Positions 1 through 64,000 of a stretch of DNA of 64,000 nucleotides are shown one piece after another; within the stretch, counting starts at the first letter, position 1; each line of letters begins with the position of its first letter. The notes beneath the pieces were generated by a model, which saw only the letters and a list, made by a program, of their open reading frames with translations, was not told the DNA's origin and searched no databases. The translations under genes and the position numbers were made by a program. This DNA is from Anaerolineaceae bacterium (lineage in GTDB: Bacteria > Chloroflexota > Anaerolineae > Anaerolineales > Anaerolineaceae): the NCBI GenBank assembly GCA_002702705.1, contig PABH01000007.1:1-64000 (forward strand), given 5' to 3'.

Positions 1-72
1 CGATCGTTAAGGCTGTCTGCGCCGATGGTACTTGGGGGGCGACCCCCCGGGAGAGTAGGTCATTGCCAAGAG
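1..72 (+). rRNA. rrf: 5S ribosomal RNA, 3' part
   Basis: The first ~72 bases match the 3' half of bacterial 5S rRNA. They include the GCGCCGATGGTAC block, a GC-rich hairpin (GGGGGG..CCCCCC) and the near-universal GGGAGAGTAGGTC segment, ending in GCCAAGAG, the 3' strand of the terminal stem. The 5' half lies outside the window. A T-run at about 74-80 follows directly and probably ends transcription of the rRNA operon. Confidence 0.93.
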
Positions 73-173
73 GCTTTTTTTATTTAATTCTCTCTCGGGG
101 AAAAACTAACTACAATTTAGGTCAGGATTTAATAATTAAGTCTTCGATTTCGTCTTGATATCAGGCAAATGAA

Positions 174-1532
174 CTATATAAGTTGTGCAATAAGAATACT
201 CGCCAAACCTAAATAGATCAAATAACCTAAAGAATCGGTAATCGTGGTGACGAGGATCGGAGAACCTAAAGCGGGGTCAATATTCATTTTTTGAATGCCA
301 ACTGGTACGAGAAAGCCAGCTATGGCGGCACAAATTAAAGTCAGGAAAGATGCAGTACCTACGACTAAACCTAACATGGCTTGTTCCTTCCAGACTAAAG
401 CGATGATGGCAACCATAATTCCAATGACGATTCCATTCATTAATCCGACAGACATTTCACGCAGTAGGATTTTTATATTCGATTTTGTTTTTAATTCACC
501 TAAAGCTAAACCTCGAACAATGACTGTCAGCGTTTGGGTACCTGCACTGCCAGAGACTCCTGCCACAATCGGAAAAAAAGCGGCTAAAACAGCAACCTGG
601 GCAATCGTTCCTTCAAATAGAGCCAGTACAGTTGCAGAAGCCATGGCAGTGATTAAATTTAAAACTAACCAGGGCAATCTGCTGCGAATTGCAAACCATG
701 CACGTTGGTCTGATGGTTGTGCTTGGGGCACACCACCCAACCGGTAAATATCTTCCGTAGCTTCTTCTTCGACAATTTCCAAAACATCATCGTGTGTAAT
801 AACCCCCAAGAAGTGATTCTCGTCATCAACGACAGGTAAAGCTAAAAGGTCATAACGTGCCAAGAGCCGGGCTGCTTCTTCTTGATCCGTATGAACATTT
901 ACTGAAATTACATCCCGCGTCATGATGTCTCCGATTCGTTTCGAAGGGGATTCAATGACTAACTGCCTTAAGGAAACAATGCCGGTCAACTTTTGGGATT
1001 TGTTTGTCACAAAAAGATAATAGATGGTTTCTGAATCAGGTGTTGTTTGGCGAAGATGATCAATTGCATCTTGAACGGTCATGTTTTCTTGTAAAAGAAC
1101 TTCTGCCGATGTCATCAAGCCACCGGCACTCTCATCTCCGTACTCTAAAAGTAAACGTACTTCGTCAGATTCTTCCATTTCTGAAAGTGCCTGATCTGCT
1201 GCTTCATCGGACATATCGCCTAATAAATCTGCTGCTTCATCTGGCTCCATATAATCCAGAATTTCGGCTAGTTGATCTACATTTAATTCATTTGCCAATC
1301 TGGCAGCTGCTTCATCACCGAGTTCTTCAATAAGGTCTGCTGCGTTTTCAATGTCCATACTAGGGATCAATTTTGATTGATCTTCAGGTGTAATTTCTTC
1401 AAATACATCAGCCTGGTCTTGTGGTCTAAGCAGATTTAATAATTCAGAAGCAGTTACCCAATCCGCATCATTAACAGCTTGTTTAATATCCTGAATAATT
1501 ATTTCAATTTCTTGCGGGTCAATTTTTTGCAT
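174..1532 (-). CDS. mgtE: Magnesium transporter MgtE
   Basis: This is a Mg2+ channel/transporter of the inner membrane. It has the full MgtE layout: an acidic helical N domain (about residues 1-125), a CBS pair (about 130-255, with a GVITHDDV segment) and a C-terminal block of about five membrane segments. The membrane block carries the conserved GSAGTQ and TTITDSLG stretches; the Asp of the latter matches the pore Mg2+ ligand of the family. An upstream in-frame ATG exists at 1544, but GGAGG (1538-1542 on this strand) sits five bases before the ATG at 1532, so I take 1532 as the start (452 residues). The N and CBS domains normally close the pore when cytosolic Mg2+ is high. The 5' region is too short for an M-box riboswitch. 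Confidence 0.95.
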   Translation of the reverse strand: MQKIDPQEIEIIIQDIKQAVNDADWVTASELLNLLRPQDQADVFEEITPEDQSKLIPSMDIENAADLIEELGDEAAARLANELNVDQLAEILDYMEPDEAADLLGDMSDEAADQALSEMEESDEVRLLLEYGDESAGGLMTSAEVLLQENMTVQDAIDHLRQTTPDSETIYYLFVTNKSQKLTGIVSLRQLVIESPSKRIGDIMTRDVISVNVHTDQEEAARLLARYDLLALPVVDDENHFLGVITHDDVLEIVEEEATEDIYRLGGVPQAQPSDQRAWFAIRSRLPWLVLNLITAMASATVLALFEGTIAQVAVLAAFFPIVAGVSGSAGTQTLTVIVRGLALGELKTKSNIKILLREMSVGLMNGIVIGIMVAIIALVWKEQAMLGLVVGTASFLTLICAAIAGFLVPVGIQKMNIDPALGSPILVTTITDSLGYLIYLGLASILIAQLI

Positions 1533-1564
1533 TGGGTCCTCCATCTGATTAATTCGTTACCTTC

Positions 1565-1570
1565 ATTATA
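1565..1570 (-). promoter_or_regulatory. -10 box of mgtE
   Basis: A perfect TATAAT on the minus strand would place the transcript start near 1558, about 25 bases before the chosen ATG and upstream of its GGAGG site. No good -35 element is visible at 16-18 bases spacing. Confidence 0.4.
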
Positions 1571-1607
1571 AAAGAAAAATGACAAAAGAAATCGGCTCAG
1601 CCAAATG

Positions 1608-1635
1608 TTTTCATTTTATATTTCCCTGATAAAAT
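1608..1635 (+). promoter_or_regulatory. Candidate promoter with near-leaderless spacing
   Basis: TAAAAT at 1630-1635 is preceded, at 16 bases, by a weak TTTTCA. Transcription would begin near 1642, only about five bases before the ATG at 1647. No Shine-Dalgarno sequence is present there. Confidence 0.3.
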
Positions 1636-1646
1636 AAAGAAACTTT

Positions 1647-2711
1647 ATGGATGGACTAAATTTATTATTGAGGATAACTCTTGGTATCTTAGGGTTTGGT
1701 TTAATTACCGGGACCTTATTTTCTGTAATCCAAACCTTTGTATTACCACGGAGTGTCCCCGATGTTATTTATAATTTTGTTTTTGTTTTCGTACGTAAGG
1801 TTTTTCGATTTTTATTAAAATTTACAAAAACTTATAAACAAAAAGATCGAGTGCTTGCTTATTTGGCACCCTTTAGCTTGATGGCCTTATTACCTACCTG
1901 GTATATATTGATTCAATTAGGTTTCTCGGCTTTATATTCATCCCTTTATGATATTTCTTTATGGGAATCGATTCTGGTTTCGGGATCTTCTTTATTAACA
2001 TTGGGATTTAGCAAGTTTGATTTTAAAGGTGCAGCAATTCTTGAATTTGGAGAGGCAACAATTGGTTTAATATTGGTTGCTTTGTTGATGGCTTACTTAC
2101 CGACAATTTACTCATCGTTTTCGAAAAGAGAAACCTTAGTAACAATGTTGGAAGTGAGAGCAGGAAATAAGGTATCACCCGTTGAAATGATCAATCGACA
2201 TCACCGAATTCATGGTATTGAACGTCTGTCTGAGATGTGGAAAACTTGGGAAGTATGGTTTGCAGAAATTGAAGAAAGCCACACATCTTTACCTTCATTG
2301 GTTTATTTTCGCTCTCCAAATCCATCCCGAAACTGGGTTAATGCTGCTGGTGCAGTTTTGGATGGAGCAGCTTTATACTTGTCAGTTCTGGATATTGATG
2401 TGGATCCACAGGCTGCTTTATGTTTACGTTCTGGTTATATTGCCCTACGCAGCATTTGTGATACATTTGACTTAACTTATGATCCCAATCCTCAGTCTGG
2501 AGATTTTATTCACATTTCTCGCCAAGAATTTGATTTAGCTATTCAAGCTTTGATTAAACAAGGTGTACCAGTGAAGGATAATCTTGAGGAAGCTTGGGTA
2601 AATTTTGGTGGTTGGCGGGTAAATTATGATGAACCCTTGTTAAAATTAGCTGGTTTGGTTTTAGCCCCTTCTTCAGATTGGTGTGGGGATAAAATGATAC
2701 CTTATTGGTAA
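1647..2711 (+). CDS. Ion-channel-like membrane protein with cytosolic C-terminal domain
   Basis: I do not recognise a named family with certainty. The first ~150 residues form three or four membrane segments. Between the second and third lies a pore-loop-like stretch, SLLTLGF (about residues 115-122), that resembles the TVGYG selectivity filter region of two-TM potassium channels. About 200 soluble residues follow; they contain many Trp, Asp and Arg residues and no RCK/TrkA nucleotide motif. A two-pore-type or KcsA-like channel is possible, but a canonical GYG filter is absent, so function is unproven. The gene has no ribosome binding site and a -10-like box just upstream. It converges on an ABC exporter gene across a shared terminator. 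Confidence 0.6.
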   Translation: MDGLNLLLRITLGILGFGLITGTLFSVIQTFVLPRSVPDVIYNFVFVFVRKVFRFLLKFTKTYKQKDRVLAYLAPFSLMALLPTWYILIQLGFSALYSSLYDISLWESILVSGSSLLTLGFSKFDFKGAAILEFGEATIGLILVALLMAYLPTIYSSFSKRETLVTMLEVRAGNKVSPVEMINRHHRIHGIERLSEMWKTWEVWFAEIEESHTSLPSLVYFRSPNPSRNWVNAAGAVLDGAALYLSVLDIDVDPQAALCLRSGYIALRSICDTFDLTYDPNPQSGDFIHISRQEFDLAIQALIKQGVPVKDNLEEAWVNFGGWRVNYDEPLLKLAGLVLAPSSDWCGDKMIPYW

Positions 2712-2750
2712 AACGCAAAGCTATTTTACAAAAAAATTTGTTTAAAAATA

Positions 2751-2783
2751 AAATCTCCCCATGGGCAGTGGGGAGATTTTTGG
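2751..2783. terminator. Bidirectional terminator
   Basis: A perfect 10-bp stem (AAATCTCCCC at 2751-2760 with GGGGAGATTT at 2770-2779, nine-base loop) has A-rich flank on the left and T-rich flank on the right. It serves the convergent genes on both sides. Confidence 0.85.
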
Positions 2784-4625
2784 TCAGTCAGCAGCAACCG
2801 GTAGTGGTGGCTGATGTCCTTCATCATTTGCAAAGGGATTAAAACTCTTTTCCATTTGCTCACGGAATTGTTTGGTATAGAGACGGTAGTATTTACCACC
2901 TTTTTTCAATAGTTCGGCATGAGAACCAATCTCCGCGATGCGGCCATCTTCTATCACCAAGATGCGGTTTGCTTTTTTGATTGTAGATAATCGGTGGGCA
3001 ATGATGAAGCTGGTGGTATTAATCATCAGGGTTTCCATTCCTTGTTGAATTAAACTTTCCGTTAATGTATCAACGGAGCTGGTGGCTTCATCCATTACAA
3101 ATATTTCAGGTTTCGCTAAAATGGCGCGTGCTAAGCTGATTAATTGTTTTTGGCCTACAGATAAATTGTTACCACCTTCACCTACCTGTTCATCATATCC
3201 CTTATCAAATTTCATTATAAAATCATGGGCACCAGCCAGTTTTGCAGCCTCTTCAATTTCTTCATCTGATGCAACCAGATTGCCGTATCGAAGATTTTCT
3301 CGGACAGTACCGGAAAATAGATGGGGGGTTTGTAATACGATACCAACCCGAGATTGGATACTGTGGAGAGAGAATTTTTTGTAATCAATACCATTGATGC
3401 GAATTTTACCCTGCTTAGGTTCGTAGAAGCGGCACAATAAGTTAACGATGGTTGATTTTCCACCACCTGTTGGGCCTACCAAAGCAATTGTTTCTCCTCT
3501 TTTTACTTTTAAAGAGAAGTCAATTAAGACAGGATTATTATCCTCGTATGAAAAATTCACATGATCAAATTCGATATCACCGTAAATCGTTCCAGGATCA
3601 TAAGCACCTTCAAGGTTTTTCACCTCAGGATCTGTGTCCAACAAAGAGAAAATCCGCTCACCGGAAGCCATGGATCGCTGCATTTCTGCAAAAACCCGTG
3701 CCAAGTCTTGAATTGGCCATAACATGAACGTTACATAGGAGACAAATGCCTGAATGCCACCGATGGTCACAAATCCAAGATTCGCTTGTAACCCACCTAC
3801 CCAAACGATTGCGCCAAGGGCAAAAGCTGAAATAATTTGGACCGTTGGCAAGAATAATGCGCTTAACCAGGCAGCTCGATAACTGGCACGATACATACTC
3901 CCAGATAAGGAATCAAATTCCTTCATGTTTTCCGGTTCACGCCCCAAAGCTTTAATAATGCGAACCCCGGTGATATTTTCGTTATAGGCACCTGTGATCT
4001 TTGAATTCATTTTGCGTACTTCTCGGAATTGGCTGAGGATACGCTGTCGGAATTGGATTGCTACAACCAACAAAATTGGTAAAGCAATCATCACCATAAG
4101 AGCCAGCTGCCAGTTAATGATAAACATGAAGATCATGGCTGTGATGATGTTCATAATGCCCCAGGTCATATCCAATAACCCCCAGGTAACCAATTCTGCA
4201 ACGCGTTCGGAATCGGAGGTCACTCGAGACATGATCCAACCTACTGGCGTGCGACTGTAATAGGATAGGGATAAATTTTGGAGATGTTTAAACATATCAC
4301 GACGCAAGTCATAACGAATTCTTTCACCCAGCACACCAGCCAGGTAAATGAATGTAAAAACAAAGGCTGATTGTACCAAAATCAAACCACCATAAAGCAG
4401 TAATATGTTTTTCACTGCTGCTAAGTTTTGAGGAACAATTCCTTCATCAATAATTCTTTTACTTAAAAAAGTGGAGAAAGAATCTAAACTAGATACCGCT
4501 GCAATGGCTATCAGGAATCCGATGACCCATTTCCAATGGGGTTTCGTCAAACCTAAAATACGCCGAAATACTTTGCCGGTAAACTTTGTTTCAAAATCTT
4601 CTTCTTCGTAATACTCATCCGACAC
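2784..4625 (-). CDS. ABC exporter, catalytic half (permease plus ATPase)
   Basis: A type IV ABC exporter half-transporter of 613 residues: six membrane helices in the first ~320 residues, then one nucleotide-binding domain. It has Walker A GPTGGGKST (near residue 383), signature LSVGQ and Walker B FVMDEATS with the catalytic Glu present. The start is GTG at 4625, with AGAGGT five bases upstream. It overlaps the end of the preceding exporter gene by 11 bases, so the two are translated together and very probably form a heterodimer. In that pair this subunit gives the intact Walker A/B half of the working ATP site, while its LSVGQ signature deviates and faces the degenerate site. The export substrate cannot be told from sequence; lipids, peptides or drugs are known for relatives. 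Confidence 0.93.
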   Translation of the reverse strand: MSDEYYEEEDFETKFTGKVFRRILGLTKPHWKWVIGFLIAIAAVSSLDSFSTFLSKRIIDEGIVPQNLAAVKNILLLYGGLILVQSAFVFTFIYLAGVLGERIRYDLRRDMFKHLQNLSLSYYSRTPVGWIMSRVTSDSERVAELVTWGLLDMTWGIMNIITAMIFMFIINWQLALMVMIALPILLVVAIQFRQRILSQFREVRKMNSKITGAYNENITGVRIIKALGREPENMKEFDSLSGSMYRASYRAAWLSALFLPTVQIISAFALGAIVWVGGLQANLGFVTIGGIQAFVSYVTFMLWPIQDLARVFAEMQRSMASGERIFSLLDTDPEVKNLEGAYDPGTIYGDIEFDHVNFSYEDNNPVLIDFSLKVKRGETIALVGPTGGGKSTIVNLLCRFYEPKQGKIRINGIDYKKFSLHSIQSRVGIVLQTPHLFSGTVRENLRYGNLVASDEEIEEAAKLAGAHDFIMKFDKGYDEQVGEGGNNLSVGQKQLISLARAILAKPEIFVMDEATSSVDTLTESLIQQGMETLMINTTSFIIAHRLSTIKKANRILVIEDGRIAEIGSHAELLKKGGKYYRLYTKQFREQMEKSFNPFANDEGHQPPLPVAAD

Positions 4626-6429
4626 GGGTAACCTCTTTTTCTAGTTCTTCTTCAATCAGCGTTTGGATATCATAAATTTTTCGGTAGATACCTGGTTGCT
4701 GCATCAATTCATCATGTTTGCCGTGTTGTACGATACGGCCTTTATCCATAACGATAATCTGATCTGCGTTCACAATCGATTGGATACGATGTGCAATGAT
4801 AAAGGTAGTACGGTTTTCCATCAGCCTATTTAATGCTGATCGAATTTCTGCTTCAGTTTCCGTATCAACAGCAGAAGTTGAATCATCCATGATCAAGATC
4901 TTAGGGTTTTTTAATAAAGTTCTGGCGATTGCAACTCTTTGTTTTTGACCACCGGATAGAGTCACTCCTTTTTCACCTACCAAGGTTTTATAACCTTTTG
5001 GGAAGGTGGTGATGACATCATGTACTGCAGCCATTCGAGCAGCTTCCTCAATATCTTCTTGGGAGACTTTGGAATTTACACCATAGGTAATGTTTTCAGC
5101 AATCGTTCTGGAGAACAAGAAAGGTTCTTGTTCGACAATTCCGATGTTTTCACGTAAAAATCGGCGGGGATATTCTGTCAACTCAATTCCATCTAATAGA
5201 ATGTTGCCGGCTGAATAATCATAAAAACGAGGGAGCAAATTAACCAGGGATGTTTTTCCGGATCCGGTTGAACCAAGAAGAGCTATCACTTGACCGGGTT
5301 TGGCATCAAAGTTGATTTCTTCCAAAACATTTTGCCCGTCTTCATATTTAAAACCAACATTTTTAAAGGTGATTGCCCCTTTAAGGGCAGTGTTCCCATT
5401 CACATTACCTTCATCTAGTGGTTCTCGAACCTGTTTAATGATTTCCAGAACACGACCAAATGAAACCAATCCGGTGGACATCTGGACTATTAAACGGCCC
5501 AAATTTCGCATAGGCCAGATAATCCAAATGATCATACCAGCATATGCTAAGTAGGTTCCTACCGTAATTTCTCCATTAATGGCAAAAGTGGCACCTACCA
5601 AAAAGCCGGTCAACATTTGTGCACCACAAATGATATCGGAAATTGGCCAAAATAAAGAATGCATCAGAAGTAATTTTTTACCTAATACAAATTTTTTCCA
5701 ATTGTCTTTTTCAAACTTGTTGGTTTCATAATCTTGCCGGGCAAACGCTTTTACAACGCGAACTCCGGAAAGATTTTCCTGTAAGATGGTAGAGACAACG
5801 GCATCTTGTTCTTGATAATCTTCATATGCTTTTGATACCCTTTTGAAGAACCAAATCGATATCAGGACAACAATTGGAACCACAACAATTGAAATGAAGG
5901 CAAGTTTTACATTGATAGTTAAGATCATGACAAAATTGATCAAAAACAATATGATGATTCGACCAACTCCAATGGCTTGATCCGCAAAAAACCTTCGTAA
6001 CGCATCTACATCCGATGTGGCGCGTTGAATCAATTCACCGGTTTGCATTTTGTCATGATAACTATATGTCAGGTGTTGAATGTGATCATATAAATAATCT
6101 CGTAAGCGTTTGGTTGAACCCTCAGCGGTTTCCGCTGCTAACTTTCCACTTAAAAATGAAAAACCACCTTCAAATACTGCTAGTCCGATAAAACCTAAAG
6201 CGATCACTGGAAGACTAACGGTTGCGTTGTTGTTCACAAAATAAGCATCTACAAAATATCGTAAAAGGAGATATGTAGATGTTTTTGCGGCAGCAGCAAG
6301 CCCCAGACTTAGGGCTGCCCCTACATATTTATGGTGATAACCTGTCATTAATCGCCACAGACCTTTAAATCTGTTTTTTGAGATTACATTTTTTAGATCA
6401 TAATTTAGAATGGATTCAGGAATAGACAA
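4615..6429 (-). CDS. ABC exporter, degenerate-site half (permease plus ATPase)
   Basis: Partner half-transporter of 604 residues, with six membrane helices followed by an ATPase domain. Walker A is GSTGSGKTS (near residue 384), the signature is the canonical LSGGQKQR, and Walker B reads ILIMDDSTS, so the catalytic Glu is replaced by Asp. This is the usual mark of the non-hydrolysing site in heterodimeric exporters such as TmrAB or BmrCD. The start is TTG at 6429, supported by GGAGG (6437-6441 on this strand) seven bases upstream; no ATG fits better. It is the first gene of a two-gene operon. Confidence 0.93.
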   Translation of the reverse strand: MSIPESILNYDLKNVISKNRFKGLWRLMTGYHHKYVGAALSLGLAAAAKTSTYLLLRYFVDAYFVNNNATVSLPVIALGFIGLAVFEGGFSFLSGKLAAETAEGSTKRLRDYLYDHIQHLTYSYHDKMQTGELIQRATSDVDALRRFFADQAIGVGRIIILFLINFVMILTINVKLAFISIVVVPIVVLISIWFFKRVSKAYEDYQEQDAVVSTILQENLSGVRVVKAFARQDYETNKFEKDNWKKFVLGKKLLLMHSLFWPISDIICGAQMLTGFLVGATFAINGEITVGTYLAYAGMIIWIIWPMRNLGRLIVQMSTGLVSFGRVLEIIKQVREPLDEGNVNGNTALKGAITFKNVGFKYEDGQNVLEEINFDAKPGQVIALLGSTGSGKTSLVNLLPRFYDYSAGNILLDGIELTEYPRRFLRENIGIVEQEPFLFSRTIAENITYGVNSKVSQEDIEEAARMAAVHDVITTFPKGYKTLVGEKGVTLSGGQKQRVAIARTLLKNPKILIMDDSTSAVDTETEAEIRSALNRLMENRTTFIIAHRIQSIVNADQIIVMDKGRIVQHGKHDELMQQPGIYRKIYDIQTLIEEELEKEVTRVG

Positions 6430-6630
6430 ATGAAAACCTCCATTCGGAGTGAGTTGAATTCACATTGAATTCGCTTAAATAATAACGATGGATCACATTG
6501 ATCTAACAACAAATTGGTTTCGAATATAAACTGCCCATTTATATTCCACTGACTGACCAGATTAACTTTACCAATGAAGTAGAAAACCAACAATAGGTGA
6601 ATGGTATATTTTTTATGATCTTGAGGATAG

Positions 6631-6670
6631 AAAAACCCCTGGTCATTTGACCAGGGGTGGTTTTTTTTCT
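6631..6670 (-). terminator. Terminator overlapping a stop codon
   Basis: A 9-10 bp stem (CCCCTGGTC at 6636-6644 with GACCAGGGG at 6649-6657, four-base loop) is flanked by A/T runs on both sides. The TGA stop of the minus-strand gene lies at the loop (6643-6645), so coding sequence and terminator overlap. Confidence 0.85.
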
Positions 6671-7746
6671 GATAAAAATCGTTGTTGATATCGAATTAAT
6701 CCAAGAAATAATAACAATTGAATGGTGGCGTTAATGATCGTTGAAAACTGATCAAAATAAAAAAGAAGCAAATTGGCAATCGTGAATGTTACCAGCAGAT
6801 TTGCAATCGCCATACGAACTGCAACTTTTTCCCGTTTGATTAAGAATAAAAGGCCACAGATAATCGTTATGACTGCCAATGTCCCTTCGACCGCTACATG
6901 CGCCTGAAACCAGGTTAATCCACTTTGATTTCGAACAAGATTCTGGTTAACCAGGTTTTGAATGAGTTGATTTAAAAAGAGGGTATTATTAAAGGCTCTG
7001 ATGATAACCCAGGGTGAGATGAGGGTATAAATTCCCCAACCAATTAGCGCACAAATAAGCACCAATCGAAATGTGCGTTGTGAAAACCATTTGGATTCCA
7101 ATACCCGAAAACGAAATTGCCACCGTTCTATAAAACCTGGTTTGTGAGGGACGATCTGCAACTCCCGATCCTGTAAAAAATTTATCAGGGAATTTGCCAA
7201 GGAATTTAACTGAGGTGAGGTTTCCGCATCTCTGGCAATTCGCAACCGTTCTAAAATTTCGCGGTGTTCCTTGATAGAAAGATCATTATCCAACAATTCC
7301 TGTAAGTCTTGTAATGCGGTGTAAAGATTTTCGCGGGCATCCTGACCGTGCGGTTTTTTTAGTTGAACAAATAATAAAACCGTCAATAGAAAAAAAGCAT
7401 AAATAATTGGAGCCGCTGAAGGATAAAAATAATCATTGGATTGGGTGATAAATTTACCTACTTCATCGATAAAAAGTCCTACCCCGATTCCGGAAAAAAA
7501 AGCACTAAAATCGAGCGCCCAGCGATTGTTATAAATTAATGGGAGTAAACTGCCAACAAATAATAACAATCCACCCCACAAGACATGGGCTATATGTAAC
7601 TCACCCCCGCCAAGTTGCGGATAACCGGTTAATTCCAAAAACAATCTGGTTAATGAAACGCTTCCAGCAAAGCTGATTAATGTAATTAATAGATATTCCT
7701 TCACTCTTTTTTGTAAAACTGGACTTCGATTAAGTTGTTTTTGCAT
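6643..7746 (-). CDS. Multi-spanning membrane protein of unknown function
   Basis: About 367 residues with eight or so predicted membrane segments: a cluster of four in the first ~135 residues, a charged cytosolic stretch of ~85 residues rich in Glu, Arg and Leu, then four more segments. The N-terminal part contains FIDEVGKF within the fourth segment, an unusual charged pair in a membrane setting. No enzyme or transporter motif is recognised. An ATG lies at 7746, and a TTG directly before it (7749) is slightly better spaced from AGGA, so the exact start is open. It diverges from the histidine phosphatase gene. Confidence 0.7.
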   Translation of the reverse strand: MQKQLNRSPVLQKRVKEYLLITLISFAGSVSLTRLFLELTGYPQLGGGELHIAHVLWGGLLLFVGSLLPLIYNNRWALDFSAFFSGIGVGLFIDEVGKFITQSNDYFYPSAAPIIYAFFLLTVLLFVQLKKPHGQDARENLYTALQDLQELLDNDLSIKEHREILERLRIARDAETSPQLNSLANSLINFLQDRELQIVPHKPGFIERWQFRFRVLESKWFSQRTFRLVLICALIGWGIYTLISPWVIIRAFNNTLFLNQLIQNLVNQNLVRNQSGLTWFQAHVAVEGTLAVITIICGLLFLIKREKVAVRMAIANLLVTFTIANLLLFYFDQFSTIINATIQLLLFLGLIRYQQRFLSEKKPPLVK

Positions 7747-7831
7747 CAAACCGTGTTCCTATGATTTGTTTGGTAAAATTAGTACTTGTGAAATTGTTCG
7801 TTTAATAAAGGTTAAAAAAGGTTTAATAAAA

Positions 7832-8464
7832 ATGATACCAGATTATTTGTTAAGTGCTTATCAAAATATACCCAACGACCGACCTGTGTCGGTTTTAATG
7901 CGCCATTCTATTCGTTATCCGATTACGAATGATGCTGAAATTTATACAGCAGGTTTAACCCCAGAAGGATTTGAATTGGCGAAGAACTTTGGCCAATGGT
8001 TATCTCATTCTTATGATTTTGGATTGTTTTTTTCCAGCCCGATAGGTCGTTGTATTGATACCGGTAAAATGATTGCCGCCGGAGCGAAAAAACAACGTCC
8101 TATTCAAGAAATATATTTGATGGGACATCCCAATGAACAGGGTGAATATGATTCAATCAGTGATTGTTTAATAAATGGTCTTTGGCAAGAAAGAATCCAT
8201 CAAATGGCGGCTTATCTTGTTCCCAATGGAAAACATCGCGAAGGTTTAAATTTTTATTTTTCTCATGATACGATGATCGTTTTAATGGCTGCCTATTGGT
8301 TAGGCATTGATTTACGGGAACCTGGTAAATGGCCGCAATATTTGGAACCGTTTTTTATGTTTTGGGAAAACAATCAATTAATGGCTGTCTTCAGAAATGA
8401 AAAATTTTCTCTTCAAGAAACCTACGAAACGTATAAACATATGTTAATTGGTTTTCCGAATTAA
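7832..8464 (+). CDS. Histidine phosphatase family protein
   Basis: A cytosolic member of the histidine phosphatase (phosphoglycerate mutase-like) superfamily, 210 residues from the ATG at 7832. The catalytic motif is RHSIR (His25, a variant of RHG), then SSPIGRC, where Arg normally binds phosphate. The second catalytic His is in FSHDT (His145, followed by the proton-donor Asp). An in-frame ATG exists at 7766, but only 7832 has an AAAAGG-type ribosome site at a proper distance. The substrate is not evident. The next two genes follow on the same strand with gaps of 17 and 21 bases. Confidence 0.8.
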   Translation: MIPDYLLSAYQNIPNDRPVSVLMRHSIRYPITNDAEIYTAGLTPEGFELAKNFGQWLSHSYDFGLFFSSPIGRCIDTGKMIAAGAKKQRPIQEIYLMGHPNEQGEYDSISDCLINGLWQERIHQMAAYLVPNGKHREGLNFYFSHDTMIVLMAAYWLGIDLREPGKWPQYLEPFFMFWENNQLMAVFRNEKFSLQETYETYKHMLIGFPN

Positions 8465-8481
8465 TTTACAAAGAGGTTTCC

Positions 8482-9357
8482 ATGAATATACTGGGTGAAA
8501 ATCATTCGATTAATTTGGCGAAATTAAGTGAATTTCATAAACGCCCACCCTTATATGCTGCGACGGAAGATCATTTTTGGGATGATCCATATATTTCCCA
8601 ACAGATGTTGGAAGCGCATATTAATCCTACTACCGATGTTGCCAGCAGAAAACCTGAGACGATTGAAGCTACAGTGGAATGGTTGGACAAAGAGTTTTTT
8701 CAAACCTTATCTGGGAATCAAATTATCGATTTGGGTTGTGGTCCGGGTTTGTATACATCAAAGATAGCTCAATTAGGATATGAAGTTAGCGGCATTGACC
8801 TATCTAAAAACGCGATCCAGTATGCTAAAAAGTTAGCAAAAAAATTGGATCTATCCATTAAATATCAAATTGGGAATTATCTGGATTGGCGTTCTTATCA
8901 AAAATATGATGCGGTTACATTAATTTATTACGATTATGGTACCTTTAATCCCCTTCAACGCCAAATCTTACTTGAAAATATTCATGAAGCTTTAAAACCA
9001 GGTGGTTTGTTTGTATTTGATGTAATTACCAAAAATCATGAACATCAGTCTGACCAATGCTGGGAATGGAGTGTTTGTGAAAATAATGGTTTTTGGATGC
9101 AAGAAGGATATTTAAGCTTGTCAAATTCATTTCGATATGAAAGCGCTGCGGTTGACCTTTCTCAGCATATCATAATCAATGAAAATGGTGAGACAAAAAT
9201 TTATCGAATTTGGCAACACTGGTTCGATCCAAGTACTATATCATCTGAACTGGAAGAAGGTGGTTTTGAAATGGTATGGGTGGGGAGTGATCTACAGGGA
9301 ACGGGGTTTTCTCATGACAGCGAGGCGATGGGAATTATTGCTCGAAAGAAAAATTAA
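8482..9357 (+). CDS. SAM-dependent methyltransferase, class I
   Basis: Residues ~65-190 form a Rossmann-type methyltransferase domain. Motif I is DLGCGPG (83-89), the acidic residue ending strand 2 is in SGIDLS, and a post-II segment reads ALKPGGLFVFD. The N-terminal ~60 residues and C-terminal ~100 residues probably shape the acceptor site; they resemble the Methyltransf_25/11 group of small-molecule enzymes. An AAGAGG ribosome site precedes the ATG. The methyl acceptor is unknown. It lies between a phosphatase and a large regulator. Confidence 0.85.
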   Translation: MNILGENHSINLAKLSEFHKRPPLYAATEDHFWDDPYISQQMLEAHINPTTDVASRKPETIEATVEWLDKEFFQTLSGNQIIDLGCGPGLYTSKIAQLGYEVSGIDLSKNAIQYAKKLAKKLDLSIKYQIGNYLDWRSYQKYDAVTLIYYDYGTFNPLQRQILLENIHEALKPGGLFVFDVITKNHEHQSDQCWEWSVCENNGFWMQEGYLSLSNSFRYESAAVDLSQHIIINENGETKIYRIWQHWFDPSTISSELEEGGFEMVWVGSDLQGTGFSHDSEAMGIIARKKN

Positions 9358-9370
9358 TTCGTACTATAAT
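9342..9370 (+). promoter_or_regulatory. Promoter for the SARP regulator, leaderless type
   Basis: A perfect TATAAT at 9365-9370 has TCGAAA (4 of 6 to the -35 consensus) 17 bases upstream. The expected start of transcription is within one or two bases of the ATG at 9379, which has no Shine-Dalgarno sequence. Confidence 0.5.
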
Positions 9371-9378
9371 CAGAAACA

Positions 9379-12300
9379 ATGGCATTACGTGATTTAATTA
9401 TTCAAAGCCAACTTGTTCCTCCCCGAAACAGGCAGGGTATTCTCAACCGAGAAAGGATTTCACAGTTATTAAGTGAGATTCTTGATTACCCATTAACCAT
9501 TGTTCAGGCGGGTACGGGATATGGTAAATCAACCGAATTAGCAAAAATGGCTGGTTTAGTACCTTTGTTTTATTGGTACAGTGTGCGGGAAGCTGACCGC
9601 GATGCATTTTTATTTTTGGCAAATTTATTCGCTTCTTTTTCTCAATTAGAACATGAATGGGGACAGTTAGCATTAGACAGCCTGGAAAACGACCCACAAA
9701 CCGTTCATAAGGATTTATTACGACCATTATTAAATGAAATCACTCTGGGATTACGGGGCGAAGCGATTTTGGTCTTAGATGATTTTCATTTGGTTGCAGA
9801 TATTCCTGAAATTGAAGAATTGGTTACCTACCTAATTGATTACAGCCCACCCGGATTGCATATAGTCTTATCGTCTCGAAAAATTCCTAATTACAAGGCC
9901 TTACCCCGTTGGCGGGTGAAAGGTGCAGTTAAAATTATTAATCGAACGGATCTGGCTTTTACTAAGGAAGAAGTATTGGCTCTGTTCAGAGATCAATACC
10001 ACTATAATATTACTTCGGATCAGGCAAACCGGTTATTAATGGAAACTGAAGGTTGGGCAATTGCATTACAAATGGTTTGGCAAAATTTACAAAGTGGCTC
10101 TGAATCGGTTGATCATGTATTAAGATTGCGTCCTATTACTTTGGAGGCGTTGTTTGATTATCTTGCCACAGAGGTATTGGAACGGTTATCCAGCGATATG
10201 CAAGATTTTTTGGTTACAGCGGCTGTTTTGAATCAAATCGAACCAGAAATTTTAAACGTCTTGTTAGGTATGGATTCCAGTGAACAAAAACTTCGTTTTG
10301 TGCAGGAAAGTGGATTATTTATTTCCTCGGTTGGAGAAGATGTTTATCAGTTTCAGAATCTTTTCCATGATTTTTTAAAGAGTAGACTATGGTCAAATCC
10401 TGAAAAGGCAAAACTTCTACATCGTCAGAGCGCGGATTATTTTTTACAAAAAGAACGTTATGAAGCGGCAATTTACCACCTTTTAGAGGCTGAGGATTTT
10501 AAAAAAGCAGGTAATTTGATCGTTCAAATCGGTCCGAATATGATTTTTATGGGACGGTTGGATGGTTTGTTGGCTTGGATTCAACGATTACCGGAAGATG
10601 TTATAAATCAAATCGCAGGTATTTTGTTGTTAAAAGGGGATGTTTTTCGCTTGCGCTCAAATTTTGAAGAGTCTTTAAGTTGTTATGCAAAATCTGAAGA
10701 AATCTACACTAAAGAAGATGATCTATTGGGGAGAAGTAAAGCATTAAGAGGACAAGCTCAAATATTCCTGGATACGGTACGCCCAATTAAAGCAGAAGCT
10801 TTATTAGAAGAAGCTTTACGATTATTAGAACCACAAGAATTTCATCAGGAAACAGCCGCCTTATTAGATCAACTGGCGGAAAACAAACTGAATTTAGGTC
10901 ACCCTGATCAGGCTCAGGCTTTACATCATGAAGCCAGGTTGTTAAGAAACGAATCGGATCCCGGAGATGTGTATCTTGAAGCCAGGGCATTATTACGAAC
11001 TGGTCATTTAACTGAAGGTAGAAATTTATTGATCAGCCGGGCGATGGAAGAACAGCATAATAATGAAAATCGTCCACAGCGTTTTCACCGTGAAACTTTA
11101 TTATTGTTATCATTAATTTGTATTATGCAAGGTGATTGGACTGCAGCTAAAAGATATGCGGAAGATGGTATTGAAATCGGAAAAAAATTAAATTCTTCTT
11201 TTGTCGAAGCGGTTGGCATGATCCGCCTGGCACATGCACTTGAATTATATGGTATGACAACCAGACAAACCTCCTTGTTAGAGGAAGCCGAAAACCTTTA
11301 CAATACAGCAATTAACAAAGTACGTTTATTTAAGGTAACCCGTGTTCAGGTAGAGCCTTTTTGGGGGCTTAGTCGTTTGTACGGATTTCAGGGGAAACTA
11401 CTGGAAGCACAAGAATATGCAAACCAAGCCATGCAATCTGCTGAACAGGCTGGAGATAAGTGGTTATACAATTTGGTGAAAGTTAATTTAGGTGCAAGCT
11501 ATTCTATGGTTGGAAACGCGAAAGAAGCATTGGATTTATTGTTTTCAGCCTATGATGGATTCAAAAAAGTAGCCGATTCATACGGAGTTGCGGCGAGTTT
11601 GTTATGGATTTTGGTAACCTATTGGAATGAGGGGGATTCAGAACAAGCACGGAGTTATTTAAGACAATTAATCCCATTGTTAAAAGCTGGCAAATATGAA
11701 AATTTGCTCATCAAACCCACATATTTAGGGTTAAAGGATTCCCAAAATATCATCCCGATATTGTTAGATGGTTTTAAAAATGGGATGGAAAAAGACTTTT
11801 TAGATCAGATATTACGAAAATTAAATGTTGATGACCTTGAGTATCATCCTGGATATTCTTTATATGTTCAGATGTTAGGTGTATTTGAAGTTCGGAGAGG
11901 GGATCATCGCATTCGATCAGCGGAATGGCAGCGTGATAAAGCTCGCCAATTATTTCAGCTTTTCTTGACTCAGCCCGATGAATGGCTTCAGCGAGACCAA
12001 ATTGTTGATCGATTATGGCCAGAGCTTGCCCCAGATGCTGCTGTGCGTGATTTTAAGGTTGCTTTAAATGCACTGAATCGTGCACTAGAACCATCTCGTC
12101 CCAGGGGTACCCAGCCATTTTTCATTATTCGGCGGGATAATCTATATGGAATTAATCCCCAAGCTGAAATTTATATGGACGTGTCGGAATTTGAAGTATA
12201 TGCTGAGAAGGATGATGTGCAATCGAAACAGGAAGCTTTGCGTTTGTACAAAGGAGAATTCTTAGCGGATAGTTTATACAATGAGTGGAGTGATCATCGC

Positions 12301-12597
12301 CGTGAACAGATCAAACAAAAATATTTGTTTGTTTGTGAAAGTTTAGCGGAACAATATGTAATCGAAGAGCAATTTGACGAGGCAATCAATTTATGCGAGA
12401 AAATTTTGCAGATTGAACCAACTTGGGAAGCTTCCTATCGATTAATGATGCGTGCTTATGATAAAAAAGATAATCGATCACAGGTATTTTATACCTTCCA
12501 ACGTTGTAAAGATATTTTATTTGCTGAATTAGGGGTGGAACCAACTGAGGCAACAAAAAATTTGTTTCAAGAATTATGCGCTGTAAATTTGGAATAA
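9379..12597 (+). CDS. MalT-like ATPase fused to SARP/BTAD transcriptional activator
   Basis: A 1072-residue regulator. The N-terminal STAND-type ATPase has Walker A GTGYGKST (45-52) and Walker B ILVLDDFH (130-137), as in MalT/LAL regulators. A winged-helix relay and ~400 residues of TPR-like helical repeats follow. The C terminus (from about 826) is not a LuxR helix-turn-helix. It is an OmpR-type winged helix (VQMLGVFEV; WQRDKARQLFQLF) followed by a bacterial transcriptional activator domain (about 935-1070), as in SARP proteins. The TPR part would sense an inducer and ATP would set oligomer state; this is inferred from relatives. Three 11-base-period direct repeats just downstream, before the acyl-CoA operon, are a likely target. 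Confidence 0.9.
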   Translation: MALRDLIIQSQLVPPRNRQGILNRERISQLLSEILDYPLTIVQAGTGYGKSTELAKMAGLVPLFYWYSVREADRDAFLFLANLFASFSQLEHEWGQLALDSLENDPQTVHKDLLRPLLNEITLGLRGEAILVLDDFHLVADIPEIEELVTYLIDYSPPGLHIVLSSRKIPNYKALPRWRVKGAVKIINRTDLAFTKEEVLALFRDQYHYNITSDQANRLLMETEGWAIALQMVWQNLQSGSESVDHVLRLRPITLEALFDYLATEVLERLSSDMQDFLVTAAVLNQIEPEILNVLLGMDSSEQKLRFVQESGLFISSVGEDVYQFQNLFHDFLKSRLWSNPEKAKLLHRQSADYFLQKERYEAAIYHLLEAEDFKKAGNLIVQIGPNMIFMGRLDGLLAWIQRLPEDVINQIAGILLLKGDVFRLRSNFEESLSCYAKSEEIYTKEDDLLGRSKALRGQAQIFLDTVRPIKAEALLEEALRLLEPQEFHQETAALLDQLAENKLNLGHPDQAQALHHEARLLRNESDPGDVYLEARALLRTGHLTEGRNLLISRAMEEQHNNENRPQRFHRETLLLLSLICIMQGDWTAAKRYAEDGIEIGKKLNSSFVEAVGMIRLAHALELYGMTTRQTSLLEEAENLYNTAINKVRLFKVTRVQVEPFWGLSRLYGFQGKLLEAQEYANQAMQSAEQAGDKWLYNLVKVNLGASYSMVGNAKEALDLLFSAYDGFKKVADSYGVAASLLWILVTYWNEGDSEQARSYLRQLIPLLKAGKYENLLIKPTYLGLKDSQNIIPILLDGFKNGMEKDFLDQILRKLNVDDLEYHPGYSLYVQMLGVFEVRRGDHRIRSAEWQRDKARQLFQLFLTQPDEWLQRDQIVDRLWPELAPDAAVRDFKVALNALNRALEPSRPRGTQPFFIIRRDNLYGINPQAEIYMDVSEFEVYAEKDDVQSKQEALRLYKGEFLADSLYNEWSDHRREQIKQKYLFVCESLAEQYVIEEQFDEAINLCEKILQIEPTWEASYRLMMRAYDKKDNRSQVFYTFQRCKDILFAELGVEPTEATKNLFQELCAVNLE

Positions 12598-12603
12598 TTA
12601 GTT

Positions 12604-12648
12604 TTGTAACCTTTCTGTAACTGGTTTGTTACGATCTTTTGTTATGGT
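12604..12648 (+). promoter_or_regulatory. Direct-repeat operator (SARP type) with -10 box
   Basis: Three heptamers, TTGTAAC (12604-12610), CTGTAAC (12615-12621) and TTGTTAC (12626-12632), recur at exactly 11 bases. Same-face heptamer repeats with this period, overlapping the -35 region, are how SARP/OmpR-type activators bind. TATGGT at 12643-12648 is a fitting -10 box. The site lies between the SARP gene and the operon it probably controls. Confidence 0.55.
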
Positions 12649-12659
12649 AATCCTAACAA

Positions 12660-12751
12660 AGAGATCGATCTTATGAACCCAAATAAAGCTGTAAAAACAA
12701 CCAAATAATTAACTTAATTTTCGATCTCTCATTTGATTTTCATCGTGAGAG
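12660..12751 (+). promoter_or_regulatory. Leader region with mutually exclusive hairpins and mini-ORF
   Basis: Segment A, AGAGATCGA (12660-12668), pairs perfectly with segment B, TCGATCTCT (12721-12729). Segment B also shares CTCTCA (12726-12731), which pairs with TGAGAG (12746-12751), so the two hairpins exclude each other. Between A and B lies an 11-codon ORF (ATG 12673, TAA 12706-12708; MNPNKAVKTTK). The arrangement is like an attenuator or translational switch ahead of the SDR gene. No terminal U-run follows the second hairpin, so the output is unclear. Confidence 0.35.
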
Positions 12752-12808
12752 AAATTCACCATGTTTTAGGAAATTATTCAACTTAATAGATCTTTGGAGG
12801 TTATTCTA

Positions 12809-13573
12809 ATGCGTTTACAAGATAAAGTGTGTTTGATTACGGGTGGAGCAGCAGGAATTGGTAAAGCAACTGCGATTCGATTTGCTGAAGAAGGAGCAAA
12901 GGTTGTTTTTTGTGACATGAATAAAGAAGCTGGTGAAGCGTTATTAAGTGAATTGGGTAATGATGCCAGCTTTACGGTTGTGAACGTTGCAGATCGATCC
13001 GAAGTTCAAAAATGGGTGGAGCAAACCGAGGAAAAATATGGACGGATTGATGTATTAATCAATAACGCAGGTGTCACCCGAGATGGGTTAACCGTAAAAT
13101 ATAAAAATGGTGAAGTGGTCAGTGAAATGTCCCAAGCTGATTGGGATCTTGTTATTGATGTAAATCTAAAGGGTGTATTTAATTGTGCCCAGGCTGTCAT
13201 TCCAAGCATGATCAAAAATGGTGGTGGAGTGATTGTTAATGCATCTTCAGTGGTTGGTTTATACGGTAACTTTGGACAGGCTAATTACGTGGCAACCAAG
13301 GCTGGGGTGATCGGGATGACCAAAGTTTGGGCAAGAGAGTTGGGACGACATAATATTCGCGTGAATGCAGTTGCTCCAGGATTTGTACTAACCGAAATGG
13401 TGCAAAAAATGCCAGAAAAAGTATTGGAAAATATGCAGCAGCATACGCCAATTGGCCGGTTGGGTCAGCCGGTAGATATTGCAAATACGTATGTTTGGTT
13501 ATCAAGTGATGAAGCCAGCTTTGTACATGGAACCACGATCAGTGTTGATGGCGGCATCGTTTTAGGCACATGA
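12809..13573 (+). CDS. SDR-family oxidoreductase, 3-oxoacyl reductase type
   Basis: A short-chain dehydrogenase of 254 residues, NAD(P)H-linked. It has the cofactor motif TGGAAGIGKA near the N terminus, NNAG, the active-site serine in NASSVVG, and Tyr/Lys in the YxxxK position (NYVATKAG). The C terminus VDGGIVLGT is typical of FabG-like enzymes. The start is ATG 12809, fixed by GGAGG at 12796-12800; a TTG further upstream overlaps that site. As first gene of the acyl-CoA operon it probably oxidises a 3-hydroxyacyl-CoA, or reduces the ketone. A housekeeping FabG role is less likely given the neighbours. Confidence 0.9.
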   Translation: MRLQDKVCLITGGAAGIGKATAIRFAEEGAKVVFCDMNKEAGEALLSELGNDASFTVVNVADRSEVQKWVEQTEEKYGRIDVLINNAGVTRDGLTVKYKNGEVVSEMSQADWDLVIDVNLKGVFNCAQAVIPSMIKNGGGVIVNASSVVGLYGNFGQANYVATKAGVIGMTKVWARELGRHNIRVNAVAPGFVLTEMVQKMPEKVLENMQQHTPIGRLGQPVDIANTYVWLSSDEASFVHGTTISVDGGIVLGT

Positions 13574-13605
13574 GATAAGTCAAATTCGGATAAAAGGAGA
13601 ATTTC

Positions 13606-14613
13606 ATGTCAAGATACGCAACAATTATTGGTTCTGGGCGGTATGTACCGGAATTTAAACATACAAATGCCATGATGAAAGAAGAAATGGCTAAGATCAG
13701 TCCAAAACTAGTGGACGTCGTGGATAAGTTTGAAGCTTCAAGCAATATTCAATTAAGACGCCGTGCACCAGAAGGATGGGCAACCAGTGATTTGGCTGTT
13801 GCCGCTGCCAAAGATGCTTTGGCTGATGCAGGTATTCAACCTGAAGATTTGGATATGATATTACTTGGTACTGATAGTCCGGATTATATTACTCCAGCTA
13901 CATCCGTGGTTGTCCAACATAAATTAGGAGCCGTCAATGCAGGCACATTTGATATTGGTTGTGCCTGTGCCTCATTTCCAACTGGTTTGGTTCAAGCTGC
14001 GGGTATGTTGGCTACCAATCCTCAAATGAAATATATTTTGGTTGTCGGAGCTTATCTGATGAGCAGATTGGCTGATACAAGCTCTGATATTATGTCCTTC
14101 TTTTACAGTGATGGGGCTGGTGCTGCTGTATTAACAGCCAGTGAAAACCCCGGTTATTTTGGATCTGCATTTTTTGCTGATGGGTCTTACCATAAAAATT
14201 GGGGTATTTATGCAGGTGGCACATTTGAACCTACTTCCGCAGAGAGTGTCGCAGCTGGAAGAAATCTTGTGAAACTGGTAGAACCTTTCCCGGCAGAAGT
14301 AAATAATGATGGCTGGCCTGCTCGAGTTTTGGATTTGTCGAAAAATGCAAATTTTGAGTTAGATGAAATTGATATGGTGATTTTTACCCAAGTTCGATAC
14401 AGCAGCATTGAATTGGTCATGGGAAAACTGGGATTACCAATGGAAAAAGCACATTGGGTCATGGACAAATGGGGTTATACCGGTTCCGCTTGTCTTCCGA
14501 TGGCTTTTGATGATGCACGAAAACTTGGAAAAATAAAATCTGGTGATCTTGTGGTATTTGTTGGTTCTGGTGTGGGTTATAACCAGGCAGCTACCGCTTT
14601 TAGAATGCCTTAA
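13606..14613 (+). CDS. KAS III-like condensing enzyme with altered active site
   Basis: A 335-residue FabH/KAS III-like thiolase-fold protein. The nucleophile Cys121 is kept in CACASF, and the N-terminal DSPDYITPAT and C-terminal GSGVGYN segments fit the family. The other two catalytic residues of KAS III do not align. Where FabH has HQAN this protein has TQVR (Thr261), and where FabH has GNTS it reads GYTG (Tyr291). Decarboxylative condensation needs that His/Asn pair, so fatty-acid initiation is unlikely. A transferase, a retro-Claisen cleavage or a non-decarboxylating condensation with the thiolase/DUF35 neighbours is possible. A strong AAAAGGAGA ribosome site precedes the ATG. Confidence 0.85.
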   Translation: MSRYATIIGSGRYVPEFKHTNAMMKEEMAKISPKLVDVVDKFEASSNIQLRRRAPEGWATSDLAVAAAKDALADAGIQPEDLDMILLGTDSPDYITPATSVVVQHKLGAVNAGTFDIGCACASFPTGLVQAAGMLATNPQMKYILVVGAYLMSRLADTSSDIMSFFYSDGAGAAVLTASENPGYFGSAFFADGSYHKNWGIYAGGTFEPTSAESVAAGRNLVKLVEPFPAEVNNDGWPARVLDLSKNANFELDEIDMVIFTQVRYSSIELVMGKLGLPMEKAHWVMDKWGYTGSACLPMAFDDARKLGKIKSGDLVVFVGSGVGYNQAATAFRMP

Positions 14614-14622
14614 GGAGATCTT

Positions 14623-15960
14623 ATGGGAAGAACCGCTACCTATGCAGAGAAATTAATCACCATTCCTGAAGCAGTGGCTATGGTTAAGTCCAATATGCGG
14701 ATTGGTACCGCTATTGCTGCTTCAGAACCTACTGGGTTATTAACAGAACTGGCGAACCAAAAAGAACGACTTTTTGATGTGCATACCTGGGTTTGTCTGC
14801 CAATGCGAGCTTATGAATATGCAATGAATCCTGAAATGGCAGAACATTTTTTTGTTGATAATTGGTTTTATGGGGTGAATGATCGAAAAGTTCATTCTCA
14901 GGGACGGATGTCCTATATCCCTAATAATTTGCATAGAGCAGCAACAGATAAATTGTACGCTTCGGGTGGAAAATTGGATGTGTTTTGGGGTACGGCAACC
15001 CCACCGGATGAACGTGGTTTTATGTCTCTTTCACTCAGTCTGGTTGTAGAAAAAGAACTATTAAAGGCTGCCGATCTGGTTGTTTTAGAAATTAATGAAA
15101 ACTTACCCTGGACATTAGGAGACACGCAAGTTCATATTTCAGAAGTGGATTATGTTGTAGAAAACCATATTCCATTATTTGAATTACCCAGTGAACCTTC
15201 GAGCGAAGTTGAACTCAAGATTGGAGAATATGTTGCCAGTTTAATTGAGGATGGTTCCACATTACAGCTTGGTATCGGTGGTATTCCAAACGCGATCACT
15301 TCATCTTTGGTTGATCGAAAAGAACTGGGCATTCATACTGAAATGTTTAATGATGGCATGGTTGATTTGTATGAAGCTGGAGCGGTTACAAATAGTAAAA
15401 AATCTATTTACAAAGGTAAGATGGTTGGTGCGTTTGCATTGGGTTCTAAAAAATTATATGATTTTTTGAACAATAATATTGGGGTTGAACTTTTACAAGG
15501 TCGAGTCACCAACGATCCGTATGTAATTGGACAAAATTATAAAATGATCAGTGTTAACACGGCTCTTCAAGTGGATGTAATGGGGCAGGTCTGTTCACAA
15601 TCCATTGGATATCGACATTTCAGTGGTACGGGAGGTCAATTGGATACGCATAGAGGTGCACAACTTTCCGAAGGTGGGCGTGGCATTATTGCTTTACGAT
15701 CCACAGCGAAGAAAGGTCAAATATCCACGATCGTGCCAATTCTATCGGCAGGTTCGGAAGTAACCGTGCCAAGTCAATGTGTTGATACTGTTGTAACGGA
15801 ATATGGCATTGCTGAACTGCGTGGTAGGAGTTTAAGAGAAAGGGCTGCCGCGCTTATCAAGATAACACATCCTGATTTCCGAGATCAATTATGGGAAGAA
15901 GTTGAAAAACTGGGTATTGTTCCAAAAGTGATTGTGCCTGGTATTTCGTTTGTATCTTGA
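14623..15960 (+). CDS. Acyl-CoA transferase, acetyl-CoA hydrolase/4-hydroxybutyrate CoA-transferase family
   Basis: A family I CoA transferase of 445 residues with N- and C-terminal halves of equal size. The catalytic Glu240 lies in HTEMFNDG and becomes a glutamyl-CoA thioester. QLGIGGIPNA is the oxyanion/CoA loop, and EYGIAELRG with HPDFRD is the C-terminal family signature. Such enzymes move CoA from acetyl-CoA or a similar donor to a free acid, so it is the likely activation step for the acid imported by the liv transporter. AAGGAG precedes the ATG, and the gap to the previous gene is nine bases. Confidence 0.88.
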   Translation: MGRTATYAEKLITIPEAVAMVKSNMRIGTAIAASEPTGLLTELANQKERLFDVHTWVCLPMRAYEYAMNPEMAEHFFVDNWFYGVNDRKVHSQGRMSYIPNNLHRAATDKLYASGGKLDVFWGTATPPDERGFMSLSLSLVVEKELLKAADLVVLEINENLPWTLGDTQVHISEVDYVVENHIPLFELPSEPSSEVELKIGEYVASLIEDGSTLQLGIGGIPNAITSSLVDRKELGIHTEMFNDGMVDLYEAGAVTNSKKSIYKGKMVGAFALGSKKLYDFLNNNIGVELLQGRVTNDPYVIGQNYKMISVNTALQVDVMGQVCSQSIGYRHFSGTGGQLDTHRGAQLSEGGRGIIALRSTAKKGQISTIVPILSAGSEVTVPSQCVDTVVTEYGIAELRGRSLRERAAALIKITHPDFRDQLWEEVEKLGIVPKVIVPGISFVS

Positions 15961-15974
15961 AAAGAGGTGTTGTA

Positions 15975-17048
15975 ATGGAAAAACCAAAAACTAAACCTGG
16001 TATTGAATCAAAAATGATCCAGACTGACCGGATAAAAATACATGCCTTATTCTCCGGACCAGAAACTGGGGAAACGATTATTTTTCTGCATGGAAACTTT
16101 TCAGCAGCAGCTTATTGGCAGGATTTGATGTTAAGTTTGCCTGATAAATATTTCTGTATTGCACCGGATATTCGTGGTTACGGTTGGACTGAGGATAAAA
16201 TAACTGACGCAACTCGAGGCTTGCGGGATTGGTCAGAGGATGTTTTATCTTTAATGGAAACATTAGGGATTTCAAAAACACATTTGGTAGGTTGGTCTTT
16301 AGGAGCAGCGCCGATATATCGCATGATGATTGATCAGCCTGAAAAAATTCTGTCTGTTACTTTAATTGCACCTGTTTCTCCTTATGGATTTGGCGGCACG
16401 AAAGGTTTAAATGGTGAACCAACCTATCCGGATTTTGCGGGCAGTGGGGGAGGATTAGTAAATGCTGATTTTGTGCGATTAATACAAGCAGGTGATCGCA
16501 GCATAGATGACCCCAACTCACCACGTAATATTATTAACACGTTTTATTACAAACCTCCCTTCCGAGCGGAAGATGAAGAGGATCTTTTAACAGCGAGTTT
16601 ACAAGAAAAAATTGGCACGGATCGTTATCCGGGTGATGCCGTTCCTTCAGAAAATTGGCCGTTTGTTGGACCAGGTGTATACGGTCCATTAAATGCCGGG
16701 TCTGCAAAATATATGGCACAAGATGTTCCTGATTTAATTAATACCCAACCCAAACCACCTGTTTTATGGGTTTATGGTGAAGCGGATCAGATTGTTAGTG
16801 ATAATTCGATATTCGATATCCCGGTATTAGGGAAATTAGGTTTTGTTCCTGGGTATCCTGGTGAAGAAGTGATGCCACCCCAGCCCATGATTGGGCAGAC
16901 TCGCGCTGTATTAGAAAAATATCAAGAAGCCGGTGGCAGCTATGAGGAACATAAAATTGCAGATGCTGCCCACGGTGTGTTTATTGAAAAACCGGAAGAA
17001 TTTAATCAGATTTTTATTGGGTTCCTGAATAAAGTTCAGCCTAAATAA
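15975..17048 (+). CDS. Alpha/beta hydrolase
   Basis: A 357-residue serine hydrolase. HGNFSAA is the oxyanion strand, GWSLGA the nucleophile elbow (Ser108) and AAHGVF the catalytic His (about residue 333). An acid at GEADQIV (residue ~268) fits the third triad position. The protein is long for the family: a cap of ~100 residues lies between the elbow and the acid. The start is ATG 15975, with AAGAGGTG six bases upstream; an in-frame TTG at 15957 would overlap the preceding stop. In this operon it could hydrolyse an ester, a lactone, a ring C-C bond or a thioester; which one cannot be told. Confidence 0.82.
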   Translation: MEKPKTKPGIESKMIQTDRIKIHALFSGPETGETIIFLHGNFSAAAYWQDLMLSLPDKYFCIAPDIRGYGWTEDKITDATRGLRDWSEDVLSLMETLGISKTHLVGWSLGAAPIYRMMIDQPEKILSVTLIAPVSPYGFGGTKGLNGEPTYPDFAGSGGGLVNADFVRLIQAGDRSIDDPNSPRNIINTFYYKPPFRAEDEEDLLTASLQEKIGTDRYPGDAVPSENWPFVGPGVYGPLNAGSAKYMAQDVPDLINTQPKPPVLWVYGEADQIVSDNSIFDIPVLGKLGFVPGYPGEEVMPPQPMIGQTRAVLEKYQEAGGSYEEHKIADAAHGVFIEKPEEFNQIFIGFLNKVQPK

Positions 17049-17066
17049 AATTTTTAAGGAGCAGGC

Positions 17067-18332
17067 ATGAGAAAATCAAGAAAGCTGAACCGCGGTGTGG
17101 CCGTAGTCGGTGTTGGGATGAGCAATTTTGGTGCATTCCCTGGGATGTCTTCCCGAGATTTGTTTGTTGATGCATTTAAAGAAATGCGCACTTCCGTTGA
17201 TAAAGGATTTGACCCAAAAGAGATAGAGGCTTTTTATCTCGGAAATTTTAGTGGTGATTTATTTGAAGGTCAGGCACATCAAGCACCAATGTTAGCAGAT
17301 TGGGTAGGTCTTTCACCGATTCCAGCAGCCCGTTTGGAAGGGGCTTGTGCAAGTGCGAGTGTTGCATTTCGTGAAGGTTTGTTAGGCATTGCCTCAGGTA
17401 TGTATGATATGGTGATGGTTGGTGGTGTGGAAAAAATGACGGATTTGCATATCAGTAAAGTCACCGATGCTCTTGCAACCGCTGCAGACATAACCTACGA
17501 AGTTTCTGCCGGATTTACTTTTCCTGGTTTTTATGCTTCTATGGCTTCGGCGTATATGCATCAGTATGGCGCTACACCAGAGACATTCATGCGCGTTGGT
17601 ATCAAAAACCATGAAAATGGAGCACTCAATAAAAAAGCTCAATTCGGTGCCAGGATTCCGGATTTGATGGAAGCAAAAAAGACAAAAGCCCTTCAAAAAG
17701 GAAAACCCATTCCTACATGGAAAGATGAAATCGAGTTCTTAAGCGATGACAGGGCGAATCCATTGATTGCATGGCCCATGCGTTTATTTGATTGTTCTCC
17801 CGTTTCTGATGGAGGCGTAGCTTTATTATTGGTTAGTGAAGAAATTGCACATCAATTCAGTGATGATCCAATTTATGTCATCGGATCGGGTTCTGCCAGC
17901 GCAGGTGCTTTACACAGCCGGCCAAGTTTAACTTCTATTCCTTCAGCCAAATTGGCGGCTCAAAATGCGTACGAAATGGCCAATGTCACTGCCAAAGATA
18001 TAGATTTGGCAGAAGTACATGATTGTTTCACGATTGCAGAAATAATAGCAACAGAAGATTTGGGCTTTTTTGATGCTGGTAAGGGTGGGATTGCTGCGGA
18101 AGAAGGATTAACTTCAAGGCAAGGTCCTCAACCGATTAATACCAGTGGTGGTTTGAAATCAAAGGGCCATCCCGTCGGTGCTTCCGGCGCAGGTCAAATT
18201 GTTGAAATCTGGAAACAATTACGCGGTCAGGCCGGAGAACGCCAGTTAGACAAATCACCAAGACTTGGTTTAACCCATAATGTGGGTGGGACTGGTCAGA
18301 CATGTAACGTTCATATTTTTGAACGGAGGTAA
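17067..18332 (+). CDS. Thiolase, SCP2 type
   Basis: A 421-residue acyl-CoA C-acyltransferase. The nucleophile is Cys94 in EGACASAS. The EVHDCFT motif (about residue 317) and GHPVGASG (about 368) supply the His residues. The C-terminal segment reads NVGGTGQ, lacking the second Cys of biosynthetic thiolases, which is normal for SCP2-type enzymes. Enzymes of this branch work together with a DUF35 zinc-ribbon/OB-fold protein, and that gene follows four bases downstream. It probably releases acetyl-CoA or propionyl-CoA as the last step of the route. AAGGAG precedes the ATG. Confidence 0.92.
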   Translation: MRKSRKLNRGVAVVGVGMSNFGAFPGMSSRDLFVDAFKEMRTSVDKGFDPKEIEAFYLGNFSGDLFEGQAHQAPMLADWVGLSPIPAARLEGACASASVAFREGLLGIASGMYDMVMVGGVEKMTDLHISKVTDALATAADITYEVSAGFTFPGFYASMASAYMHQYGATPETFMRVGIKNHENGALNKKAQFGARIPDLMEAKKTKALQKGKPIPTWKDEIEFLSDDRANPLIAWPMRLFDCSPVSDGGVALLLVSEEIAHQFSDDPIYVIGSGSASAGALHSRPSLTSIPSAKLAAQNAYEMANVTAKDIDLAEVHDCFTIAEIIATEDLGFFDAGKGGIAAEEGLTSRQGPQPINTSGGLKSKGHPVGASGAGQIVEIWKQLRGQAGERQLDKSPRLGLTHNVGGTGQTCNVHIFERR

Positions 18333-18336
18333 ACCA

Positions 18337-18738
18337 ATGAATGATAAAAAATTTTCTAGTTCAAGTTATTTTCAAACAATCCAAGATAAAAAAATTATTG
18401 GTTCCAAATGTGTAGACTGCGGAGCGGTTCATTTACCTCCAAGAGAAATCTGTGCTACTTGTTTATCAGAAAATATGGAAGAGGTAAGCTTTTCCGGTAA
18501 AGGTGAATTGGCTGCTTATTCCGTGATTTATGTTCCCCCTACAGCAATGATTGAGGCTGGTTTTGGACGTGATAACCCTAATGTGGCTGGGATCGTTAAA
18601 TTGGTAGAAGGACCGATGATCAGCGCTCAGATCGTTGGTCTAGATACAAAAAACCCCGCTGAAATTAAAATCGGAACACCATTAAAAGCCACATTTGTGG
18701 AACGTGGTGATCGCGTCTTTTTAGCTTTTGAGGCTTAG
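18337..18738 (+). CDS. DUF35 zinc-ribbon/OB-fold protein, thiolase partner
   Basis: A small acyl-CoA-binding accessory protein of 133 residues. The rubredoxin-like zinc ribbon has CVDC and CATC pairs at about residues 24-27 and 38-41. An OB fold follows (KGELAAYSVIYVPP onward). These proteins form complexes with SCP2 thiolases or HMG-CoA synthases and channel the acyl group. The start is ATG 18337, fixed by GGAGGT at 18325-18330; a longer in-frame extension would run into the thiolase gene. Confidence 0.9.
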   Translation: MNDKKFSSSSYFQTIQDKKIIGSKCVDCGAVHLPPREICATCLSENMEEVSFSGKGELAAYSVIYVPPTAMIEAGFGRDNPNVAGIVKLVEGPMISAQIVGLDTKNPAEIKIGTPLKATFVERGDRVFLAFEA

Positions 18739-18755
18739 ATCAAAAGGAAATATAT

Positions 18756-19559
18756 ATGCCTTACGTGCAGGTTAACGGAATCCAACTTTATTACGAACTC
18801 CATGGACCAGAAAACGCTGATGTTATTGTTTTATCAAATGGTGTTTTGATGAGTACGGCTAGTTGGGCTTATCAAACAATGGAATTAGCAAAACATTTTC
18901 GAGTTTTGTTGTATGACTGCCGTGGCATGTGGAAATCGGAACATCCGGAAGAAGTATATAGTATGGAGCTTCACGCGGATGATTTGGCTGGATTGCTGGA
19001 TGAACTGCAAATCAAAAAAGCGCATATTGTGGGTATTTCGTACGGTTCTGAAATTAGTATGATGTTTGCGATCAAATATCCGAACCGAACACAAAGTTTA
19101 ATCGTCGCGGATGGAGTTTCTCAGGTTGATCCGTTATTAAAAGCTTTTGGTGATACCTGGGTATCGGCTGCGAAATTAAAAAATGCCCAATTATTACTGG
19201 AAACAACCAAACCCTTAAATTTTTCTGAAGCCTATTTATTAAAAAATAAAGAGGTGTTGGATGGTTTAGTGGCGAAATATGAACAACTTGATTTTGAGGC
19301 TTTTGTTCGGTTGATGAATTGTTTTTTTGATTTGAATATTACAAGTCGATTAAAGGAAATATCTGCACCAACACTTGTGTTGGTAGGTGAGCAGGATATC
19401 TTAAAGACCAGAAAATATTCGGATCGGATTGTAGGCGAGATCCCAAATGCGGAATATGTGGTAATTCCAGGGGCTGGACATGCTGCTTGTTTGGAAAAGC
19501 CCGGGATTTTTAATACCTTGATCCTTGGTTTTGTGCATAAAAATAAGGAAATTTTTTAA
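18756..19559 (+). CDS. Alpha/beta hydrolase, 3-oxoadipate enol-lactonase-like
   Basis: A 267-residue alpha/beta hydrolase of standard size. The motifs are YDCRGMWKSEHP, the nucleophile elbow GISYGSE (Ser ~93), GEQDILK for the acid and GAGHAACLEKP for the catalytic His. The overall pattern resembles PcaD/BioH-like enzymes. It is the second hydrolase of the operon, and its short cap suggests a different substrate from the longer one upstream. AAAGGA lies before the ATG. Hydrolysis of a lactone or an acyl-CoA intermediate would suit the setting; this is inference. Confidence 0.82.
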   Translation: MPYVQVNGIQLYYELHGPENADVIVLSNGVLMSTASWAYQTMELAKHFRVLLYDCRGMWKSEHPEEVYSMELHADDLAGLLDELQIKKAHIVGISYGSEISMMFAIKYPNRTQSLIVADGVSQVDPLLKAFGDTWVSAAKLKNAQLLLETTKPLNFSEAYLLKNKEVLDGLVAKYEQLDFEAFVRLMNCFFDLNITSRLKEISAPTLVLVGEQDILKTRKYSDRIVGEIPNAEYVVIPGAGHAACLEKPGIFNTLILGFVHKNKEIF

Positions 19560-19560
19560 C

Positions 19561-19977
19561 ATGGCAGAAAGCATCAATTTTCGCATCGAACAAAATGCAT
19601 CCTTTAGAAAAACAATTTCACGCTCGGATATCAGTTTGTTTGCCGGGATTAGTGGAGATTTTCACCCGGATCACATCAATGTGGAATATCGAAAAGAAAA
19701 AGGGTCCTCCAATCTAATTACCCATCAAGGCATTCTGGTTGGTATGTTGAATTCGGTTTTACGAAACCAATTGCCTGGAAATCAATTTAATTTGTTAAGA
19801 CAACAAGTTGAATATTTATACCCTGTTTACGAGGGTGAAACAGTAGAAGCCTACGTTGAAATAAAAAATTGGCTGCCTGAAAAACGATTGATGATTTTAC
19901 GTTTAGCTTGTTATAACCAAGATAAAAAAGAGGTTATTACTGGTGAAGCGGTGATGATCTATCAGGCAGAGAAGTGA
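19561..19977 (+). CDS. MaoC-like enoyl-CoA hydratase
   Basis: A hot-dog-fold (R)-hydratase of 138 residues. The family motif FAGISGDFHPDHIN contains the catalytic Asp and His. HQGILVGML corresponds to the dimer helix, and the C terminus has the usual beta strands. It would hydrate a 2-enoyl-CoA to the 3-hydroxyacyl-CoA used by the SDR at the head of the operon. The ATG at 19561 starts one base after the previous stop, so translation is coupled. A longer in-frame start inside the hydrolase gene lacks a ribosome site. Confidence 0.88.
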   Translation: MAESINFRIEQNASFRKTISRSDISLFAGISGDFHPDHINVEYRKEKGSSNLITHQGILVGMLNSVLRNQLPGNQFNLLRQQVEYLYPVYEGETVEAYVEIKNWLPEKRLMILRLACYNQDKKEVITGEAVMIYQAEK

Positions 19978-20099
19978 GATAACGAACGAATAAAGATCGC
20001 CAAATCGTGAAAGGAGGAAGTGTACACCGGAGTATTAATCAAGAAATAAGTCCAATTAAGAAAACTGTTTGAGATAAAATAATTTTTAGGAGAAAAATA

Positions 20100-21503
20100 A
20101 TGAAGAAGTGGTTAAGCTTAATAAGCCTTATCGTAGTTCTTTCCATGCTCTTGGGTGCATGTGTTTCACAAGTAACGCCGGAGCCTGTGGTAGAAGAACC
20201 AGTCGTCGAAGAACCTGTCGTTGAACCGACCGCAGAACCTGTAATGGAAGAACCAACCGAAGCGCCAGCCGTTGAAGAACCAGTGGTTGAAGAGCCTGAA
20301 TTGGGACCGGTATTAAAGATCGGTCAATTAAGCTGGTTATCCGGTGCATTAGCCTTATATGGGCAACAGCAAACCCGTGGTTTTGAACTCGGTTTAGAAT
20401 ATGCTTCCGGTGGTGTTCAGGATGATGAAGGTCGTTGGGTAATCGCTGGACGCCCGGTGGAAGTACTTATTCGTGATACAGAAGGAAACCCGGAAAAAGG
20501 TGTTCAATTAGCCCGAGAATTAATAGAAAAAGAAGGCGTAGAAATTCTGCAAGGTCCTGTTGGCTCTGGTGTGGCAGCTGCCTTAACAACAGTTGCATTG
20601 GAAAACAAAATGATCTTGATGGTTGACCCGGCTGCTTCCGCGTTCACAACAGGTGCATATTTTAACCCTTACGTATTCCGAACATCCCGAACCAATTTTG
20701 ACGATACCCTCGTCATTGCAAAATACTTGGTTGAGAATGTTGGTAAGAATTTTGCTCATATTGGAATTGATAGTGCATTTGGCCAGGGTTCTGGTGTTGC
20801 ATTGAAATATTCGGTTGAGAAATTTGGTGGCCAGGTAATAGCCGACATTTATGCCCCTGCTGATACCACCGACTTTACCCCATACATTCAACAAGCGATG
20901 GATTCCGGCGCGGAATGTTTATTCCTGACCTGGGCTGGAACTGGTTATGTTACTTTGTTCCAACAGTTAGGTGACCTTGGTGCATTGGATGCAATGCGCG
21001 TAGCCACGGGTTATGGTGATAATGCTTCTTTTGCTGCAGTTTATGGTTCAGCGATTGATCAAATCGGTCTGAATGTATACCATTACACAGTTCCTGATAA
21101 CGCCATCAATGACTGGTTAACCGAAAAACACATGGAACGTTTTAATGAGCCCCCAGATCTCTTTACAGCTGGTGGTATGGCTTCCGCTATTGCTTTAGCC
21201 AATGCATTAGAACTTACCGGTGGCGATGCAAACGGTGATGCAATGATCCCCGTTTTAGAAGGAATGAAATTTGAAGGGCCAAAAGGAACTTATTATATCC
21301 GTCCTGAAGATCATGTCTGTGAACAACCAATGAACATCTTAAAACTGGTCAATATCAATCCTGATAAAGACGGCGATGGTATTCCCGAATATGATTTCTT
21401 CGAAACTGTGTATGTCAGTGCATACGATGAATTAGGTGTGCCGTGTACGTTGGAAGGCGATTATGCGTCACGGTGCGGCGATCTGGCCACAATTGGTCAG
21501 TAG
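20100..21503 (+). CDS. livK: Liv-type ABC transporter substrate-binding lipoprotein
   Basis: A 467-residue periplasmic-binding-fold type I protein, exported as a lipoprotein. The signal peptide ends in the lipobox LLGAC (Cys21). Residues ~25-62 form a tether of repeated VEEP/VVEEP units rich in Glu, Pro and Val, typical of extracytoplasmic binding proteins in Anaerolineae. The binding domain starts near residue 65 (KIGQLSWLSGALA). The fold is shared by receptors for amino acids, amides, urea and aromatic or aliphatic acids; the ligand is probably the acid processed by the upstream operon. TTAGGAG precedes the ATG. It is separated from the ATPase genes by a strong hairpin. Confidence 0.93.
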   Translation: MKKWLSLISLIVVLSMLLGACVSQVTPEPVVEEPVVEEPVVEPTAEPVMEEPTEAPAVEEPVVEEPELGPVLKIGQLSWLSGALALYGQQQTRGFELGLEYASGGVQDDEGRWVIAGRPVEVLIRDTEGNPEKGVQLARELIEKEGVEILQGPVGSGVAAALTTVALENKMILMVDPAASAFTTGAYFNPYVFRTSRTNFDDTLVIAKYLVENVGKNFAHIGIDSAFGQGSGVALKYSVEKFGGQVIADIYAPADTTDFTPYIQQAMDSGAECLFLTWAGTGYVTLFQQLGDLGALDAMRVATGYGDNASFAAVYGSAIDQIGLNVYHYTVPDNAINDWLTEKHMERFNEPPDLFTAGGMASAIALANALELTGGDANGDAMIPVLEGMKFEGPKGTYYIRPEDHVCEQPMNILKLVNINPDKDGDGIPEYDFFETVYVSAYDELGVPCTLEGDYASRCGDLATIGQ

Positions 21504-21519
21504 TTCGTTCCTCTAAATC

Positions 21520-21555
21520 GCAATAGAGGGTGGGGTTACTCCCACTCTCTATTGC
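21520..21555 (+). terminator. Intercistronic hairpin after livK
   Basis: A 15-bp stem with one G-U pair (21520-21534 with 21541-21555) closes a six-base loop. No T-run follows, so it is probably a partial terminator or an mRNA-stabilising hairpin. Either would leave more transcript for the binding protein than for the membrane subunits downstream. Confidence 0.7.
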
Positions 21556-21586
21556 TGGTTATTGATTATTTCATAAAGGAGTGCCG

Positions 21587-22387
21587 ATGAATTCTGACCG
21601 GGAAATTATTTTAGAAGCAAAAAACTTACGTAAAGAATTTGGCGGGTTGGTGGCTGTTGAAGATGTGAGCGTCCAAATCCAGGCCAGAACTTTACACTCA
21701 ATTATTGGACCGAATGGGGCAGGGAAAACCACTCTTTTTAATTTATTAAGTGGTGTGCTTAAACCAACCCGTGGTTTCGTTTATTTTAAAGGCCAAGATA
21801 TAACTCATTTACCACCACATCGGATTGCTCATTTGGGTATTGGGCGTTCGTTTCAAATTACCAACATATTTCCGAATTTGACTGTGCTTGAAAATATTCG
21901 ACTTGCTTCCCAAGCTTTGGGAGGTGATAATTTTAGATTACTTAAAGCCAGCAGTGATTTTCAGAAATATGTCGATAAAGCGCTTCAAGTGATTGAATGG
22001 GTTGGGTTAAAAGGTCGGGAAGCAGATTTAGCAAGAAATCTGGCACATGGTGAAAAACGAAAACTGGAGTTGGGCATTATGCTTGCCGCTGATCCTCAGG
22101 TTCTATTGCTTGATGAACCCACTGCAGGAATGTCTTCTGAACAGGTTCCGGCTTTATTAGAAATTATTCACTCCATTATGAACTTAGGTGATAAAACGAT
22201 CATCTTGGTTGAACATCGGATGGATATGGTGATGAGTATTTCAGACCGAATTACCGTAATGCACTTAGGTGGATTATTGGCTGAAGGTACTCCTCAAGAG
22301 ATCGCCTCTAATCAGACTGTTCAAACCGCTTATCTGGGTGATTTGTATGGTGATCTTACCGAATCGATGGAGGGTAAAAATGGATAA
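21587..22387 (+). CDS. livG: Liv-type ABC transporter ATPase LivG
   Basis: An ATP-binding subunit of 266 residues. It has Walker A GPNGAGKTT, the Q loop in GIGRSFQITN, the LivG-type signature LAHGEKRKLELG and Walker B VLLLDEPTAGM. The His switch is in LVEHRMDMV. AAAGGA at 21575-21580 puts the start at ATG 21587; a GTG at 21581 would touch the ribosome site. It powers uptake together with LivF, and the two genes overlap by eight bases. Confidence 0.93.
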   Translation: MNSDREIILEAKNLRKEFGGLVAVEDVSVQIQARTLHSIIGPNGAGKTTLFNLLSGVLKPTRGFVYFKGQDITHLPPHRIAHLGIGRSFQITNIFPNLTVLENIRLASQALGGDNFRLLKASSDFQKYVDKALQVIEWVGLKGREADLARNLAHGEKRKLELGIMLAADPQVLLLDEPTAGMSSEQVPALLEIIHSIMNLGDKTIILVEHRMDMVMSISDRITVMHLGGLLAEGTPQEIASNQTVQTAYLGDLYGDLTESMEGKNG

Positions 22388-23111
22388 TTTAATGTTAAAT
22401 GTATCCAATATTCAAACTTTCATTGGTCAATTCCATATTCTGGAAGGTGTTTCTCTGGAAGTACCAAAAGGGGCAATCACAGTTCTTCTTGGAAGGAATG
22501 GTGCTGGTAAAACAACCACCTTAAAATCAATTTTAGGGTTAACACCGCCGAGAGAAGGTATTGTTGAATTTAAGGGGAATCCAATTCAGGGAAAACGTGC
22601 TTATGATGTGGCAGCAATGGGTATTGGTTATGTACCAGAACATCGCGCCATTTTTAGTAACCTCTCAGTCGCTGAAAATCTAAAAATAGCTGAACGAAAA
22701 AAGGGTGATCTGGATAAAAAAGCAGATTTTATTTTCGAGCTATTCCCAGATTTAAAACGGTTGTACAAATTGCCTGGAAATCATCTTTCAGGTGGGCAGC
22801 AGCAGATGTTGGCTGTAGCGAGAGCATTGGTTCCAGACAATGACTTATTATTAATTGATGAACCTAGTGAAGGTTTAGCTCCCATTTTAATCCAACAAAT
22901 GATGGAAGCAATTCGAAGTTTGAGTAGCAAAACCACAGTTCTGCTAGTTGAACAGAACTTCCGAATGGCTAGTCAATTAGCTGAATATTATTACATTATT
23001 GATGATGGCAAAAGTGTGCAACATGGTAAGATGGCAGATTTAGTGAATGATACTGAAACAGTACATCGGTACCTGGGTACAGCAGTTGGTGCCTTAGGAG
23101 GTAAACGATGA
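22380..23111 (+). CDS. livF: Liv-type ABC transporter ATPase LivF
   Basis: The second ATP-binding subunit, 243 residues. It has Walker A GRNGAGKTT, GYVPEHRAIF after the Q loop, the canonical signature LSGGQQQ and Walker B LLIDEPSEGL, with the typical LivF ending. The start is ATG 22380, inside the end of livG, with GGAGGG upstream. A longer frame back to 22269 would overlap livG by more than 100 bases and is unlikely. It overlaps livH by four bases (ATGA). Confidence 0.93.
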   Translation: MDNLMLNVSNIQTFIGQFHILEGVSLEVPKGAITVLLGRNGAGKTTTLKSILGLTPPREGIVEFKGNPIQGKRAYDVAAMGIGYVPEHRAIFSNLSVAENLKIAERKKGDLDKKADFIFELFPDLKRLYKLPGNHLSGGQQQMLAVARALVPDNDLLLIDEPSEGLAPILIQQMMEAIRSLSSKTTVLLVEQNFRMASQLAEYYYIIDDGKSVQHGKMADLVNDTETVHRYLGTAVGALGGKR

Positions 23112-24595
23112 AAAACTTTTCGAAGTCAAATAAAACCTTACTCATCGTTTTTGGTTTACTTTTAATCTTAGGTTTGTTTGCTTATTTCACGATGGGGCAG
23201 ACTTCATTTGTACGAACTTCGCTCTCCGGGTTAACTATTGGTGCTTTATATTTTATGGTTGCCGCAGGTTTAACCCTAGTGTTTGGACTCATGGATGTTT
23301 TAAACTTTGCTCATGGTACAACTTTTATGATTGGCGCCTATATGGGGTGGCAATTTTTTACAAATCCATCGTTTTTATTTGGTGTAGCTCCTTTGCTGAT
23401 TGCCTTTTTGGCTGGTATTTCCGCAAATACATTGTTACAAGTTTATGTCACTCAGTGGAAAATCGATGAATCAAAACGCGAATGGATAAAACGTGGGTTG
23501 ATATTAATGGCTCTGGTTTTTGGGCTGATTGGGGTGTGGGGGATTGATTTCCTCGATTTAGCAGAAACTGCTATGGTTGCGATCACATTTACAACAAATC
23601 CTCTTTCTGAATTATCTCCTCAATTACCCTTAGCTGTTTTTTGGTATCGACCTTTGTTAATGCTATTTTCTGGTGCACTGCTCGCAGTTGCGATTGCAGG
23701 ACCTGGTGATAAAACGAAGACCCTTCATGTAGATAATGCCAAACGTGGCTGGATTGTGGTAGCCGTTTTGATTGTTTTGACCATTGTTTCCGTATTGGTG
23801 AGAGAAAGTGGTCCAGAGGCAGTTTTATTAATGAATGCCGATTTGCGCTTCGTACTCTCTCTCCTGGTAGGTGCATTAATCGGAGCTGGGTTTGGTGCAG
23901 CTATGGAGGCCAGTCTGATCCGGCCTTTATATGTTCGACCAATGTATCAAGTGCTGGTTACGCTTGGTGTTGCCTATGTGTTTAAGGAAGTAATTCAGGT
24001 TTTGTGGGAGCCATTGGCATATCAAATGAGTCGTCCTCCTTTTTTCTCACAGCCTGGAAAAGCGGATAATTTAATCGCATGGTTTTCAACCCACAATACA
24101 ACGGTAGATATTTTGGGTGTTACATTCCCAAGTTATCGTTTATTCATTATTTTGTTGGGCATTCTCATGTTGATCGGCCTGGCTATCCTGATGAACTTCA
24201 CTCGGTTTGGTATGATCATTCGGGCAGGTGTGCAAGACCGAAGCATGGTAGAAGCACTTGGAATTAATGTGCGCCGGGTGTTTACCCTGGTTTTTGCCCT
24301 TGGAGCAGGTTTGGCAGCTTTAGGTGGAATTGGAGCAGCTCCATTTATTCCAGTTCAGCCCAATATGGGTGACGCATTCCAACTGCAAGGTTTTATTGTG
24401 GTTGTGATTGGCGGTATGGGCAGTTATAGCGGTGCCGCAATTGGTGCGCTGCTTTTGGGTATGGCGCGTGCTTTTGGAGATTATCTGGCTTTAAAATTCT
24501 CTTTATCACCTGCTATATCAGAAGCATCAACCGTGATTATTATGGCGATTATTTTAATCGTAAAACCATCCGGTTTATTTGGAAAGAAGGAGTAA
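23108..24595 (+). CDS. livH: Liv-type ABC permease LivH with extra central membrane segment
   Basis: A 495-residue permease, far longer than the usual ~290 residues. The N-terminal signature VFGLMDVLNFAHG (about 58-70) and the C-terminal half from about residue 255 (RPLYVRPMYQVLVTLG; VIGGMGSYSGAAIGALLLG) are standard. Between them lies an insertion of ~150 residues with about four extra hydrophobic segments and a charged loop (about 105-250). No frameshift is visible, and the insertion reads as membrane protein throughout. ATGA overlap couples it to livF. It forms the pore with LivM. Confidence 0.9.
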   Translation: MKNFSKSNKTLLIVFGLLLILGLFAYFTMGQTSFVRTSLSGLTIGALYFMVAAGLTLVFGLMDVLNFAHGTTFMIGAYMGWQFFTNPSFLFGVAPLLIAFLAGISANTLLQVYVTQWKIDESKREWIKRGLILMALVFGLIGVWGIDFLDLAETAMVAITFTTNPLSELSPQLPLAVFWYRPLLMLFSGALLAVAIAGPGDKTKTLHVDNAKRGWIVVAVLIVLTIVSVLVRESGPEAVLLMNADLRFVLSLLVGALIGAGFGAAMEASLIRPLYVRPMYQVLVTLGVAYVFKEVIQVLWEPLAYQMSRPPFFSQPGKADNLIAWFSTHNTTVDILGVTFPSYRLFIILLGILMLIGLAILMNFTRFGMIIRAGVQDRSMVEALGINVRRVFTLVFALGAGLAALGGIGAAPFIPVQPNMGDAFQLQGFIVVVIGGMGSYSGAAIGALLLGMARAFGDYLALKFSLSPAISEASTVIIMAIILIVKPSGLFGKKE

Positions 24596-24598
24596 ATC

Positions 24599-25717
24599 AT
24601 GGCAGAATTACAAACACAAAATGTCAAAAAACAAAAGCCGGGTTTATTCAAACAAAATCAATTGGCAATCATTGTATTGGTTTTGTTAATTCTATTTCCA
24701 TTTATAATGAGTCTAATTACTGGACAACCTGCCAATGAAGGGAAACCGAAATTTTGGGAAGGTCAATTCATTAATTTCTTTATTATGGCAGTTTATGCCA
24801 TGAGTTATGATTTATTGATGGGATATACCGGCATATTGTCATTTGGACATGCAGCCTTTTTTGGCGCTGGAGCCTATACAATGGCGTTGTGGTTAACTCA
24901 TTTTGCACCTTTGATTAGCAGCCAATACAAAATCACACTTCCAGGTGGAATGGATATTACTACCACCTTGTTATTTATTGTCGCTTTATTATTGGTGCTG
25001 ATTGTATCCATTTTGATGGGGTTATTTTTCAGTGGAGCTTCTGTAAGGGTGAAAGGAGTCTACTTTGCTATGATCACCCTGGCAATTGGTGAGGCTTTCC
25101 ACATTCTTTCAAAAGCAACGGATTTCGTAAAATGGACCGGAGCGGATGAAGGATTGCATGGAGTTCCTGTTCCATTATGGATCAATCCAACCCAACATCG
25201 TCTACGATTCTATTTTATGGCCTTATTTTTTATGGTGGTAATGTACTTATTCTTGAAGCGAGTCACCGAATCACCCACGGGGCGAGTGTTTGTTGCCATC
25301 CGTGAAAATGAAAATAGAGTGCGTATGATTGGATTTAATCCGGCAACGTATCGAAGTTTGGCGTTTGTAACCTCTGCTATTGCTGCTGGTTTATCCGGTG
25401 CAATGTTCTCGTTGTGGAATATGTCAGCAACCCCATCAATGACCTCTGCAGTGACAACCATTAATGCCTTGATTATGACTATTCTTGGGGGTGTAGGAAC
25501 TTTAATCGGGCCAATTTTAGGCGCGGGTTTAATGCAAATTTTCAGCCAATTCTTTTACCAATGGTTTGGTGCCAGATGGCCCTTGGTGTTTGGATTGATC
25601 TTTATCGCCCTGGTTGTATTTTTACCCTATGGTATTGTAGGCACCTATCGCCTTCGTAAGCAAGGAATGAAGGCAGGGTGGACAAGATTTACAAAGCAGT
25701 TTTCTGCTAAAAAATAA
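24599..25717 (+). CDS. livM: Liv-type ABC permease LivM
   Basis: The second permease subunit, 372 residues with about nine membrane helices. Recognisable segments are LLMGYTGILSFGHAAFFGAGAY in two parts (SFGHAAFFG being the LivM hallmark), the EAA-like stretch RVFVAIRENENRVRMIG, and ILGGVGTLIGPILGA near the C terminus. AAGGAG precedes the ATG three bases after livH. It is the last gene of the transporter block and ends at a clear terminator. Confidence 0.93.
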   Translation: MAELQTQNVKKQKPGLFKQNQLAIIVLVLLILFPFIMSLITGQPANEGKPKFWEGQFINFFIMAVYAMSYDLLMGYTGILSFGHAAFFGAGAYTMALWLTHFAPLISSQYKITLPGGMDITTTLLFIVALLLVLIVSILMGLFFSGASVRVKGVYFAMITLAIGEAFHILSKATDFVKWTGADEGLHGVPVPLWINPTQHRLRFYFMALFFMVVMYLFLKRVTESPTGRVFVAIRENENRVRMIGFNPATYRSLAFVTSAIAAGLSGAMFSLWNMSATPSMTSAVTTINALIMTILGGVGTLIGPILGAGLMQIFSQFFYQWFGARWPLVFGLIFIALVVFLPYGIVGTYRLRKQGMKAGWTRFTKQFSAKK

Positions 25718-25724
25718 GTTTGGG

Positions 25725-25758
25725 ATTGGGCTGTCTGAACGGGGCAGCCCAATTTTTA
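25725..25758. terminator. Bidirectional terminator after livM
   Basis: A 9-bp stem (ATTGGGCTG at 25725-25733 with CAGCCCAAT at 25745-25753), extendable with a wobble pair, is followed by TTTTTATTT. It ends the liv transcript and the convergent AlkX-like gene. Confidence 0.8.
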
Positions 25759-26940
25759 TTTAAAGGGAGGATAAATACTGCTGGAAAACTCCACCTGGGG
25801 ACATGAATGCCAATCCGCACACGATTGAATGATTTTTAAGAATACATCAGTAAAAGCCGAATCAGGAGAAAAAGAATCCTCAAAATGAAGCTCTCGGATT
25901 TCGAATATTTTTTCTTTTCTGTGGGCCTTTGCATCCAACCGGCCTATCAGATTTCCTTTATATAAAATCGGTAGACTGAAATAACCATATTGGCGTTTTT
26001 CTGCTGGCAAGTAACATTCGATCGAAAATTTAAAATCGAAAAGATCTTGGGTCCTCTCCCGATCCCATATGAGGGGATCAAATGGTGATAAGAGTGTACT
26101 GTGGGAGGCAATAAATTCGTTATTTAATATCTTTTCAACAAGGGGTAGATTTTCTTTGTGGATTAAAATATCTTCTTCCCATTCCGGATTATGAAAAGTT
26201 AGGATTTTCCCCTCAGAACGCAGTTCATCAATTTGTGCTTGGGTTTCCGTTTTCCCCAATCTGTAATAATCTGAAACCCATTTTTGGCGTGCTGCTCCTA
26301 AGATTTTAATCGTTTTTTCAACCCAGTAACGCTGGGCTTGATTGACCGAGGGTGTGTTTTTGTCATCATAATTTGGAAGCACATTGGATAATAAATCATA
26401 ATAACGTTGAAACTTGTGGCGATAAACAACCATTAAGTCACCCCGGTGCCAGAGATTTTCCAAGGCGATTTTTTCTTCTTTCCAGTTCCACCACCCGCCT
26501 GGTTGTTTTTTTGAATTTTTAAAGTCAGTAGAGCAGGTTGGTCCATTTTCTCGAATTGTATCCAGAACCATCTGTATGACTTCCGGATGATCCTGATACC
26601 ATTGATCAGATAGCCGCCATCCATTGGTAGGTTCCATTTTGCTGCGAAAATAAGGATAATCTTCGATTGGGATAAAACACGCAGCATGAGACCAATATTC
26701 AAATAAATCGCCGCGGCGGTGAGTTTCTTCTAGCCATGCTGGCTCATAGTTTCCTAACCTGGACCACAAGATGAAATATGGTGCACGCGCAACAACATGA
26801 ATAGTATCAATCTGTAACACACCCATCTGACGGATAGTTTTAATTACATCTTGGAATTGGGCAGGTCTATTAATCGTATTTAACAAACCCAGGTTATTTA
26901 GCTGCATCAATTTCACTTGCTGTTTGGTTAGGATGGTCAT
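25756..26940 (-). CDS. DNA glycosylase of the AlkX/YcaQ family
   Basis: A 394-residue HTH_42 (YcaQ-like) winged-helix protein. The N-terminal region has LQIDTI: Gln43-Ile-Asp45 is the Gln-hydrophobic-Asp motif that marks the AlkX/YcaQ branch, whereas AlkZ has Gln-hydrophobic-Gln. The EYWSHAAC segment and the C-terminal FDPLIWDRERT and GRLDAKAHR blocks are also typical. E. coli YcaQ removes alkylated purines and unhooks interstrand crosslinks. AAAGGA lies before the ATG. It is a single gene with its own good promoter, divergent from a PH-domain gene. Confidence 0.85.
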   Translation of the reverse strand: MTILTKQQVKLMQLNNLGLLNTINRPAQFQDVIKTIRQMGVLQIDTIHVVARAPYFILWSRLGNYEPAWLEETHRRGDLFEYWSHAACFIPIEDYPYFRSKMEPTNGWRLSDQWYQDHPEVIQMVLDTIRENGPTCSTDFKNSKKQPGGWWNWKEEKIALENLWHRGDLMVVYRHKFQRYYDLLSNVLPNYDDKNTPSVNQAQRYWVEKTIKILGAARQKWVSDYYRLGKTETQAQIDELRSEGKILTFHNPEWEEDILIHKENLPLVEKILNNEFIASHSTLLSPFDPLIWDRERTQDLFDFKFSIECYLPAEKRQYGYFSLPILYKGNLIGRLDAKAHRKEKIFEIRELHFEDSFSPDSAFTDVFLKIIQSCADWHSCPQVEFSSSIYPPFK

Positions 26941-26968
26941 CGGAGGTCCTTTGTTGTAAATTTGTTCT

Positions 26969-26998
26969 ATTATAATGAATTAAAAGTAAATTTGCCAA
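26969..26998 (-). promoter_or_regulatory. Promoter of the AlkX-like gene
   Basis: On the minus strand TTGGCA (26993-26998, 5 of 6) is followed after 18 bases by TATAAT (26969-26974, 6 of 6). The predicted leader is about 22 bases and includes the ribosome site. Confidence 0.65.
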
Positions 26999-27041
26999 CT
27001 AAATTCAGAAATTAAAATATAATTATGACAGGAGATTTCGT

Positions 27042-27542
27042 ATGAATAATTACAAAGCCCGTTCAAGTGCTGGTTGGTTATGGTTATTGGGATTAGGTAT
27101 ATTTATATTAGTGATTATTGTTTTTCCCATGCTATTTGTTTTTCGAGAAACACCGGTTTGGGTTTCGTTTATGAACGTAGGGTTAGGATTACTGATTGGA
27201 GTCCCATTCATTTATATTGCTTTGCAAGTTCGGGAAATTAGTTATATTTTCCATGCCGATCACCTGGAAATTTCGATGGGTAGATTGATTCAATATAAAG
27301 TCAAATTTTCGGAAATTAACGAGCTGGTTAAAAAAGATCTTACCATCACGTTATGGTCTAGTATGCGATTGCCGGGTTTGGCTTTATTCAAAGTGCCATA
27401 CGCCGACGAAGGTGTGGTTTCCATGTGTGCAACCTCAGCTTCTAAAAATATCCTCTTGATCAAGACCGAACATGGAAAATATGGAATTACTCCAGCTGCT
27501 GAAACTGATTTTGTTAATATGTTAACTTCAAAAATTCAATGA
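27042..27542 (+). CDS. Membrane protein with bacterial PH-like domain
   Basis: 166 residues. Two membrane helices (about 13-35 and 42-64) are followed by a ~100-residue beta-rich domain. Its pattern (YIFHADHLEIS, then YKVKFSEINEL and ILLIKTEHGKYGITP) matches bacterial PH domains of the bPH/YdbS type. The role is unknown. AGGAGA precedes the ATG, and TATAAT stands at 27018-27023. The stop overlaps the start of the PrsW-like gene by four bases, so the two are translated together. Confidence 0.7.
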   Translation: MNNYKARSSAGWLWLLGLGIFILVIIVFPMLFVFRETPVWVSFMNVGLGLLIGVPFIYIALQVREISYIFHADHLEISMGRLIQYKVKFSEINELVKKDLTITLWSSMRLPGLALFKVPYADEGVVSMCATSASKNILLIKTEHGKYGITPAAETDFVNMLTSKIQ

Positions 27543-28297
27543 TTTTTGAGAATGATCAAATCTTTATCACGGCTTTAATCACCATTTTACTTTCTGCTGC
27601 TATATGGGGGGGATTGTTTTACAGCATCGGCAGCAAGCAGAAAATTTATGGATTATTTTTAATTTTGATGCTGCCATTTTCTGCATTAGTTAATCTTCTT
27701 ATAAAATCTCCACTTAACCAAATGGTAATAAAGGTTTTTGATTTACAAGGAGGGGTTAATCTTCAACAACCTTTATTCTATTTGTTGTTTTTGGCTTTTT
27801 TGGCACCGGTTACCGAAGAGTTCATAAAAATCTTGCCGATTTTTTTGCCTGCTGTTCGCGAAAGAGTTAAAAAAGATCCATTATGGTCTGGTGCCTGGTT
27901 GGGCTTAGGGTTTGGGTTAGGTGAAGCGCTTTTTATTGCATACGGTATTTCAAAAAGCAGTCAGTTTGTGGGGCTTCCCTGGTATGCGTTTGGGGGTTAT
28001 GTAGGGGAGCGTTTTGTTGTGTGTTTGATTCACGCTATCTTAACTGGATTATTAACCTGGTTCATATTCCAAAAGAAATTTTTTGTTGGATATGGATTGG
28101 CCATCTTATTACATTTTTTTGTAAATATAGGGGCTTTTTTATTGGCATTGGGGATAATTGGCCTTGCTTTTGTAAATATCTTGTTTCTAGTTTCGGTTAT
28201 TATCTTGGTTCTTATTTTTGAAAAAATTAGAAAGAATTTATTAAAGTCAAATATCAATGAGTCTGAAGAAACTGTTTATTTTCGGCGTTCTAAATAA
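27539..28297 (+). CDS. PrsW-like intramembrane metalloprotease
   Basis: 252 residues with about eight membrane segments. The four short motifs of the PrsW family (CPBP-like superfamily) are present in order: EEFIK (about residue 97), FGLGEAL, a His in CLIHAILTGL, and LHFFVN near the C terminus. In Bacillus PrsW cuts the anti-sigma factor RsiW. No sigma/anti-sigma pair is next to this gene, so the target is open; the co-translated PH-domain protein may be a partner. Confidence 0.8.
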   Translation: MIFENDQIFITALITILLSAAIWGGLFYSIGSKQKIYGLFLILMLPFSALVNLLIKSPLNQMVIKVFDLQGGVNLQQPLFYLLFLAFLAPVTEEFIKILPIFLPAVRERVKKDPLWSGAWLGLGFGLGEALFIAYGISKSSQFVGLPWYAFGGYVGERFVVCLIHAILTGLLTWFIFQKKFFVGYGLAILLHFFVNIGAFLLALGIIGLAFVNILFLVSVIILVLIFEKIRKNLLKSNINESEETVYFRRSK

Positions 28298-28408
28298 GGT
28301 TTAAGTGGCCGAGGGTATTGAAAATCAAATTGTTAATAAAGTTAATTATTATTTCACTGCTTAATAAAAATTGCTGGTAAAAAACTGAATTTTTGACCAA
28401 AATTTCAA

Positions 28409-28437
28409 TTGCTTTTATTTTATTGCTGACTTATAAT
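28409..28437 (+). promoter_or_regulatory. Sigma-70-type promoter of the sugar ABC ATPase gene
   Basis: TTGCTT (28409-28414) and a perfect TATAAT (28432-28437) are separated by exactly 17 bases. Transcription should start near 28444, leaving a ~30-base leader with GGGAGA. This also rules out a TTG start at 28437. Confidence 0.75.
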
Positions 28438-28475
28438 TGAGTCACTATACTCGTTCCGAAGGGAGAAGAAATTCA

Positions 28476-29588
28476 ATGGCAAGTGTAACTTATGATCACG
28501 TATGGAAGCGCTTCGGCGATTTCACAGCACTGCACGATCTCAATATTGAGATCAACGACAAGGAATTCCTTGTGTTAGTCGGTCCGTCCGGTTGTGGTAA
28601 AACAACAGCTCTACGTTGTTTAGCAGGTTTAGAGGAAATCTCCGATGGCCGTGTGTTAATCGGTGATACTGTCGTAAACGACGTTCCTCCGAAAGACCGC
28701 GATATTGCGATGGTGTTCCAATCCTACGCTTTGTACCCCCACATGACCGTGTATGACAACATGGCCTTTGGTCTGAAATTACGCAAGACTCCAAAAGAAG
28801 AGATTAAACGCCGAGTTGAAGAAGCAGCTGAAATTTTAGGCATCGAAGCTTTATTAAAACGGAAACCACGTGAACTCTCTGGTGGTCAACGTCAGCGTGT
28901 AGCGGTAGGTCGTGCCATCGTTCGGGAACCAAAAGTATTCCTGTTTGATGAACCGCTTTCCAACCTGGATGCAAAATTACGCGTTCAGACTCGTGCTCAA
29001 ATCAGCAAGCTGCACCAGCGATTGCAAACCACCTTCATCTACGTGACACACGATCAGGTTGAGGCTATGACCATGGCTACCCGGATTGCTGTTATGAATA
29101 AAGGTGTTTTGCAGCAATTAGATTCCCCACAAGTACTTTATGATCAACCAGCGAACTTATTCGTTGCCGGATTCATTGGTTCACCCGCCATGAATTTCTT
29201 CTCTGGAAAAATCAACAAAGTCGATGGTCGATTGGTTGTGGATGCGGAAGCTTTTAGTGTAACAATTCCTGAAAACAAAGCCCCCACATTTATGGATCTG
29301 GTTGGCAAAGAGATTATCTTTGGTATCCGCCCAGAAGACATTCACAATCCAATGTTTGTTCCACCTAACACAACCGCAGCTGAAATTTCAGCTAAAGTTG
29401 ATTTTACCGAATTAATGGGTAATGAAATTTTCTTATACCTGGTATCCGGTAAACATAATTTTTCCGCACGTGTTGATCCTCGCTCCCGTTATACCACGGG
29501 TGAAGACATCAAACTGGTCTTTAATATGGATAATTTCCATATTTTCGATCCTTCAGTGGATCGAGAAAACCCGCCAGCGGTACGGTAA
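28476..29588 (+). CDS. ABC transporter ATPase, UgpC/MsmX type
   Basis: A 370-residue ATPase of the CUT1 carbohydrate importer family. It has Walker A GPSGCGKTT, Q loop MVFQSYALYPHMTV, signature LSGGQRQR, Walker B VFLFDEPLSNLDAKLR and His switch THDQVEAM. The regulatory TOBE/MalK-like domain fills residues ~240-370 (GIRPEDI). No permease or binding protein lies nearby. Like MsmX of Bacillus, it probably energises several sugar importers encoded elsewhere. It has a strong promoter, a strong terminator, and codon use richer in GGT, CGT and GAC-type codons than its neighbours, all pointing to high expression. Confidence 0.92.
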   Translation: MASVTYDHVWKRFGDFTALHDLNIEINDKEFLVLVGPSGCGKTTALRCLAGLEEISDGRVLIGDTVVNDVPPKDRDIAMVFQSYALYPHMTVYDNMAFGLKLRKTPKEEIKRRVEEAAEILGIEALLKRKPRELSGGQRQRVAVGRAIVREPKVFLFDEPLSNLDAKLRVQTRAQISKLHQRLQTTFIYVTHDQVEAMTMATRIAVMNKGVLQQLDSPQVLYDQPANLFVAGFIGSPAMNFFSGKINKVDGRLVVDAEAFSVTIPENKAPTFMDLVGKEIIFGIRPEDIHNPMFVPPNTTAAEISAKVDFTELMGNEIFLYLVSGKHNFSARVDPRSRYTTGEDIKLVFNMDNFHIFDPSVDRENPPAVR

Positions 29589-29601
29589 TTTACTTTGAAA
29601 C

Positions 29602-29632
29602 AAAAAAGCGCAGAGAAAATCTGCGCTTTTTT
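29602..29632. terminator. Bidirectional terminator
   Basis: GCGCAGA (29608-29614) pairs with TCTGCGC (29620-29626) over a five-base loop, flanked by A6 and T6 runs that extend the stem. It sits between convergent genes. Confidence 0.9.
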
Positions 29633-29634
29633 AA

Positions 29635-30051
29635 TTAAATTTTTCTTTTTACAAAGTACAAAGCTAGAACTAAAAGTAACAAACCGATGCCATCAAAGAT
29701 GATAAATCGCCAGATGTTTTGTCTTAATAAAAGGTGTGAACCTAATGGTATACGGCTCAGTATCAAACTCTCCCCTCCGACCCCAATTGCTTGCATAATG
29801 ACAGCCTGTATCAACGAAGAATGATGTTTATATGGGTTATATAATGCAAAGGCGTATGGTACACTCCACATTAAGAATAAAAGCCCTGTTCCTGCGATAG
29901 CAACATTTCCAGGGATTCCGGATAATTCATAAGCAGGTGCATATTGGTCTGGGTTGAGAAAAAAAAGGATACCTGCTTGTATATTAAGAACAAACACAAT
30001 TCCAATCAGAATCTGGGGGATGAAACGGATTTGTTTTTTTTGTTGTACCAC
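29635..30051 (-). CDS. Small four-helix membrane protein
   Basis: 138 residues with four predicted membrane helices and a basic C-terminal end (KRKI). The loop after helix 1 carries NPDQYAPAYELSGIPG, an arrangement seen in several uncharacterised membrane proteins of Chloroflexota. No catalytic motif is visible. The start is GTG at 30051, with AGGA nearby. It stands alone downstream of the S9 peptidase gene region. Confidence 0.65.
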   Translation of the reverse strand: MVQQKKQIRFIPQILIGIVFVLNIQAGILFFLNPDQYAPAYELSGIPGNVAIAGTGLLFLMWSVPYAFALYNPYKHHSSLIQAVIMQAIGVGGESLILSRIPLGSHLLLRQNIWRFIIFDGIGLLLLVLALYFVKRKI

Positions 30052-30114
30052 TAGGTCCTACCTAATACTTATCTGGCAACACAATGATTCAGTTAACGCA
30101 GTTATAAAAATTAA

Positions 30115-32130
30115 TTATTCACACAAATAATGGTCAAACCATGCGGCGATTTCATTTAACCGTTTAATACGGCGGTCGGTTCGTCCCATCCGGGATAGTC
30201 CATGCGGTTCATCAGGGAAGATGACAAATTTTGTATCAACTCCCATGGTTTTTAAGGCAGTGAACACTTGTTGGCCTTGTTCCAACGGACAACGTAAGTC
30301 TTGTTCACTATGAATTACAAGGGTTGGGGTCTTAGCGTTCCCTATATATTTCATGGGTGAACATTCCCATAACGTTTCAATGGATTGATAGGGTGCCTGG
30401 TTTCCAAAAATCTGTTGGAAGGCATGGTTAAAATCACTTGATCCCCACATGCTGATCAGGTTACTCACGCAGCGTTGGGTTACAGCCGCATTAAATCGAT
30501 CCGTATGTCCAATGATCCAATTGGTCATGTATCCGCCATAACTTCCGCCTGTAACGCCCATTCGGGTTTTATCGATGTATGGCAAATTTTCGACTATATC
30601 AACCCAAGCCATCAAGTCTTCGTAATCTTTGATGCCCCACTTGCCATCATAAATAGCCTTTGCATGCTCTTCTCCGTAGCCTTGGCCGCCACGAGGATTG
30701 GTAAAGTAAACAACATATCCCTTAGCAGCAAGAAAATAAAACTCGTGCATAAATAAATTACCATATTGGGTGAGGGGGCCGCCGTGAATCTCTAATATTG
30801 AGGGATATTTTTTCTGAGGGTCAAACGATGGTGGTTTAAGTATCCAACCTTGCAGATCGTTATGATCACTACCCTTGAACCATACTTCTTCTACTTCTCC
30901 AAGATCAAGTTGATTTAACCATGATTCATTAAAATGTGTCAGTTGAGTTATTTTATTTTGGGGTTGCCCGGAAGGAATTATGTACAGCTGTGGTAATTCC
31001 ATCGCCTGGCCAAAAATAAATGTGGCTTGGGATTGTTTTTTATCAAAATTTACACCACCAACAACACCTTTTCTGTTGATTAATGTTTCTCTTTGTTTGG
31101 TATGGATGTTAATCTTTTCAAATTTTCCATCGCCAAATTGGCCAACTTGGTAATAAATAAATTGATTATCATTTGACCAAATGGGGGTGATATCCGGCAA
31201 AGTTCCAACGTCATTAATTGCACCTCCATTTACATTGATGTCAAATTGATGGGTGAGATTAATCGCATGGCTGCTGCCATCTGCTGGAATGATCCATAAA
31301 TCATTGTTTTTCCAATCTTGGCCTTTTCCATTCTGCCCAGTATATAAAATCCATGTTCCGTCTGGTGAAAAAGCTCCGTGATTTTTTGGCCCCTCTGGAG
31401 TTTCCATTTTGTTAAACTCTAAGGTGGTCAGATCCAGTAAATAAAGATCCGAAACATCATGATCCAAATCGGGATCAGGGGTTCGGTTTGAGAAGAAACC
31501 TAATGTTTTTTCGTCCGGTGATAAAAATGGATCGGTTTCATCATAGATCTCATGGTTGGTTAACTGCCGCGTTGTACCATCTTCAATATTCAATTCCCAG
31601 AGATGCCATCGTTCCTTCGGTAAATACCCATAACCATCCAATCGGTAAAAAGTACGATTGATTTCTCGAGATATGATCCCTAATTTTTTTGTTTGTTCAT
31701 CTTTTTCACGATTTATGTCCGCTTGATCTTTTTTTCGGAATTGGAAGTAGATCGTTTTTCCATTAGAAGTAATGAGATAATCTCCGATTTCTCCTGTTAA
31801 AGAAGAAACCTTTTGTGCTTCGCCGCCATTTGTGGGGATTTTATAAAACTGTGGCTGTTTTTCATCATCCCGGTTGGAGAGAAAAATGATGGATAAGCCA
31901 TCCGGTGACCATTTGGGAACTGTGTCAGATTGTTTCCCATTGGTAAATTTTATAGTTTCTTTGGACTTTGTATCTGTTAAATGTAGGTTGCTGTATTTTT
32001 TTTCCGTTTCTTTATCAACAGACTGAACAGCGGAAATAACATATTTGCCATCCGGAGATTGTTCTGCAGCTGTAATCAATTGCATTCGGTAAAGGTCATC
32101 AGCTGTAATGGTTTGCTTAATTGTGGACAT
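30115..32130 (-). CDS. S9 family prolyl oligopeptidase/acylaminoacyl peptidase
   Basis: 671 residues without a signal peptide. The N-terminal ~400 residues form a beta propeller of WD40-like TolB repeats (SPDGKYV, SPDGLSI, SPDGTWI). The C-terminal alpha/beta-hydrolase domain has the nucleophile in GGSYGGYMT (about residue 530), the acid in HSEQDLRCP and the His in PDEPHGLSR. This layout matches acylaminoacyl peptidases and dipeptidyl peptidase-like enzymes that trim short peptides. It is a lone gene downstream of gpmA. Confidence 0.92.
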   Translation of the reverse strand: MSTIKQTITADDLYRMQLITAAEQSPDGKYVISAVQSVDKETEKKYSNLHLTDTKSKETIKFTNGKQSDTVPKWSPDGLSIIFLSNRDDEKQPQFYKIPTNGGEAQKVSSLTGEIGDYLITSNGKTIYFQFRKKDQADINREKDEQTKKLGIISREINRTFYRLDGYGYLPKERWHLWELNIEDGTTRQLTNHEIYDETDPFLSPDEKTLGFFSNRTPDPDLDHDVSDLYLLDLTTLEFNKMETPEGPKNHGAFSPDGTWILYTGQNGKGQDWKNNDLWIIPADGSSHAINLTHQFDINVNGGAINDVGTLPDITPIWSNDNQFIYYQVGQFGDGKFEKINIHTKQRETLINRKGVVGGVNFDKKQSQATFIFGQAMELPQLYIIPSGQPQNKITQLTHFNESWLNQLDLGEVEEVWFKGSDHNDLQGWILKPPSFDPQKKYPSILEIHGGPLTQYGNLFMHEFYFLAAKGYVVYFTNPRGGQGYGEEHAKAIYDGKWGIKDYEDLMAWVDIVENLPYIDKTRMGVTGGSYGGYMTNWIIGHTDRFNAAVTQRCVSNLISMWGSSDFNHAFQQIFGNQAPYQSIETLWECSPMKYIGNAKTPTLVIHSEQDLRCPLEQGQQVFTALKTMGVDTKFVIFPDEPHGLSRMGRTDRRIKRLNEIAAWFDHYLCE

Positions 32131-32157
32131 ATTTTCCTACCTTATTTGGATTAAAAA

Positions 32158-32202
32158 CCCGGTGAAGTACCGTGACGGGTTGAGACACGTTATTCCACCG
32201 GG
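32158..32202 (-). terminator. Probable terminator of gpmA
   Basis: CCCGGTG (32158-32164) and CACCGGG (32196-32202) can close a 31-base loop. On the minus strand the stem is followed by TTTTTAAT. A smaller alternative stem, AACCCG/CGGGTT, uses part of the same sequence, so two folds compete. Confidence 0.5.
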
Positions 32203-32228
32203 ATAAAAACAACTTCTATTGAACTAAA

Positions 32229-32975
32229 TTATTTGGCTTTGCCTTGATTCGCAACAGCTTGCATTGCTTTCTGAATAGCTTCTTGATCTCCCAGGTAATA
32301 ATGTTTGATGGGTTCCAGATTTTCATCCAATTCGTATACCAAGGGTACCCCGGTGGGAATATTTAATCCCACAATCTCATCATCCGGGATTTTGTCCAGA
32401 TGTTTTACCAAGGCACGTAAGCTGTTGCCATGTGCTGCAATGATCACTTTTTGACCAGCTTTGATTTTTGGTGCGATTTCTTCATTCCAGAACGGAAGTA
32501 CTCGTGCAACTGTATCTTTTAAGCATTCCGTTACTGGTAATTCTTCTTCACTGATATCGCTGTAGCGTGCTTCATTGCCAGGATAACGTTCGTCATCTTT
32601 TTCCAAAACTGGCGGGGGAGTATCGTAACTTCGTCGCCAAATATGGACCTGTTCGTCACCATATTTGGCGGCAGTTTCTGCTTTATTTAACCCTTGCAAA
32701 GCGCCATAATGTCTTTCGTTTAACCGCCAATTGCGGATAACAGGAATCCACATCAGATCCATTTCATCCAAAACAATCCATAAGGTTCGAATTGCTCTTT
32801 TTAGAACGGAAGTGTAGGCAATATCAAAGGTATATCCTTCTTCTTTCAATAATTTGCCGCCAGTTTTTGCTTCTTCAATTCCTTTTTCTGATAGGTCTAC
32901 ATCGGTCCATCCTGTGAAAAGATTAGCCTTATTCCATACACTTTCGCCATGTCGAATTAATACGAGTTTATACAT
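32229..32975 (-). CDS. gpmA: 2,3-bisphosphoglycerate-dependent phosphoglycerate mutase
   Basis: A glycolytic/gluconeogenic enzyme that interconverts 3- and 2-phosphoglycerate, 248 residues. It has the phospho-His motif LIRHGES (His9), [26 protein letters not shown] and the second His in [10 protein letters not shown]. All are canonical for cofactor-dependent GpmA. AAAGGA precedes the ATG. It is a single gene, unlinked to the other glycolytic gene of the window (the PFK-like one). Confidence 0.96.
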
Positions 32976-33015
32976 ATTTTTTTCCTTTACTAAAAAATGA
33001 TAGCTGATTTAAATA

Positions 33016-33681
33016 TTATACCGCGCGGCTTTTTCTCTTGCCAAAAATCGCAAGGAAAAAAGCAAATAAAAGCGTTATGAGGCCCATCATAATGAACGCA
33101 TCCTGCCATAAACGCATGGGGAATAAACGAATTAGGGTGTCTGAGAAATAAAACAGCCAGGTATCCCCAGTGAAAAATACTTTGTGGAAAGCGGTAAATA
33201 ATTGATCAAAACTAATGACCACTGCAAAAATAATCGTCCCAATTAATATGATCGTAATCCACCCGCCGTTCGATAGATCTCGCCAGTATTCTTTTAGCGA
33301 CTTGTTTCGCCAACTAAGACCAATTATAACCGCATGAAGTACTATAAGGCCGTAAAAGATGAATAAGTTGGTCTGAAGTAAGTTTTTTACATCAAGCATG
33401 TGACTGACTTCGCGCTCGTTGTAAATGGGTGAACCATCTTCAAAATGAATGGATTCTAAAAATTCTGGACCTTCATCATTAAATAAATATTGTATTGAGA
33501 GTGATCCGTATTTTAATCGTTCCCGAGTTGTAAACCCATAAGGATCTTCAGGAAAACCTGGTAAATTATATTCAACAACCAAAAACAAGGGTGTGAATAA
33601 CAACCGAATCGATAACATGATTAAGATGTAAGGAACAGTAGCGGATATCAACCAGCCAAAAATTTTTCGGGTTTGATTCAT
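33016..33681 (-). CDS. DUF1461/TIGR01906 membrane protein, Lit-like
   Basis: 221 residues: an N-terminal helix, a large extracytoplasmic loop, then three membrane helices. The loop carries the family signature HMLDVK (His94), and a later FHKVFF holds His166, followed by DTWLFYFSD. The same family includes Lit, the lipoprotein intramolecular transacylase of Firmicutes, which moves an acyl chain to the N-terminal Cys of lipoproteins, and the two His residues match its catalytic pair by motif. Whether this protein has that activity is unproven. It is co-translated with the upstream spermidine synthase fusion (four-base overlap). Confidence 0.75.
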   Translation of the reverse strand: MNQTRKIFGWLISATVPYILIMLSIRLLFTPLFLVVEYNLPGFPEDPYGFTTRERLKYGSLSIQYLFNDEGPEFLESIHFEDGSPIYNEREVSHMLDVKNLLQTNLFIFYGLIVLHAVIIGLSWRNKSLKEYWRDLSNGGWITIILIGTIIFAVVISFDQLFTAFHKVFFTGDTWLFYFSDTLIRLFPMRLWQDAFIMMGLITLLFAFFLAIFGKRKSRAV

Positions 33682-35231
33682 TTTAAGTCCTCGAGATCTC
33701 CTTCAAAAAAGAAATCGATAATCATGGAATTCGTTAACCATTCAATTGGTGCTTTATCATCTGTAAAAACAACCGATTTGGTAGGTGGTTCGTGAAAATT
33801 CTGCATTGTAATGATCATTGTTTGAATCAAGAGTGGATTCAAATCTGGATTGGCTTGGATCAACTGAACATTCTCAATAAAATTGGATTGTTCCGTCGGT
33901 TGAACCGTTGCAAAAATAATTGAATTAAACGAATAGGGTAAATCCATAACGTGAATGGTCGGAAAAACATCCAGGATCGTGCTTCCAAGCGCGTCGATTA
34001 AGCGGCGGTCATTGGCGCTGCGGCCAACATTAATCACCATGACACCATCCGGTTCTAGATGGTCATATACATCCTGAAAAAATTCTCTGGTTGTTAAATG
34101 CCAGGGAATATATGGAGGACGATAGGCATCTACGCTGATAATATCATATTGGTTGGGGCTGGTGGAAAGCCCCCAACGTCCATCTTGAACAAAAACGTTT
34201 AGGTTGGGAATATCCATGCCAAAATATTGATAACCGACATCAACGATTTTAGGATCAATTTCATAACCATCGATTTGAATGTTCGGATAAACCAAAGCTG
34301 CCTGGCGGGCGGTTGTTCCTGCTGCCAGACCAACAATAGCCATAGAATTAATATCTTCCGGGTTGACAGGTGCGGTATTAAAAAAGGGAGCAACCAATAC
34401 CTGCTCCCAAGGGCCTTGATAGTTATCATATTCGGGATGATAAATTGAATGTACTCCCTGCCCATCATTTAACCGCAGGAAGTGAAACCCTTCATTTTCC
34501 AGCACCTGAATATAATTATAGGCTGAATCCTTTTCGTAAATTAAACCTTCTGATAGTTTATCTGTACCACGTGTACCAAAAACAGCTAGAAGGATGATGA
34601 TTAATATCATCCAACTTAATTTAAATGCTTTTAACCAACCTGAGTGAATTGTTAGAAGAATTAAAGCAACGAGAAGCAAAAAACTCGCCAGCACAATAAA
34701 GGTTAGGTAAGTACCTATTAGAGGAATTAAGATAATACCTGGAATAAAGGTACCAAGAAAAGAGCCCAAGGTTGAAATAGCATAAATTTGGCCGGAAATG
34801 GTGCCCGCATTCCTTGAATCATGGATCGCATGACGAATTGCAAATGGTGAAGCCGTTCCTAATAATGTGATTGGAATGATGAATAAGATCATTACAACGA
34901 TAAACGAGCCAATTAAATTGCCCAAGACCAATGTATCAAAGGCTTCGGCTGCAATTCGTAACAAAGGTCGTGAGACGATCGGTACAACTGCCAGCGTGAC
35001 TGCTGCCCAGGCTAAAATGGAAAAAAAGGTTTCTATTTTTGGAGAACGATCTGCCCATTTACCACCAATGAAATACCCAATGGTTAAATAGATCAGGATG
35101 AGCCCGATGATAGAAGCCCATACTAAATTGCTTGTTCCAAAATAATTTCCTAATAAACGGGAAGCCGCCATTTCAGCTGCCAAACTGGTCAGGCCGGAGG
35201 TGAATACTGCAATGTATAAGGATTTACGCAT
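33678..35231 (-). CDS. Membrane-fused spermidine synthase-like protein
   Basis: 517 residues in two parts. The first ~215 residues contain seven membrane helices of the MFS-like type seen in fused spermidine synthases. The rest is a Rossmann-fold aminopropyltransferase-like domain (GLAAGTTARQ for motif I, DGYEIDPKIVDVG for the acidic strand end, SVDAYRPPYIP near the active site). Such fusions are common in Chloroflexota and their substrate is uncertain, since key polyamine-binding Asp residues vary. A TATAAT box only seven bases before the ATG and no ribosome site suggest a leaderless message. Confidence 0.85.
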   Translation of the reverse strand: MRKSLYIAVFTSGLTSLAAEMAASRLLGNYFGTSNLVWASIIGLILIYLTIGYFIGGKWADRSPKIETFFSILAWAAVTLAVVPIVSRPLLRIAAEAFDTLVLGNLIGSFIVVMILFIIPITLLGTASPFAIRHAIHDSRNAGTISGQIYAISTLGSFLGTFIPGIILIPLIGTYLTFIVLASFLLLVALILLTIHSGWLKAFKLSWMILIIILLAVFGTRGTDKLSEGLIYEKDSAYNYIQVLENEGFHFLRLNDGQGVHSIYHPEYDNYQGPWEQVLVAPFFNTAPVNPEDINSMAIVGLAAGTTARQAALVYPNIQIDGYEIDPKIVDVGYQYFGMDIPNLNVFVQDGRWGLSTSPNQYDIISVDAYRPPYIPWHLTTREFFQDVYDHLEPDGVMVINVGRSANDRRLIDALGSTILDVFPTIHVMDLPYSFNSIIFATVQPTEQSNFIENVQLIQANPDLNPLLIQTMIITMQNFHEPPTKSVVFTDDKAPIEWLTNSMIIDFFFEGDLEDLK

Positions 35232-35238
35232 AAGCCAA

Positions 35239-35244
35239 ATTATA
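35239..35244 (-). promoter_or_regulatory. -10 box, leaderless type
   Basis: TATAAT on the minus strand ends seven bases before the ATG at 35231, and no Shine-Dalgarno sequence lies between them. No strong -35 is visible. Confidence 0.45.
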
Positions 35245-35324
35245 CCGTATGCGCTTTAAAAATAAAAAATAATTTACACCTTAACCAGTTTTGCCTGATG
35301 TATAATCGAAAGAAAGGAGGACTC

Positions 35325-36938
35325 ATGAAACTGGTAACTGTAGCCGAAATGCGAGCGATTGAAAATGAAGCCAACCAAAAAGGGTATTCTTATGATCTCA
35401 TGATGGAAAAAGCTGGGAATGGGGTAGCTGAAAAGCTTTTGTATTGGAACACAGATCAAACAAAAAAAACGGTGACTGCTTTCGTTGGATCAGGGAATAA
35501 CGGAGGAGATGCATTAACTGCGTTAGTACCTTTATTGGCTGCCGGTTGGACTGCTTTTGCATATCTGGTTAAGGATCGTAAGGACGATCCTTTGGTTATA
35601 AAAGTGGAAAAAGCAGGCGGCGAAATCATTCTTTACCCTGATGACAATAAACTTAAAAAACTCGATGACATTTTAAGCAAATCAGACGTTTTATTAGATG
35701 GCTTATTAGGAACAGGCTTTCAATTACCGTTAAAAGATCCTTATCTCAGTGTCCTCAAGGAAATCAATAAAAAGAATTTTAAGGGTTATGTGATGGCGAT
35801 TGATTGTCCTTCTGCAGTGGATTGTGATTCAGGCCAGGTCGCTGATGATTGTATCAAGGCGGATACAACGGTTTGTATGGAAGCAATTAAGGTTGGATTG
35901 TTAAGTTTTCCAGCTTACCAGTACGTTGGGCGATTGGATGTTGTTTCGTTGGATTTGCCGCGCGGATTAAAATCCTTGGAGGGTGTTAAACGCGAGGTGG
36001 CTACCGCAGAATGTGTGCGCCAACTCCTGCCAAATCGCCCTTTACAAGCGCATAAAGGCACCTTTGGAACCGCATTAGTAGTCGCAGGATCAATTAATTA
36101 TACAGGCGCAGCTTTATTATCCGGAAAAGCAGCTTATCGGATCGGAGCAGGTTTGGTACAAATGGGTGTTCCAGGGCCGTTATATGCCGCATTAGCAGGG
36201 AATTTTGTGGAAGCCACCTGGATTCTTTTACCCCATGATATGGGGGTAATTAAGGCGGATGGTGCAGCTTTATTAAATAATAATCTCAAAAAGGCGACTG
36301 CTTTATTATTAGGACCCGGTTGGGGGGTGGAAGATACGACAAAAGAATTTTTAGAGAGAATTTTGAGTGGCAACTTTACATCCCAACGAAAGAAATCAGG
36401 AATTGGTTTTGTGATGATGGATGCGGATGAAGAGGAGTTTGAAAAATCAAACCTCCCCCCAATTGTGGTGGATGCAGATGGATTAAAATTGCTTCAGAAA
36501 ATTGAGAATTGGTTTAAACTTTTACCCAAAAATAGTGTAATTACCCCTCATCCTGGCGAAATGTCTGTATTAACTGAAATGCCAATAAATGAGATTCAAA
36601 ATGATCGATTAAGGATTGCCAGAGAATATGCTGCTTTATGGAACCAGGTGGTGGTATTAAAAGGCGCCATGACAGTTATCAGTGCACCGGATGAGAGACA
36701 AACCATTGTGGCTGTTGCAAATCCGGCATTAGCCAGGGCTGGTACTGGTGATGTGTTGGCGGGTATTATTACAGGATTGATTGCTCAGGGCATTGAGCCT
36801 TATCAGGCATCTGTGGCAGGGGTATGGATTCACGCCCAGGCTGGTTTGGAGGCATCGGAATTTGTCGGACATCCAGCAGCTGTAATGGCAACGGATGTTT
36901 TGAATGCCATTCCAAGAGTTCTTGAAAAGCTTGGTTAA
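35325..36938 (+). CDS. nnr: Bifunctional NAD(P)H-hydrate epimerase/dehydratase
   Basis: A metabolite-repair enzyme of 537 residues that restores NADH and NADPH from their hydrated forms. The N-terminal YjeF_N epimerase half (about 1-215) has GSGNNGGDAL and AIDCPSAVDCDSG. The C-terminal ADP/ATP-dependent dehydratase half (about 230-537) has HKGTFGTALVVAGS, TPHPGEMS and the phosphate loop AGTGDVLAG. The start is ATG 35325, fixed by GAAAGGAGG at 35312-35320. A longer frame from 35298 would include that site. Confidence 0.95.
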   Translation: MKLVTVAEMRAIENEANQKGYSYDLMMEKAGNGVAEKLLYWNTDQTKKTVTAFVGSGNNGGDALTALVPLLAAGWTAFAYLVKDRKDDPLVIKVEKAGGEIILYPDDNKLKKLDDILSKSDVLLDGLLGTGFQLPLKDPYLSVLKEINKKNFKGYVMAIDCPSAVDCDSGQVADDCIKADTTVCMEAIKVGLLSFPAYQYVGRLDVVSLDLPRGLKSLEGVKREVATAECVRQLLPNRPLQAHKGTFGTALVVAGSINYTGAALLSGKAAYRIGAGLVQMGVPGPLYAALAGNFVEATWILLPHDMGVIKADGAALLNNNLKKATALLLGPGWGVEDTTKEFLERILSGNFTSQRKKSGIGFVMMDADEEEFEKSNLPPIVVDADGLKLLQKIENWFKLLPKNSVITPHPGEMSVLTEMPINEIQNDRLRIAREYAALWNQVVVLKGAMTVISAPDERQTIVAVANPALARAGTGDVLAGIITGLIAQGIEPYQASVAGVWIHAQAGLEASEFVGHPAAVMATDVLNAIPRVLEKLG

Positions 36939-36943
36939 GGTAC

Positions 36944-36980
36944 AAAAAAACGCTGAGCAATAAGTCTCAGCGTTTTTTTT
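36944..36980. terminator. Bidirectional terminator
   Basis: ACGCTGAG pairs with CTCAGCGT (8 bp, 36950-36957 with 36966-36973) over an eight-base loop, with A7 before and T8 after. It ends nnr and the convergent YtxH gene. Confidence 0.9.
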
Positions 36981-36998
36981 GTTTTGCTAATTTAATAC

Positions 36999-37355
36999 CT
37001 ATTCGGCAACTGTGTCGCCATTTGAGGTTTCGGCGGTAATCTTTTTGGAAATTTTCGCTTTTTGTTCGTCCAAAAGTTCCTGACCCTTATTTTTTGCTTC
37101 TTCGGCTTTTGTTTTTGCTTCGGCTAATAATTCTTCTGCCTTTTTAATAGCTTCATTTGCTGAAGTTTCAGCTTTTCCATAAAGATCTGTTGCGGTTGTA
37201 TTGGCCTTGTCTTTTAGCTCTATCGCTTGTTCTTTAATGATCGTGCGAGTTTCTTCACCCGATTGTGGTGCGAGCAATAAAGAAACAACTGCTCCTGTTA
37301 AACCACCTACTAAAAAGCCGACCAGAAAGGCGCCAAATTCATCTCGATTAGACAT
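36999..37355 (-). CDS. YtxH-domain envelope protein
   Basis: 118 residues. A single N-terminal membrane helix with the GAFLVGFLVGGLTG glycine pattern of YtxH/gas-vesicle-like proteins is followed by a long Lys/Glu/Ala-rich helix (about 45-110) predicted as coiled coil. YtxH-type proteins are associated with general stress and the cell envelope; the molecular role is unknown. It is preceded by AAGAAGGAGAAA and lies 22 bases downstream of another single-helix coiled-coil gene, with which it probably forms an operon. Confidence 0.8.
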   Translation of the reverse strand: MSNRDEFGAFLVGFLVGGLTGAVVSLLLAPQSGEETRTIIKEQAIELKDKANTTATDLYGKAETSANEAIKKAEELLAEAKTKAEEAKNKGQELLDEQKAKISKKITAETSNGDTVAE

Positions 37356-37377
37356 CTGTTTTTCTCCTTCTTCCTTG

Positions 37378-37845
37378 TTAGGATTTCTTATTTGTTTTTT
37401 TTGTACCAGGATTGATTAAGTCAAAAAATTGTTTTAACCCGGCTAAGTATCCATTTAATTTTATTACCGGCTCAGCCAGATTATTGCTGATAAAAGTGGT
37501 TGTGCCTTTTAAAGTGTTAACCGTTTCTTGGGTGTTATCAAGAATTGGTTTGATCTCATTTTTCATAATATTAATCAAAACGGCTAATTGTGTAATTAGA
37601 ATGATGAGAGCAACCCCTAAAACAAGAGATTCAAGGGCCATAAATATGATAAAAATATCGCGTACTCGGCTGGTTGTTTCCAGATCAGCTCTGAATAAAC
37701 TAACAATAGCGAAGATGATCAATGCTAATACAATTACACCAACCACGATGCCAATAATTAAGTTCTTTTTTGATCCAGTGGATGGTTTTTCAGGGGAATC
37801 GATAGGTTTTGTGAGAATTTCTTGTTTGTTTAGGTTATTTTCCAT
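37378..37845 (-). CDS. Membrane-anchored helical protein, DUF948-like
   Basis: 155 residues. Two hydrophobic helices (about 28-50 and 64-87) are followed by a helical region with INIMKNEIKPILDNTQ and a later TLKGTTTFISNNL, similar to the DUF948/YtxG pattern. In Firmicutes and Chloroflexota such genes often neighbour YtxH genes, as here. A shared envelope or stress role is likely but not shown by the sequence. Confidence 0.65.
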   Translation of the reverse strand: MENNLNKQEILTKPIDSPEKPSTGSKKNLIIGIVVGVIVLALIIFAIVSLFRADLETTSRVRDIFIIFMALESLVLGVALIILITQLAVLINIMKNEIKPILDNTQETVNTLKGTTTFISNNLAEPVIKLNGYLAGLKQFFDLINPGTKKTNKKS

Positions 37846-37968
37846 ATTATATTGATTATACCCGATTCATCTAAAGATTTTATTAACATTACGTAATTTT
37901 CCCAATAATAATCTAATTATAGGGGATTATGGTAAAAACTGTAGTCATTTGTAAAAGATTTATGAAAT

Positions 37969-37997
37969 TTGCAGCTTGTTTGGCTTCGTGTTAAAAT
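37969..37997 (+). promoter_or_regulatory. Promoter, leaderless type
   Basis: TTGCAG (37969-37974) and TAAAAT (37992-37997) are spaced by exactly 17 bases. Transcription would begin at about 38004, two bases before the ATG at 38006, which has no ribosome site. Confidence 0.5.
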
Positions 37998-38005
37998 TAC
38001 TTGTT

Positions 38006-38623
38006 ATGCGGTTTTTAATGTTTTCACTCTTATGCTTAAATTGGTTGAGCGGTTGGTTTTCACCACCCGTTCAACTCGATTTGGCACGTATCATCTCACC
38101 AAAAACCGATGAAGCAATTCAAGGCAGTGTCGAGGTGGTTGGAACGGTTACCGGAATTGGATTTCAGTTTGCGGAGGTTAGTTTTCAAAATGCCGAAGCT
38201 GTGCAAGATACCTGGTTCTTAATTGATCAAATCAACCAAGTTGTTGTGGATGATGTTCTAGTCCGTTGGGATACCAACGCTTTGGCCGACGGGCTTTATC
38301 ATATACGAGTGACTGCTTTTTTTGAAGATGGACATCAGATCGAATCAGTCGTAAAGAACCTGCGAATTCGAAATTACACGGCAATTGAAACCGCCACTTC
38401 AGATCAAGGAATGAGTGTAAACCCTGAAATTCAACAAACACCAACGATATTAAGTCCAACAAAAACCCCGGTTCGACCTACACCCAGTCCATTACCTCCA
38501 AATGAGTTGGCGTTAAGCCAGGATAATTTTATCCAAATCGCGGTTTTTGGCGGTTTGGCTGGCTTTTTAGGGCTGTTCATTATCGGTTTTTGGTTGCTCA
38601 TTCGAAATAGAAGGCACGGATAA
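38006..38623 (+). CDS. Exported Ig-like domain protein with C-terminal anchor
   Basis: 205 residues. An N-terminal signal helix is followed by a ~95-residue beta domain (IISPKTDEAIQGSVEVVGTV in two parts; YHIRVTAFFEDG) of the Ig-like/Big family. A Thr/Pro-rich tether (about 130-165) and a C-terminal membrane helix with an RNRRHG tail complete it. This is a cell-surface design and the role is unknown. The ATG at 38006 is preferred over 37976 because the promoter lies between them. Only three bases separate it from pth, so both are probably transcribed together. Confidence 0.65.
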   Translation: MRFLMFSLLCLNWLSGWFSPPVQLDLARIISPKTDEAIQGSVEVVGTVTGIGFQFAEVSFQNAEAVQDTWFLIDQINQVVVDDVLVRWDTNALADGLYHIRVTAFFEDGHQIESVVKNLRIRNYTAIETATSDQGMSVNPEIQQTPTILSPTKTPVRPTPSPLPPNELALSQDNFIQIAVFGGLAGFLGLFIIGFWLLIRNRRHG

Positions 38624-38626
38624 ATC

Positions 38627-39283
38627 ATGGTAGATAATCAACTTTTCGAGTTATTTAAGAAAATAAAAAAAAGAAATGAATCCAGTTCGGAAGGTTCTGA
38701 GCCATTTATGATTGTTGGTCTGGGCAATCCAGGACGGGAATATGAACAGAACCGGCATAATATTGGCTTTATGGCTGCGGATTATTTAATTGAAAAGTAC
38801 GACTTTTCCGGAAAAAAAGTAAAATCGAAAGCAATTGTTACCGATGGACTGCGAAGTGGAAATAAGGTAGTGATTGTGAAACCACAAACTTATATGAATT
38901 TATCCGGGGAAGCAGTAGGTGCTTTGGTGCGGTTTTATAAAATCCCGTTGAAAAATCTGGTTATCATCCATGATGATCTCGATTTGCCGTTTGGGGTGTT
39001 ACGGATCCGGCCAGGTGGTGGTGCAGGGGGGCAAAAAGGGGTTAATTCCATTATCCAACACTTAAGCGATAAGGAATTTAACCGTTTCCGAATAGGGATT
39101 GGGCGTCCACCGGGGCGTATGGTTGCGGCAGATTATGTTTTGCAGAATTTTTCTACAGCGGAAAAAGAAGAAATTCCATTTTTATTAGAAACAGTCTATA
39201 AAGCAATGGATGTGTTTTTAACAGATGGTATAAACGCGGCTATGAATCAATTTAATGGGACGGCACAGGCAGAAGGCGGGTAA
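38627..39283 (+). CDS. pth: Peptidyl-tRNA hydrolase
   Basis: It releases tRNA from prematurely dropped peptidyl-tRNA; 218 residues. It carries GLGNPGREYEQNRHNIGF with the catalytic His44, KPQTYMNLSGEAV, HDDLDLPFG with the acidic partner, and GGGAGGQKGVNSI. The protein has an N-terminal extension of ~26 polar residues compared with most bacterial Pth. It is followed by mfd with overlapping or nearly overlapping coding sequence. Confidence 0.95.
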   Translation: MVDNQLFELFKKIKKRNESSSEGSEPFMIVGLGNPGREYEQNRHNIGFMAADYLIEKYDFSGKKVKSKAIVTDGLRSGNKVVIVKPQTYMNLSGEAVGALVRFYKIPLKNLVIIHDDLDLPFGVLRIRPGGGAGGQKGVNSIIQHLSDKEFNRFRIGIGRPPGRMVAADYVLQNFSTAEKEEIPFLLETVYKAMDVFLTDGINAAMNQFNGTAQAEGG

Positions 39284-42200
39284 ATTGTTTAATGCCATTC
39301 AATCACAAAAAAACTTTCAAAATCTAGTACGCGACATTCAGGCTGGAATGATTCCCCCCGGCTTAGGTTTGATGAGGGGAGCTCGTTTGGCTTTAATTGC
39401 AGCTTTAAACAAAACATTAAACTGGCCAATGGTCGTTGTTGTTGAACGAATGGATCAGGGTTTAGCAATAGCAGATGAGTTAAGTTTTTGGATGGATCAA
39501 AAAGCGATCTTTTTCTTTCCTGAACCCACCACTATGTTTTATGAAAATGCTCCTTGGGGCGTTTTAACCCGGCGAGATCGTCTGCGAGTGTTAACTGAAT
39601 TGAGTCGTTATTTTTTACCGAGTTTTCCAAAACCCGAACAACCCCTTGTGGTAATAACAACTGTTAAAGGTTTGATGACGCGTACCATGCCGCGCCAAAT
39701 TTATTTAAAATCGGTCCGAAGACTACAAGTTGGACAAGAAATCCTGCCAGAATCCTTAATACGGGAGTGGTCTGGATTGGGATACGAAGCTACAGAAATT
39801 GTGGTTATGCCAGGTCAATTTTCCAAACGAGGTGGATTATTAGATATTTGGCCGGCGGCTGAAGAATATCCAGTCCGGTTAGATTTTTTTGGTGATGAAA
39901 TTGATTCGATCCGTCAGTTTGATCCTGCTTCTCAGCGAACCATCCATCAGTTGAAAGAAACTTCGATAACTCCCGCAAGTGAAATTCTCGCATCTAAAGC
40001 AGCGGAAAAGGGTTTAGAGGTCCAGACTCTTCACGAATTTCACCTTCCATTGGTTTATGCCCAAAATTCAAGTTTATTGGATTATTTGCCAAAAAAATCT
40101 CTTGTGGTCTTAGATGACATGCAGTTTTTGGAAACTATCGCTAATGAGTTAGAAGAAAAAGCAGTACGAGTAAGACAAGAATCCATCCAAGAAGGAATTT
40201 TAGATGCAGGATATCCTCCCCCTTATGTTTCCTGGTCTGAAATTATGGACATTCTCAACACAACCCAATGGTTAGAGATGGGTTATTCCAGCGGGGAAGA
40301 ACCTTCTAAACTGGCACAACAATTTACCCCAGGAGAACGTTTTGGAGGTAAGCTAAAACCCTTTATTCAACACTTAATTGATCGTTGTTCTGCAGGGGAT
40401 CATGTCATGGTGGTTTCCCGTCAATTAAAAAGGATTCGCGAATTATGGTACGAGGAAGAATGCTCATTTCGTGAACCTGTTTTCTTGGATGGCAGCATCT
40501 CGGATGGCTGGGTGTTAACAGATGAAGATCAAAACCAGCAATATTTCCTGTATGGGGATGGAGAAATTTTTGGATGGGATCGCCCCCAACCGCGAAAACG
40601 GCAGCGTCCGGCTGTACAATCACCAGAAATGGATTATGCTGATTTACGACCTGGTGACTACGTCGTGCATGTTGATTACGGAATTGGCCGGTTTACTGGT
40701 TTAGTTCAGCGGGTTTTAGAGGGTACGGAGCGCGAATTCTTAAATATAGCTTACGGAGAGAATGACCAGCTATTTGTGCCAGTTCACCAGGCAGATCGTC
40801 TCAGCCGTTATATTGGTCCTGACGGTAACGATCCACGCTTAACTCGATTAGGAACTCAGGATTGGAGCCAGGCAAAAGCCAAGGTGCGCGAGGCGGTACA
40901 GGAAATTGCGCAGGATCTGTTAGAGTTATATGCACGACGTTCGGTGGTAGAAGGAACAAAATTTAGTAAAGATACCGTTTGGCAACAAGAATTGGAAGCC
41001 AGTTTTCCTTACGTTGAAACAGAAGATCAAATTAAAGCAATTAATGAAGTAAAAGCGGATATGGAATCTACTCGCCCGATGGATCGTTTATTATGTGGTG
41101 ATGTGGGTTATGGAAAAACAGAGGTGGCTCTGCGAGCCGCATTTAAGGCAGTGATGGACGGAAAACAAGTCGCGATTTTGGTTCCCACAACCGTATTGGC
41201 ACAGCAGCATTATGAGACATTCCGGGAACGTCTTGCGCCTTTCCCGGTGAATGTGGAAATGTTGTCTCGTTTCCGAACAGCTAAAGAACAAGATGAGATC
41301 CTATTAAAATTGGCAGTAGGTGAACTGGATATTGTAATTGGCACCCATCGTTTAATACAAAAAGATGTTGTGTTTAAAGAACTTGGTTTATTAATAATTG
41401 ATGAAGAGCAGCGTTTTGGAGTAACTCATAAAGAATTTTTCAAAAAAATGCGCACCGAACTTGATGTACTAACCCTGACAGCCACTCCCATCCCACGAAC
41501 CTTATATATGGCGCTAACCGGTGTTCGCGATATATCTGTCATTAACACACCACCTGCTGAGCGCCAGCCCGTGGTGACTCATATCGGTCCTTATTCTCAA
41601 AAATTGGTACGCCAGGCTATTATTCGGGAGTTAGAGCGTGGTGGTCAGGTATTTTTTGTTCACAACCGGGTGCAAACAATCGGTGCAATGAAGAGCCATC
41701 TTAACAATTTGGTACCGGAAGCGAAGGTTGGGGTAGGTCATGGACAAATGAAAGAAGGCCAACTATCCAATGTAATGGAAGAGTTTACTTCTGGCAAGAT
41801 TGATGTATTGTTATGTTCTTCGATTATTGAGTCCGGTCTGGATATTCCTAATGCTAATACGTTGATCGTTGATCGGGGTGATGCATTTGGATTGGCTCAA
41901 CTTTATCAGCTGCGGGGACGCGTTGGGCGTGGAGCACAGCGCGCTTACGCATATTTTTTCCGCCATCGAAAAAAAGCAGCTACAAGTGAAGGCCAGGAAC
42001 GATTGGAAACGATTGCGGAATATACGCAGTTAGGAGCGGGTTATTCCATTGCCATGCGGGACTTAGAAATGCGCGGTGCTGGAGAATTATTAGGAACTCG
42101 CCAACATGGTGCGATTGCAAGTGTCGGTTTTCATTTGTATACTCGTTTGTTAGGACAAGCCGTTCGCGCCATAAAATCTGGTGCAGGGATTGTTAACTCT

Positions 42201-42668
42201 CCAGAATTACCAGGATTTAAAGAAATAAAAATGGCTGTTTCGGTGGATTTACCTCTGGATGTGGGTGTTCCTGTGGATTATGTTTCTGACCAAAGAATGC
42301 GATTGAGTATATACCGACGGATGGCGGATATTGAGTCAATTAATGACATTCAAGAAATTGAAACGGAATTCAACGATCGTTTTGGTCCATTACCCGAACA
42401 GGTAAAAAATTTGTTATATCAAATAAGAATCAAAATTCTTGCTGAAGAGGCCGGTTTGGCATCTGTGGGGTTTGAAGGGCAACAAATGGTTTTGAAATTT
42501 CCACCACTTCCTGCAGGCAGAGAAGATCGAAATTTACCGGAAATTGGATTGGGTGTGCGCCCTGGCAAAAATGCGTACTGGATTTCCTTAAAACAGATCT
42601 TAAAAGATTGGCAGATAATTCTGCCGGAAGTAATTCAAGATTATATTGCTTCACGTCAAAATGATTAA
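39255..42668 (+). CDS. mfd: Transcription-repair coupling factor Mfd
   Basis: This protein removes RNA polymerase stalled at DNA lesions and recruits UvrA. The frame is 1137 residues. It has the N-terminal UvrB-homology region ([19 protein letters not shown] in two parts), the CarD-like polymerase-interaction domain ([18 protein letters not shown]), the RecG-like translocase with Walker [10 protein letters not shown] and DEEQ (IIDEEQRFG), GRVGRG motif VI and the C-terminal TRCF domain. The ATG at 39255 lies inside pth. A TTG at 39285, just after GGCGGG, would give a protein ten residues shorter, starting immediately after the pth stop, and may be the real start. Confidence 0.95.
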
Positions 42669-42675
42669 AATCCGG

Positions 42676-42681
42676 TATAAT
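42676..42681 (+). promoter_or_regulatory. -10 box ahead of uvrB
   Basis: A perfect TATAAT just after the mfd stop would give a ~28-base leader containing AAAGAGG. No good -35 box is seen at normal spacing. It would allow uvrB expression apart from mfd. Confidence 0.35.
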
Positions 42682-42715
42682 TCAATATTAGATTTTATGT
42701 TCTAAAGAGGCGTAT

Positions 42716-44758
42716 ATGGAATTTCAATTACAAGCACCGTTTATTCCAATGGGTGATCAGCCTGAGGCAATTAAACAATTGGTGGATGGCGTTCGCCAGG
42801 GATATCATGACCAAGTCTTATTAGGTGGAACCGGTACTGGTAAAACCTTCGCAATGGCCAATATTATTCAGGAATTACAAAAGCCAGCCTTGATTATGGC
42901 ACATAATAAGACACTAGCTGCTCAGCTTTATGCGGAGTTTAAAGAATTTTTTCCAAATAACGCGGTGGAATATTTTGTTTCTTATTATGATTATTACCAA
43001 CCAGAAGCATATGTTCCAAGACATGATCTTTTTATTGAAAAAGAAACTGATGTAAACGAAGAGATTGAGCGCCTACGACTCGCAGCAACAAAAGCATTAA
43101 TGTCACGAAACGATGTGATTATCGTAGCTTCTGTGTCTTGTATTTATGGGTTGGGCAGTCCTGAGAATTATGGAAATGCTGTCATTGAGTTAAAAACAGG
43201 AAATATCTACCGTAGAAATGCACTGTTACGACAATTAATTGAAAGCCAATATACTCGAAATGATATGGATTTTCATTCCGGAACTTTTCGGGTTCGGGGT
43301 GATACCCTAGAGATATTTCCAGCTTACGAAGATAAAAAAGCTTATCGTATTTCATTTTTTGGTGATGAAGTTGAACAGATAACACAATTAAATCCTGTAA
43401 CCGGTGAAATTCATGACCGCCCCGATGAAGTACAGATTTATCCGGCAAAACATTATATAACCGACGACGAGCGATTAAAAAAATCCATTTTGGATATTGA
43501 AGAAGAAATGGAAAAACAAATTGCTAAATTTAAACGGGAAGAAAAATATCTGGAAGCACAGCGCATTGAACAGCGCACCAAATATGATTTGGAAATGTTG
43601 CGAGAAGTCGGGTATTGTTCTGGTGTGGAAAACTACTCTCGTTTGTTGGATCAGCGTCCGGCAGGCAGCCCACCCTGGACTTTGATTCATTATTTACCCA
43701 CAGATTATTTATTGTTCCTGGATGAATCGCATATGACGGTTCCTCAAATTCGGGGTATGTATCGTGGAGATCAATCCCGAAAACAAACATTGGTTGATTT
43801 TGGATTTCGATTACCTTCGGCTTTGGATAACCGTCCCTTGAAGTTTGAAGAATTTGAAAAATCAATGGGATATACCATATATACCTCAGCGACTCCAGGA
43901 CCATACGAATTACAAAAGGCTGATCAAATTGCAGAACAAATTATTCGTCCTACGGGATTACTTGATCCACAGGTTGAAATCCGAAAAACCCAGGGGCAGA
44001 TTGATGACTTGTTGGTAGAGGTTAAGAAACGGATTGAGGTTGGTGAACGGGTATTAATTACCACGTTAACCAAACGCATGTCTGAAGATCTGTCCGAGTA
44101 TTTAATGGAATTGGGAATAAAAGTACAATATTTACATTCTGAGGTAGATACCCTAGATCGGGTGGGCATTTTGCGGGATTTACGTAAAGGTGTTTTTGAT
44201 GTCCTGGTTGGAATCAATCTCTTGAGGGAGGGTTTGGATTTACCAGAGGTATCATTAGTGGCTATTTTGGATGCCGATAAGGAAGGCTTTTTACGTTCTG
44301 AGACAGCCTTGATTCAAACAATTGGTAGGGCAGCCAGGCATGTTAATGGTCGAGTGATTATGTATGCAGATAAAGTAACCGATTCGATGGCAAATGCGAT
44401 CAAAGAAACAAACCGACGGCGGGAAAAACAGGAGCGTTATAATCAAGAGCATGGTATTGAACCAGCCAGCATCATTAAGGCTATTCATGATCTTACGGAA
44501 CGGGTTTCGGAACATGCCATCGGAGAGGCAAAAGCAGAATATCATGCAGGTCAGCGTGAACGGAAAATGAATGTGAAAGAACTGGAGCGAACGATCTCGC
44601 ATTTGGAACAGGAAATGAGGGATTCCGCAAAAGCATTAGAATTTGAAAAAGCTGCTGCAATTCGGGATCAAATTTACGAATTGAGGACAATTTGGGCTGA
44701 AGAAGCAGATATTCCACCCTGGAAAAAAGCCGCAATTTTATCCGGTGAAAAATTGTAA
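42716..44758 (+). CDS. uvrB: Excinuclease ABC subunit B
   Basis: The damage-verification helicase of nucleotide excision repair, 680 residues. Walker A reads GGTGTGKTF. The beta-hairpin region is [12 protein letters not shown], and [12 protein letters not shown] holds the DEAH-type motif. Motif VI is in [12 protein letters not shown], and the C-terminal UVR domain (about 635-665) binds UvrC. AAAGAGG lies seven bases before the ATG. It is placed directly after mfd, so the window encodes the coupling factor and its downstream helicase together. UvrA and UvrC are not in the window. Confidence 0.97.
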
Positions 44759-44787
44759 ATTTAATTAACTTTGTGAAATCCTAAAAG

Positions 44788-44837
44788 AAAATAGGTAACT
44801 CAAAAAACGATAAACTTTTGGATTGCCTATTTTTTTG
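44788..44837. terminator. Bidirectional terminator
   Basis: AAAATAGGTAA (44788-44798) pairs with TTGCCTATTTT (44823-44833) with one wobble pair and a 24-base loop, followed by T's. It separates the convergent uvrB and acyP genes. Confidence 0.75.
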
Positions 44838-44848
44838 ATTATTATCCT

Positions 44849-45133
44849 TTAATAAGTTGATAGAATACTGAATTTCTTAAACTCACCCGTGGGTTCATCC
44901 CAATTGATGTCAAACTCAGATACGAAAGCGCTCTGAGGTCCCCGCTGTATGGATTGCATAAATGTGTTAATCTTGTCATCAGTACCCTCAGCAGTCACTT
45001 CAACATCACCGGAAAATGTATTCCGAACCCAACCGGTGATACCCAGTTTTTGGGCTGTTTCCTTTGTAAAATAACGGAACCCTACCCCCTGAACACGCCC
45101 TTTAATGATTACATGAAATCGCTTATTTTTCAT
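44849..45133 (-). CDS. acyP: Acylphosphatase
   Basis: 94 residues, the normal length. It hydrolyses acyl phosphates such as carbamoyl or 1,3-bisphosphoglyceryl phosphate. The signature GRVQGVGFRYF holds the catalytic Arg20, and GWVRN holds the catalytic Asn38; the G.V.V..EG strand follows. It is the last gene of a four-gene minus-strand operon and overlaps the preceding gene by 11 bases. Confidence 0.95.
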   Translation of the reverse strand: MKNKRFHVIIKGRVQGVGFRYFTKETAQKLGITGWVRNTFSGDVEVTAEGTDDKINTFMQSIQRGPQSAFVSEFDINWDEPTGEFKKFSILSTY

Positions 45134-46391
45134 TTTTTCTTTTATAACTTAGCCATAATCCACTAAAAAATGGTGGAACGAGTAAGATAGCGGACAAAAG
45201 CAGATAAGGCGAATACACATTGATCGAAGAGGATATTTGTTGAGAAGAAATCGAAATATCGTTGATAAGGGATACATCCATATTTAACATCGTTTTTTTC
45301 CATTCTTTTTCTACCTCAAATATGGTTTTACCATAGGTTTGTTCAAAGCCTTCTTCGCAACCAAAACCATCCCGGTAATTCAAAAAAAGCTGTTGAATGG
45401 AACTAGAACCATATTGGTCGTTGATGTATTTTAAGAAAGACCAGGATTGTGCATAAGCTAAAAAAGCGCCGGAGGCGTCAGCAGGAAACTGATTGCAGTA
45501 GCTAACAATTGGTTTAATATTTTTTTCCTGAGATGCTTTTTGAATAATTCGTTGATAGTCCGGATTTGGATATAACTCCACCAGTGATGCCAAGCCTTCT
45601 TTTAACCAGGTTGGTTGTTTATCATAAGATGGGCCTGCGATCTGATATTCCATCAGATGCATAAGTTCATGAGGAAGCTGACGTTCGAGTTCGAGCTTTT
45701 GATTTGGTCCCGGAGGGATAGAAAGAATTACCATACCCAAACTAGGATTGGCGTGTCCCGCAACCCAAAGTTGATCTTGCATGTTTAAAGCAGATTGTAA
45801 AGAGAGAGCATCCGGATAAATAATAATTTTAAATTCTTCAGGTAGTGAAGTATCCAGGATTTCTGTGATTTTTTCTAATCCTAATTTGGAAGTGTTATAA
45901 ACATCTTGTGCAAATTGATCCTCTTCACCTTGCCAGTAGATATTGATGTTATCAAAGGCACGCTGTTTCCAATCAAATCGATTGTCCACATAATCAAACC
46001 AAAATGAAGAGCTAGTGAAGGTTTTACCGTTTGTAAAATTAACCTCAAACCAATAATAAACTCTAGTAAAAGGGTAAAAATTTAAATTAGCGGTTGAGAT
46101 TTCTTGAAGTATCTGATTTTGATCAAATTTTTCTATTTTAATTACACTAGTGAATTGTTGATCTGGATGAATAAACAAGTTTATTCCCTGAATGGGTTGT
46201 TTGCTTGTAAATTCAGCCTGTATGGTTGCAGAATTACCATATTCATAAAAAAATTGAACATTTTCAAATGTTACTTGTTCGGCCTGTGCATTCTGAGAAC
46301 CCATTAATGGAAATGCCAAGACACTCAAAAAAATTATTAAAACTATTCTAGTAGCGAAAACGCGAGATGTATTAATCTTCGATCTCCTCAT
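45123..46391 (-). CDS. Peptidase MA-like exported metalloprotease
   Basis: About 422 residues: a signal peptide or anchor (IVLIIFLSVLAFPLMG), a beta-rich N-terminal domain, then a gluzincin-type domain with the zinc motif HELMH and a downstream Glu in LKEGLASLVE that can be the third ligand. A C-terminal membrane helix (about 400-418) with a KRKNEK tail anchors it. This is the peptidase MA family pattern; it probably acts on the outer face of the membrane. Upstream Met codons back to 46436 lie inside the HEAT-repeat gene. I prefer the ATG at 46391 on overlap and signal peptide length, but no ribosome site decides it. Confidence 0.8.
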   Translation of the reverse strand: MRRSKINTSRVFATRIVLIIFLSVLAFPLMGSQNAQAEQVTFENVQFFYEYGNSATIQAEFTSKQPIQGINLFIHPDQQFTSVIKIEKFDQNQILQEISTANLNFYPFTRVYYWFEVNFTNGKTFTSSSFWFDYVDNRFDWKQRAFDNINIYWQGEEDQFAQDVYNTSKLGLEKITEILDTSLPEEFKIIIYPDALSLQSALNMQDQLWVAGHANPSLGMVILSIPPGPNQKLELERQLPHELMHLMEYQIAGPSYDKQPTWLKEGLASLVELYPNPDYQRIIQKASQEKNIKPIVSYCNQFPADASGAFLAYAQSWSFLKYINDQYGSSSIQQLFLNYRDGFGCEEGFEQTYGKTIFEVEKEWKKTMLNMDVSLINDISISSQQISSSINVYSPYLLLSAILLVPPFFSGLWLSYKRKNEK

Positions 46392-47493
46392 CATCATCAT
46401 AATACTCGTCTTCATCAAAATCATCTTCATCTTCAAGATTTCTTTCCATTGATTTTATCCAAGAATCCCGGAATAATTCATCAGAAAGATCATCGTCATC
46501 AATTGAGAACTCGCGTAATCGTGATTCGTCCACTTCATTAATATCCAAAAGGTCTAATTCTGGCAAAATACCATTCGTTAATTGAAGGTTTTCGATCGCA
46601 TCTTCTAAAAAAAGGATTTCTTGTTCTTCTTCTGCCTTTTCTAACAAACTTTGAAATAAGTCTTCAACTCCTTCGCCACCAATTTTTGATAAAGCCCAGA
46701 TGGCTACCGCCCAGTTTTCTTCTTCCAGAGTATCTTGAATTATTTGTTTAACAAGCAACTTTCGTGCCGATTTTATTTCAAGTTCACCAGCTGCACGAAT
46801 AGCTTCTCTTTGGATATATTGATTTGGATTTAACAGTGCTTCCAGCACTTTATCTTCCCAAAAATCATCCGCGCTTCTACCCATTGCAACCAATGCGCTT
46901 TTAATCCAACTATTATTGGCAGAAAGATATGCATTTTGGATATAAGATTTTACTTCTTCACTACCAGAATAACCGATAGATTCAAGTGCTTTTTGGCGTA
47001 CTAATTCGTGTTCGTCACTTACGAGTACCTGCATCAGCGCATCTTCTACATGGTCTAAATCTTGTTCGGGAATTTCTTCCAGTTCACCCAAATAAACAAA
47101 TTTTCCTAAAGATGCGGCGGCTTGAGCTCGCACACTGATTTCCAAATCATTTAATAACAAATGGACAAGGGGTGCAATTAATCTTCTGGATTCAATATCG
47201 TCTAATAAACGAATCGAGCTAGCTCGAATGACGCCATTTATATCATCCAGACCTAAAATTGCAACTTGGCTGAAATCTTTCGTATAGTCAGCTTCATAGA
47301 TCACTTCTAAATTTTCAAATAATTTGGCTTTCCGTTGGGGTGTGATTTGGTTCCATACTTTTTTCAAAGCAACAAGGTCGGGCTGCAAAATATCAGAAAA
47401 TTCAACAAAATACTCAATTGGAAAAGCCGCTTCGTCATTCAATAAAGCATCTATGACAATATCAAATTCAATTTTATTATTCTGTTCTTCCAT
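46372..47493 (-). CDS. HEAT-repeat protein
   Basis: 373 residues. Residues ~60-300 form HEAT-like alpha-helical repeats (ASIRLLDDIESRRLIAPLV, split; VRAQAAASLGKF; VRQKALESIGYSG; IQREAIRAAGELE), a scaffold for protein binding. The C-terminal ~70 residues are extremely acidic, ending in an Asp/Glu/Tyr run. No enzyme motif is seen. It lies 12 bases after rseP and overlaps the peptidase MA gene by about 20 bases, so it may be an adaptor for one of these membrane proteases. Confidence 0.8.
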   Translation of the reverse strand: MEEQNNKIEFDIVIDALLNDEAAFPIEYFVEFSDILQPDLVALKKVWNQITPQRKAKLFENLEVIYEADYTKDFSQVAILGLDDINGVIRASSIRLLDDIESRRLIAPLVHLLLNDLEISVRAQAAASLGKFVYLGELEEIPEQDLDHVEDALMQVLVSDEHELVRQKALESIGYSGSEEVKSYIQNAYLSANNSWIKSALVAMGRSADDFWEDKVLEALLNPNQYIQREAIRAAGELEIKSARKLLVKQIIQDTLEEENWAVAIWALSKIGGEGVEDLFQSLLEKAEEEQEILFLEDAIENLQLTNGILPELDLLDINEVDESRLREFSIDDDDLSDELFRDSWIKSMERNLEDEDDFDEDEYYDDDEEIED

Positions 47494-47505
47494 ATTTCCT
47501 CAAGT

Positions 47506-48573
47506 TTAAGGCATTACCACAGGTTTCAAAATATCCATCGTGGTAATAATCACCATAAGAGCCAACAAGGCTACAAAACCAACGAGATTGATCATATTTT
47601 CATATTTTGGAGGGACACGTTTTCGAAACAAAATTTCCGGAAGCAGCAGGATAATTCGTCCCCCATCCAGAGCAGGGATGGGCAGCAAATTGGTAAAACC
47701 AAGTGCAACGGATATGATCGCCAGAATAAGTAATGTATTTAATCTGTCAGCTGGATTCTCAGAGGTTGTATTCTCCACATCTCTTTCTCTTGCTTGAGAA
47801 TAAATACTAAAAATACCAACCGGTCCTACGGGACGTGCCTCTTCCGCAGATACGGATCCCTGGATCAATTTTCCGGGAAGGGTAATTAAAGTATAAGCAT
47901 AATTACCGGTAGCCTGGAAAGCATAGGGAACCGCTTCATACCACGCTGCGCTGCGGTAAGGATTACTCATAGTAAAGCCCAAATAACCTTCACCTGGTGG
48001 GGGATCGGTACGTGGGATTGCCTGAATTTGTTTGGTTTCTCCTGATGGTTTTAACAGGACGATTGAAATCTCTTTTCCCTGATTCTCTTTGATTTTTGAC
48101 GCCAATTTGTCCGTGTTTTGGATCTCTTCATTTTCAACAGACAAAATAATATCACCGGCTTCAATCCCTGCAGCTTCTGCTGGAGAATTTGGAGAAACAT
48201 CAAATACCTGGACTGTTTTTAAATCCGGAATACCTAGTCGCATAAAAATGACGGTAAAGATTCCTATACCAAGGACAAGATTGAACAAGGGGCCACCCAT
48301 TAAGGTCATAAATCGGGCAAATGGGGAAGCCTGTCCATAACCCCCGGGTACTTCTGGGTCTTCTTCTCCGCTTAGGCGCACAAATGCTCCAAAAGGAATC
48401 CAGTTTAAGGTAATTTCAGTTTCTTTATATTTTCCGATTTTTGCCAATCGAGGCGGAAATCCAAAACCAAATTCTTCTACCCCAATCTTAAACAATTTTG
48501 CAAAAATAAAATGACCAAATTCATGGATAAATAACAGTAAACCAAATACGAGTATGAACTCAATAATTATCAT
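47506..48573 (-). CDS. rseP: Site-2 intramembrane metalloprotease RseP
   Basis: An M50 zinc protease of 355 residues with four membrane helices. The zinc motif HEFGH (His17-His21) lies in helix 1. One PDZ domain (about 120-185, AGIEAGDIILSVENEE) follows, and NLLPIPALDGGR carries the third ligand Asp. The protein cleaves membrane-embedded anti-sigma factors or leftover signal peptides in relatives. It heads a four-gene operon. The presence of a single PDZ domain is typical outside Proteobacteria. Confidence 0.93.
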   Translation of the reverse strand: MIIIEFILVFGLLLFIHEFGHFIFAKLFKIGVEEFGFGFPPRLAKIGKYKETEITLNWIPFGAFVRLSGEEDPEVPGGYGQASPFARFMTLMGGPLFNLVLGIGIFTVIFMRLGIPDLKTVQVFDVSPNSPAEAAGIEAGDIILSVENEEIQNTDKLASKIKENQGKEISIVLLKPSGETKQIQAIPRTDPPPGEGYLGFTMSNPYRSAAWYEAVPYAFQATGNYAYTLITLPGKLIQGSVSAEEARPVGPVGIFSIYSQARERDVENTTSENPADRLNTLLILAIISVALGFTNLLPIPALDGGRIILLLPEILFRKRVPPKYENMINLVGFVALLALMVIITTMDILKPVVMP

Positions 48574-48756
48574 TTAACACCTATTATCGTAGATTAACTA
48601 TTTTCTTCATTATTACTAATTCTACCAATTATAAGTTGTTTTTATCGTGTTTCAATTTGTTTTAATAAGATTATTAATAAAGAATATATACTTTTTCAGG
48701 ATTGAAAACACGATCCAGTCTATATGCTGTTAATAATGTTACAACTTTCCATTTCT

Positions 48757-49737
48757 TCAATCGGTTATTAGGCGAGTGCCTTGACCGACATTTGCAATTA
48801 AAACGTCCTGGATACCGGGAATCTCTTTTAATTTTGCTTGAACTGTTTGAACGTCTTCTTTTAAACATATTACATGGACGTTCGGTCCGGCATCCATGGT
48901 GTAACAAACATGAATATTTTCATTCCGCCAGATCGGTACACTTTTTATAATAGAAATGGTGGTGGGTTCCCAATAGACCAATGGGGGATTTGATGTCATC
49001 ATTACAGCATGCATCATATTACTGTCTAATTCTACCATTTCAGCTAAGGCTTCAAAATCCTTATTTAATATTGCGTGGCGAACAACTGACAAACGACGTT
49101 GCGTATCCGCAATACGGGCAGTTTGAAGGGGACTGGTGTGAGCCAGGGCATGACCAGCTGTTGAACCTACAGATTTATGTTTTTTTGTTACGACAGCAAT
49201 TAAATCGGTTAAATCCCAATGATCGGGAGAGGCAAAACTTTCAGCATAAGAGTTTTGATCAGAATTTCCAGGGTACCATTCAACAAAGCCGCTTGGGATC
49301 GATCGGCAGGCTGAACCGGAGCCACGCCGGGCTAATCGGGAAAGTTCTCTCTCTGATAAGGTCAATCCGATTGCCGCACTAGCAGCAACACTTAACGCAG
49401 CAAAAGCCGCGGCAGAGGAGGCAATCCCAACTGACATGGGATAGTTGTTTTGGCTGGTGACATGTGCAAAATAAGGTTTGCCGGACATCTGCCGGATGAT
49501 TTTGAGAAAACTTTTTACTCTTTTTAATCCGGAATCTTCAATCACCTCATCATTAATGGAGAGGCGATCTTCTTCAAAGGCTGGGTCGAACGTTACGGTT
49601 GTTTTTGTAGCTAGTCCTGATAAATTAAACGAAATCGAACCATTTTCGGGAATACGAAATTCGTGGTCTTTGTTACCCCAATATTTAATTAATGCAATGT
49701 TTGGACAGGCAGCGGCGGTAGCTGAAAGTAGCGGCAT
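48757..49737 (-). CDS. mvaD: Diphosphomevalonate decarboxylase
   Basis: A GHMP-family enzyme of 326 residues that converts mevalonate diphosphate to isopentenyl diphosphate. Motifs are ALIKYWGNKD at the N terminus, the phosphate loop VGIASSAAAFAAL, the GSACRSIPSGFVEW signature and the C-terminal CYTMDAGPNVHVIC. The catalytic Asp is in MDAGPN. No other mevalonate-pathway gene is adjacent. AAAGGA is 12 bases before the ATG. Confidence 0.95.
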   Translation of the reverse strand: MPLLSATAAACPNIALIKYWGNKDHEFRIPENGSISFNLSGLATKTTVTFDPAFEEDRLSINDEVIEDSGLKRVKSFLKIIRQMSGKPYFAHVTSQNNYPMSVGIASSAAAFAALSVAASAAIGLTLSERELSRLARRGSGSACRSIPSGFVEWYPGNSDQNSYAESFASPDHWDLTDLIAVVTKKHKSVGSTAGHALAHTSPLQTARIADTQRRLSVVRHAILNKDFEALAEMVELDSNMMHAVMMTSNPPLVYWEPTTISIIKSVPIWRNENIHVCYTMDAGPNVHVICLKEDVQTVQAKLKEIPGIQDVLIANVGQGTRLITD

Positions 49738-49907
49738 ATTCGAAAAAAATCCTTTCTCTCGGTGTTCAATTCAACAAGAGTTAATCATAAACTATTTTAG
49801 AAAAATGATAACGAAAAAATAAATTGTTTTCCTTTGGTAGTAATCAATTCTTTGTGCCATTCTATAAAGATATGAAACAATTCACGATTTGGATGAGGCG
49901 GTTGGTA

Positions 49908-51041
49908 TCAAATTTTGGCATAGTAACCACTTACGGGAATACCGCCATTTGAAAAACCGATTATTTTTTTTATCGGTAGTTTGGTTTGTGTGGCTAATTT
50001 AAGGTCATTGCATAAAAATAGAACTTGCCAACCTTCACAACGTTCTCGAAGGACATTACCAAATTGGGCATATAAATTGCGTATATCTTTATTAGTATTA
50101 ATTCTTAAACCATAGGGTGGATTGGTAATGATCATGCCCGGTTGTTCAGGGATTTCCATATTGGAAACAGCATGTTCAAACCACAAGACATCTTTGCTTA
50201 CAGGTGTGTCCGTAATATTTTGCCTGGCTATTTGAATCGCACCAGCGTTTCGATCACTACCAATGATCTGGAGTGGTCTTTTCCGGATAGCGGTTGTTAA
50301 TAAATCTTTTACCTCAGTAAATGTTTTTTCTTGATAGTCTCTCCAGGCCATAAACTGAAAGTGCCGATTAATTCCCGGTGGAATATTTTGTGCCAGATAA
50401 GCCGCTTCGATCGGAATTGTTCCTGAACCACAAAAAGGATCAACTAAAGGGGTTTTACCATCCCAAGACATTGAGAGTAACATGGCAGCAGCTAAATTTT
50501 CTCGGATAGGCGCTTTATGTGTGTGTGTGCGGTATCCCCTTTGGTGTAAGGGGGCACCTGAACTATCCAGGCTGATGGTACAAATATCTCTAAAAAAGCG
50601 AACAACGATTAATTGTTCGTTATTGTCTGGATCGTCTTGTTTTGTACTAACTGCATTCGGCTCAAACCCTAATCGCTTTTTTAAACCTTGAATTATCCGT
50701 TCTGTCACAGCATCGCTGTGGTACAAGCGGGATTTTTTACATGTTGTTCGGATTTTGACTTTTGTTTCAGGTTGAATATAAATTTCCCAATTAAATTTTG
50801 AACTCTTATCTACTAACTCACCAAAATTGGTTGCTTTAAAGGTATTGGTCCGTACCAAAATTCGGTTAGCAGTTCTAATTGTCAAATTAAAAATATATAA
50901 GGATCGTAGATCACAACTTAATTCCAACTTCTCGGGATGAAAATTAGTGATTACAAGTTGATATTGATGGATTATTTGATCAATTTCCTGACGAGTGAGG
51001 ACTTCCAATCCAGGTGGGGTTACAAAGTAGATATCAAACAT
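49908..51041 (-). CDS. THUMP-domain RNA methyltransferase, RlmL/TrmN type
   Basis: 377 residues. An N-terminal THUMP domain (about 45-160) binds RNA. The Rossmann methyltransferase domain has DPFCGSGTIPIEAA for the SAM site and TNPPYG, the catalytic motif of base N-methyltransferases acting on guanine or adenine amino groups. The family includes 23S rRNA m2G methyltransferases (RlmL N-terminal half) and tRNA m2G6 enzymes; 23S rRNA is the commoner bacterial target. It follows the YgiQ gene by three bases and is presumably co-transcribed. Confidence 0.88.
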   Translation of the reverse strand: MFDIYFVTPPGLEVLTRQEIDQIIHQYQLVITNFHPEKLELSCDLRSLYIFNLTIRTANRILVRTNTFKATNFGELVDKSSKFNWEIYIQPETKVKIRTTCKKSRLYHSDAVTERIIQGLKKRLGFEPNAVSTKQDDPDNNEQLIVVRFFRDICTISLDSSGAPLHQRGYRTHTHKAPIRENLAAAMLLSMSWDGKTPLVDPFCGSGTIPIEAAYLAQNIPPGINRHFQFMAWRDYQEKTFTEVKDLLTTAIRKRPLQIIGSDRNAGAIQIARQNITDTPVSKDVLWFEHAVSNMEIPEQPGMIITNPPYGLRINTNKDIRNLYAQFGNVLRERCEGWQVLFLCNDLKLATQTKLPIKKIIGFSNGGIPVSGYYAKI

Positions 51042-51044
51042 ATA

Positions 51045-52739
51045 TTATCGTTGGCTTTTATTTACCAGAATTTGTTTTTGTTTATTTTTTCGGTGTAAAT
51101 CTTTTTCAACAAAAATTGGTTCTTTTGTAAATGGATTTAATTCGGTGTAATACATCAAACTGGCGTAGGTAGAAGGAGTCGGTGTGAAAATCTGGACTTG
51201 TTCCGGTAATATTTTTAATTCTTTTATTGCAAACTTACGGGCTTCTTCCATTTCACGGTCAGAACAACCAGGGTGGGCAGCAATAAAATAATAAGTTAAG
51301 AATTGTTTTTTTCCTTTTTGTTGGTTCAATTTATCAAAACGAGCTTTAAATGCCAATAATTCCGTTGAGCCTGGTTTTCCCATCAAATTTAATATGGAAT
51401 CATTGGTGTGTTCTGGCGCAATTTTCATTTGCCCGGAAACATGATGTTCAACAATCTCATTTAAATAAGTATTGCCAAATGAACGATCCTTAAGGATCAA
51501 ATCATAACGGATGCCGGAAGCCACAAAGATCTTTTTTACACCTTCAATTGTTCTTAATTTTTTTAATAAATTAACTTGAGGTTTATGCGTTGGGCGAAGA
51601 GCAGAACACATAACTGGAGATAAGCAGCGTCTATCTGCACAAACACCCCTGCTAATCTTTTTTGTACAATCAAAACCATACATATTCGCAGTTGGTCCGC
51701 CTACATCATGAATATATCCCTTAAATTCTTTTAATTTTGTTAAATTTTCGGCTTCACTTAAAATGGATTCTTCACTACGCCAACGAATTGTCCGCCCCTC
51801 GTGAACAGCAATAGCACAAAAATTACATTCTCCATAACAGCCACGGTGTGTATTGATCGAAAATTTAATGGTTTCCAGTGCTTTAACAGTTCCGTTTGCG
51901 GCGTAAAAAGGATGGAGATTTCTTTCAAACGGTAAACTGTATACTTGATCCAACTCATCCTGAGATAAATAGATAGCTGGTGGGTTTTGAATTAAATAGC
52001 GATCTCCGTGGGCTTGGACCAATCCTTTGGCTGTCAGGGGATCATTATTTTTGTAAAATAAATGGAAGGCATCAATAAATAAATTTTTATCTTCACATAC
52101 AGTTTCATACGATGGTAAGGTGATATAGTCATCAATAGGATCTTTGCTGATATAACATAATCCACGAACATTTTCGGGGGTTTGATTTTGTTGGAGAAGA
52201 TTCGCAAATTCAATAACAGATCGTTCTGCCATACCATAAATCAAATAATCCGCTTTGGAATCGAATAGGATTGAACGACGGATTTTCTCACTCCAATAGT
52301 CAAAATGAGCCAAACGCCTTAAACTCGCCTCTAAGCCACCCAAGACAATCGGTTTGGTATTCTTAAAATAACGTTTGACCAAATTTGTATAAACAATCGT
52401 AGCTCTATCAGGGCGTTTGTTGTTAACTCCGCCTGGTGTGTAATCATCCTGCCGCCTTTTTTTACGAGAAGCGGTGTAGTTGGCTACCATGGAATCGATG
52501 CTGCCGGCAGAAATACCCCAGAATAAATTTGGTTCACCAAGGCGGGTAATGTCTTGGTCGGATTCAATATCTGGTTGAGCAATAATTCCCACCTTAAAAC
52601 CAGCATTTGTTAATACATGACCAATGACTGCAATACCGATATAGGGGCTATCAATATAACTGTCACCGCTGACTAAAATCACGTCCAGATTTTTCCAGCC
52701 GCGTTGTTTGACTTCATTTATTGTTGTCGGAAGGTACAT
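51045..52739 (-). CDS. YgiQ family radical SAM protein
   Basis: 564 residues, the usual size. An N-terminal cobalamin-binding-like region (VILVSGDSYIDSPYIG) is followed by the radical SAM core with the cluster motif CYGECNFC (Cys-X3-Cys-X2-Cys). The family signature DVGGPTANMYG is present, and more Cys residues lie in CADRRCLSPVMC, which may hold a second iron-sulfur cluster. Despite wide distribution, the reaction of YgiQ is not known to me. Confidence 0.92.
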   Translation of the reverse strand: MYLPTTINEVKQRGWKNLDVILVSGDSYIDSPYIGIAVIGHVLTNAGFKVGIIAQPDIESDQDITRLGEPNLFWGISAGSIDSMVANYTASRKKRRQDDYTPGGVNNKRPDRATIVYTNLVKRYFKNTKPIVLGGLEASLRRLAHFDYWSEKIRRSILFDSKADYLIYGMAERSVIEFANLLQQNQTPENVRGLCYISKDPIDDYITLPSYETVCEDKNLFIDAFHLFYKNNDPLTAKGLVQAHGDRYLIQNPPAIYLSQDELDQVYSLPFERNLHPFYAANGTVKALETIKFSINTHRGCYGECNFCAIAVHEGRTIRWRSEESILSEAENLTKLKEFKGYIHDVGGPTANMYGFDCTKKISRGVCADRRCLSPVMCSALRPTHKPQVNLLKKLRTIEGVKKIFVASGIRYDLILKDRSFGNTYLNEIVEHHVSGQMKIAPEHTNDSILNLMGKPGSTELLAFKARFDKLNQQKGKKQFLTYYFIAAHPGCSDREMEEARKFAIKELKILPEQVQIFTPTPSTYASLMYYTELNPFTKEPIFVEKDLHRKNKQKQILVNKSQR

Positions 52740-52813
52740 TTCTTCTCACTTAAATCGAATAATATTTATAAATACTGTAAATGATACCTTGTATTATAAC
52801 TTTTGTGGATGGA

Positions 52814-53938
52814 TTAATCACCAAAACAGGTACCAACTTGTCTGGCACTCTCAATCCAATTATGATTTAAAGGAACTGGGTTTTGTTTTCCAGCAATGTC
52901 TGAAAGCGCGACTGGTTTAATTTCTCCATCCCGAAAACCGAGCATAACCCCAAATAAACCATCTTTTACGGCTGTTGCGGCTGAGGACCCTAATTGGGTG
53001 GCACGCATACGGTCATTGGCAGAAGGAACACCACCACGCAGTAAAAAGCCAAGAATGGTTGTTCGGGTATCCAATCCAGTATAATTTTTTAGCAGGTGGG
53101 AAAGTAAGTTGGTATTATCTGCATATTGATTTTCAATCTTATCAAGGCGGGAATTTACCTCTTCCATTTTATTACCGCTGCGCAGTTGCGCATTCATACG
53201 ACGATTCCTCTTAAAAAATTCCAGGCTTTCTTCGGTGATTGCACCTTCTGAAACGGCAACGATACTAAATCTTTTTCCGGCATCATTTCTTTGTTTAATG
53301 GCTTCAGCTACATTTTTAATGTTATATGGAATTTCAGGAATAAGGATCACATCTGCACCACCGGCAATTCCTGCACCGAGGGTCAACCAACCAGCTTTTT
53401 TCCCCATGATTTCAACCAAAATGATACGGTGATGGCTGTGAGCCGTGCTATGAAGTCGGTCTATTGCCTCTGCTGATACGGATAAGGCTGTGTCGAAGCC
53501 AACGGTGAAATCTGTGCCTTGAACATTGTTGTCGATCGCTTTTGGCAAAGTGATGATATTTAATCCTGCTTCATGTAATTTTAATGCGCCAACCTGCATT
53601 TCAATTCCACCCAAACAAACCAATGCATCCAGTTTGTGTTTTTTATACGTATCAACGGCAGAATCGATTTTATTTTCAGGTTTTTGGTATCCGTTCGTCA
53701 TTTGGTGGGGGAGTTCCTGGCTTGTTCCCAGAATTGTTCCACCGAGTGTGAGAATGCCGGATAGTTCAGGGCCCTTAATTTGAATAGCTTTATTTTCAAC
53801 CAGTCCTTTAAAGCCGTCTTGAAATCCCGTGATACTCATTCCATATGCGCTTTGAGCGGTTTTTCCAATAGCTCGGATGGCGGCATTGAGTCCGGGGGCA
53901 TCGTTACCTGCGGTTAAAATTCCCAAACGAATTGGCAT
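52814..53938 (-). CDS. Phosphofructokinase-family protein with altered nucleotide site
   Basis: 374 residues with the phosphofructokinase fold. The fructose-6-phosphate side is recognisable: GTDFTVGFDTA, EIMGKKAGWLTL and GGVPSANDRMRATQLG, and the catalytic base is kept as Asp136 in AIDNN. The ATP side is changed. The GGDGS motif reads GGIEM (110-114), the N-terminal GGDAPG reads AGNDAPG, TIDND reads AIDNN, and the Arg after GTS is Gln74. Neither the ATP-type Gly nor the PPi-type Asp is present at the diagnostic position. It may be a regulatory or differently specific paralogue. It stands alone upstream of no clear operon. Confidence 0.82.
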   Translation of the reverse strand: MPIRLGILTAGNDAPGLNAAIRAIGKTAQSAYGMSITGFQDGFKGLVENKAIQIKGPELSGILTLGGTILGTSQELPHQMTNGYQKPENKIDSAVDTYKKHKLDALVCLGGIEMQVGALKLHEAGLNIITLPKAIDNNVQGTDFTVGFDTALSVSAEAIDRLHSTAHSHHRIILVEIMGKKAGWLTLGAGIAGGADVILIPEIPYNIKNVAEAIKQRNDAGKRFSIVAVSEGAITEESLEFFKRNRRMNAQLRSGNKMEEVNSRLDKIENQYADNTNLLSHLLKNYTGLDTRTTILGFLLRGGVPSANDRMRATQLGSSAATAVKDGLFGVMLGFRDGEIKPVALSDIAGKQNPVPLNHNWIESARQVGTCFGD

Positions 53939-54204
53939 GGCACAAACTCCCTTTTACAAAAATTATCCTCTGTATTGTATCGCATAAAGATTAAAAATTC
54001 TAATCTTGGTTTAATAATAGCCTGTTTTTTTCAGGTTGATTATGGATCTTTCAGAGACACATAATAAAACGAAGATAAAAATGAAACATTCATTTACTTT
54101 TATCAGTACAAAAAACTAATAGAAGAAGTTAATCATTTTGAGTTGCATCATTTGTTTAAGAGCTGGAATTTACTTAGTTTATGAACCTTGATATTTCTTG
54201 TCAA

Positions 54205-54213
54205 TGATATAAT
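54205..54213 (+). promoter_or_regulatory. Extended -10 promoter
   Basis: TGATATAAT matches the extended -10 form TGnTATAAT. Transcription would start near 54220, giving a short leader with AGGAGGT before the ATG at 54238. The rest of the 53939-54204 stretch is AT-rich and shows no gene. Confidence 0.55.
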
Positions 54214-54237
54214 TAAAATATTGATCAGGAGGTGATT

Positions 54238-54816
54238 ATGTTTTCTGTGGTAACCATTTCTCGACAGATTGGAAGTGGAGGCAGCCGGTTTGCCCAGGCT
54301 TTGGCAGCCCGATGTGGTTATCAATTGGTTTGGCGGGAAGTAATCAACAAAGCAGCTATCCAAATAGGTTCTCCTGATGTGGCATTGGCCATGATTGATG
54401 AATTGGGTTTATTGGGATTGTGCCCGGACCCGGAAGTATGTCAGGCTTACATTAACGCGGTTTCGACCGTGATGAATGACTATGCAAACCAGGGGAAAAT
54501 AATTATTGTTGGCCGAGCATCACAGGTGGTTCTGAAAAATAACCCTCAAGTTTTCCATATTCGTGTGATTGCTGATCTGGAAACCAGAGTTAAAAATATT
54601 TGCAAAAACAAAAAGGTGCACAGTGAAGCAGCAAGGCAGCAAATAAATCAAAGTGATACATACCGTCAAGATTATTTGAAAAAGTTTTATCAAGTAGATT
54701 GGAATGATGCAGCTTTATATGACCTAGTATTAAATACAGCGAAGATCCCAATGACTCAATTAGTGAATATGGTTTCAACACTTATTAAAGATAATTCGGG
54801 TGAAAAAATTGAATAA
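54238..54816 (+). CDS. Cytidylate-kinase-like P-loop protein
   Basis: 192 residues of the cytidylate kinase-like (AAA_26) family. It starts with TISRQIGSGGSRFAQALA, in which GSGG takes the place of a Walker A loop without its Lys, as is normal for this family. HIRVIADLETRVKNI and RQDYLKKFY follow; the latter region is rich in Tyr, Lys and Arg. Real cytidylate kinase activity is doubtful. The start is ATG 54238, with AGGAGGT at 54227-54233; a GTG at 54232 would overlap it. It overlaps the next gene by 17 bases. Confidence 0.8.
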   Translation: MFSVVTISRQIGSGGSRFAQALAARCGYQLVWREVINKAAIQIGSPDVALAMIDELGLLGLCPDPEVCQAYINAVSTVMNDYANQGKIIIVGRASQVVLKNNPQVFHIRVIADLETRVKNICKNKKVHSEAARQQINQSDTYRQDYLKKFYQVDWNDAALYDLVLNTAKIPMTQLVNMVSTLIKDNSGEKIE

Positions 54817-55225
54817 TAATAACGGTCATGATAAAAAAACATTTTCACATCCAGCAGAAGAGATGTTTGCCAGGATTATGGATTTTTATGGTGTCGCTTG
54901 GTTGTATGAACCAACGACATTTGAACTTGATTGGGATCAAGCAGGCAATGTGACTATGGCTTTTAGCCCAGATTTTTATTTACCGGATCAAGATTTGTAT
55001 ATTGAATTAACCACGTTACGGCCTCAACTTTCTTCGATAAAAAATAAAAAAATGCGATTGATGAAAAAACTGTATCCTGAAATAAAGATCAAATTAATGA
55101 AAAGAAGAGAAATTCGTGATTTGATGGTAAAGTATGGTTTATATGAAGAAGCTCAGCCACTCCAATCTGACAAAACCCAGAATGGGGTCCCTGGAAATGA
55201 TGGACTTGACAGAGAAGGAGAATAA
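54800..55225 (+). CDS. Nuclease-fold-like protein of unknown function
   Basis: 141 residues. The middle part reads FSPDFYLPDQDLYIELTT: a PD followed by an E at the spacing of PD-(D/E)XK nuclease-like folds, but with Leu-Thr after the E instead of x-Lys. An earlier HPAEEMFARI could supply the N-terminal Glu, and a basic stretch (KNKKMRLMKK) follows. This resembles DUF559/VSR-like folds, but activity is doubtful because the Lys is missing. The start is probably GTG 54800, overlapping the preceding gene. Its place between nucleotide-related genes is notable. Confidence 0.6.
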   Translation: MKKLNNNNGHDKKTFSHPAEEMFARIMDFYGVAWLYEPTTFELDWDQAGNVTMAFSPDFYLPDQDLYIELTTLRPQLSSIKNKKMRLMKKLYPEIKIKLMKRREIRDLMVKYGLYEEAQPLQSDKTQNGVPGNDGLDREGE

Positions 55226-55227
55226 CT

Positions 55228-55791
55228 TTGACATCATTAATTAATCCATATGAGGAACACATTTCTGAAGTAATTTTCACGGCTGAGGAAATTCAAACCA
55301 AAGTAAAATCTATGGCGGAAGAAATTAGTCTAGATTATCAGGATAAAAACCCAATTTGTATTGGAGTACTAAAAGGTGTCTTTTTTTTCATGGCAGATTT
55401 ATTACGAGCGATGCCAATTTCTCTTGAGGTGGATTTTTTAGCAGTCAATAATTACAGTCCTGATGATCGTAAACATGGTTTTGTCAGGTTAGTGAAGGAT
55501 TTGGATGTCTCTATTACAGGCCGGCATGTATTATTTATTGAAGATGTAATCGATACTGGATTGACATTAAATTATTTGTTGCGGAATTTAAGGGACCGGA
55601 AACCAGCCAGTATAAATTTAGCAGTTTTATTTAATAAACCGAAATTGAGATTTATTGATATTCCTGTGAAGTATAAAGGTTTTGATCTACCTGATCGATT
55701 TGTGGTAGGGTATGGTTTAGACCATCAGGAAAAATTTCGGAATTTGCCTTATGTAGGTATGTTAAAAGCGGATTCTATTCTGGATGTTTAA
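55228..55791 (+). CDS. hpt: Hypoxanthine phosphoribosyltransferase
   Basis: A purine salvage enzyme of 187 residues that joins hypoxanthine or guanine to PRPP. The PRPP loop is VLFIEDVIDTGLTL, flexible-loop residues lie around FLAVNNYS, and the C-terminal PDRFVVGYGLD holds the base-binding Asp region. The start is an unusual TTG at 55228, with GAAGGAG seven bases upstream; no ATG lies near. It follows the nuclease-fold gene by two bases and ends the three-gene run. The 55792-56080 stretch behind it is AT-rich with no clear gene or terminator. Confidence 0.94.
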   Translation: MTSLINPYEEHISEVIFTAEEIQTKVKSMAEEISLDYQDKNPICIGVLKGVFFFMADLLRAMPISLEVDFLAVNNYSPDDRKHGFVRLVKDLDVSITGRHVLFIEDVIDTGLTLNYLLRNLRDRKPASINLAVLFNKPKLRFIDIPVKYKGFDLPDRFVVGYGLDHQEKFRNLPYVGMLKADSILDV

Positions 55792-56080
55792 AATTAAAAA
55801 GAAACAGGGGCTCAAAGTAACCTGATTTTCTGTACCTTTCCTTGTTTTCCAGTTGCTTTCCGAACAATTTTTTTTAGTTATGGAAAGCTGTCATCTGGTT
55901 TCCGGAGTATTTTTCAAATCATTTGATTGTCAAGAGTAAAAAAATTAACTTGACGAAAGAACTTGATTTGATTTTTAAGGTCACAGAAGCACTAAATTTC
56001 TTTAAGCTCCCTGTTAAATTCATTATAGGTACTTTGATAATTAAAGTCAACAATCGATTGGAAAATTTAAGATTTCTAAC

Positions 56081-56404
56081 CTAAGCTTTGCCCATCCAAA
56101 ATTGTTTCCAATCATTTTGGGAGGTAAAGGCAGCGATTAACATGTATATACTGCCGGTAAAAAATCCAAGAGTCATAATGAAAAAGATCCATATAATGGA
56201 GCGTAGAATAGATTTCTCCCGATATGCGATCCAGACTGAGAACAAAATAAATCCGGTGTACAGATCTACCATAGAAACGATGCCCCATGGATTTTGAAGC
56301 AAATTACCCCCATCTGTTAGAAAATCACCATTAATAAATCCATTTAATAATGCGATTGTCATACCCAAAACACCAAGTATAGAAATGATTTTTACTATTT
56401 TCAT
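56081..56404 (-). CDS. Small three-helix membrane protein, DUF1475-like
   Basis: 107 residues with three membrane helices. The central stretch NPWGIVSMVDLYTGFILFSVWIA (read in two parts, NPWGIVSMVDLY and TGFILFSVWIA) resembles the DUF1475 family, for which no function is known to me. The start is ATG 56404, fixed by GGGAGG a few bases upstream; a longer in-frame start exists but lacks a ribosome site. It lies 13 bases after another small membrane protein gene. Confidence 0.65.
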   Translation of the reverse strand: MKIVKIISILGVLGMTIALLNGFINGDFLTDGGNLLQNPWGIVSMVDLYTGFILFSVWIAYREKSILRSIIWIFFIMTLGFFTGSIYMLIAAFTSQNDWKQFWMGKA

Positions 56405-56417
56405 TGTTCCCTCCCAC

Positions 56418-56894
56418 TTATAACAAAAGGATAAAAATTTGGATACTATATCCAATGATATAAAAAATTGTTAATCCATATAGAGCCGATTTAGGTAAAT
56501 CACGCACCGTAAAATTTGTGGTCTTGATAAAAATGATCTTGACCAGATCTCCAACTAGCATAAAAACAAAAAATAATAATAAATAAAGAGAATGATTAAC
56601 TTGAGTAAAAAGTGAATATACTATTCCCCAGTGAGCCAGGTTGTTTACGATGATAAATACCATCGCAATAATTTCTTTTTCCTTAAGCCGGTCGAAAATA
56701 GCAACAAATAACCCAAGAGACAAAAGGATCTGAATGATTAAAAATAACCCTAAAGAGGGAATTTGAATATTTCCAAACTGAATAGCGGGAAAAATAATCA
56801 TTCCTGCAAAAATAAATGCGATGATTTTTAAGATTGTTTCAACCCATCCTAAAATCGACCAATCGGATATGTGCCATTTTTTTGAATTATCCAT
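56418..56894 (-). CDS. Four-helix membrane protein of unknown function
   Basis: 158 residues from ATG 56894 with four or five membrane helices, the first preceded by a short polar segment (MDNSKKWHISDW). No family motif is recognised. It is followed at 13 bases by the DUF1475-like gene and likely shares its transcript. An ATG 12 bases further upstream is less well placed. Confidence 0.6.
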   Translation of the reverse strand: MDNSKKWHISDWSILGWVETILKIIAFIFAGMIIFPAIQFGNIQIPSLGLFLIIQILLSLGLFVAIFDRLKEKEIIAMVFIIVNNLAHWGIVYSLFTQVNHSLYLLLFFVFMLVGDLVKIIFIKTTNFTVRDLPKSALYGLTIFYIIGYSIQIFILLL

Positions 56895-56991
56895 AAAAAA
56901 TACCATCCTGTTTTATTTAGTATCATAAATCAGGATGGTAGTATAGTAAGAGTTTGTACAACGTATGTACAGCTTAAGAAATATAGAGAAA

Positions 56992-57474
56992 TTACACTTC
57001 GCGGCGGCCGCCTTTAAGTTCCTGTTGGAAAGACTTTAAACCTTCCCAGTCCTCTCGAACAATATAACCTGCTTGTTCCGGCCAGGTGCTGGGGTCAGCG
57101 ATACGGATTTTTGCTTCTGTTAAGATGATTTTTAAATTTTCAACTTCGGTGTTTGCTAGTTCATCAAAAGTTTTGATATTGTGTTCACCTAAAAGTTGGG
57201 ATATTTTTGGGCCAATCCCTTCAATTTGTTTTAAATCATCATTTTTTTCTGAAAATTGTGTTGCTTCTGGGAGATTTGGCGGAGATTTCATTATTGGAGC
57301 GGGATCTTGTTCAATCTCTATTTCATCAGGTAATTTGATTTTCGGAATGGTTTTTTCCACAAATTCGGATTGTGTGATTGGTTTTTTCCTCAGGATAAAC
57401 AGCAGAATGAGAGATGAGATGGTTCCCAAGGTGATCCCAATCCAGGTAATTAATTTGCGATTATTATTATTCAT
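56992..57474 (-). CDS. Membrane-anchored helix-hairpin-helix protein
   Basis: 160 residues. One N-terminal membrane helix (about 8-28) is followed by a Pro/Glu-rich linker and a helix-hairpin-helix domain of the DUF4332/HhH_5 type (about 80-130). The key segment is LKQIEGIGPKISQLL, then IKTFDELANT. Such domains bind nucleic acids or mediate assembly; here the protein is tied to the membrane. It stands alone, and its target is unknown. Confidence 0.75.
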   Translation of the reverse strand: MNNNNRKLITWIGITLGTISSLILLFILRKKPITQSEFVEKTIPKIKLPDEIEIEQDPAPIMKSPPNLPEATQFSEKNDDLKQIEGIGPKISQLLGEHNIKTFDELANTEVENLKIILTEAKIRIADPSTWPEQAGYIVREDWEGLKSFQQELKGGRREV

Positions 57475-57600
57475 GATTCCTCATTTTTTACAGTCAGATA
57501 ATTATATTATACCGAGTATTTTAATTTGATGAAACTCATCGTTTCTCTCTTCATAAAGAATCGAAAGAACGTTTACAAACAACCATATTTAAGTGGAGAT

Positions 57601-59139
57601 TTAATAACTTCCCTGAAAATACTCATCCATTAAGGCGGTTTGATCCTCGCTGGTAATCCGCTCAACTAACTTCCAAAATAAAACCGTTGAACTAATTTTT
57701 CCGTCATACATGGCTGCATAGGTTTTCAGAAAAGTAAAAAACTGCTCATTGCCCATTTGTGAACGCAATTGATGCAGAAATTTGGCACCTTGTAAATAGG
57801 TTGCGTCCCGATATGGGATGAAACCGGGATAATCATAAATCGGCAGATCAATTTTTCCACTCGGTTGGTAGTAATTCACGCGGTATTCCCACCACCAATC
57901 TGCAAATTCTGGGTATTGGGTTTCATAAAATATATATTCCGAATAAGTACATAAGGCTTCATCTAACCAAGGTTCAAGGGCTTGGTCGTTGGCTACCTTT
58001 GTATACCACCATTGATGAGCTGTCTCATGGACTGCTATCATGGTTAGATACCCTTGTGGGGTACCATCATACAAATTATAAAAACCTTTACTTAAAAAAT
58101 ACAACCCGTCATATTCCATTCCATCTAAAAAATCAGCTTCGACAATCGCTAAATTTTTATGTGGGTAGGGTCCAAATAAGTCTTCATATAAGGAAATTGC
58201 TTTGGTGGTCTCTATTAAGGCTTGTTCCCCTGCCTTTTGATGAAAACTAAAATAATAACTTGATACTTCAATTCCATTCACATTGTCTGTTTTTACAATA
58301 AAAGAGGGGCTGTATGACCAAACAAAATTTCGAGCAGCTTTATGTTCATAGATGTATTCATTCTGGTTGATACTTGAAGGAACTGCACTGGCAGCAATGA
58401 TTGAATTTTGGGGGGTGTTTTCGAGATTTATTTTTACCGAAAAATTTGATAAGTCATAAACAAGGTATTCACCAAAAAACCAGCCATCATGGATTTGCCA
58501 ACTGCCATCTTCGGTTAAGGGAGGAATAAATGGATACCAATCCACAAAATTGGTTTGTAAAACAGTATAACCAAAAATACCCGGTTTTTGATCCGGTTGC
58601 GGATTAGCGATCGATGGCATTTTTAAAGAATATGATATTTCAAGCTGGATCGCTTCCCCCGGTAATAGCGTATTTTCCAAAGGAAGATTGATCAAATTTT
58701 TTCCCAATTCAAATTTTGTAAATTCAGATTGATTAATCTTTACATTGTTTATTTGAAAAGAGTCTGTATAACGGAGGGGCTCGACTGCAAGTTTGATATC
58801 AGGCAGACCTTTATTACTTGGATTGGTATAGTTGATGATTTCATCAATTAGTGCAGTCTGATCGCTGTAATTATACCGGACGGAGAGTTGGTAATTCGGC
58901 AAAGGAATATTAACCTCTGTAGGTATATTTGTTGGCGGAATTGTTGTATTTGTTTGAATTGGTGTGGGTTCTTTTGATTCAGATGAAGTTTCTATTGGTT
59001 TCGCTTGAGGACTTGGTGTCATAATCGTCAAGTTTTCAACCCTTGTTACAGAACAAGCACTTAATAATAAATTAAACAAAATAAAGAAGGATATATAAAT
59101 AGTTTTTTCCATGAGATTTTTTTTATTTTTGAATTTCAT
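57601..59139 (-). CDS. M1 family metallopeptidase lipoprotein
   Basis: 512 residues. The signal peptide ends in LLLSAC (Cys29), so the protein is a lipoprotein. A Thr/Pro/Ser-rich tether of ~45 residues follows. The catalytic domain has the zinc motif HETAHQWWY and the downstream Glu in LDEALCTYSEY that forms the third ligand. The aminopeptidase exopeptidase motif GAMEN reads DGMEYDG here, so the N-terminus-binding Glu is kept. It probably trims peptides outside the cell. The start ATG is preceded by AGAGGATC. Confidence 0.92.
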   Translation of the reverse strand: MKFKNKKNLMEKTIYISFFILFNLLLSACSVTRVENLTIMTPSPQAKPIETSSESKEPTPIQTNTTIPPTNIPTEVNIPLPNYQLSVRYNYSDQTALIDEIINYTNPSNKGLPDIKLAVEPLRYTDSFQINNVKINQSEFTKFELGKNLINLPLENTLLPGEAIQLEISYSLKMPSIANPQPDQKPGIFGYTVLQTNFVDWYPFIPPLTEDGSWQIHDGWFFGEYLVYDLSNFSVKINLENTPQNSIIAASAVPSSINQNEYIYEHKAARNFVWSYSPSFIVKTDNVNGIEVSSYYFSFHQKAGEQALIETTKAISLYEDLFGPYPHKNLAIVEADFLDGMEYDGLYFLSKGFYNLYDGTPQGYLTMIAVHETAHQWWYTKVANDQALEPWLDEALCTYSEYIFYETQYPEFADWWWEYRVNYYQPSGKIDLPIYDYPGFIPYRDATYLQGAKFLHQLRSQMGNEQFFTFLKTYAAMYDGKISSTVLFWKLVERITSEDQTALMDEYFQGSY

Positions 59140-59252
59140 TAGAAGATCCTCTTTAATTTTCTTCGGAAAAATAGCAAATGATGATCAATTTTACCTTTAT
59201 TTAAACCAGGATTAGGATAAAATAAAAAGTATAACTTTATAAAGGAGACAAA

Positions 59253-59990
59253 ATGGCCTTAAAAATTGGAGATCAAGTACCAGATTTTTTATTACCAGCC
59301 ACCGAGAATCGGTTTATCCAATTAAAGGATTATCGCGGAAAAAATATTGTACTTGCTTTTTTTCCCATGGCATGGACACCGATATGAACGAATCAAATCC
59401 CTTCTTACGAGGCGCAAGCCGCAAAGTTTGAGGGATTAAATACCCAGGTTCTGGGTATCAGCGTGGATCATGTACCATGTTTACAAGCCTGGCAAGAGAG
59501 TCTAGGCGGGATTACCTACCCATTATGTAGTGATTTTTGGCCACATGGTGCCGTGGCTGAAAAATTTGGTGTTTTTCGTGAAGATGGAACTTCGGAGCGA
59601 GCTTTATTTATCGTTGATGAAGAAGGCATAATTCAATATATTGATATTCATGATATTGATGATCAACCGGATAATGAAATTTTATTTGATGAGTTAAAAA
59701 AGTTGCGACCGGATTTAGCCGAAAAATTACCAGAACCAGGAGAAATGCCTCAAGGTGATGTGATCATGTATTGTACACCATGGTGTACAGATTGCAAAAA
59801 AGCTCGACAGTGGCTTGACGACCATAATATTGACGTCGTAGAGATTAATGTTGAGGAATATCCCGAGGCAAAACAAAAGGTGCGAAATTATACGGGAGGG
59901 GATATCATCACCCCGACCTTTAATATCCGTGGTGAAATTGTCATTGATTATGATATTGCTGCCTTGGAAAAAATATTTCAGGTAAAATAA
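59253..59990 (+). CDS. Selenocysteine peroxiredoxin fused to glutaredoxin (in-frame TGA read as Sec)
   Basis: One continuous frame of 245 residues if the TGA at 59385-59387 is read through. Residues 1-160 are an AhpC/TSA-type peroxiredoxin (VPDFLLPATENR, YRGKNIVLAFFP, LGISVD, DFWPHGAVAEKFGVF). Codon 45, TGA, sits in AWTPI-X-TNQIPSYE, exactly where the peroxidatic Cys of TPxCT is found. Cys76 and Cys92 could resolve the selenenic acid. Residues ~167-245 form a glutaredoxin (Cys174, redox pair Cys178-Thr-Asp-Cys181, TPTF cis-Pro). The gene would reduce peroxides with electrons from glutathione through its own glutaredoxin arm. AAAGGAG lies six bases before the ATG. Full conservation beyond the TGA and a SECIS-like hairpin argue against a pseudogene. 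Selenocysteine machinery is not in the window. Confidence 0.85.
59396..59437 (+). promoter_or_regulatory. SECIS-like hairpin after the Sec codon
   Basis: The lower stem AATCCCTT (59396-59403) pairs with GAGGGATT (59430-59437). A middle CTT/AAG stem and an upper GGC/GCC stem close a GCAA loop at 59414-59417. The loop begins with G and lies about 26 bases past the TGA, within the range known for bacterial SECIS elements, which sit inside the coding region right after the UGA. Confidence 0.6.
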
Positions 59991-59991
59991 C

Positions 59992-60027
59992 AAAAAAATC
60001 CCGGTTCATACCCGGGATCTTTTTTTA
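59992..60027. terminator. Bidirectional terminator
   Basis: ATCCCGG (59998-60004) pairs with CCGGGAT (60012-60018) over a seven-base loop, with A7 before and T7 after. It ends the peroxiredoxin gene and the convergent SlyD-like gene. Confidence 0.88.
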
Positions 60028-60028
60028 C

Positions 60029-60643
60029 TTAGTGGTGATGGTTATCTGATGATTCATCATCGTCGTCTTCAAAATCTTCATCATCAAAGTAAAAATCAAA
60101 GTCATCTCCATGGACGTGACCATGTTCAATTTCTTCTTCGCTGGCATAACGCAGATCAACTACGGTGATATTAAAGGTTAATTCTTTTCCAGCAAGTGGG
60201 TGATTAAAATCAAGGGTAACTGTTTCGTCATTAAAATCTGTGATAACAGCTTCCATCATATCATCTTCGTCTTCAAAATCTTCATCTTCGTCAAAATCAG
60301 TGTCGTCGTCATCTGATTCTTCGTTTGTTTGAACTGTGATTTCAAGACCAACTGCTAGGGGAAAATCTGAGGGGAATTCTTCCCTTGGAACTTCCACAAC
60401 CGCATCTTCATCTTTTTCGCCGTATCCTTCAGCTGCAGAAACGACGATTTTTTTTGATTCACCCGATTTCATACCAACCAAGGCTTTTTCAAGACCAGGG
60501 ATGACCTGTCCCGCACCTTGTAAGAAGATAATCGGTTCACCATCTTCTGAAGAATCAACAACTTTTCCATCGACTGTTAATTCATAAGCCAACGTAACAA
60601 CAATATTTTCAGCGATTAAATCGGGTTTATTTTCCGTGTTCAA
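60029..60643 (-). CDS. SlyD-like FKBP peptidyl-prolyl isomerase
   Basis: 204 residues. The FKBP domain has EPIIFLQGAGQVIPGLE at the active-site region, GMKSGESKKI and GYGEKDEDAVVEV, followed by the insert-in-flap chaperone domain and the closing HPLAGKELTFNITV strand. The inserted domain contains a very acidic run (DDDDTDFDEDEDFEDEDD), longer than usual. The C-terminal tail is rich in His and Asp (HGHVHGD; ending HHH), which fits the metal-binding tails of SlyD. It should speed prolyl isomerisation during folding and may handle Ni2+. Confidence 0.92.
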   Translation of the reverse strand: MNTENKPDLIAENIVVTLAYELTVDGKVVDSSEDGEPIIFLQGAGQVIPGLEKALVGMKSGESKKIVVSAAEGYGEKDEDAVVEVPREEFPSDFPLAVGLEITVQTNEESDDDDTDFDEDEDFEDEDDMMEAVITDFNDETVTLDFNHPLAGKELTFNITVVDLRYASEEEIEHGHVHGDDFDFYFDDEDFEDDDDESSDNHHH

Positions 60644-60738
60644 TTTTATACTCCAAAATTTATTTAATAGAATTGTTTCAGTTTGAAGATTATATCATGT
60701 GAATATTTGAATTGTATAAAACCAAGGCTAACAAGTAA

Positions 60739-61419
60739 CTATTGATTATTTAAAATCAATTTGCATTTTGGTGATGTATTTCCCGAAATGGCTTGTAACC
60801 CCAACAAAACTTCATCTACAGAGAGAGAAGTTAAAAAGTCTTTACTTGACATATTTTGCCAATCAACCATCTTGGAGGGTGGGCTTGTTTTTTGATTAAG
60901 ATAGTCACAGAGGGAGGTTAGATTTATAAATTTGTCATTAGATTCCGATTGAGTACCGGTCACGGTAATTTGATTTTCTGTTAACCATGAATAAAAGTAA
61001 GATACAGCATCTTGATCTACGATAAGACTACCATCCCAAGACGTCAAAAAATATTTTTCAAAATAATTCAAGGTAGCTTCTGAAAGCTCCTTTTTATCAG
61101 TAATATAAAATCGTTTCGATAATTTTTTAAAGTCATTTTCACTGATGTCTGTTAAAGGGATAAAGGTTAATTGGTGTGGTTCGTTTAAATAAAGATTTAC
61201 ACCCCAAACAGATTCCAATTGTGGTTTTTTTTGTTCAATCTCGTCCACTAAAAAAACAATCAACTTCATTTGGTTTGCAGATTGAAGTTGTTGGTTCTCT
61301 GAGTTTTCAGTAATTGTTGATTCTTCTGGATTGATAACTTGTTTTGTTAAAAAAACACCGATCGATAAACAAATGATAAATATTGAGATAAAAAAGAGAA
61401 TCTTAAATATTTTTTGCAT
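60739..61419 (-). CDS. Membrane-anchored extracytoplasmic protein of unknown function
   Basis: 226 residues: a short basic N terminus, one membrane helix (about 5-27), a Glu/Asn/Gln-rich spacer, and a mixed alpha/beta domain. The domain begins MKLIVFLVDEIE and continues with LNEPHQLTFIPLTDIS. The start of that domain is faintly like an LCP (LytR-CpsA-Psr) fold entry strand, but the conserved Arg and Asp residues of LCP enzymes are not evident. It is the last gene of the ftsZ operon, ten bases after the preceding gene. Confidence 0.6.
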   Translation of the reverse strand: MQKIFKILFFISIFIICLSIGVFLTKQVINPEESTITENSENQQLQSANQMKLIVFLVDEIEQKKPQLESVWGVNLYLNEPHQLTFIPLTDISENDFKKLSKRFYITDKKELSEATLNYFEKYFLTSWDGSLIVDQDAVSYFYSWLTENQITVTGTQSESNDKFINLTSLCDYLNQKTSPPSKMVDWQNMSSKDFLTSLSVDEVLLGLQAISGNTSPKCKLILNNQ

Positions 61420-61429
61420 GGGTGGGTGA

Positions 61430-62518
61430 TCATCGCATTTTTGGGAGATTTTGTTTCTGTTGAACCAATTTTAACACGTTATTAGAAAATGGATTGTTTA
61501 ATGTGACGGAATAAAAGGGAAAAATATTAATAATTGGATTCAAAGTCCCATCAGCTTTGATTAATGAGAACTGGTTGGATTGGGATGTTTTTTCGGGATT
61601 GATAGGCTGCAAAATACAAACTTGAATATACAATTGAGAGCGAATTAAAGTAAGCGCTTTTTCCATCCATTGTGCCTGGTTTTCCAATAGATTTGGTCCA
61701 TCTTTTTGTTGCGGTGGGGTTAACTTCGTTACCCACATTAAACGGTTTTGATCTACATTATTGATCATAACTTGACGGACTAACTCATAATGTCGCATTG
61801 TAAGGTCAGTTTGGGAAGTAGCTGGCATTTCCGGGTCTGCTTCAATATTTTCAAATTGTACGCTGACAACAGCTGGAAGATTTTTAAACCCATAATCGTA
61901 CATGGACTGGAGAAAATTTAAATCGAGGATTCCGTTTTGACCCTGTTCCGGGTTTAGTTGCAGAAATCCCCCAACGATCAACAATGTATTAATATGGTTT
62001 TGCGAGAAATAGTCGGCAATGGAACTTAACATCCGCATATAATGTTCTGCAGAAGGGGCCGTCCCCCAGAGATTTTCTATATTTGCCCCGGGAAAAACTT
62101 CTACAGCTTGAATTATAGGATATAAATTGATTATTTGACTTATGCATTGGATAGTGCTTTGAATATCCGGACCGGTAGGAGATAAGGCCCAATCAGGTGC
62201 ATTTACCAGGCGAATAAATAACTTTTGTTGAGAAGTTTGTAATGACCGAATGATCAAATCTAAATTCTGGGTATTGATCGTTTGAGTGGCTTCTGGTTGG
62301 ATTTCAGCCCAGTTTACTTCAATTGCAACCAGATCAAAACTAGATTCTTGTAAAACACGCAAAGCATAATCCATTTGAGGCCCCTGTTCATACAGGGTCG
62401 TTCCCAATTGAAATGCCGCGGTGCCCGATTCGGCTTTTGCAAATACTTGATTTGTAGGTAAAACAAAACAACAAATCAGGAGAATGCAAAGAATAAACCG
62501 ACGATTTATGGTTTTCAT
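61430..62518 (-). CDS. Exported TIM-barrel protein, degenerate glycoside hydrolase-like
   Basis: 362 residues with a signal peptide (CILLICCFVLP, cleavage near VFAKAES). The mature part follows the strand pattern of clan GH-A barrels: FDLVAIEVNWAEIQPE, KLFIRLVNAPDWALS, then VEVFPGANIENLWG where enzymes of GH39/GH42 type have WNEPN. The acid/base Glu of NEP is replaced (FPGAN), so hydrolysis is unlikely. It may be a carbohydrate-binding or cell-wall structural protein. The start overlaps the preceding small gene by four bases. Confidence 0.65.
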   Translation of the reverse strand: MKTINRRFILCILLICCFVLPTNQVFAKAESGTAAFQLGTTLYEQGPQMDYALRVLQESSFDLVAIEVNWAEIQPEATQTINTQNLDLIIRSLQTSQQKLFIRLVNAPDWALSPTGPDIQSTIQCISQIINLYPIIQAVEVFPGANIENLWGTAPSAEHYMRMLSSIADYFSQNHINTLLIVGGFLQLNPEQGQNGILDLNFLQSMYDYGFKNLPAVVSVQFENIEADPEMPATSQTDLTMRHYELVRQVMINNVDQNRLMWVTKLTPPQQKDGPNLLENQAQWMEKALTLIRSQLYIQVCILQPINPEKTSQSNQFSLIKADGTLNPIINIFPFYSVTLNNPFSNNVLKLVQQKQNLPKMR

Positions 62519-62730
62519 CTGGCCAGGTAATAAAACATATAACTCATGATCCCCATAATCAATCCGGAAAAACCTATTAAGGTGGATACTTTTCCAGTTC
62601 TTATTAGTTCTTCATTTTTGATAATAGGGTAAACAAACCGAATAGTTTTTTGAACAAAGGGAGAATTATCCATAAGATTTAATAGCGATGACCAAAAATA
62701 AACTTCAGAATTTTGTAATAGCGATTTCAT
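62515..62730 (-). CDS. Small single-helix membrane protein
   Basis: 71 residues with a soluble N-terminal part (about 1-45, carrying NSEVYFWSSLLNLMDNSPFV) and one C-terminal membrane helix (about 46-68). No family is recognised. It overlaps the next gene by four bases (ATGA) and lies 12 bases after another short gene, so it is part of the ftsZ transcript. Confidence 0.6.
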   Translation of the reverse strand: MKSLLQNSEVYFWSSLLNLMDNSPFVQKTIRFVYPIIKNEELIRTGKVSTLIGFSGLIMGIMSYMFYYLAR

Positions 62731-62742
62731 TTTTACTCCTTT

Positions 62743-62961
62743 TCATCTGGAGGTAGACATTTTGATTATTTTGCCTTTATCGTTTACTGTTACTCGTACA
62801 ACGCGGGGAATTTTTGATCCGTTTGGAGCAATTCCAGTTCCCTTAAAAACCAGCACCAGCATATCATTTGGTTGAGGATGGCTGCTGGGTTTTTTGCCTT
62901 GGACCTCAGGAAATTTTTTATATACTTTTTCGCAGATTTGATTAAGGGTTTTTGTATCCAT
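62743..62961 (-). CDS. Small soluble basic protein after ftsZ
   Basis: 72 residues and no membrane segment. The first third is helical and basic (ICEKVYKKFPEVQGKKP); the rest looks beta-rich (DMLVLVFKGTG, RVVRVTVNDKGKIIKM). No known family is recognised. It starts six bases after the ftsZ stop, so it is almost surely co-transcribed with ftsZ. Confidence 0.65.
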   Translation of the reverse strand: MDTKTLNQICEKVYKKFPEVQGKKPSSHPQPNDMLVLVFKGTGIAPNGSKIPRVVRVTVNDKGKIIKMSTSR

Positions 62962-62967
62962 CAGGTT

Positions 62968-64000
62968 CTAATATGCTCGCTGGCGTTTTCGTAAAAATGC
63001 AGGAATATCAATATCTGCGGTGTTGGGAACAATTTCTGCCATTTGTGGCGATCTACGTTGGACATAAGGCGTCTCTTTTTTAACCGGTTCAAATATACTT
63101 CGTGCATTTTCTGTGGTGGTTTCACGTTGGGAAGAAACGGGGGTTGCCCCTAATCCTGTAATAACCAAAATTACTTCACATCGATCTTGAAGGCGGGAAT
63201 CTGTTAAGACACCTGGGATAATATCGGCTTCTGTGTGGGTCATTTCGTGGAGTTCTCTTAGTGCTTCCGTCATTTCGATAAAAGAAAGATCCTCACCAGC
63301 TGTGAAGTTAGCAATAATACCGGTTGCATTGGAAATATTCACAGAATCTAATAAGGGGTGATTTAATGCATTATGAATGGCTTGTTTCGCTTTGTCTTTT
63401 CCTTTTCCCATACCAATGGAAAGTAAAGAGCCACCACCCATTTTCATCATTTGACGAATATGAGAGAAATCTACATTGATATATCCTGTTTGATTAATTA
63501 ATTCTGATATCCCTTGGATACCCTGCCGTAAAACATCATCTGCCAAACGAAAAGCCATATCCAAAGGAAGATCACGAGGTGCAACTTTTAATAAACGATC
63601 ATTCGGAATTGTAATTAAAGTATCTACATGTTTTCGGAGTCGATTGAGACCTTCCATCGCATTTTTTTGGCGGCGGCCTAATTCAAATGAAAAAGGTGTT
63701 GTAACAATGGCTACGGTAACCGCCCCAATATATTTTGCGACTTGAGCTGCAATCGAAATGGAACCTGTTCCGGTTCCACCCCCCATGCCTGCTGCCAAGA
63801 AGACCATATCCGCCCCATCTAATGCATCCAATAAGGTTTGAAAGCTTTCTTTAGCGGCTTCGTAACCAACCTCAAAATTTCCTCCAGCACCTAATCCTCG
63901 TGTTAATACCGGTCCGAGTTGGATTTTTGTTGGAGCCAGGCTGTCTTTTAATGCTTGTGCATCTGTATTGGCAGCAATAAAGTCAATCCCTGTTAAGCCG
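62968..64000 (-). CDS. ftsZ: Cell division GTPase FtsZ, 5' end outside window
   Basis: The window holds the last ~343 codons. GTPase motifs are NTDAQAL, TRGLGAGGNFEVG, the tubulin signature GGGTGTGS, and PFSFELGRRQ with IPNDRLL. The T7 loop reads NVDFSHIRQMM. The first catalytic Asp is kept (NVD), but the second, Asp212 in E. coli numbering, is His. The C-terminal peptide DIDIPAFLRKRQ is canonical and should bind partners such as SepF or FtsA; the linker between core and peptide is short (~50 residues). The gene leads an operon with four uncharacterised genes. The frame continues upstream of 64000 without a start. Confidence 0.95.
   Translation of the reverse strand, partial: GLTGIDFIAANTDAQALKDSLAPTKIQLGPVLTRGLGAGGNFEVGYEAAKESFQTLLDALDGADMVFLAAGMGGGTGTGSISIAAQVAKYIGAVTVAIVTTPFSFELGRRQKNAMEGLNRLRKHVDTLITIPNDRLLKVAPRDLPLDMAFRLADDVLRQGIQGISELINQTGYINVDFSHIRQMMKMGGGSLLSIGMGKGKDKAKQAIHNALNHPLLDSVNISNATGIIANFTAGEDLSFIEMTEALRELHEMTHTEADIIPGVLTDSRLQDRCEVILVITGLGATPVSSQRETTTENARSIFEPVKKETPYVQRRSPQMAEIVPNTADIDIPAFLRKRQRAY

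Follow-up and report, generated by a model that had tools for sequence, protein, structure and literature searches.

A gene carried by the window, a 64,000-nt stretch of DNA from an Anaerolineaceae bacterium, very probably encodes a selenoprotein in which selenocysteine (Sec) is read at codon 45 and an AhpE-like peroxiredoxin is followed on the same chain by a glutaredoxin (Grx) domain, the two being proposed to work as a relay. The frame opens at ATG 59253, contains a single in-frame TGA at 59385−59387 within the sequence AWTPI-U-TNQIPSYE, and ends at TAA 59988−59990 (Table 1). This agrees with the preliminary description, which had claimed one TGA interruption at the peroxidatic Cys position of a peroxiredoxin and a frame open for 200 codons beyond it into a glutaredoxin with a CTDC motif, numbered C178-T-D-C181 here. 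It had also predicted that ORF callers would give the truncated 3' part alone, and the plain ORF list indeed held only 59463−59990 in this frame (175 aa, GTG start). With it comes a selenoprotein architecture of two domains, cut short when ORFs are listed with the plain code. The long ORFs on either side (57601−59139 and 60029−60643) are both on the opposite strand and a terminator-like hairpin lies 3', so the gene seems to be a single-gene unit. A promoter scan found none directly 5' of it, with 6 sites in the region in total compared to 4.6 expected.

Table 1. Features of the proposed selenoprotein gene and its immediate surroundings (window coordinates).
Feature	Position	Strand	Remarks
Ribosome-binding site AAGGAG	59242..59247	+	From sequence; shortly 5' of ATG 59253
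Proposed Sec peroxiredoxin-glutaredoxin fusion gene	59253..59990	+	245 residues with TGA read as Sec
AhpC/TSA peroxiredoxin domain, residues 5−130	59265..59642	+	Pfam; closest to M. tuberculosis AhpE
TGA, codon 45, proposed selenocysteine, peroxidatic position	59385..59387	+	Aligns with AhpE Cys
SECIS-like stem-loop within coding sequence	59397..59436	+	Window copy: apical loop starts 26 nt after TGA
Glutaredoxin domain, residues 170−228	59760..59936	+	Pfam Glutaredoxin (PF00462)
Cys174	59772..59774	+	Invariant in the 72 fused copies examined
Glutaredoxin CxxC active site, C178-T-D-C181	59784..59795	+	Both Cys in 62/62 Sec and 10/10 Cys fused copies
Intrinsic terminator-like hairpin and T run, 3' of the gene	59998..60026	+	Consensus match only

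To place the gene among its relatives, genome sets of increasing breadth were searched. The family of the source bacterium, to which Anaerolinea thermolimosa also belongs, was represented by 147 genomes. Of these, 64 matched at E 1e-30, 53 with exactly one TGA and 11 without a stop; all 53 were fetched, and in each the TGA was the codon aligned with codon 45. At E 1e-50, 82 of 301 genomes drawn from the order matched (79 with one TGA, 2 without a stop and 1 partial match with TAA), as did 5 of 400 drawn from the phylum, of which four were two-domain and from the same order and the fifth was without the Grx part. Named genome contigs contributed 55 loci, including one from Ornatilinea apprima (L036); the named contig of Anaerolinea thermolimosa (L039) has the same gene as one of the family genomes (L122), and this match assigns the window to that family, Anaerolineaceae in the NCBI lineage. 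The genes of both named species are of the TGA form. Before counting, 8 duplicate loci and one that matches the Grx part only (L077) were dropped. The 110 distinct rows comprised 62 fused TGA copies, 10 fused Cys copies, 11 standalone TGA copies, 10 other Cys copies and 17 with Ser, and part of the standalone rows were distant peroxiredoxins only. A copy cut by a contig end (L150) and a distant relative (L151) were not counted as fused Cys copies. Alignment with Cys homologues, proposed earlier as a check, was thus available from 10 of the 72 distinct fused copies, the other 62 having TGA at codon 45. Chance or sequencing error as the source of the TGA was ruled out by its presence at the same codon in dozens of genomes, which also answers the earlier doubt about re-sequencing at 59385. 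Phage records gave 4 matches, the best at 38.5% over 51% of the query.

Both domains were recognized by Pfam in the one read-through frame, AhpC-TSA with 127.5 bits (cut-off 26) and Glutaredoxin (PF00462) with 51.9 bits (cut-off 22.9). In the peroxidase domain, P38, T42 and R116 (PxxxTxxC/U and Arg116) were present in all 72 fused copies. The same was true of D94, F95, P97 and H98 in the SDFWPHG motif, which was taken from the alignment and is common to the fusion protein and AhpE; W96 was replaced by Tyr in 5 copies and S93 by Ala in 1. C178, C181 and P221, corresponding to the CxxC and TP motifs of the glutaredoxin domain, were likewise found in 72/72. The best sequence match among solved structures was AhpE of M. 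tuberculosis (Rv2238c; E 8.6e-29, residues 3−149), the catalytic Cys of which aligns with Sec45, and seven AhpE sequences ranked first (103.9 to 100.7 bits) with the next at 82.2 bits. An AlphaFold2 model of the 245 residues, built as a monomer in which Cys stood for Sec, from an alignment of 44 sequences drawn only from the window and the named contigs, had a mean pLDDT of 96.2 and a pTM of 0.88. Foldseek placed AhpE entries of M. tuberculosis at ranks 1−9 for this model, and AhpE was also the top match by VIA-align (Z 26.6, rmsd 1.3 over 152 residues, 37% identity). This lead amounted to a tie, since Bcp4 of Sulfolobus and several 2-Cys peroxiredoxins followed at a distance of no more than about 1 Z unit. 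It is therefore the ranking by sequence, and not the fold by itself, that singles out AhpE. The glutaredoxin domain alone matched Spx and glutaredoxin/thioredoxin entries, weakly (best E 4e-7).

Hybrid peroxidases of the Haemophilus influenzae type also join a peroxiredoxin and a C-terminal glutaredoxin on one chain, and these are Prx5-class and Cys-based. The window domain scored higher with AhpC-TSA (127.5 bits) than with Redoxin (76.2 bits), which may set it apart from those hybrids. The glutaredoxin domain matched the YruB, Uxx-star and mycoredoxin (TIGR02200) families with 48.6, 40.7 and 32.4 bits, respectively, all below the curated cut-offs of 88.55, 66 and 89.5. Sec peroxiredoxins with TxxU have long been known (PMC1794560, PMC1088965). 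Among these, PrxU (NF040737) is described as an AhpC/TSA peroxiredoxin with Sec at TxxU (PMC13188914, PMC9312934), a likeness to the window protein; however, the latter reached only 66.7 bits with the PrxU model, against a cut-off of 270. The original assignment as a Sec AhpC/TSA peroxiredoxin joined to a glutaredoxin therefore stood for both domains and was refined in class, the peroxidase domain being AhpE-like by sequence rather than of the PrxU type.

M. tuberculosis AhpE is described as a one-Cys peroxiredoxin in which the glutaredoxin-like mycoredoxin-1 reduces the sulfenic acid, directly or via mycothiol (PMC4360819). There, a Cys-based enzyme and its reductant are two proteins, whereas the window protein is predicted to have Sec and carries the glutaredoxin on the same chain. 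The presence of these two kinds of domain on one chain suggests a relay from Sec45 to Cys178-Cys181, either intramolecular or between subunits, and the fusion supports the AhpE-glutaredoxin partnership described in actinobacteria. In the proposed cycle, selenocysteine would be inserted at UGA codon 45 by SelB and Sec-tRNA, with a hairpin in the next 50 nucleotides as the guide. The product would be a peroxiredoxin of the AhpE type that carries a dithiol glutaredoxin domain at its C-terminus. Sec45 would attack peroxide and become a selenenic acid, which the CxxC (Cys178, then Cys181) would reduce via a selenenylsulfide, formed either in one chain or between the two chains of a dimer. An NAD(P)H enzyme of the thioredoxin-reductase type would then reduce the resulting Grx disulfide.

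A selenoprotein whose own glutaredoxin is not the reductant of Sec must also be considered: Cys76 or free thiols would resolve the selenenic acid and the Grx would serve other disulfides. Cys76 is present in 56/62 Sec and 8/10 Cys fused copies, and thioredoxin reductases of the source genome could reduce a Sec-Cys76 bond through thioredoxin. Yet the fusion persists in the 6 of 62 copies without Cys76, while Cys178 and Cys181 are present in 72/72. Furthermore, two standalone relatives from Bacilli have Ser at this position (SIPSHEAW), one of them with an adjacent grx-like gene, and resolution by Cys76 or free thiols was considered rather unlikely. An unfused arrangement was seen on a Bacillaceae contig, where a separate grx-like gene (3013−3255, below every model cut-off) precedes a Sec AhpE-like gene by about 100 nt.

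Reduction of Sec45 by the fused Grx would still leave a need for electrons. The enzyme had at first been suggested to be self-contained and fast; it may be fast, and its Grx still needs electrons from outside. Candidate sources in the source genome are a thioredoxin reductase (394.3 bits, cut-off 343.45) and an ORF of 397 residues (L153:1228-2421, contig C36) with an N-terminal Grx (WCSDC) and a thioredoxin-reductase-like part (327.4 bits, below the cut-off). The latter, a Grx-thioredoxin-reductase fusion, is a plausible electron donor of the fusion peroxidase, and Cp34/Cp9 of Clostridium pasteurianum is a precedent for a TrxR-Grx-Prx chain. For low-molecular-weight thiols, the model of the mycothiol enzyme MshA gave a strong match below its cut-off in the source genome (364.8 of 462.5) and that of bacillithiol BshC gave no match. 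A wider reading, in which these genes form a widespread and overlooked selenoenzyme family of AhpE fused to a mycoredoxin-like reductant, with Cys178 resolving Sec45 and the Grx-TrxR fusion feeding electrons from NAD(P)H, is put forward tentatively, at slightly less than even likelihood. If true, the fusion peroxidase and the Grx-TrxR fusion would make up a complete peroxide-reducing chain in two proteins. Cultured members of the order of the source bacterium are mostly anaerobes.

Selenocysteine machinery, the absence of which from the same genome had been named in advance as grounds for rejecting the Sec reading, was found complete in the source genome (5.9 Mb, 74 contigs, 96.8% complete). 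All four components exceeded their cut-offs: tRNA-Sec with 72.4 bits (cut-off 47), SelB with 377.2 (242.25), SelA with 536.6 (267.9) and SelD with 361.8 (125). ARAGORN independently found a Sec tRNA with anticodon TCA. In a control of 14 genomes, the cut-offs were passed in 5 for tRNA-Sec, 2 for SelB, 1 for SelA and 2 for SelD, the tRNA-Sec control being the least sharp. The SelD gene itself carries an in-frame TGA (SCAG-TGA-ASK). Two further TGA-bearing genes were observed in this genome. One, at L019:1318-2025 on the − strand of contig C51, is a TGA-interrupted PrxU gene (393.4 bits with NF040737, cut-off 270; 236 residues, without a Grx domain). The other, at about 1492−1962 of L018 (contig C38), is Prx-like with the motif U-P-Y-C, and its best model was SelL-related at 72.1 of 120, below the cut-off. 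Together, the TGA-interrupted SelD, PrxU and U-P-Y-C genes support the use of Sec in the source genome.

A bSECIS search of 59385−59440 had been proposed as a check, and a SECIS-like, covarying hairpin was present there at 59397−59436. The 66 bases from the TGA on could be aligned without gaps across the 62 TGA copies, and in all 62 the minimum-energy fold was one hairpin with its loop 22−29 nt behind the TGA. As protein conservation could mimic structure, a synonymous-codon shuffle was used as the null, in which codons were exchanged between sequences only inside the same column and amino acid. The mean folding energy of the TGA copies was −18.4 kcal/mol compared to −13.4 (sd 0.31) in the shuffles, none of 200 being as low, and for the 10 Cys copies −6.6 compared to −5.5 kcal/mol (2/200 as low). 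Paired cells numbered 686 in the TGA copies against 635 (sd 5.4) in the shuffles (0/200), and 74 against 72.8 in the Cys copies (70/200). The median hairpin energy was −18.6 kcal/mol for TGA and −5.1 for Cys copies (Mann-Whitney p 8e-6, a nominal value given the relatedness of the sequences).

Covariation was examined with a reference structure of 13 pairs, RNAalifold having returned an empty structure on the 62-row alignment. The reference was taken from folds of individual sequences before its pairs were counted on that 62-row alignment, so the covariation test leans towards that structure; the shuffle energies do not depend on it, leaving the synonymous-codon null without that lean, and a further control is provided by the Cys copies. 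The covariation score was 0.244 compared to 0.144 in shuffles (0/500) and at most 0.088 when the structure was slid. Standard pairs filled 85.1% of pair cells (78.1 in shuffles, 0/500), and 62 pair cells were changed on both sides (23.6 in shuffles, 0/500). Two weaker measures were pairs changed on both sides (7 compared to 4.6, 9/500) and further pair types (21 compared to 17.9, 10/500). A slide of −1 beat the unslid structure on these 2 of the 5 measures (8 pairs and 24 types compared to 7 and 21) and was far behind on the other three. Columns 18 and 47 form one of the compensated pairs, U-A in the window copy and G-C in 37/62.

The minimum-energy fold contained five or more of the 13 reference pairs in 55/62 TGA copies but only 1/10 Cys copies; 7/62 TGA copies had fewer than 5, and nine Cys copies shared none. 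The remaining Cys copy, a fused gene with TGC at codon 45 (L029:2678-3418), kept the hairpin with 13 of 13 pairs at −19.2 kcal/mol and may represent a recent Sec-to-Cys change; it was kept in all counts, and its contig has a coverage of 6. The hairpin of the window itself was moderately unusual (z −2.29, 4/200 shuffles as good) and had 8 of the 13 pairs. By the bSECIS rule, a G is expected among the first two loop bases, and this was seen in only 39/62 of the minimum-energy hairpins of TGA copies. The hairpin behind the TGA is stronger than synonymous recoding explains, and is lost or weak in nine of the ten Cys copies.

SelB (E 1e-60) was found in 48/53 genomes with a TGA copy compared to 4/11 with a non-TGA copy (Fisher p 3e-4), the 11 including those of the truncated L150 and the distant L151. 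Of the five TGA genomes in which SelB was not found, all were drafts of 61−90% completeness. Within a single genus (g40), SelB was present in 8/8 genomes with a TGA copy and in 0/7 without TGA (p 1.6e-4); one further genome of this genus (G128) had SelB and no match to the fusion gene and was placed in neither count. Both p values are nominal, the species being related. The genus can serve as a natural experiment on the reason for using selenium: the same enzyme occurs with Sec where SelB is present (8/8) and without TGA where SelB was not found (7/7). Three fused Cys copies were found in genomes that retain SelB and, therefore, Sec is not indispensable. An IQ-TREE tree was calculated from 85 of the 110 distinct rows, leaving out L078-L083, L150, L151 and the 17 Ser-bearing rows, and was rooted at the midpoint for drawing only. 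The Cys label required 5 changes, at least 4 of them forced by well-supported branches. Cys copies nested within the Sec group fit with repeated loss of Sec.

These data also bear on whether the TGA is a true stop, leaving either a pseudogene or two products, a peptide of 44 residues and a glutaredoxin protein with a start of its own. The plain code does yield only the 175-aa GTG ORF. Against this, in 62 distinct fused copies a single TGA falls on this same codon and the frame is unbroken before and after it, the source genome has a complete Sec set, and both selection on the hairpin and co-occurrence with SelB were observed, making a true stop very improbable. Reading of the TGA as another residue, such as Trp by suppression or by a genome-wide code change, would account for the open frame and nothing further, and can practically be discounted given that all 10 fused relatives without TGA have Cys there, that codon 45 aligns with the catalytic Cys of AhpE and that a tRNA-Sec with anticodon TCA is present.

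With the TGA read as Sec, the protein was compared to published selenoproteins. In the rows shown of two reviews of prokaryotic selenoproteins, PMC13188914 (2026) and PMC9312934 (2022), Prx, Prx-like and Grx selenoproteins are listed and no Prx-Grx fusion was among them; the 2026 review includes several fusion selenoproteins. The term AhpE is absent from the main texts of both, as are Chloroflexota from that of PMC13188914 and Chloroflexi from that of PMC9312934. A search of titles and abstract starts, with preprints and most subscription journals outside its scope, gave no Sec AhpE or Sec Prx-Grx fusion among the matches listed. No earlier report of an AhpE-Grx selenoprotein was therefore found in the literature searched, which is not proof of absence.

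Standalone TGA-bearing AhpE-like peroxiredoxins were observed in other Chloroflexota metagenome assemblies (n=9; L049-L051, L053-L056, L061, L065), with the TGA behind F(T/S)xT and without a Grx domain. A further group of 17 relatives was from Acidobacteria (L057-L060, L062-L064, L066-L070, L072-L076). These kept the SDFWPHG motif, had Ser at the peroxidatic position in 17/17 and Thr at position 42 in 0/17, and are therefore probably not ordinary peroxidases.
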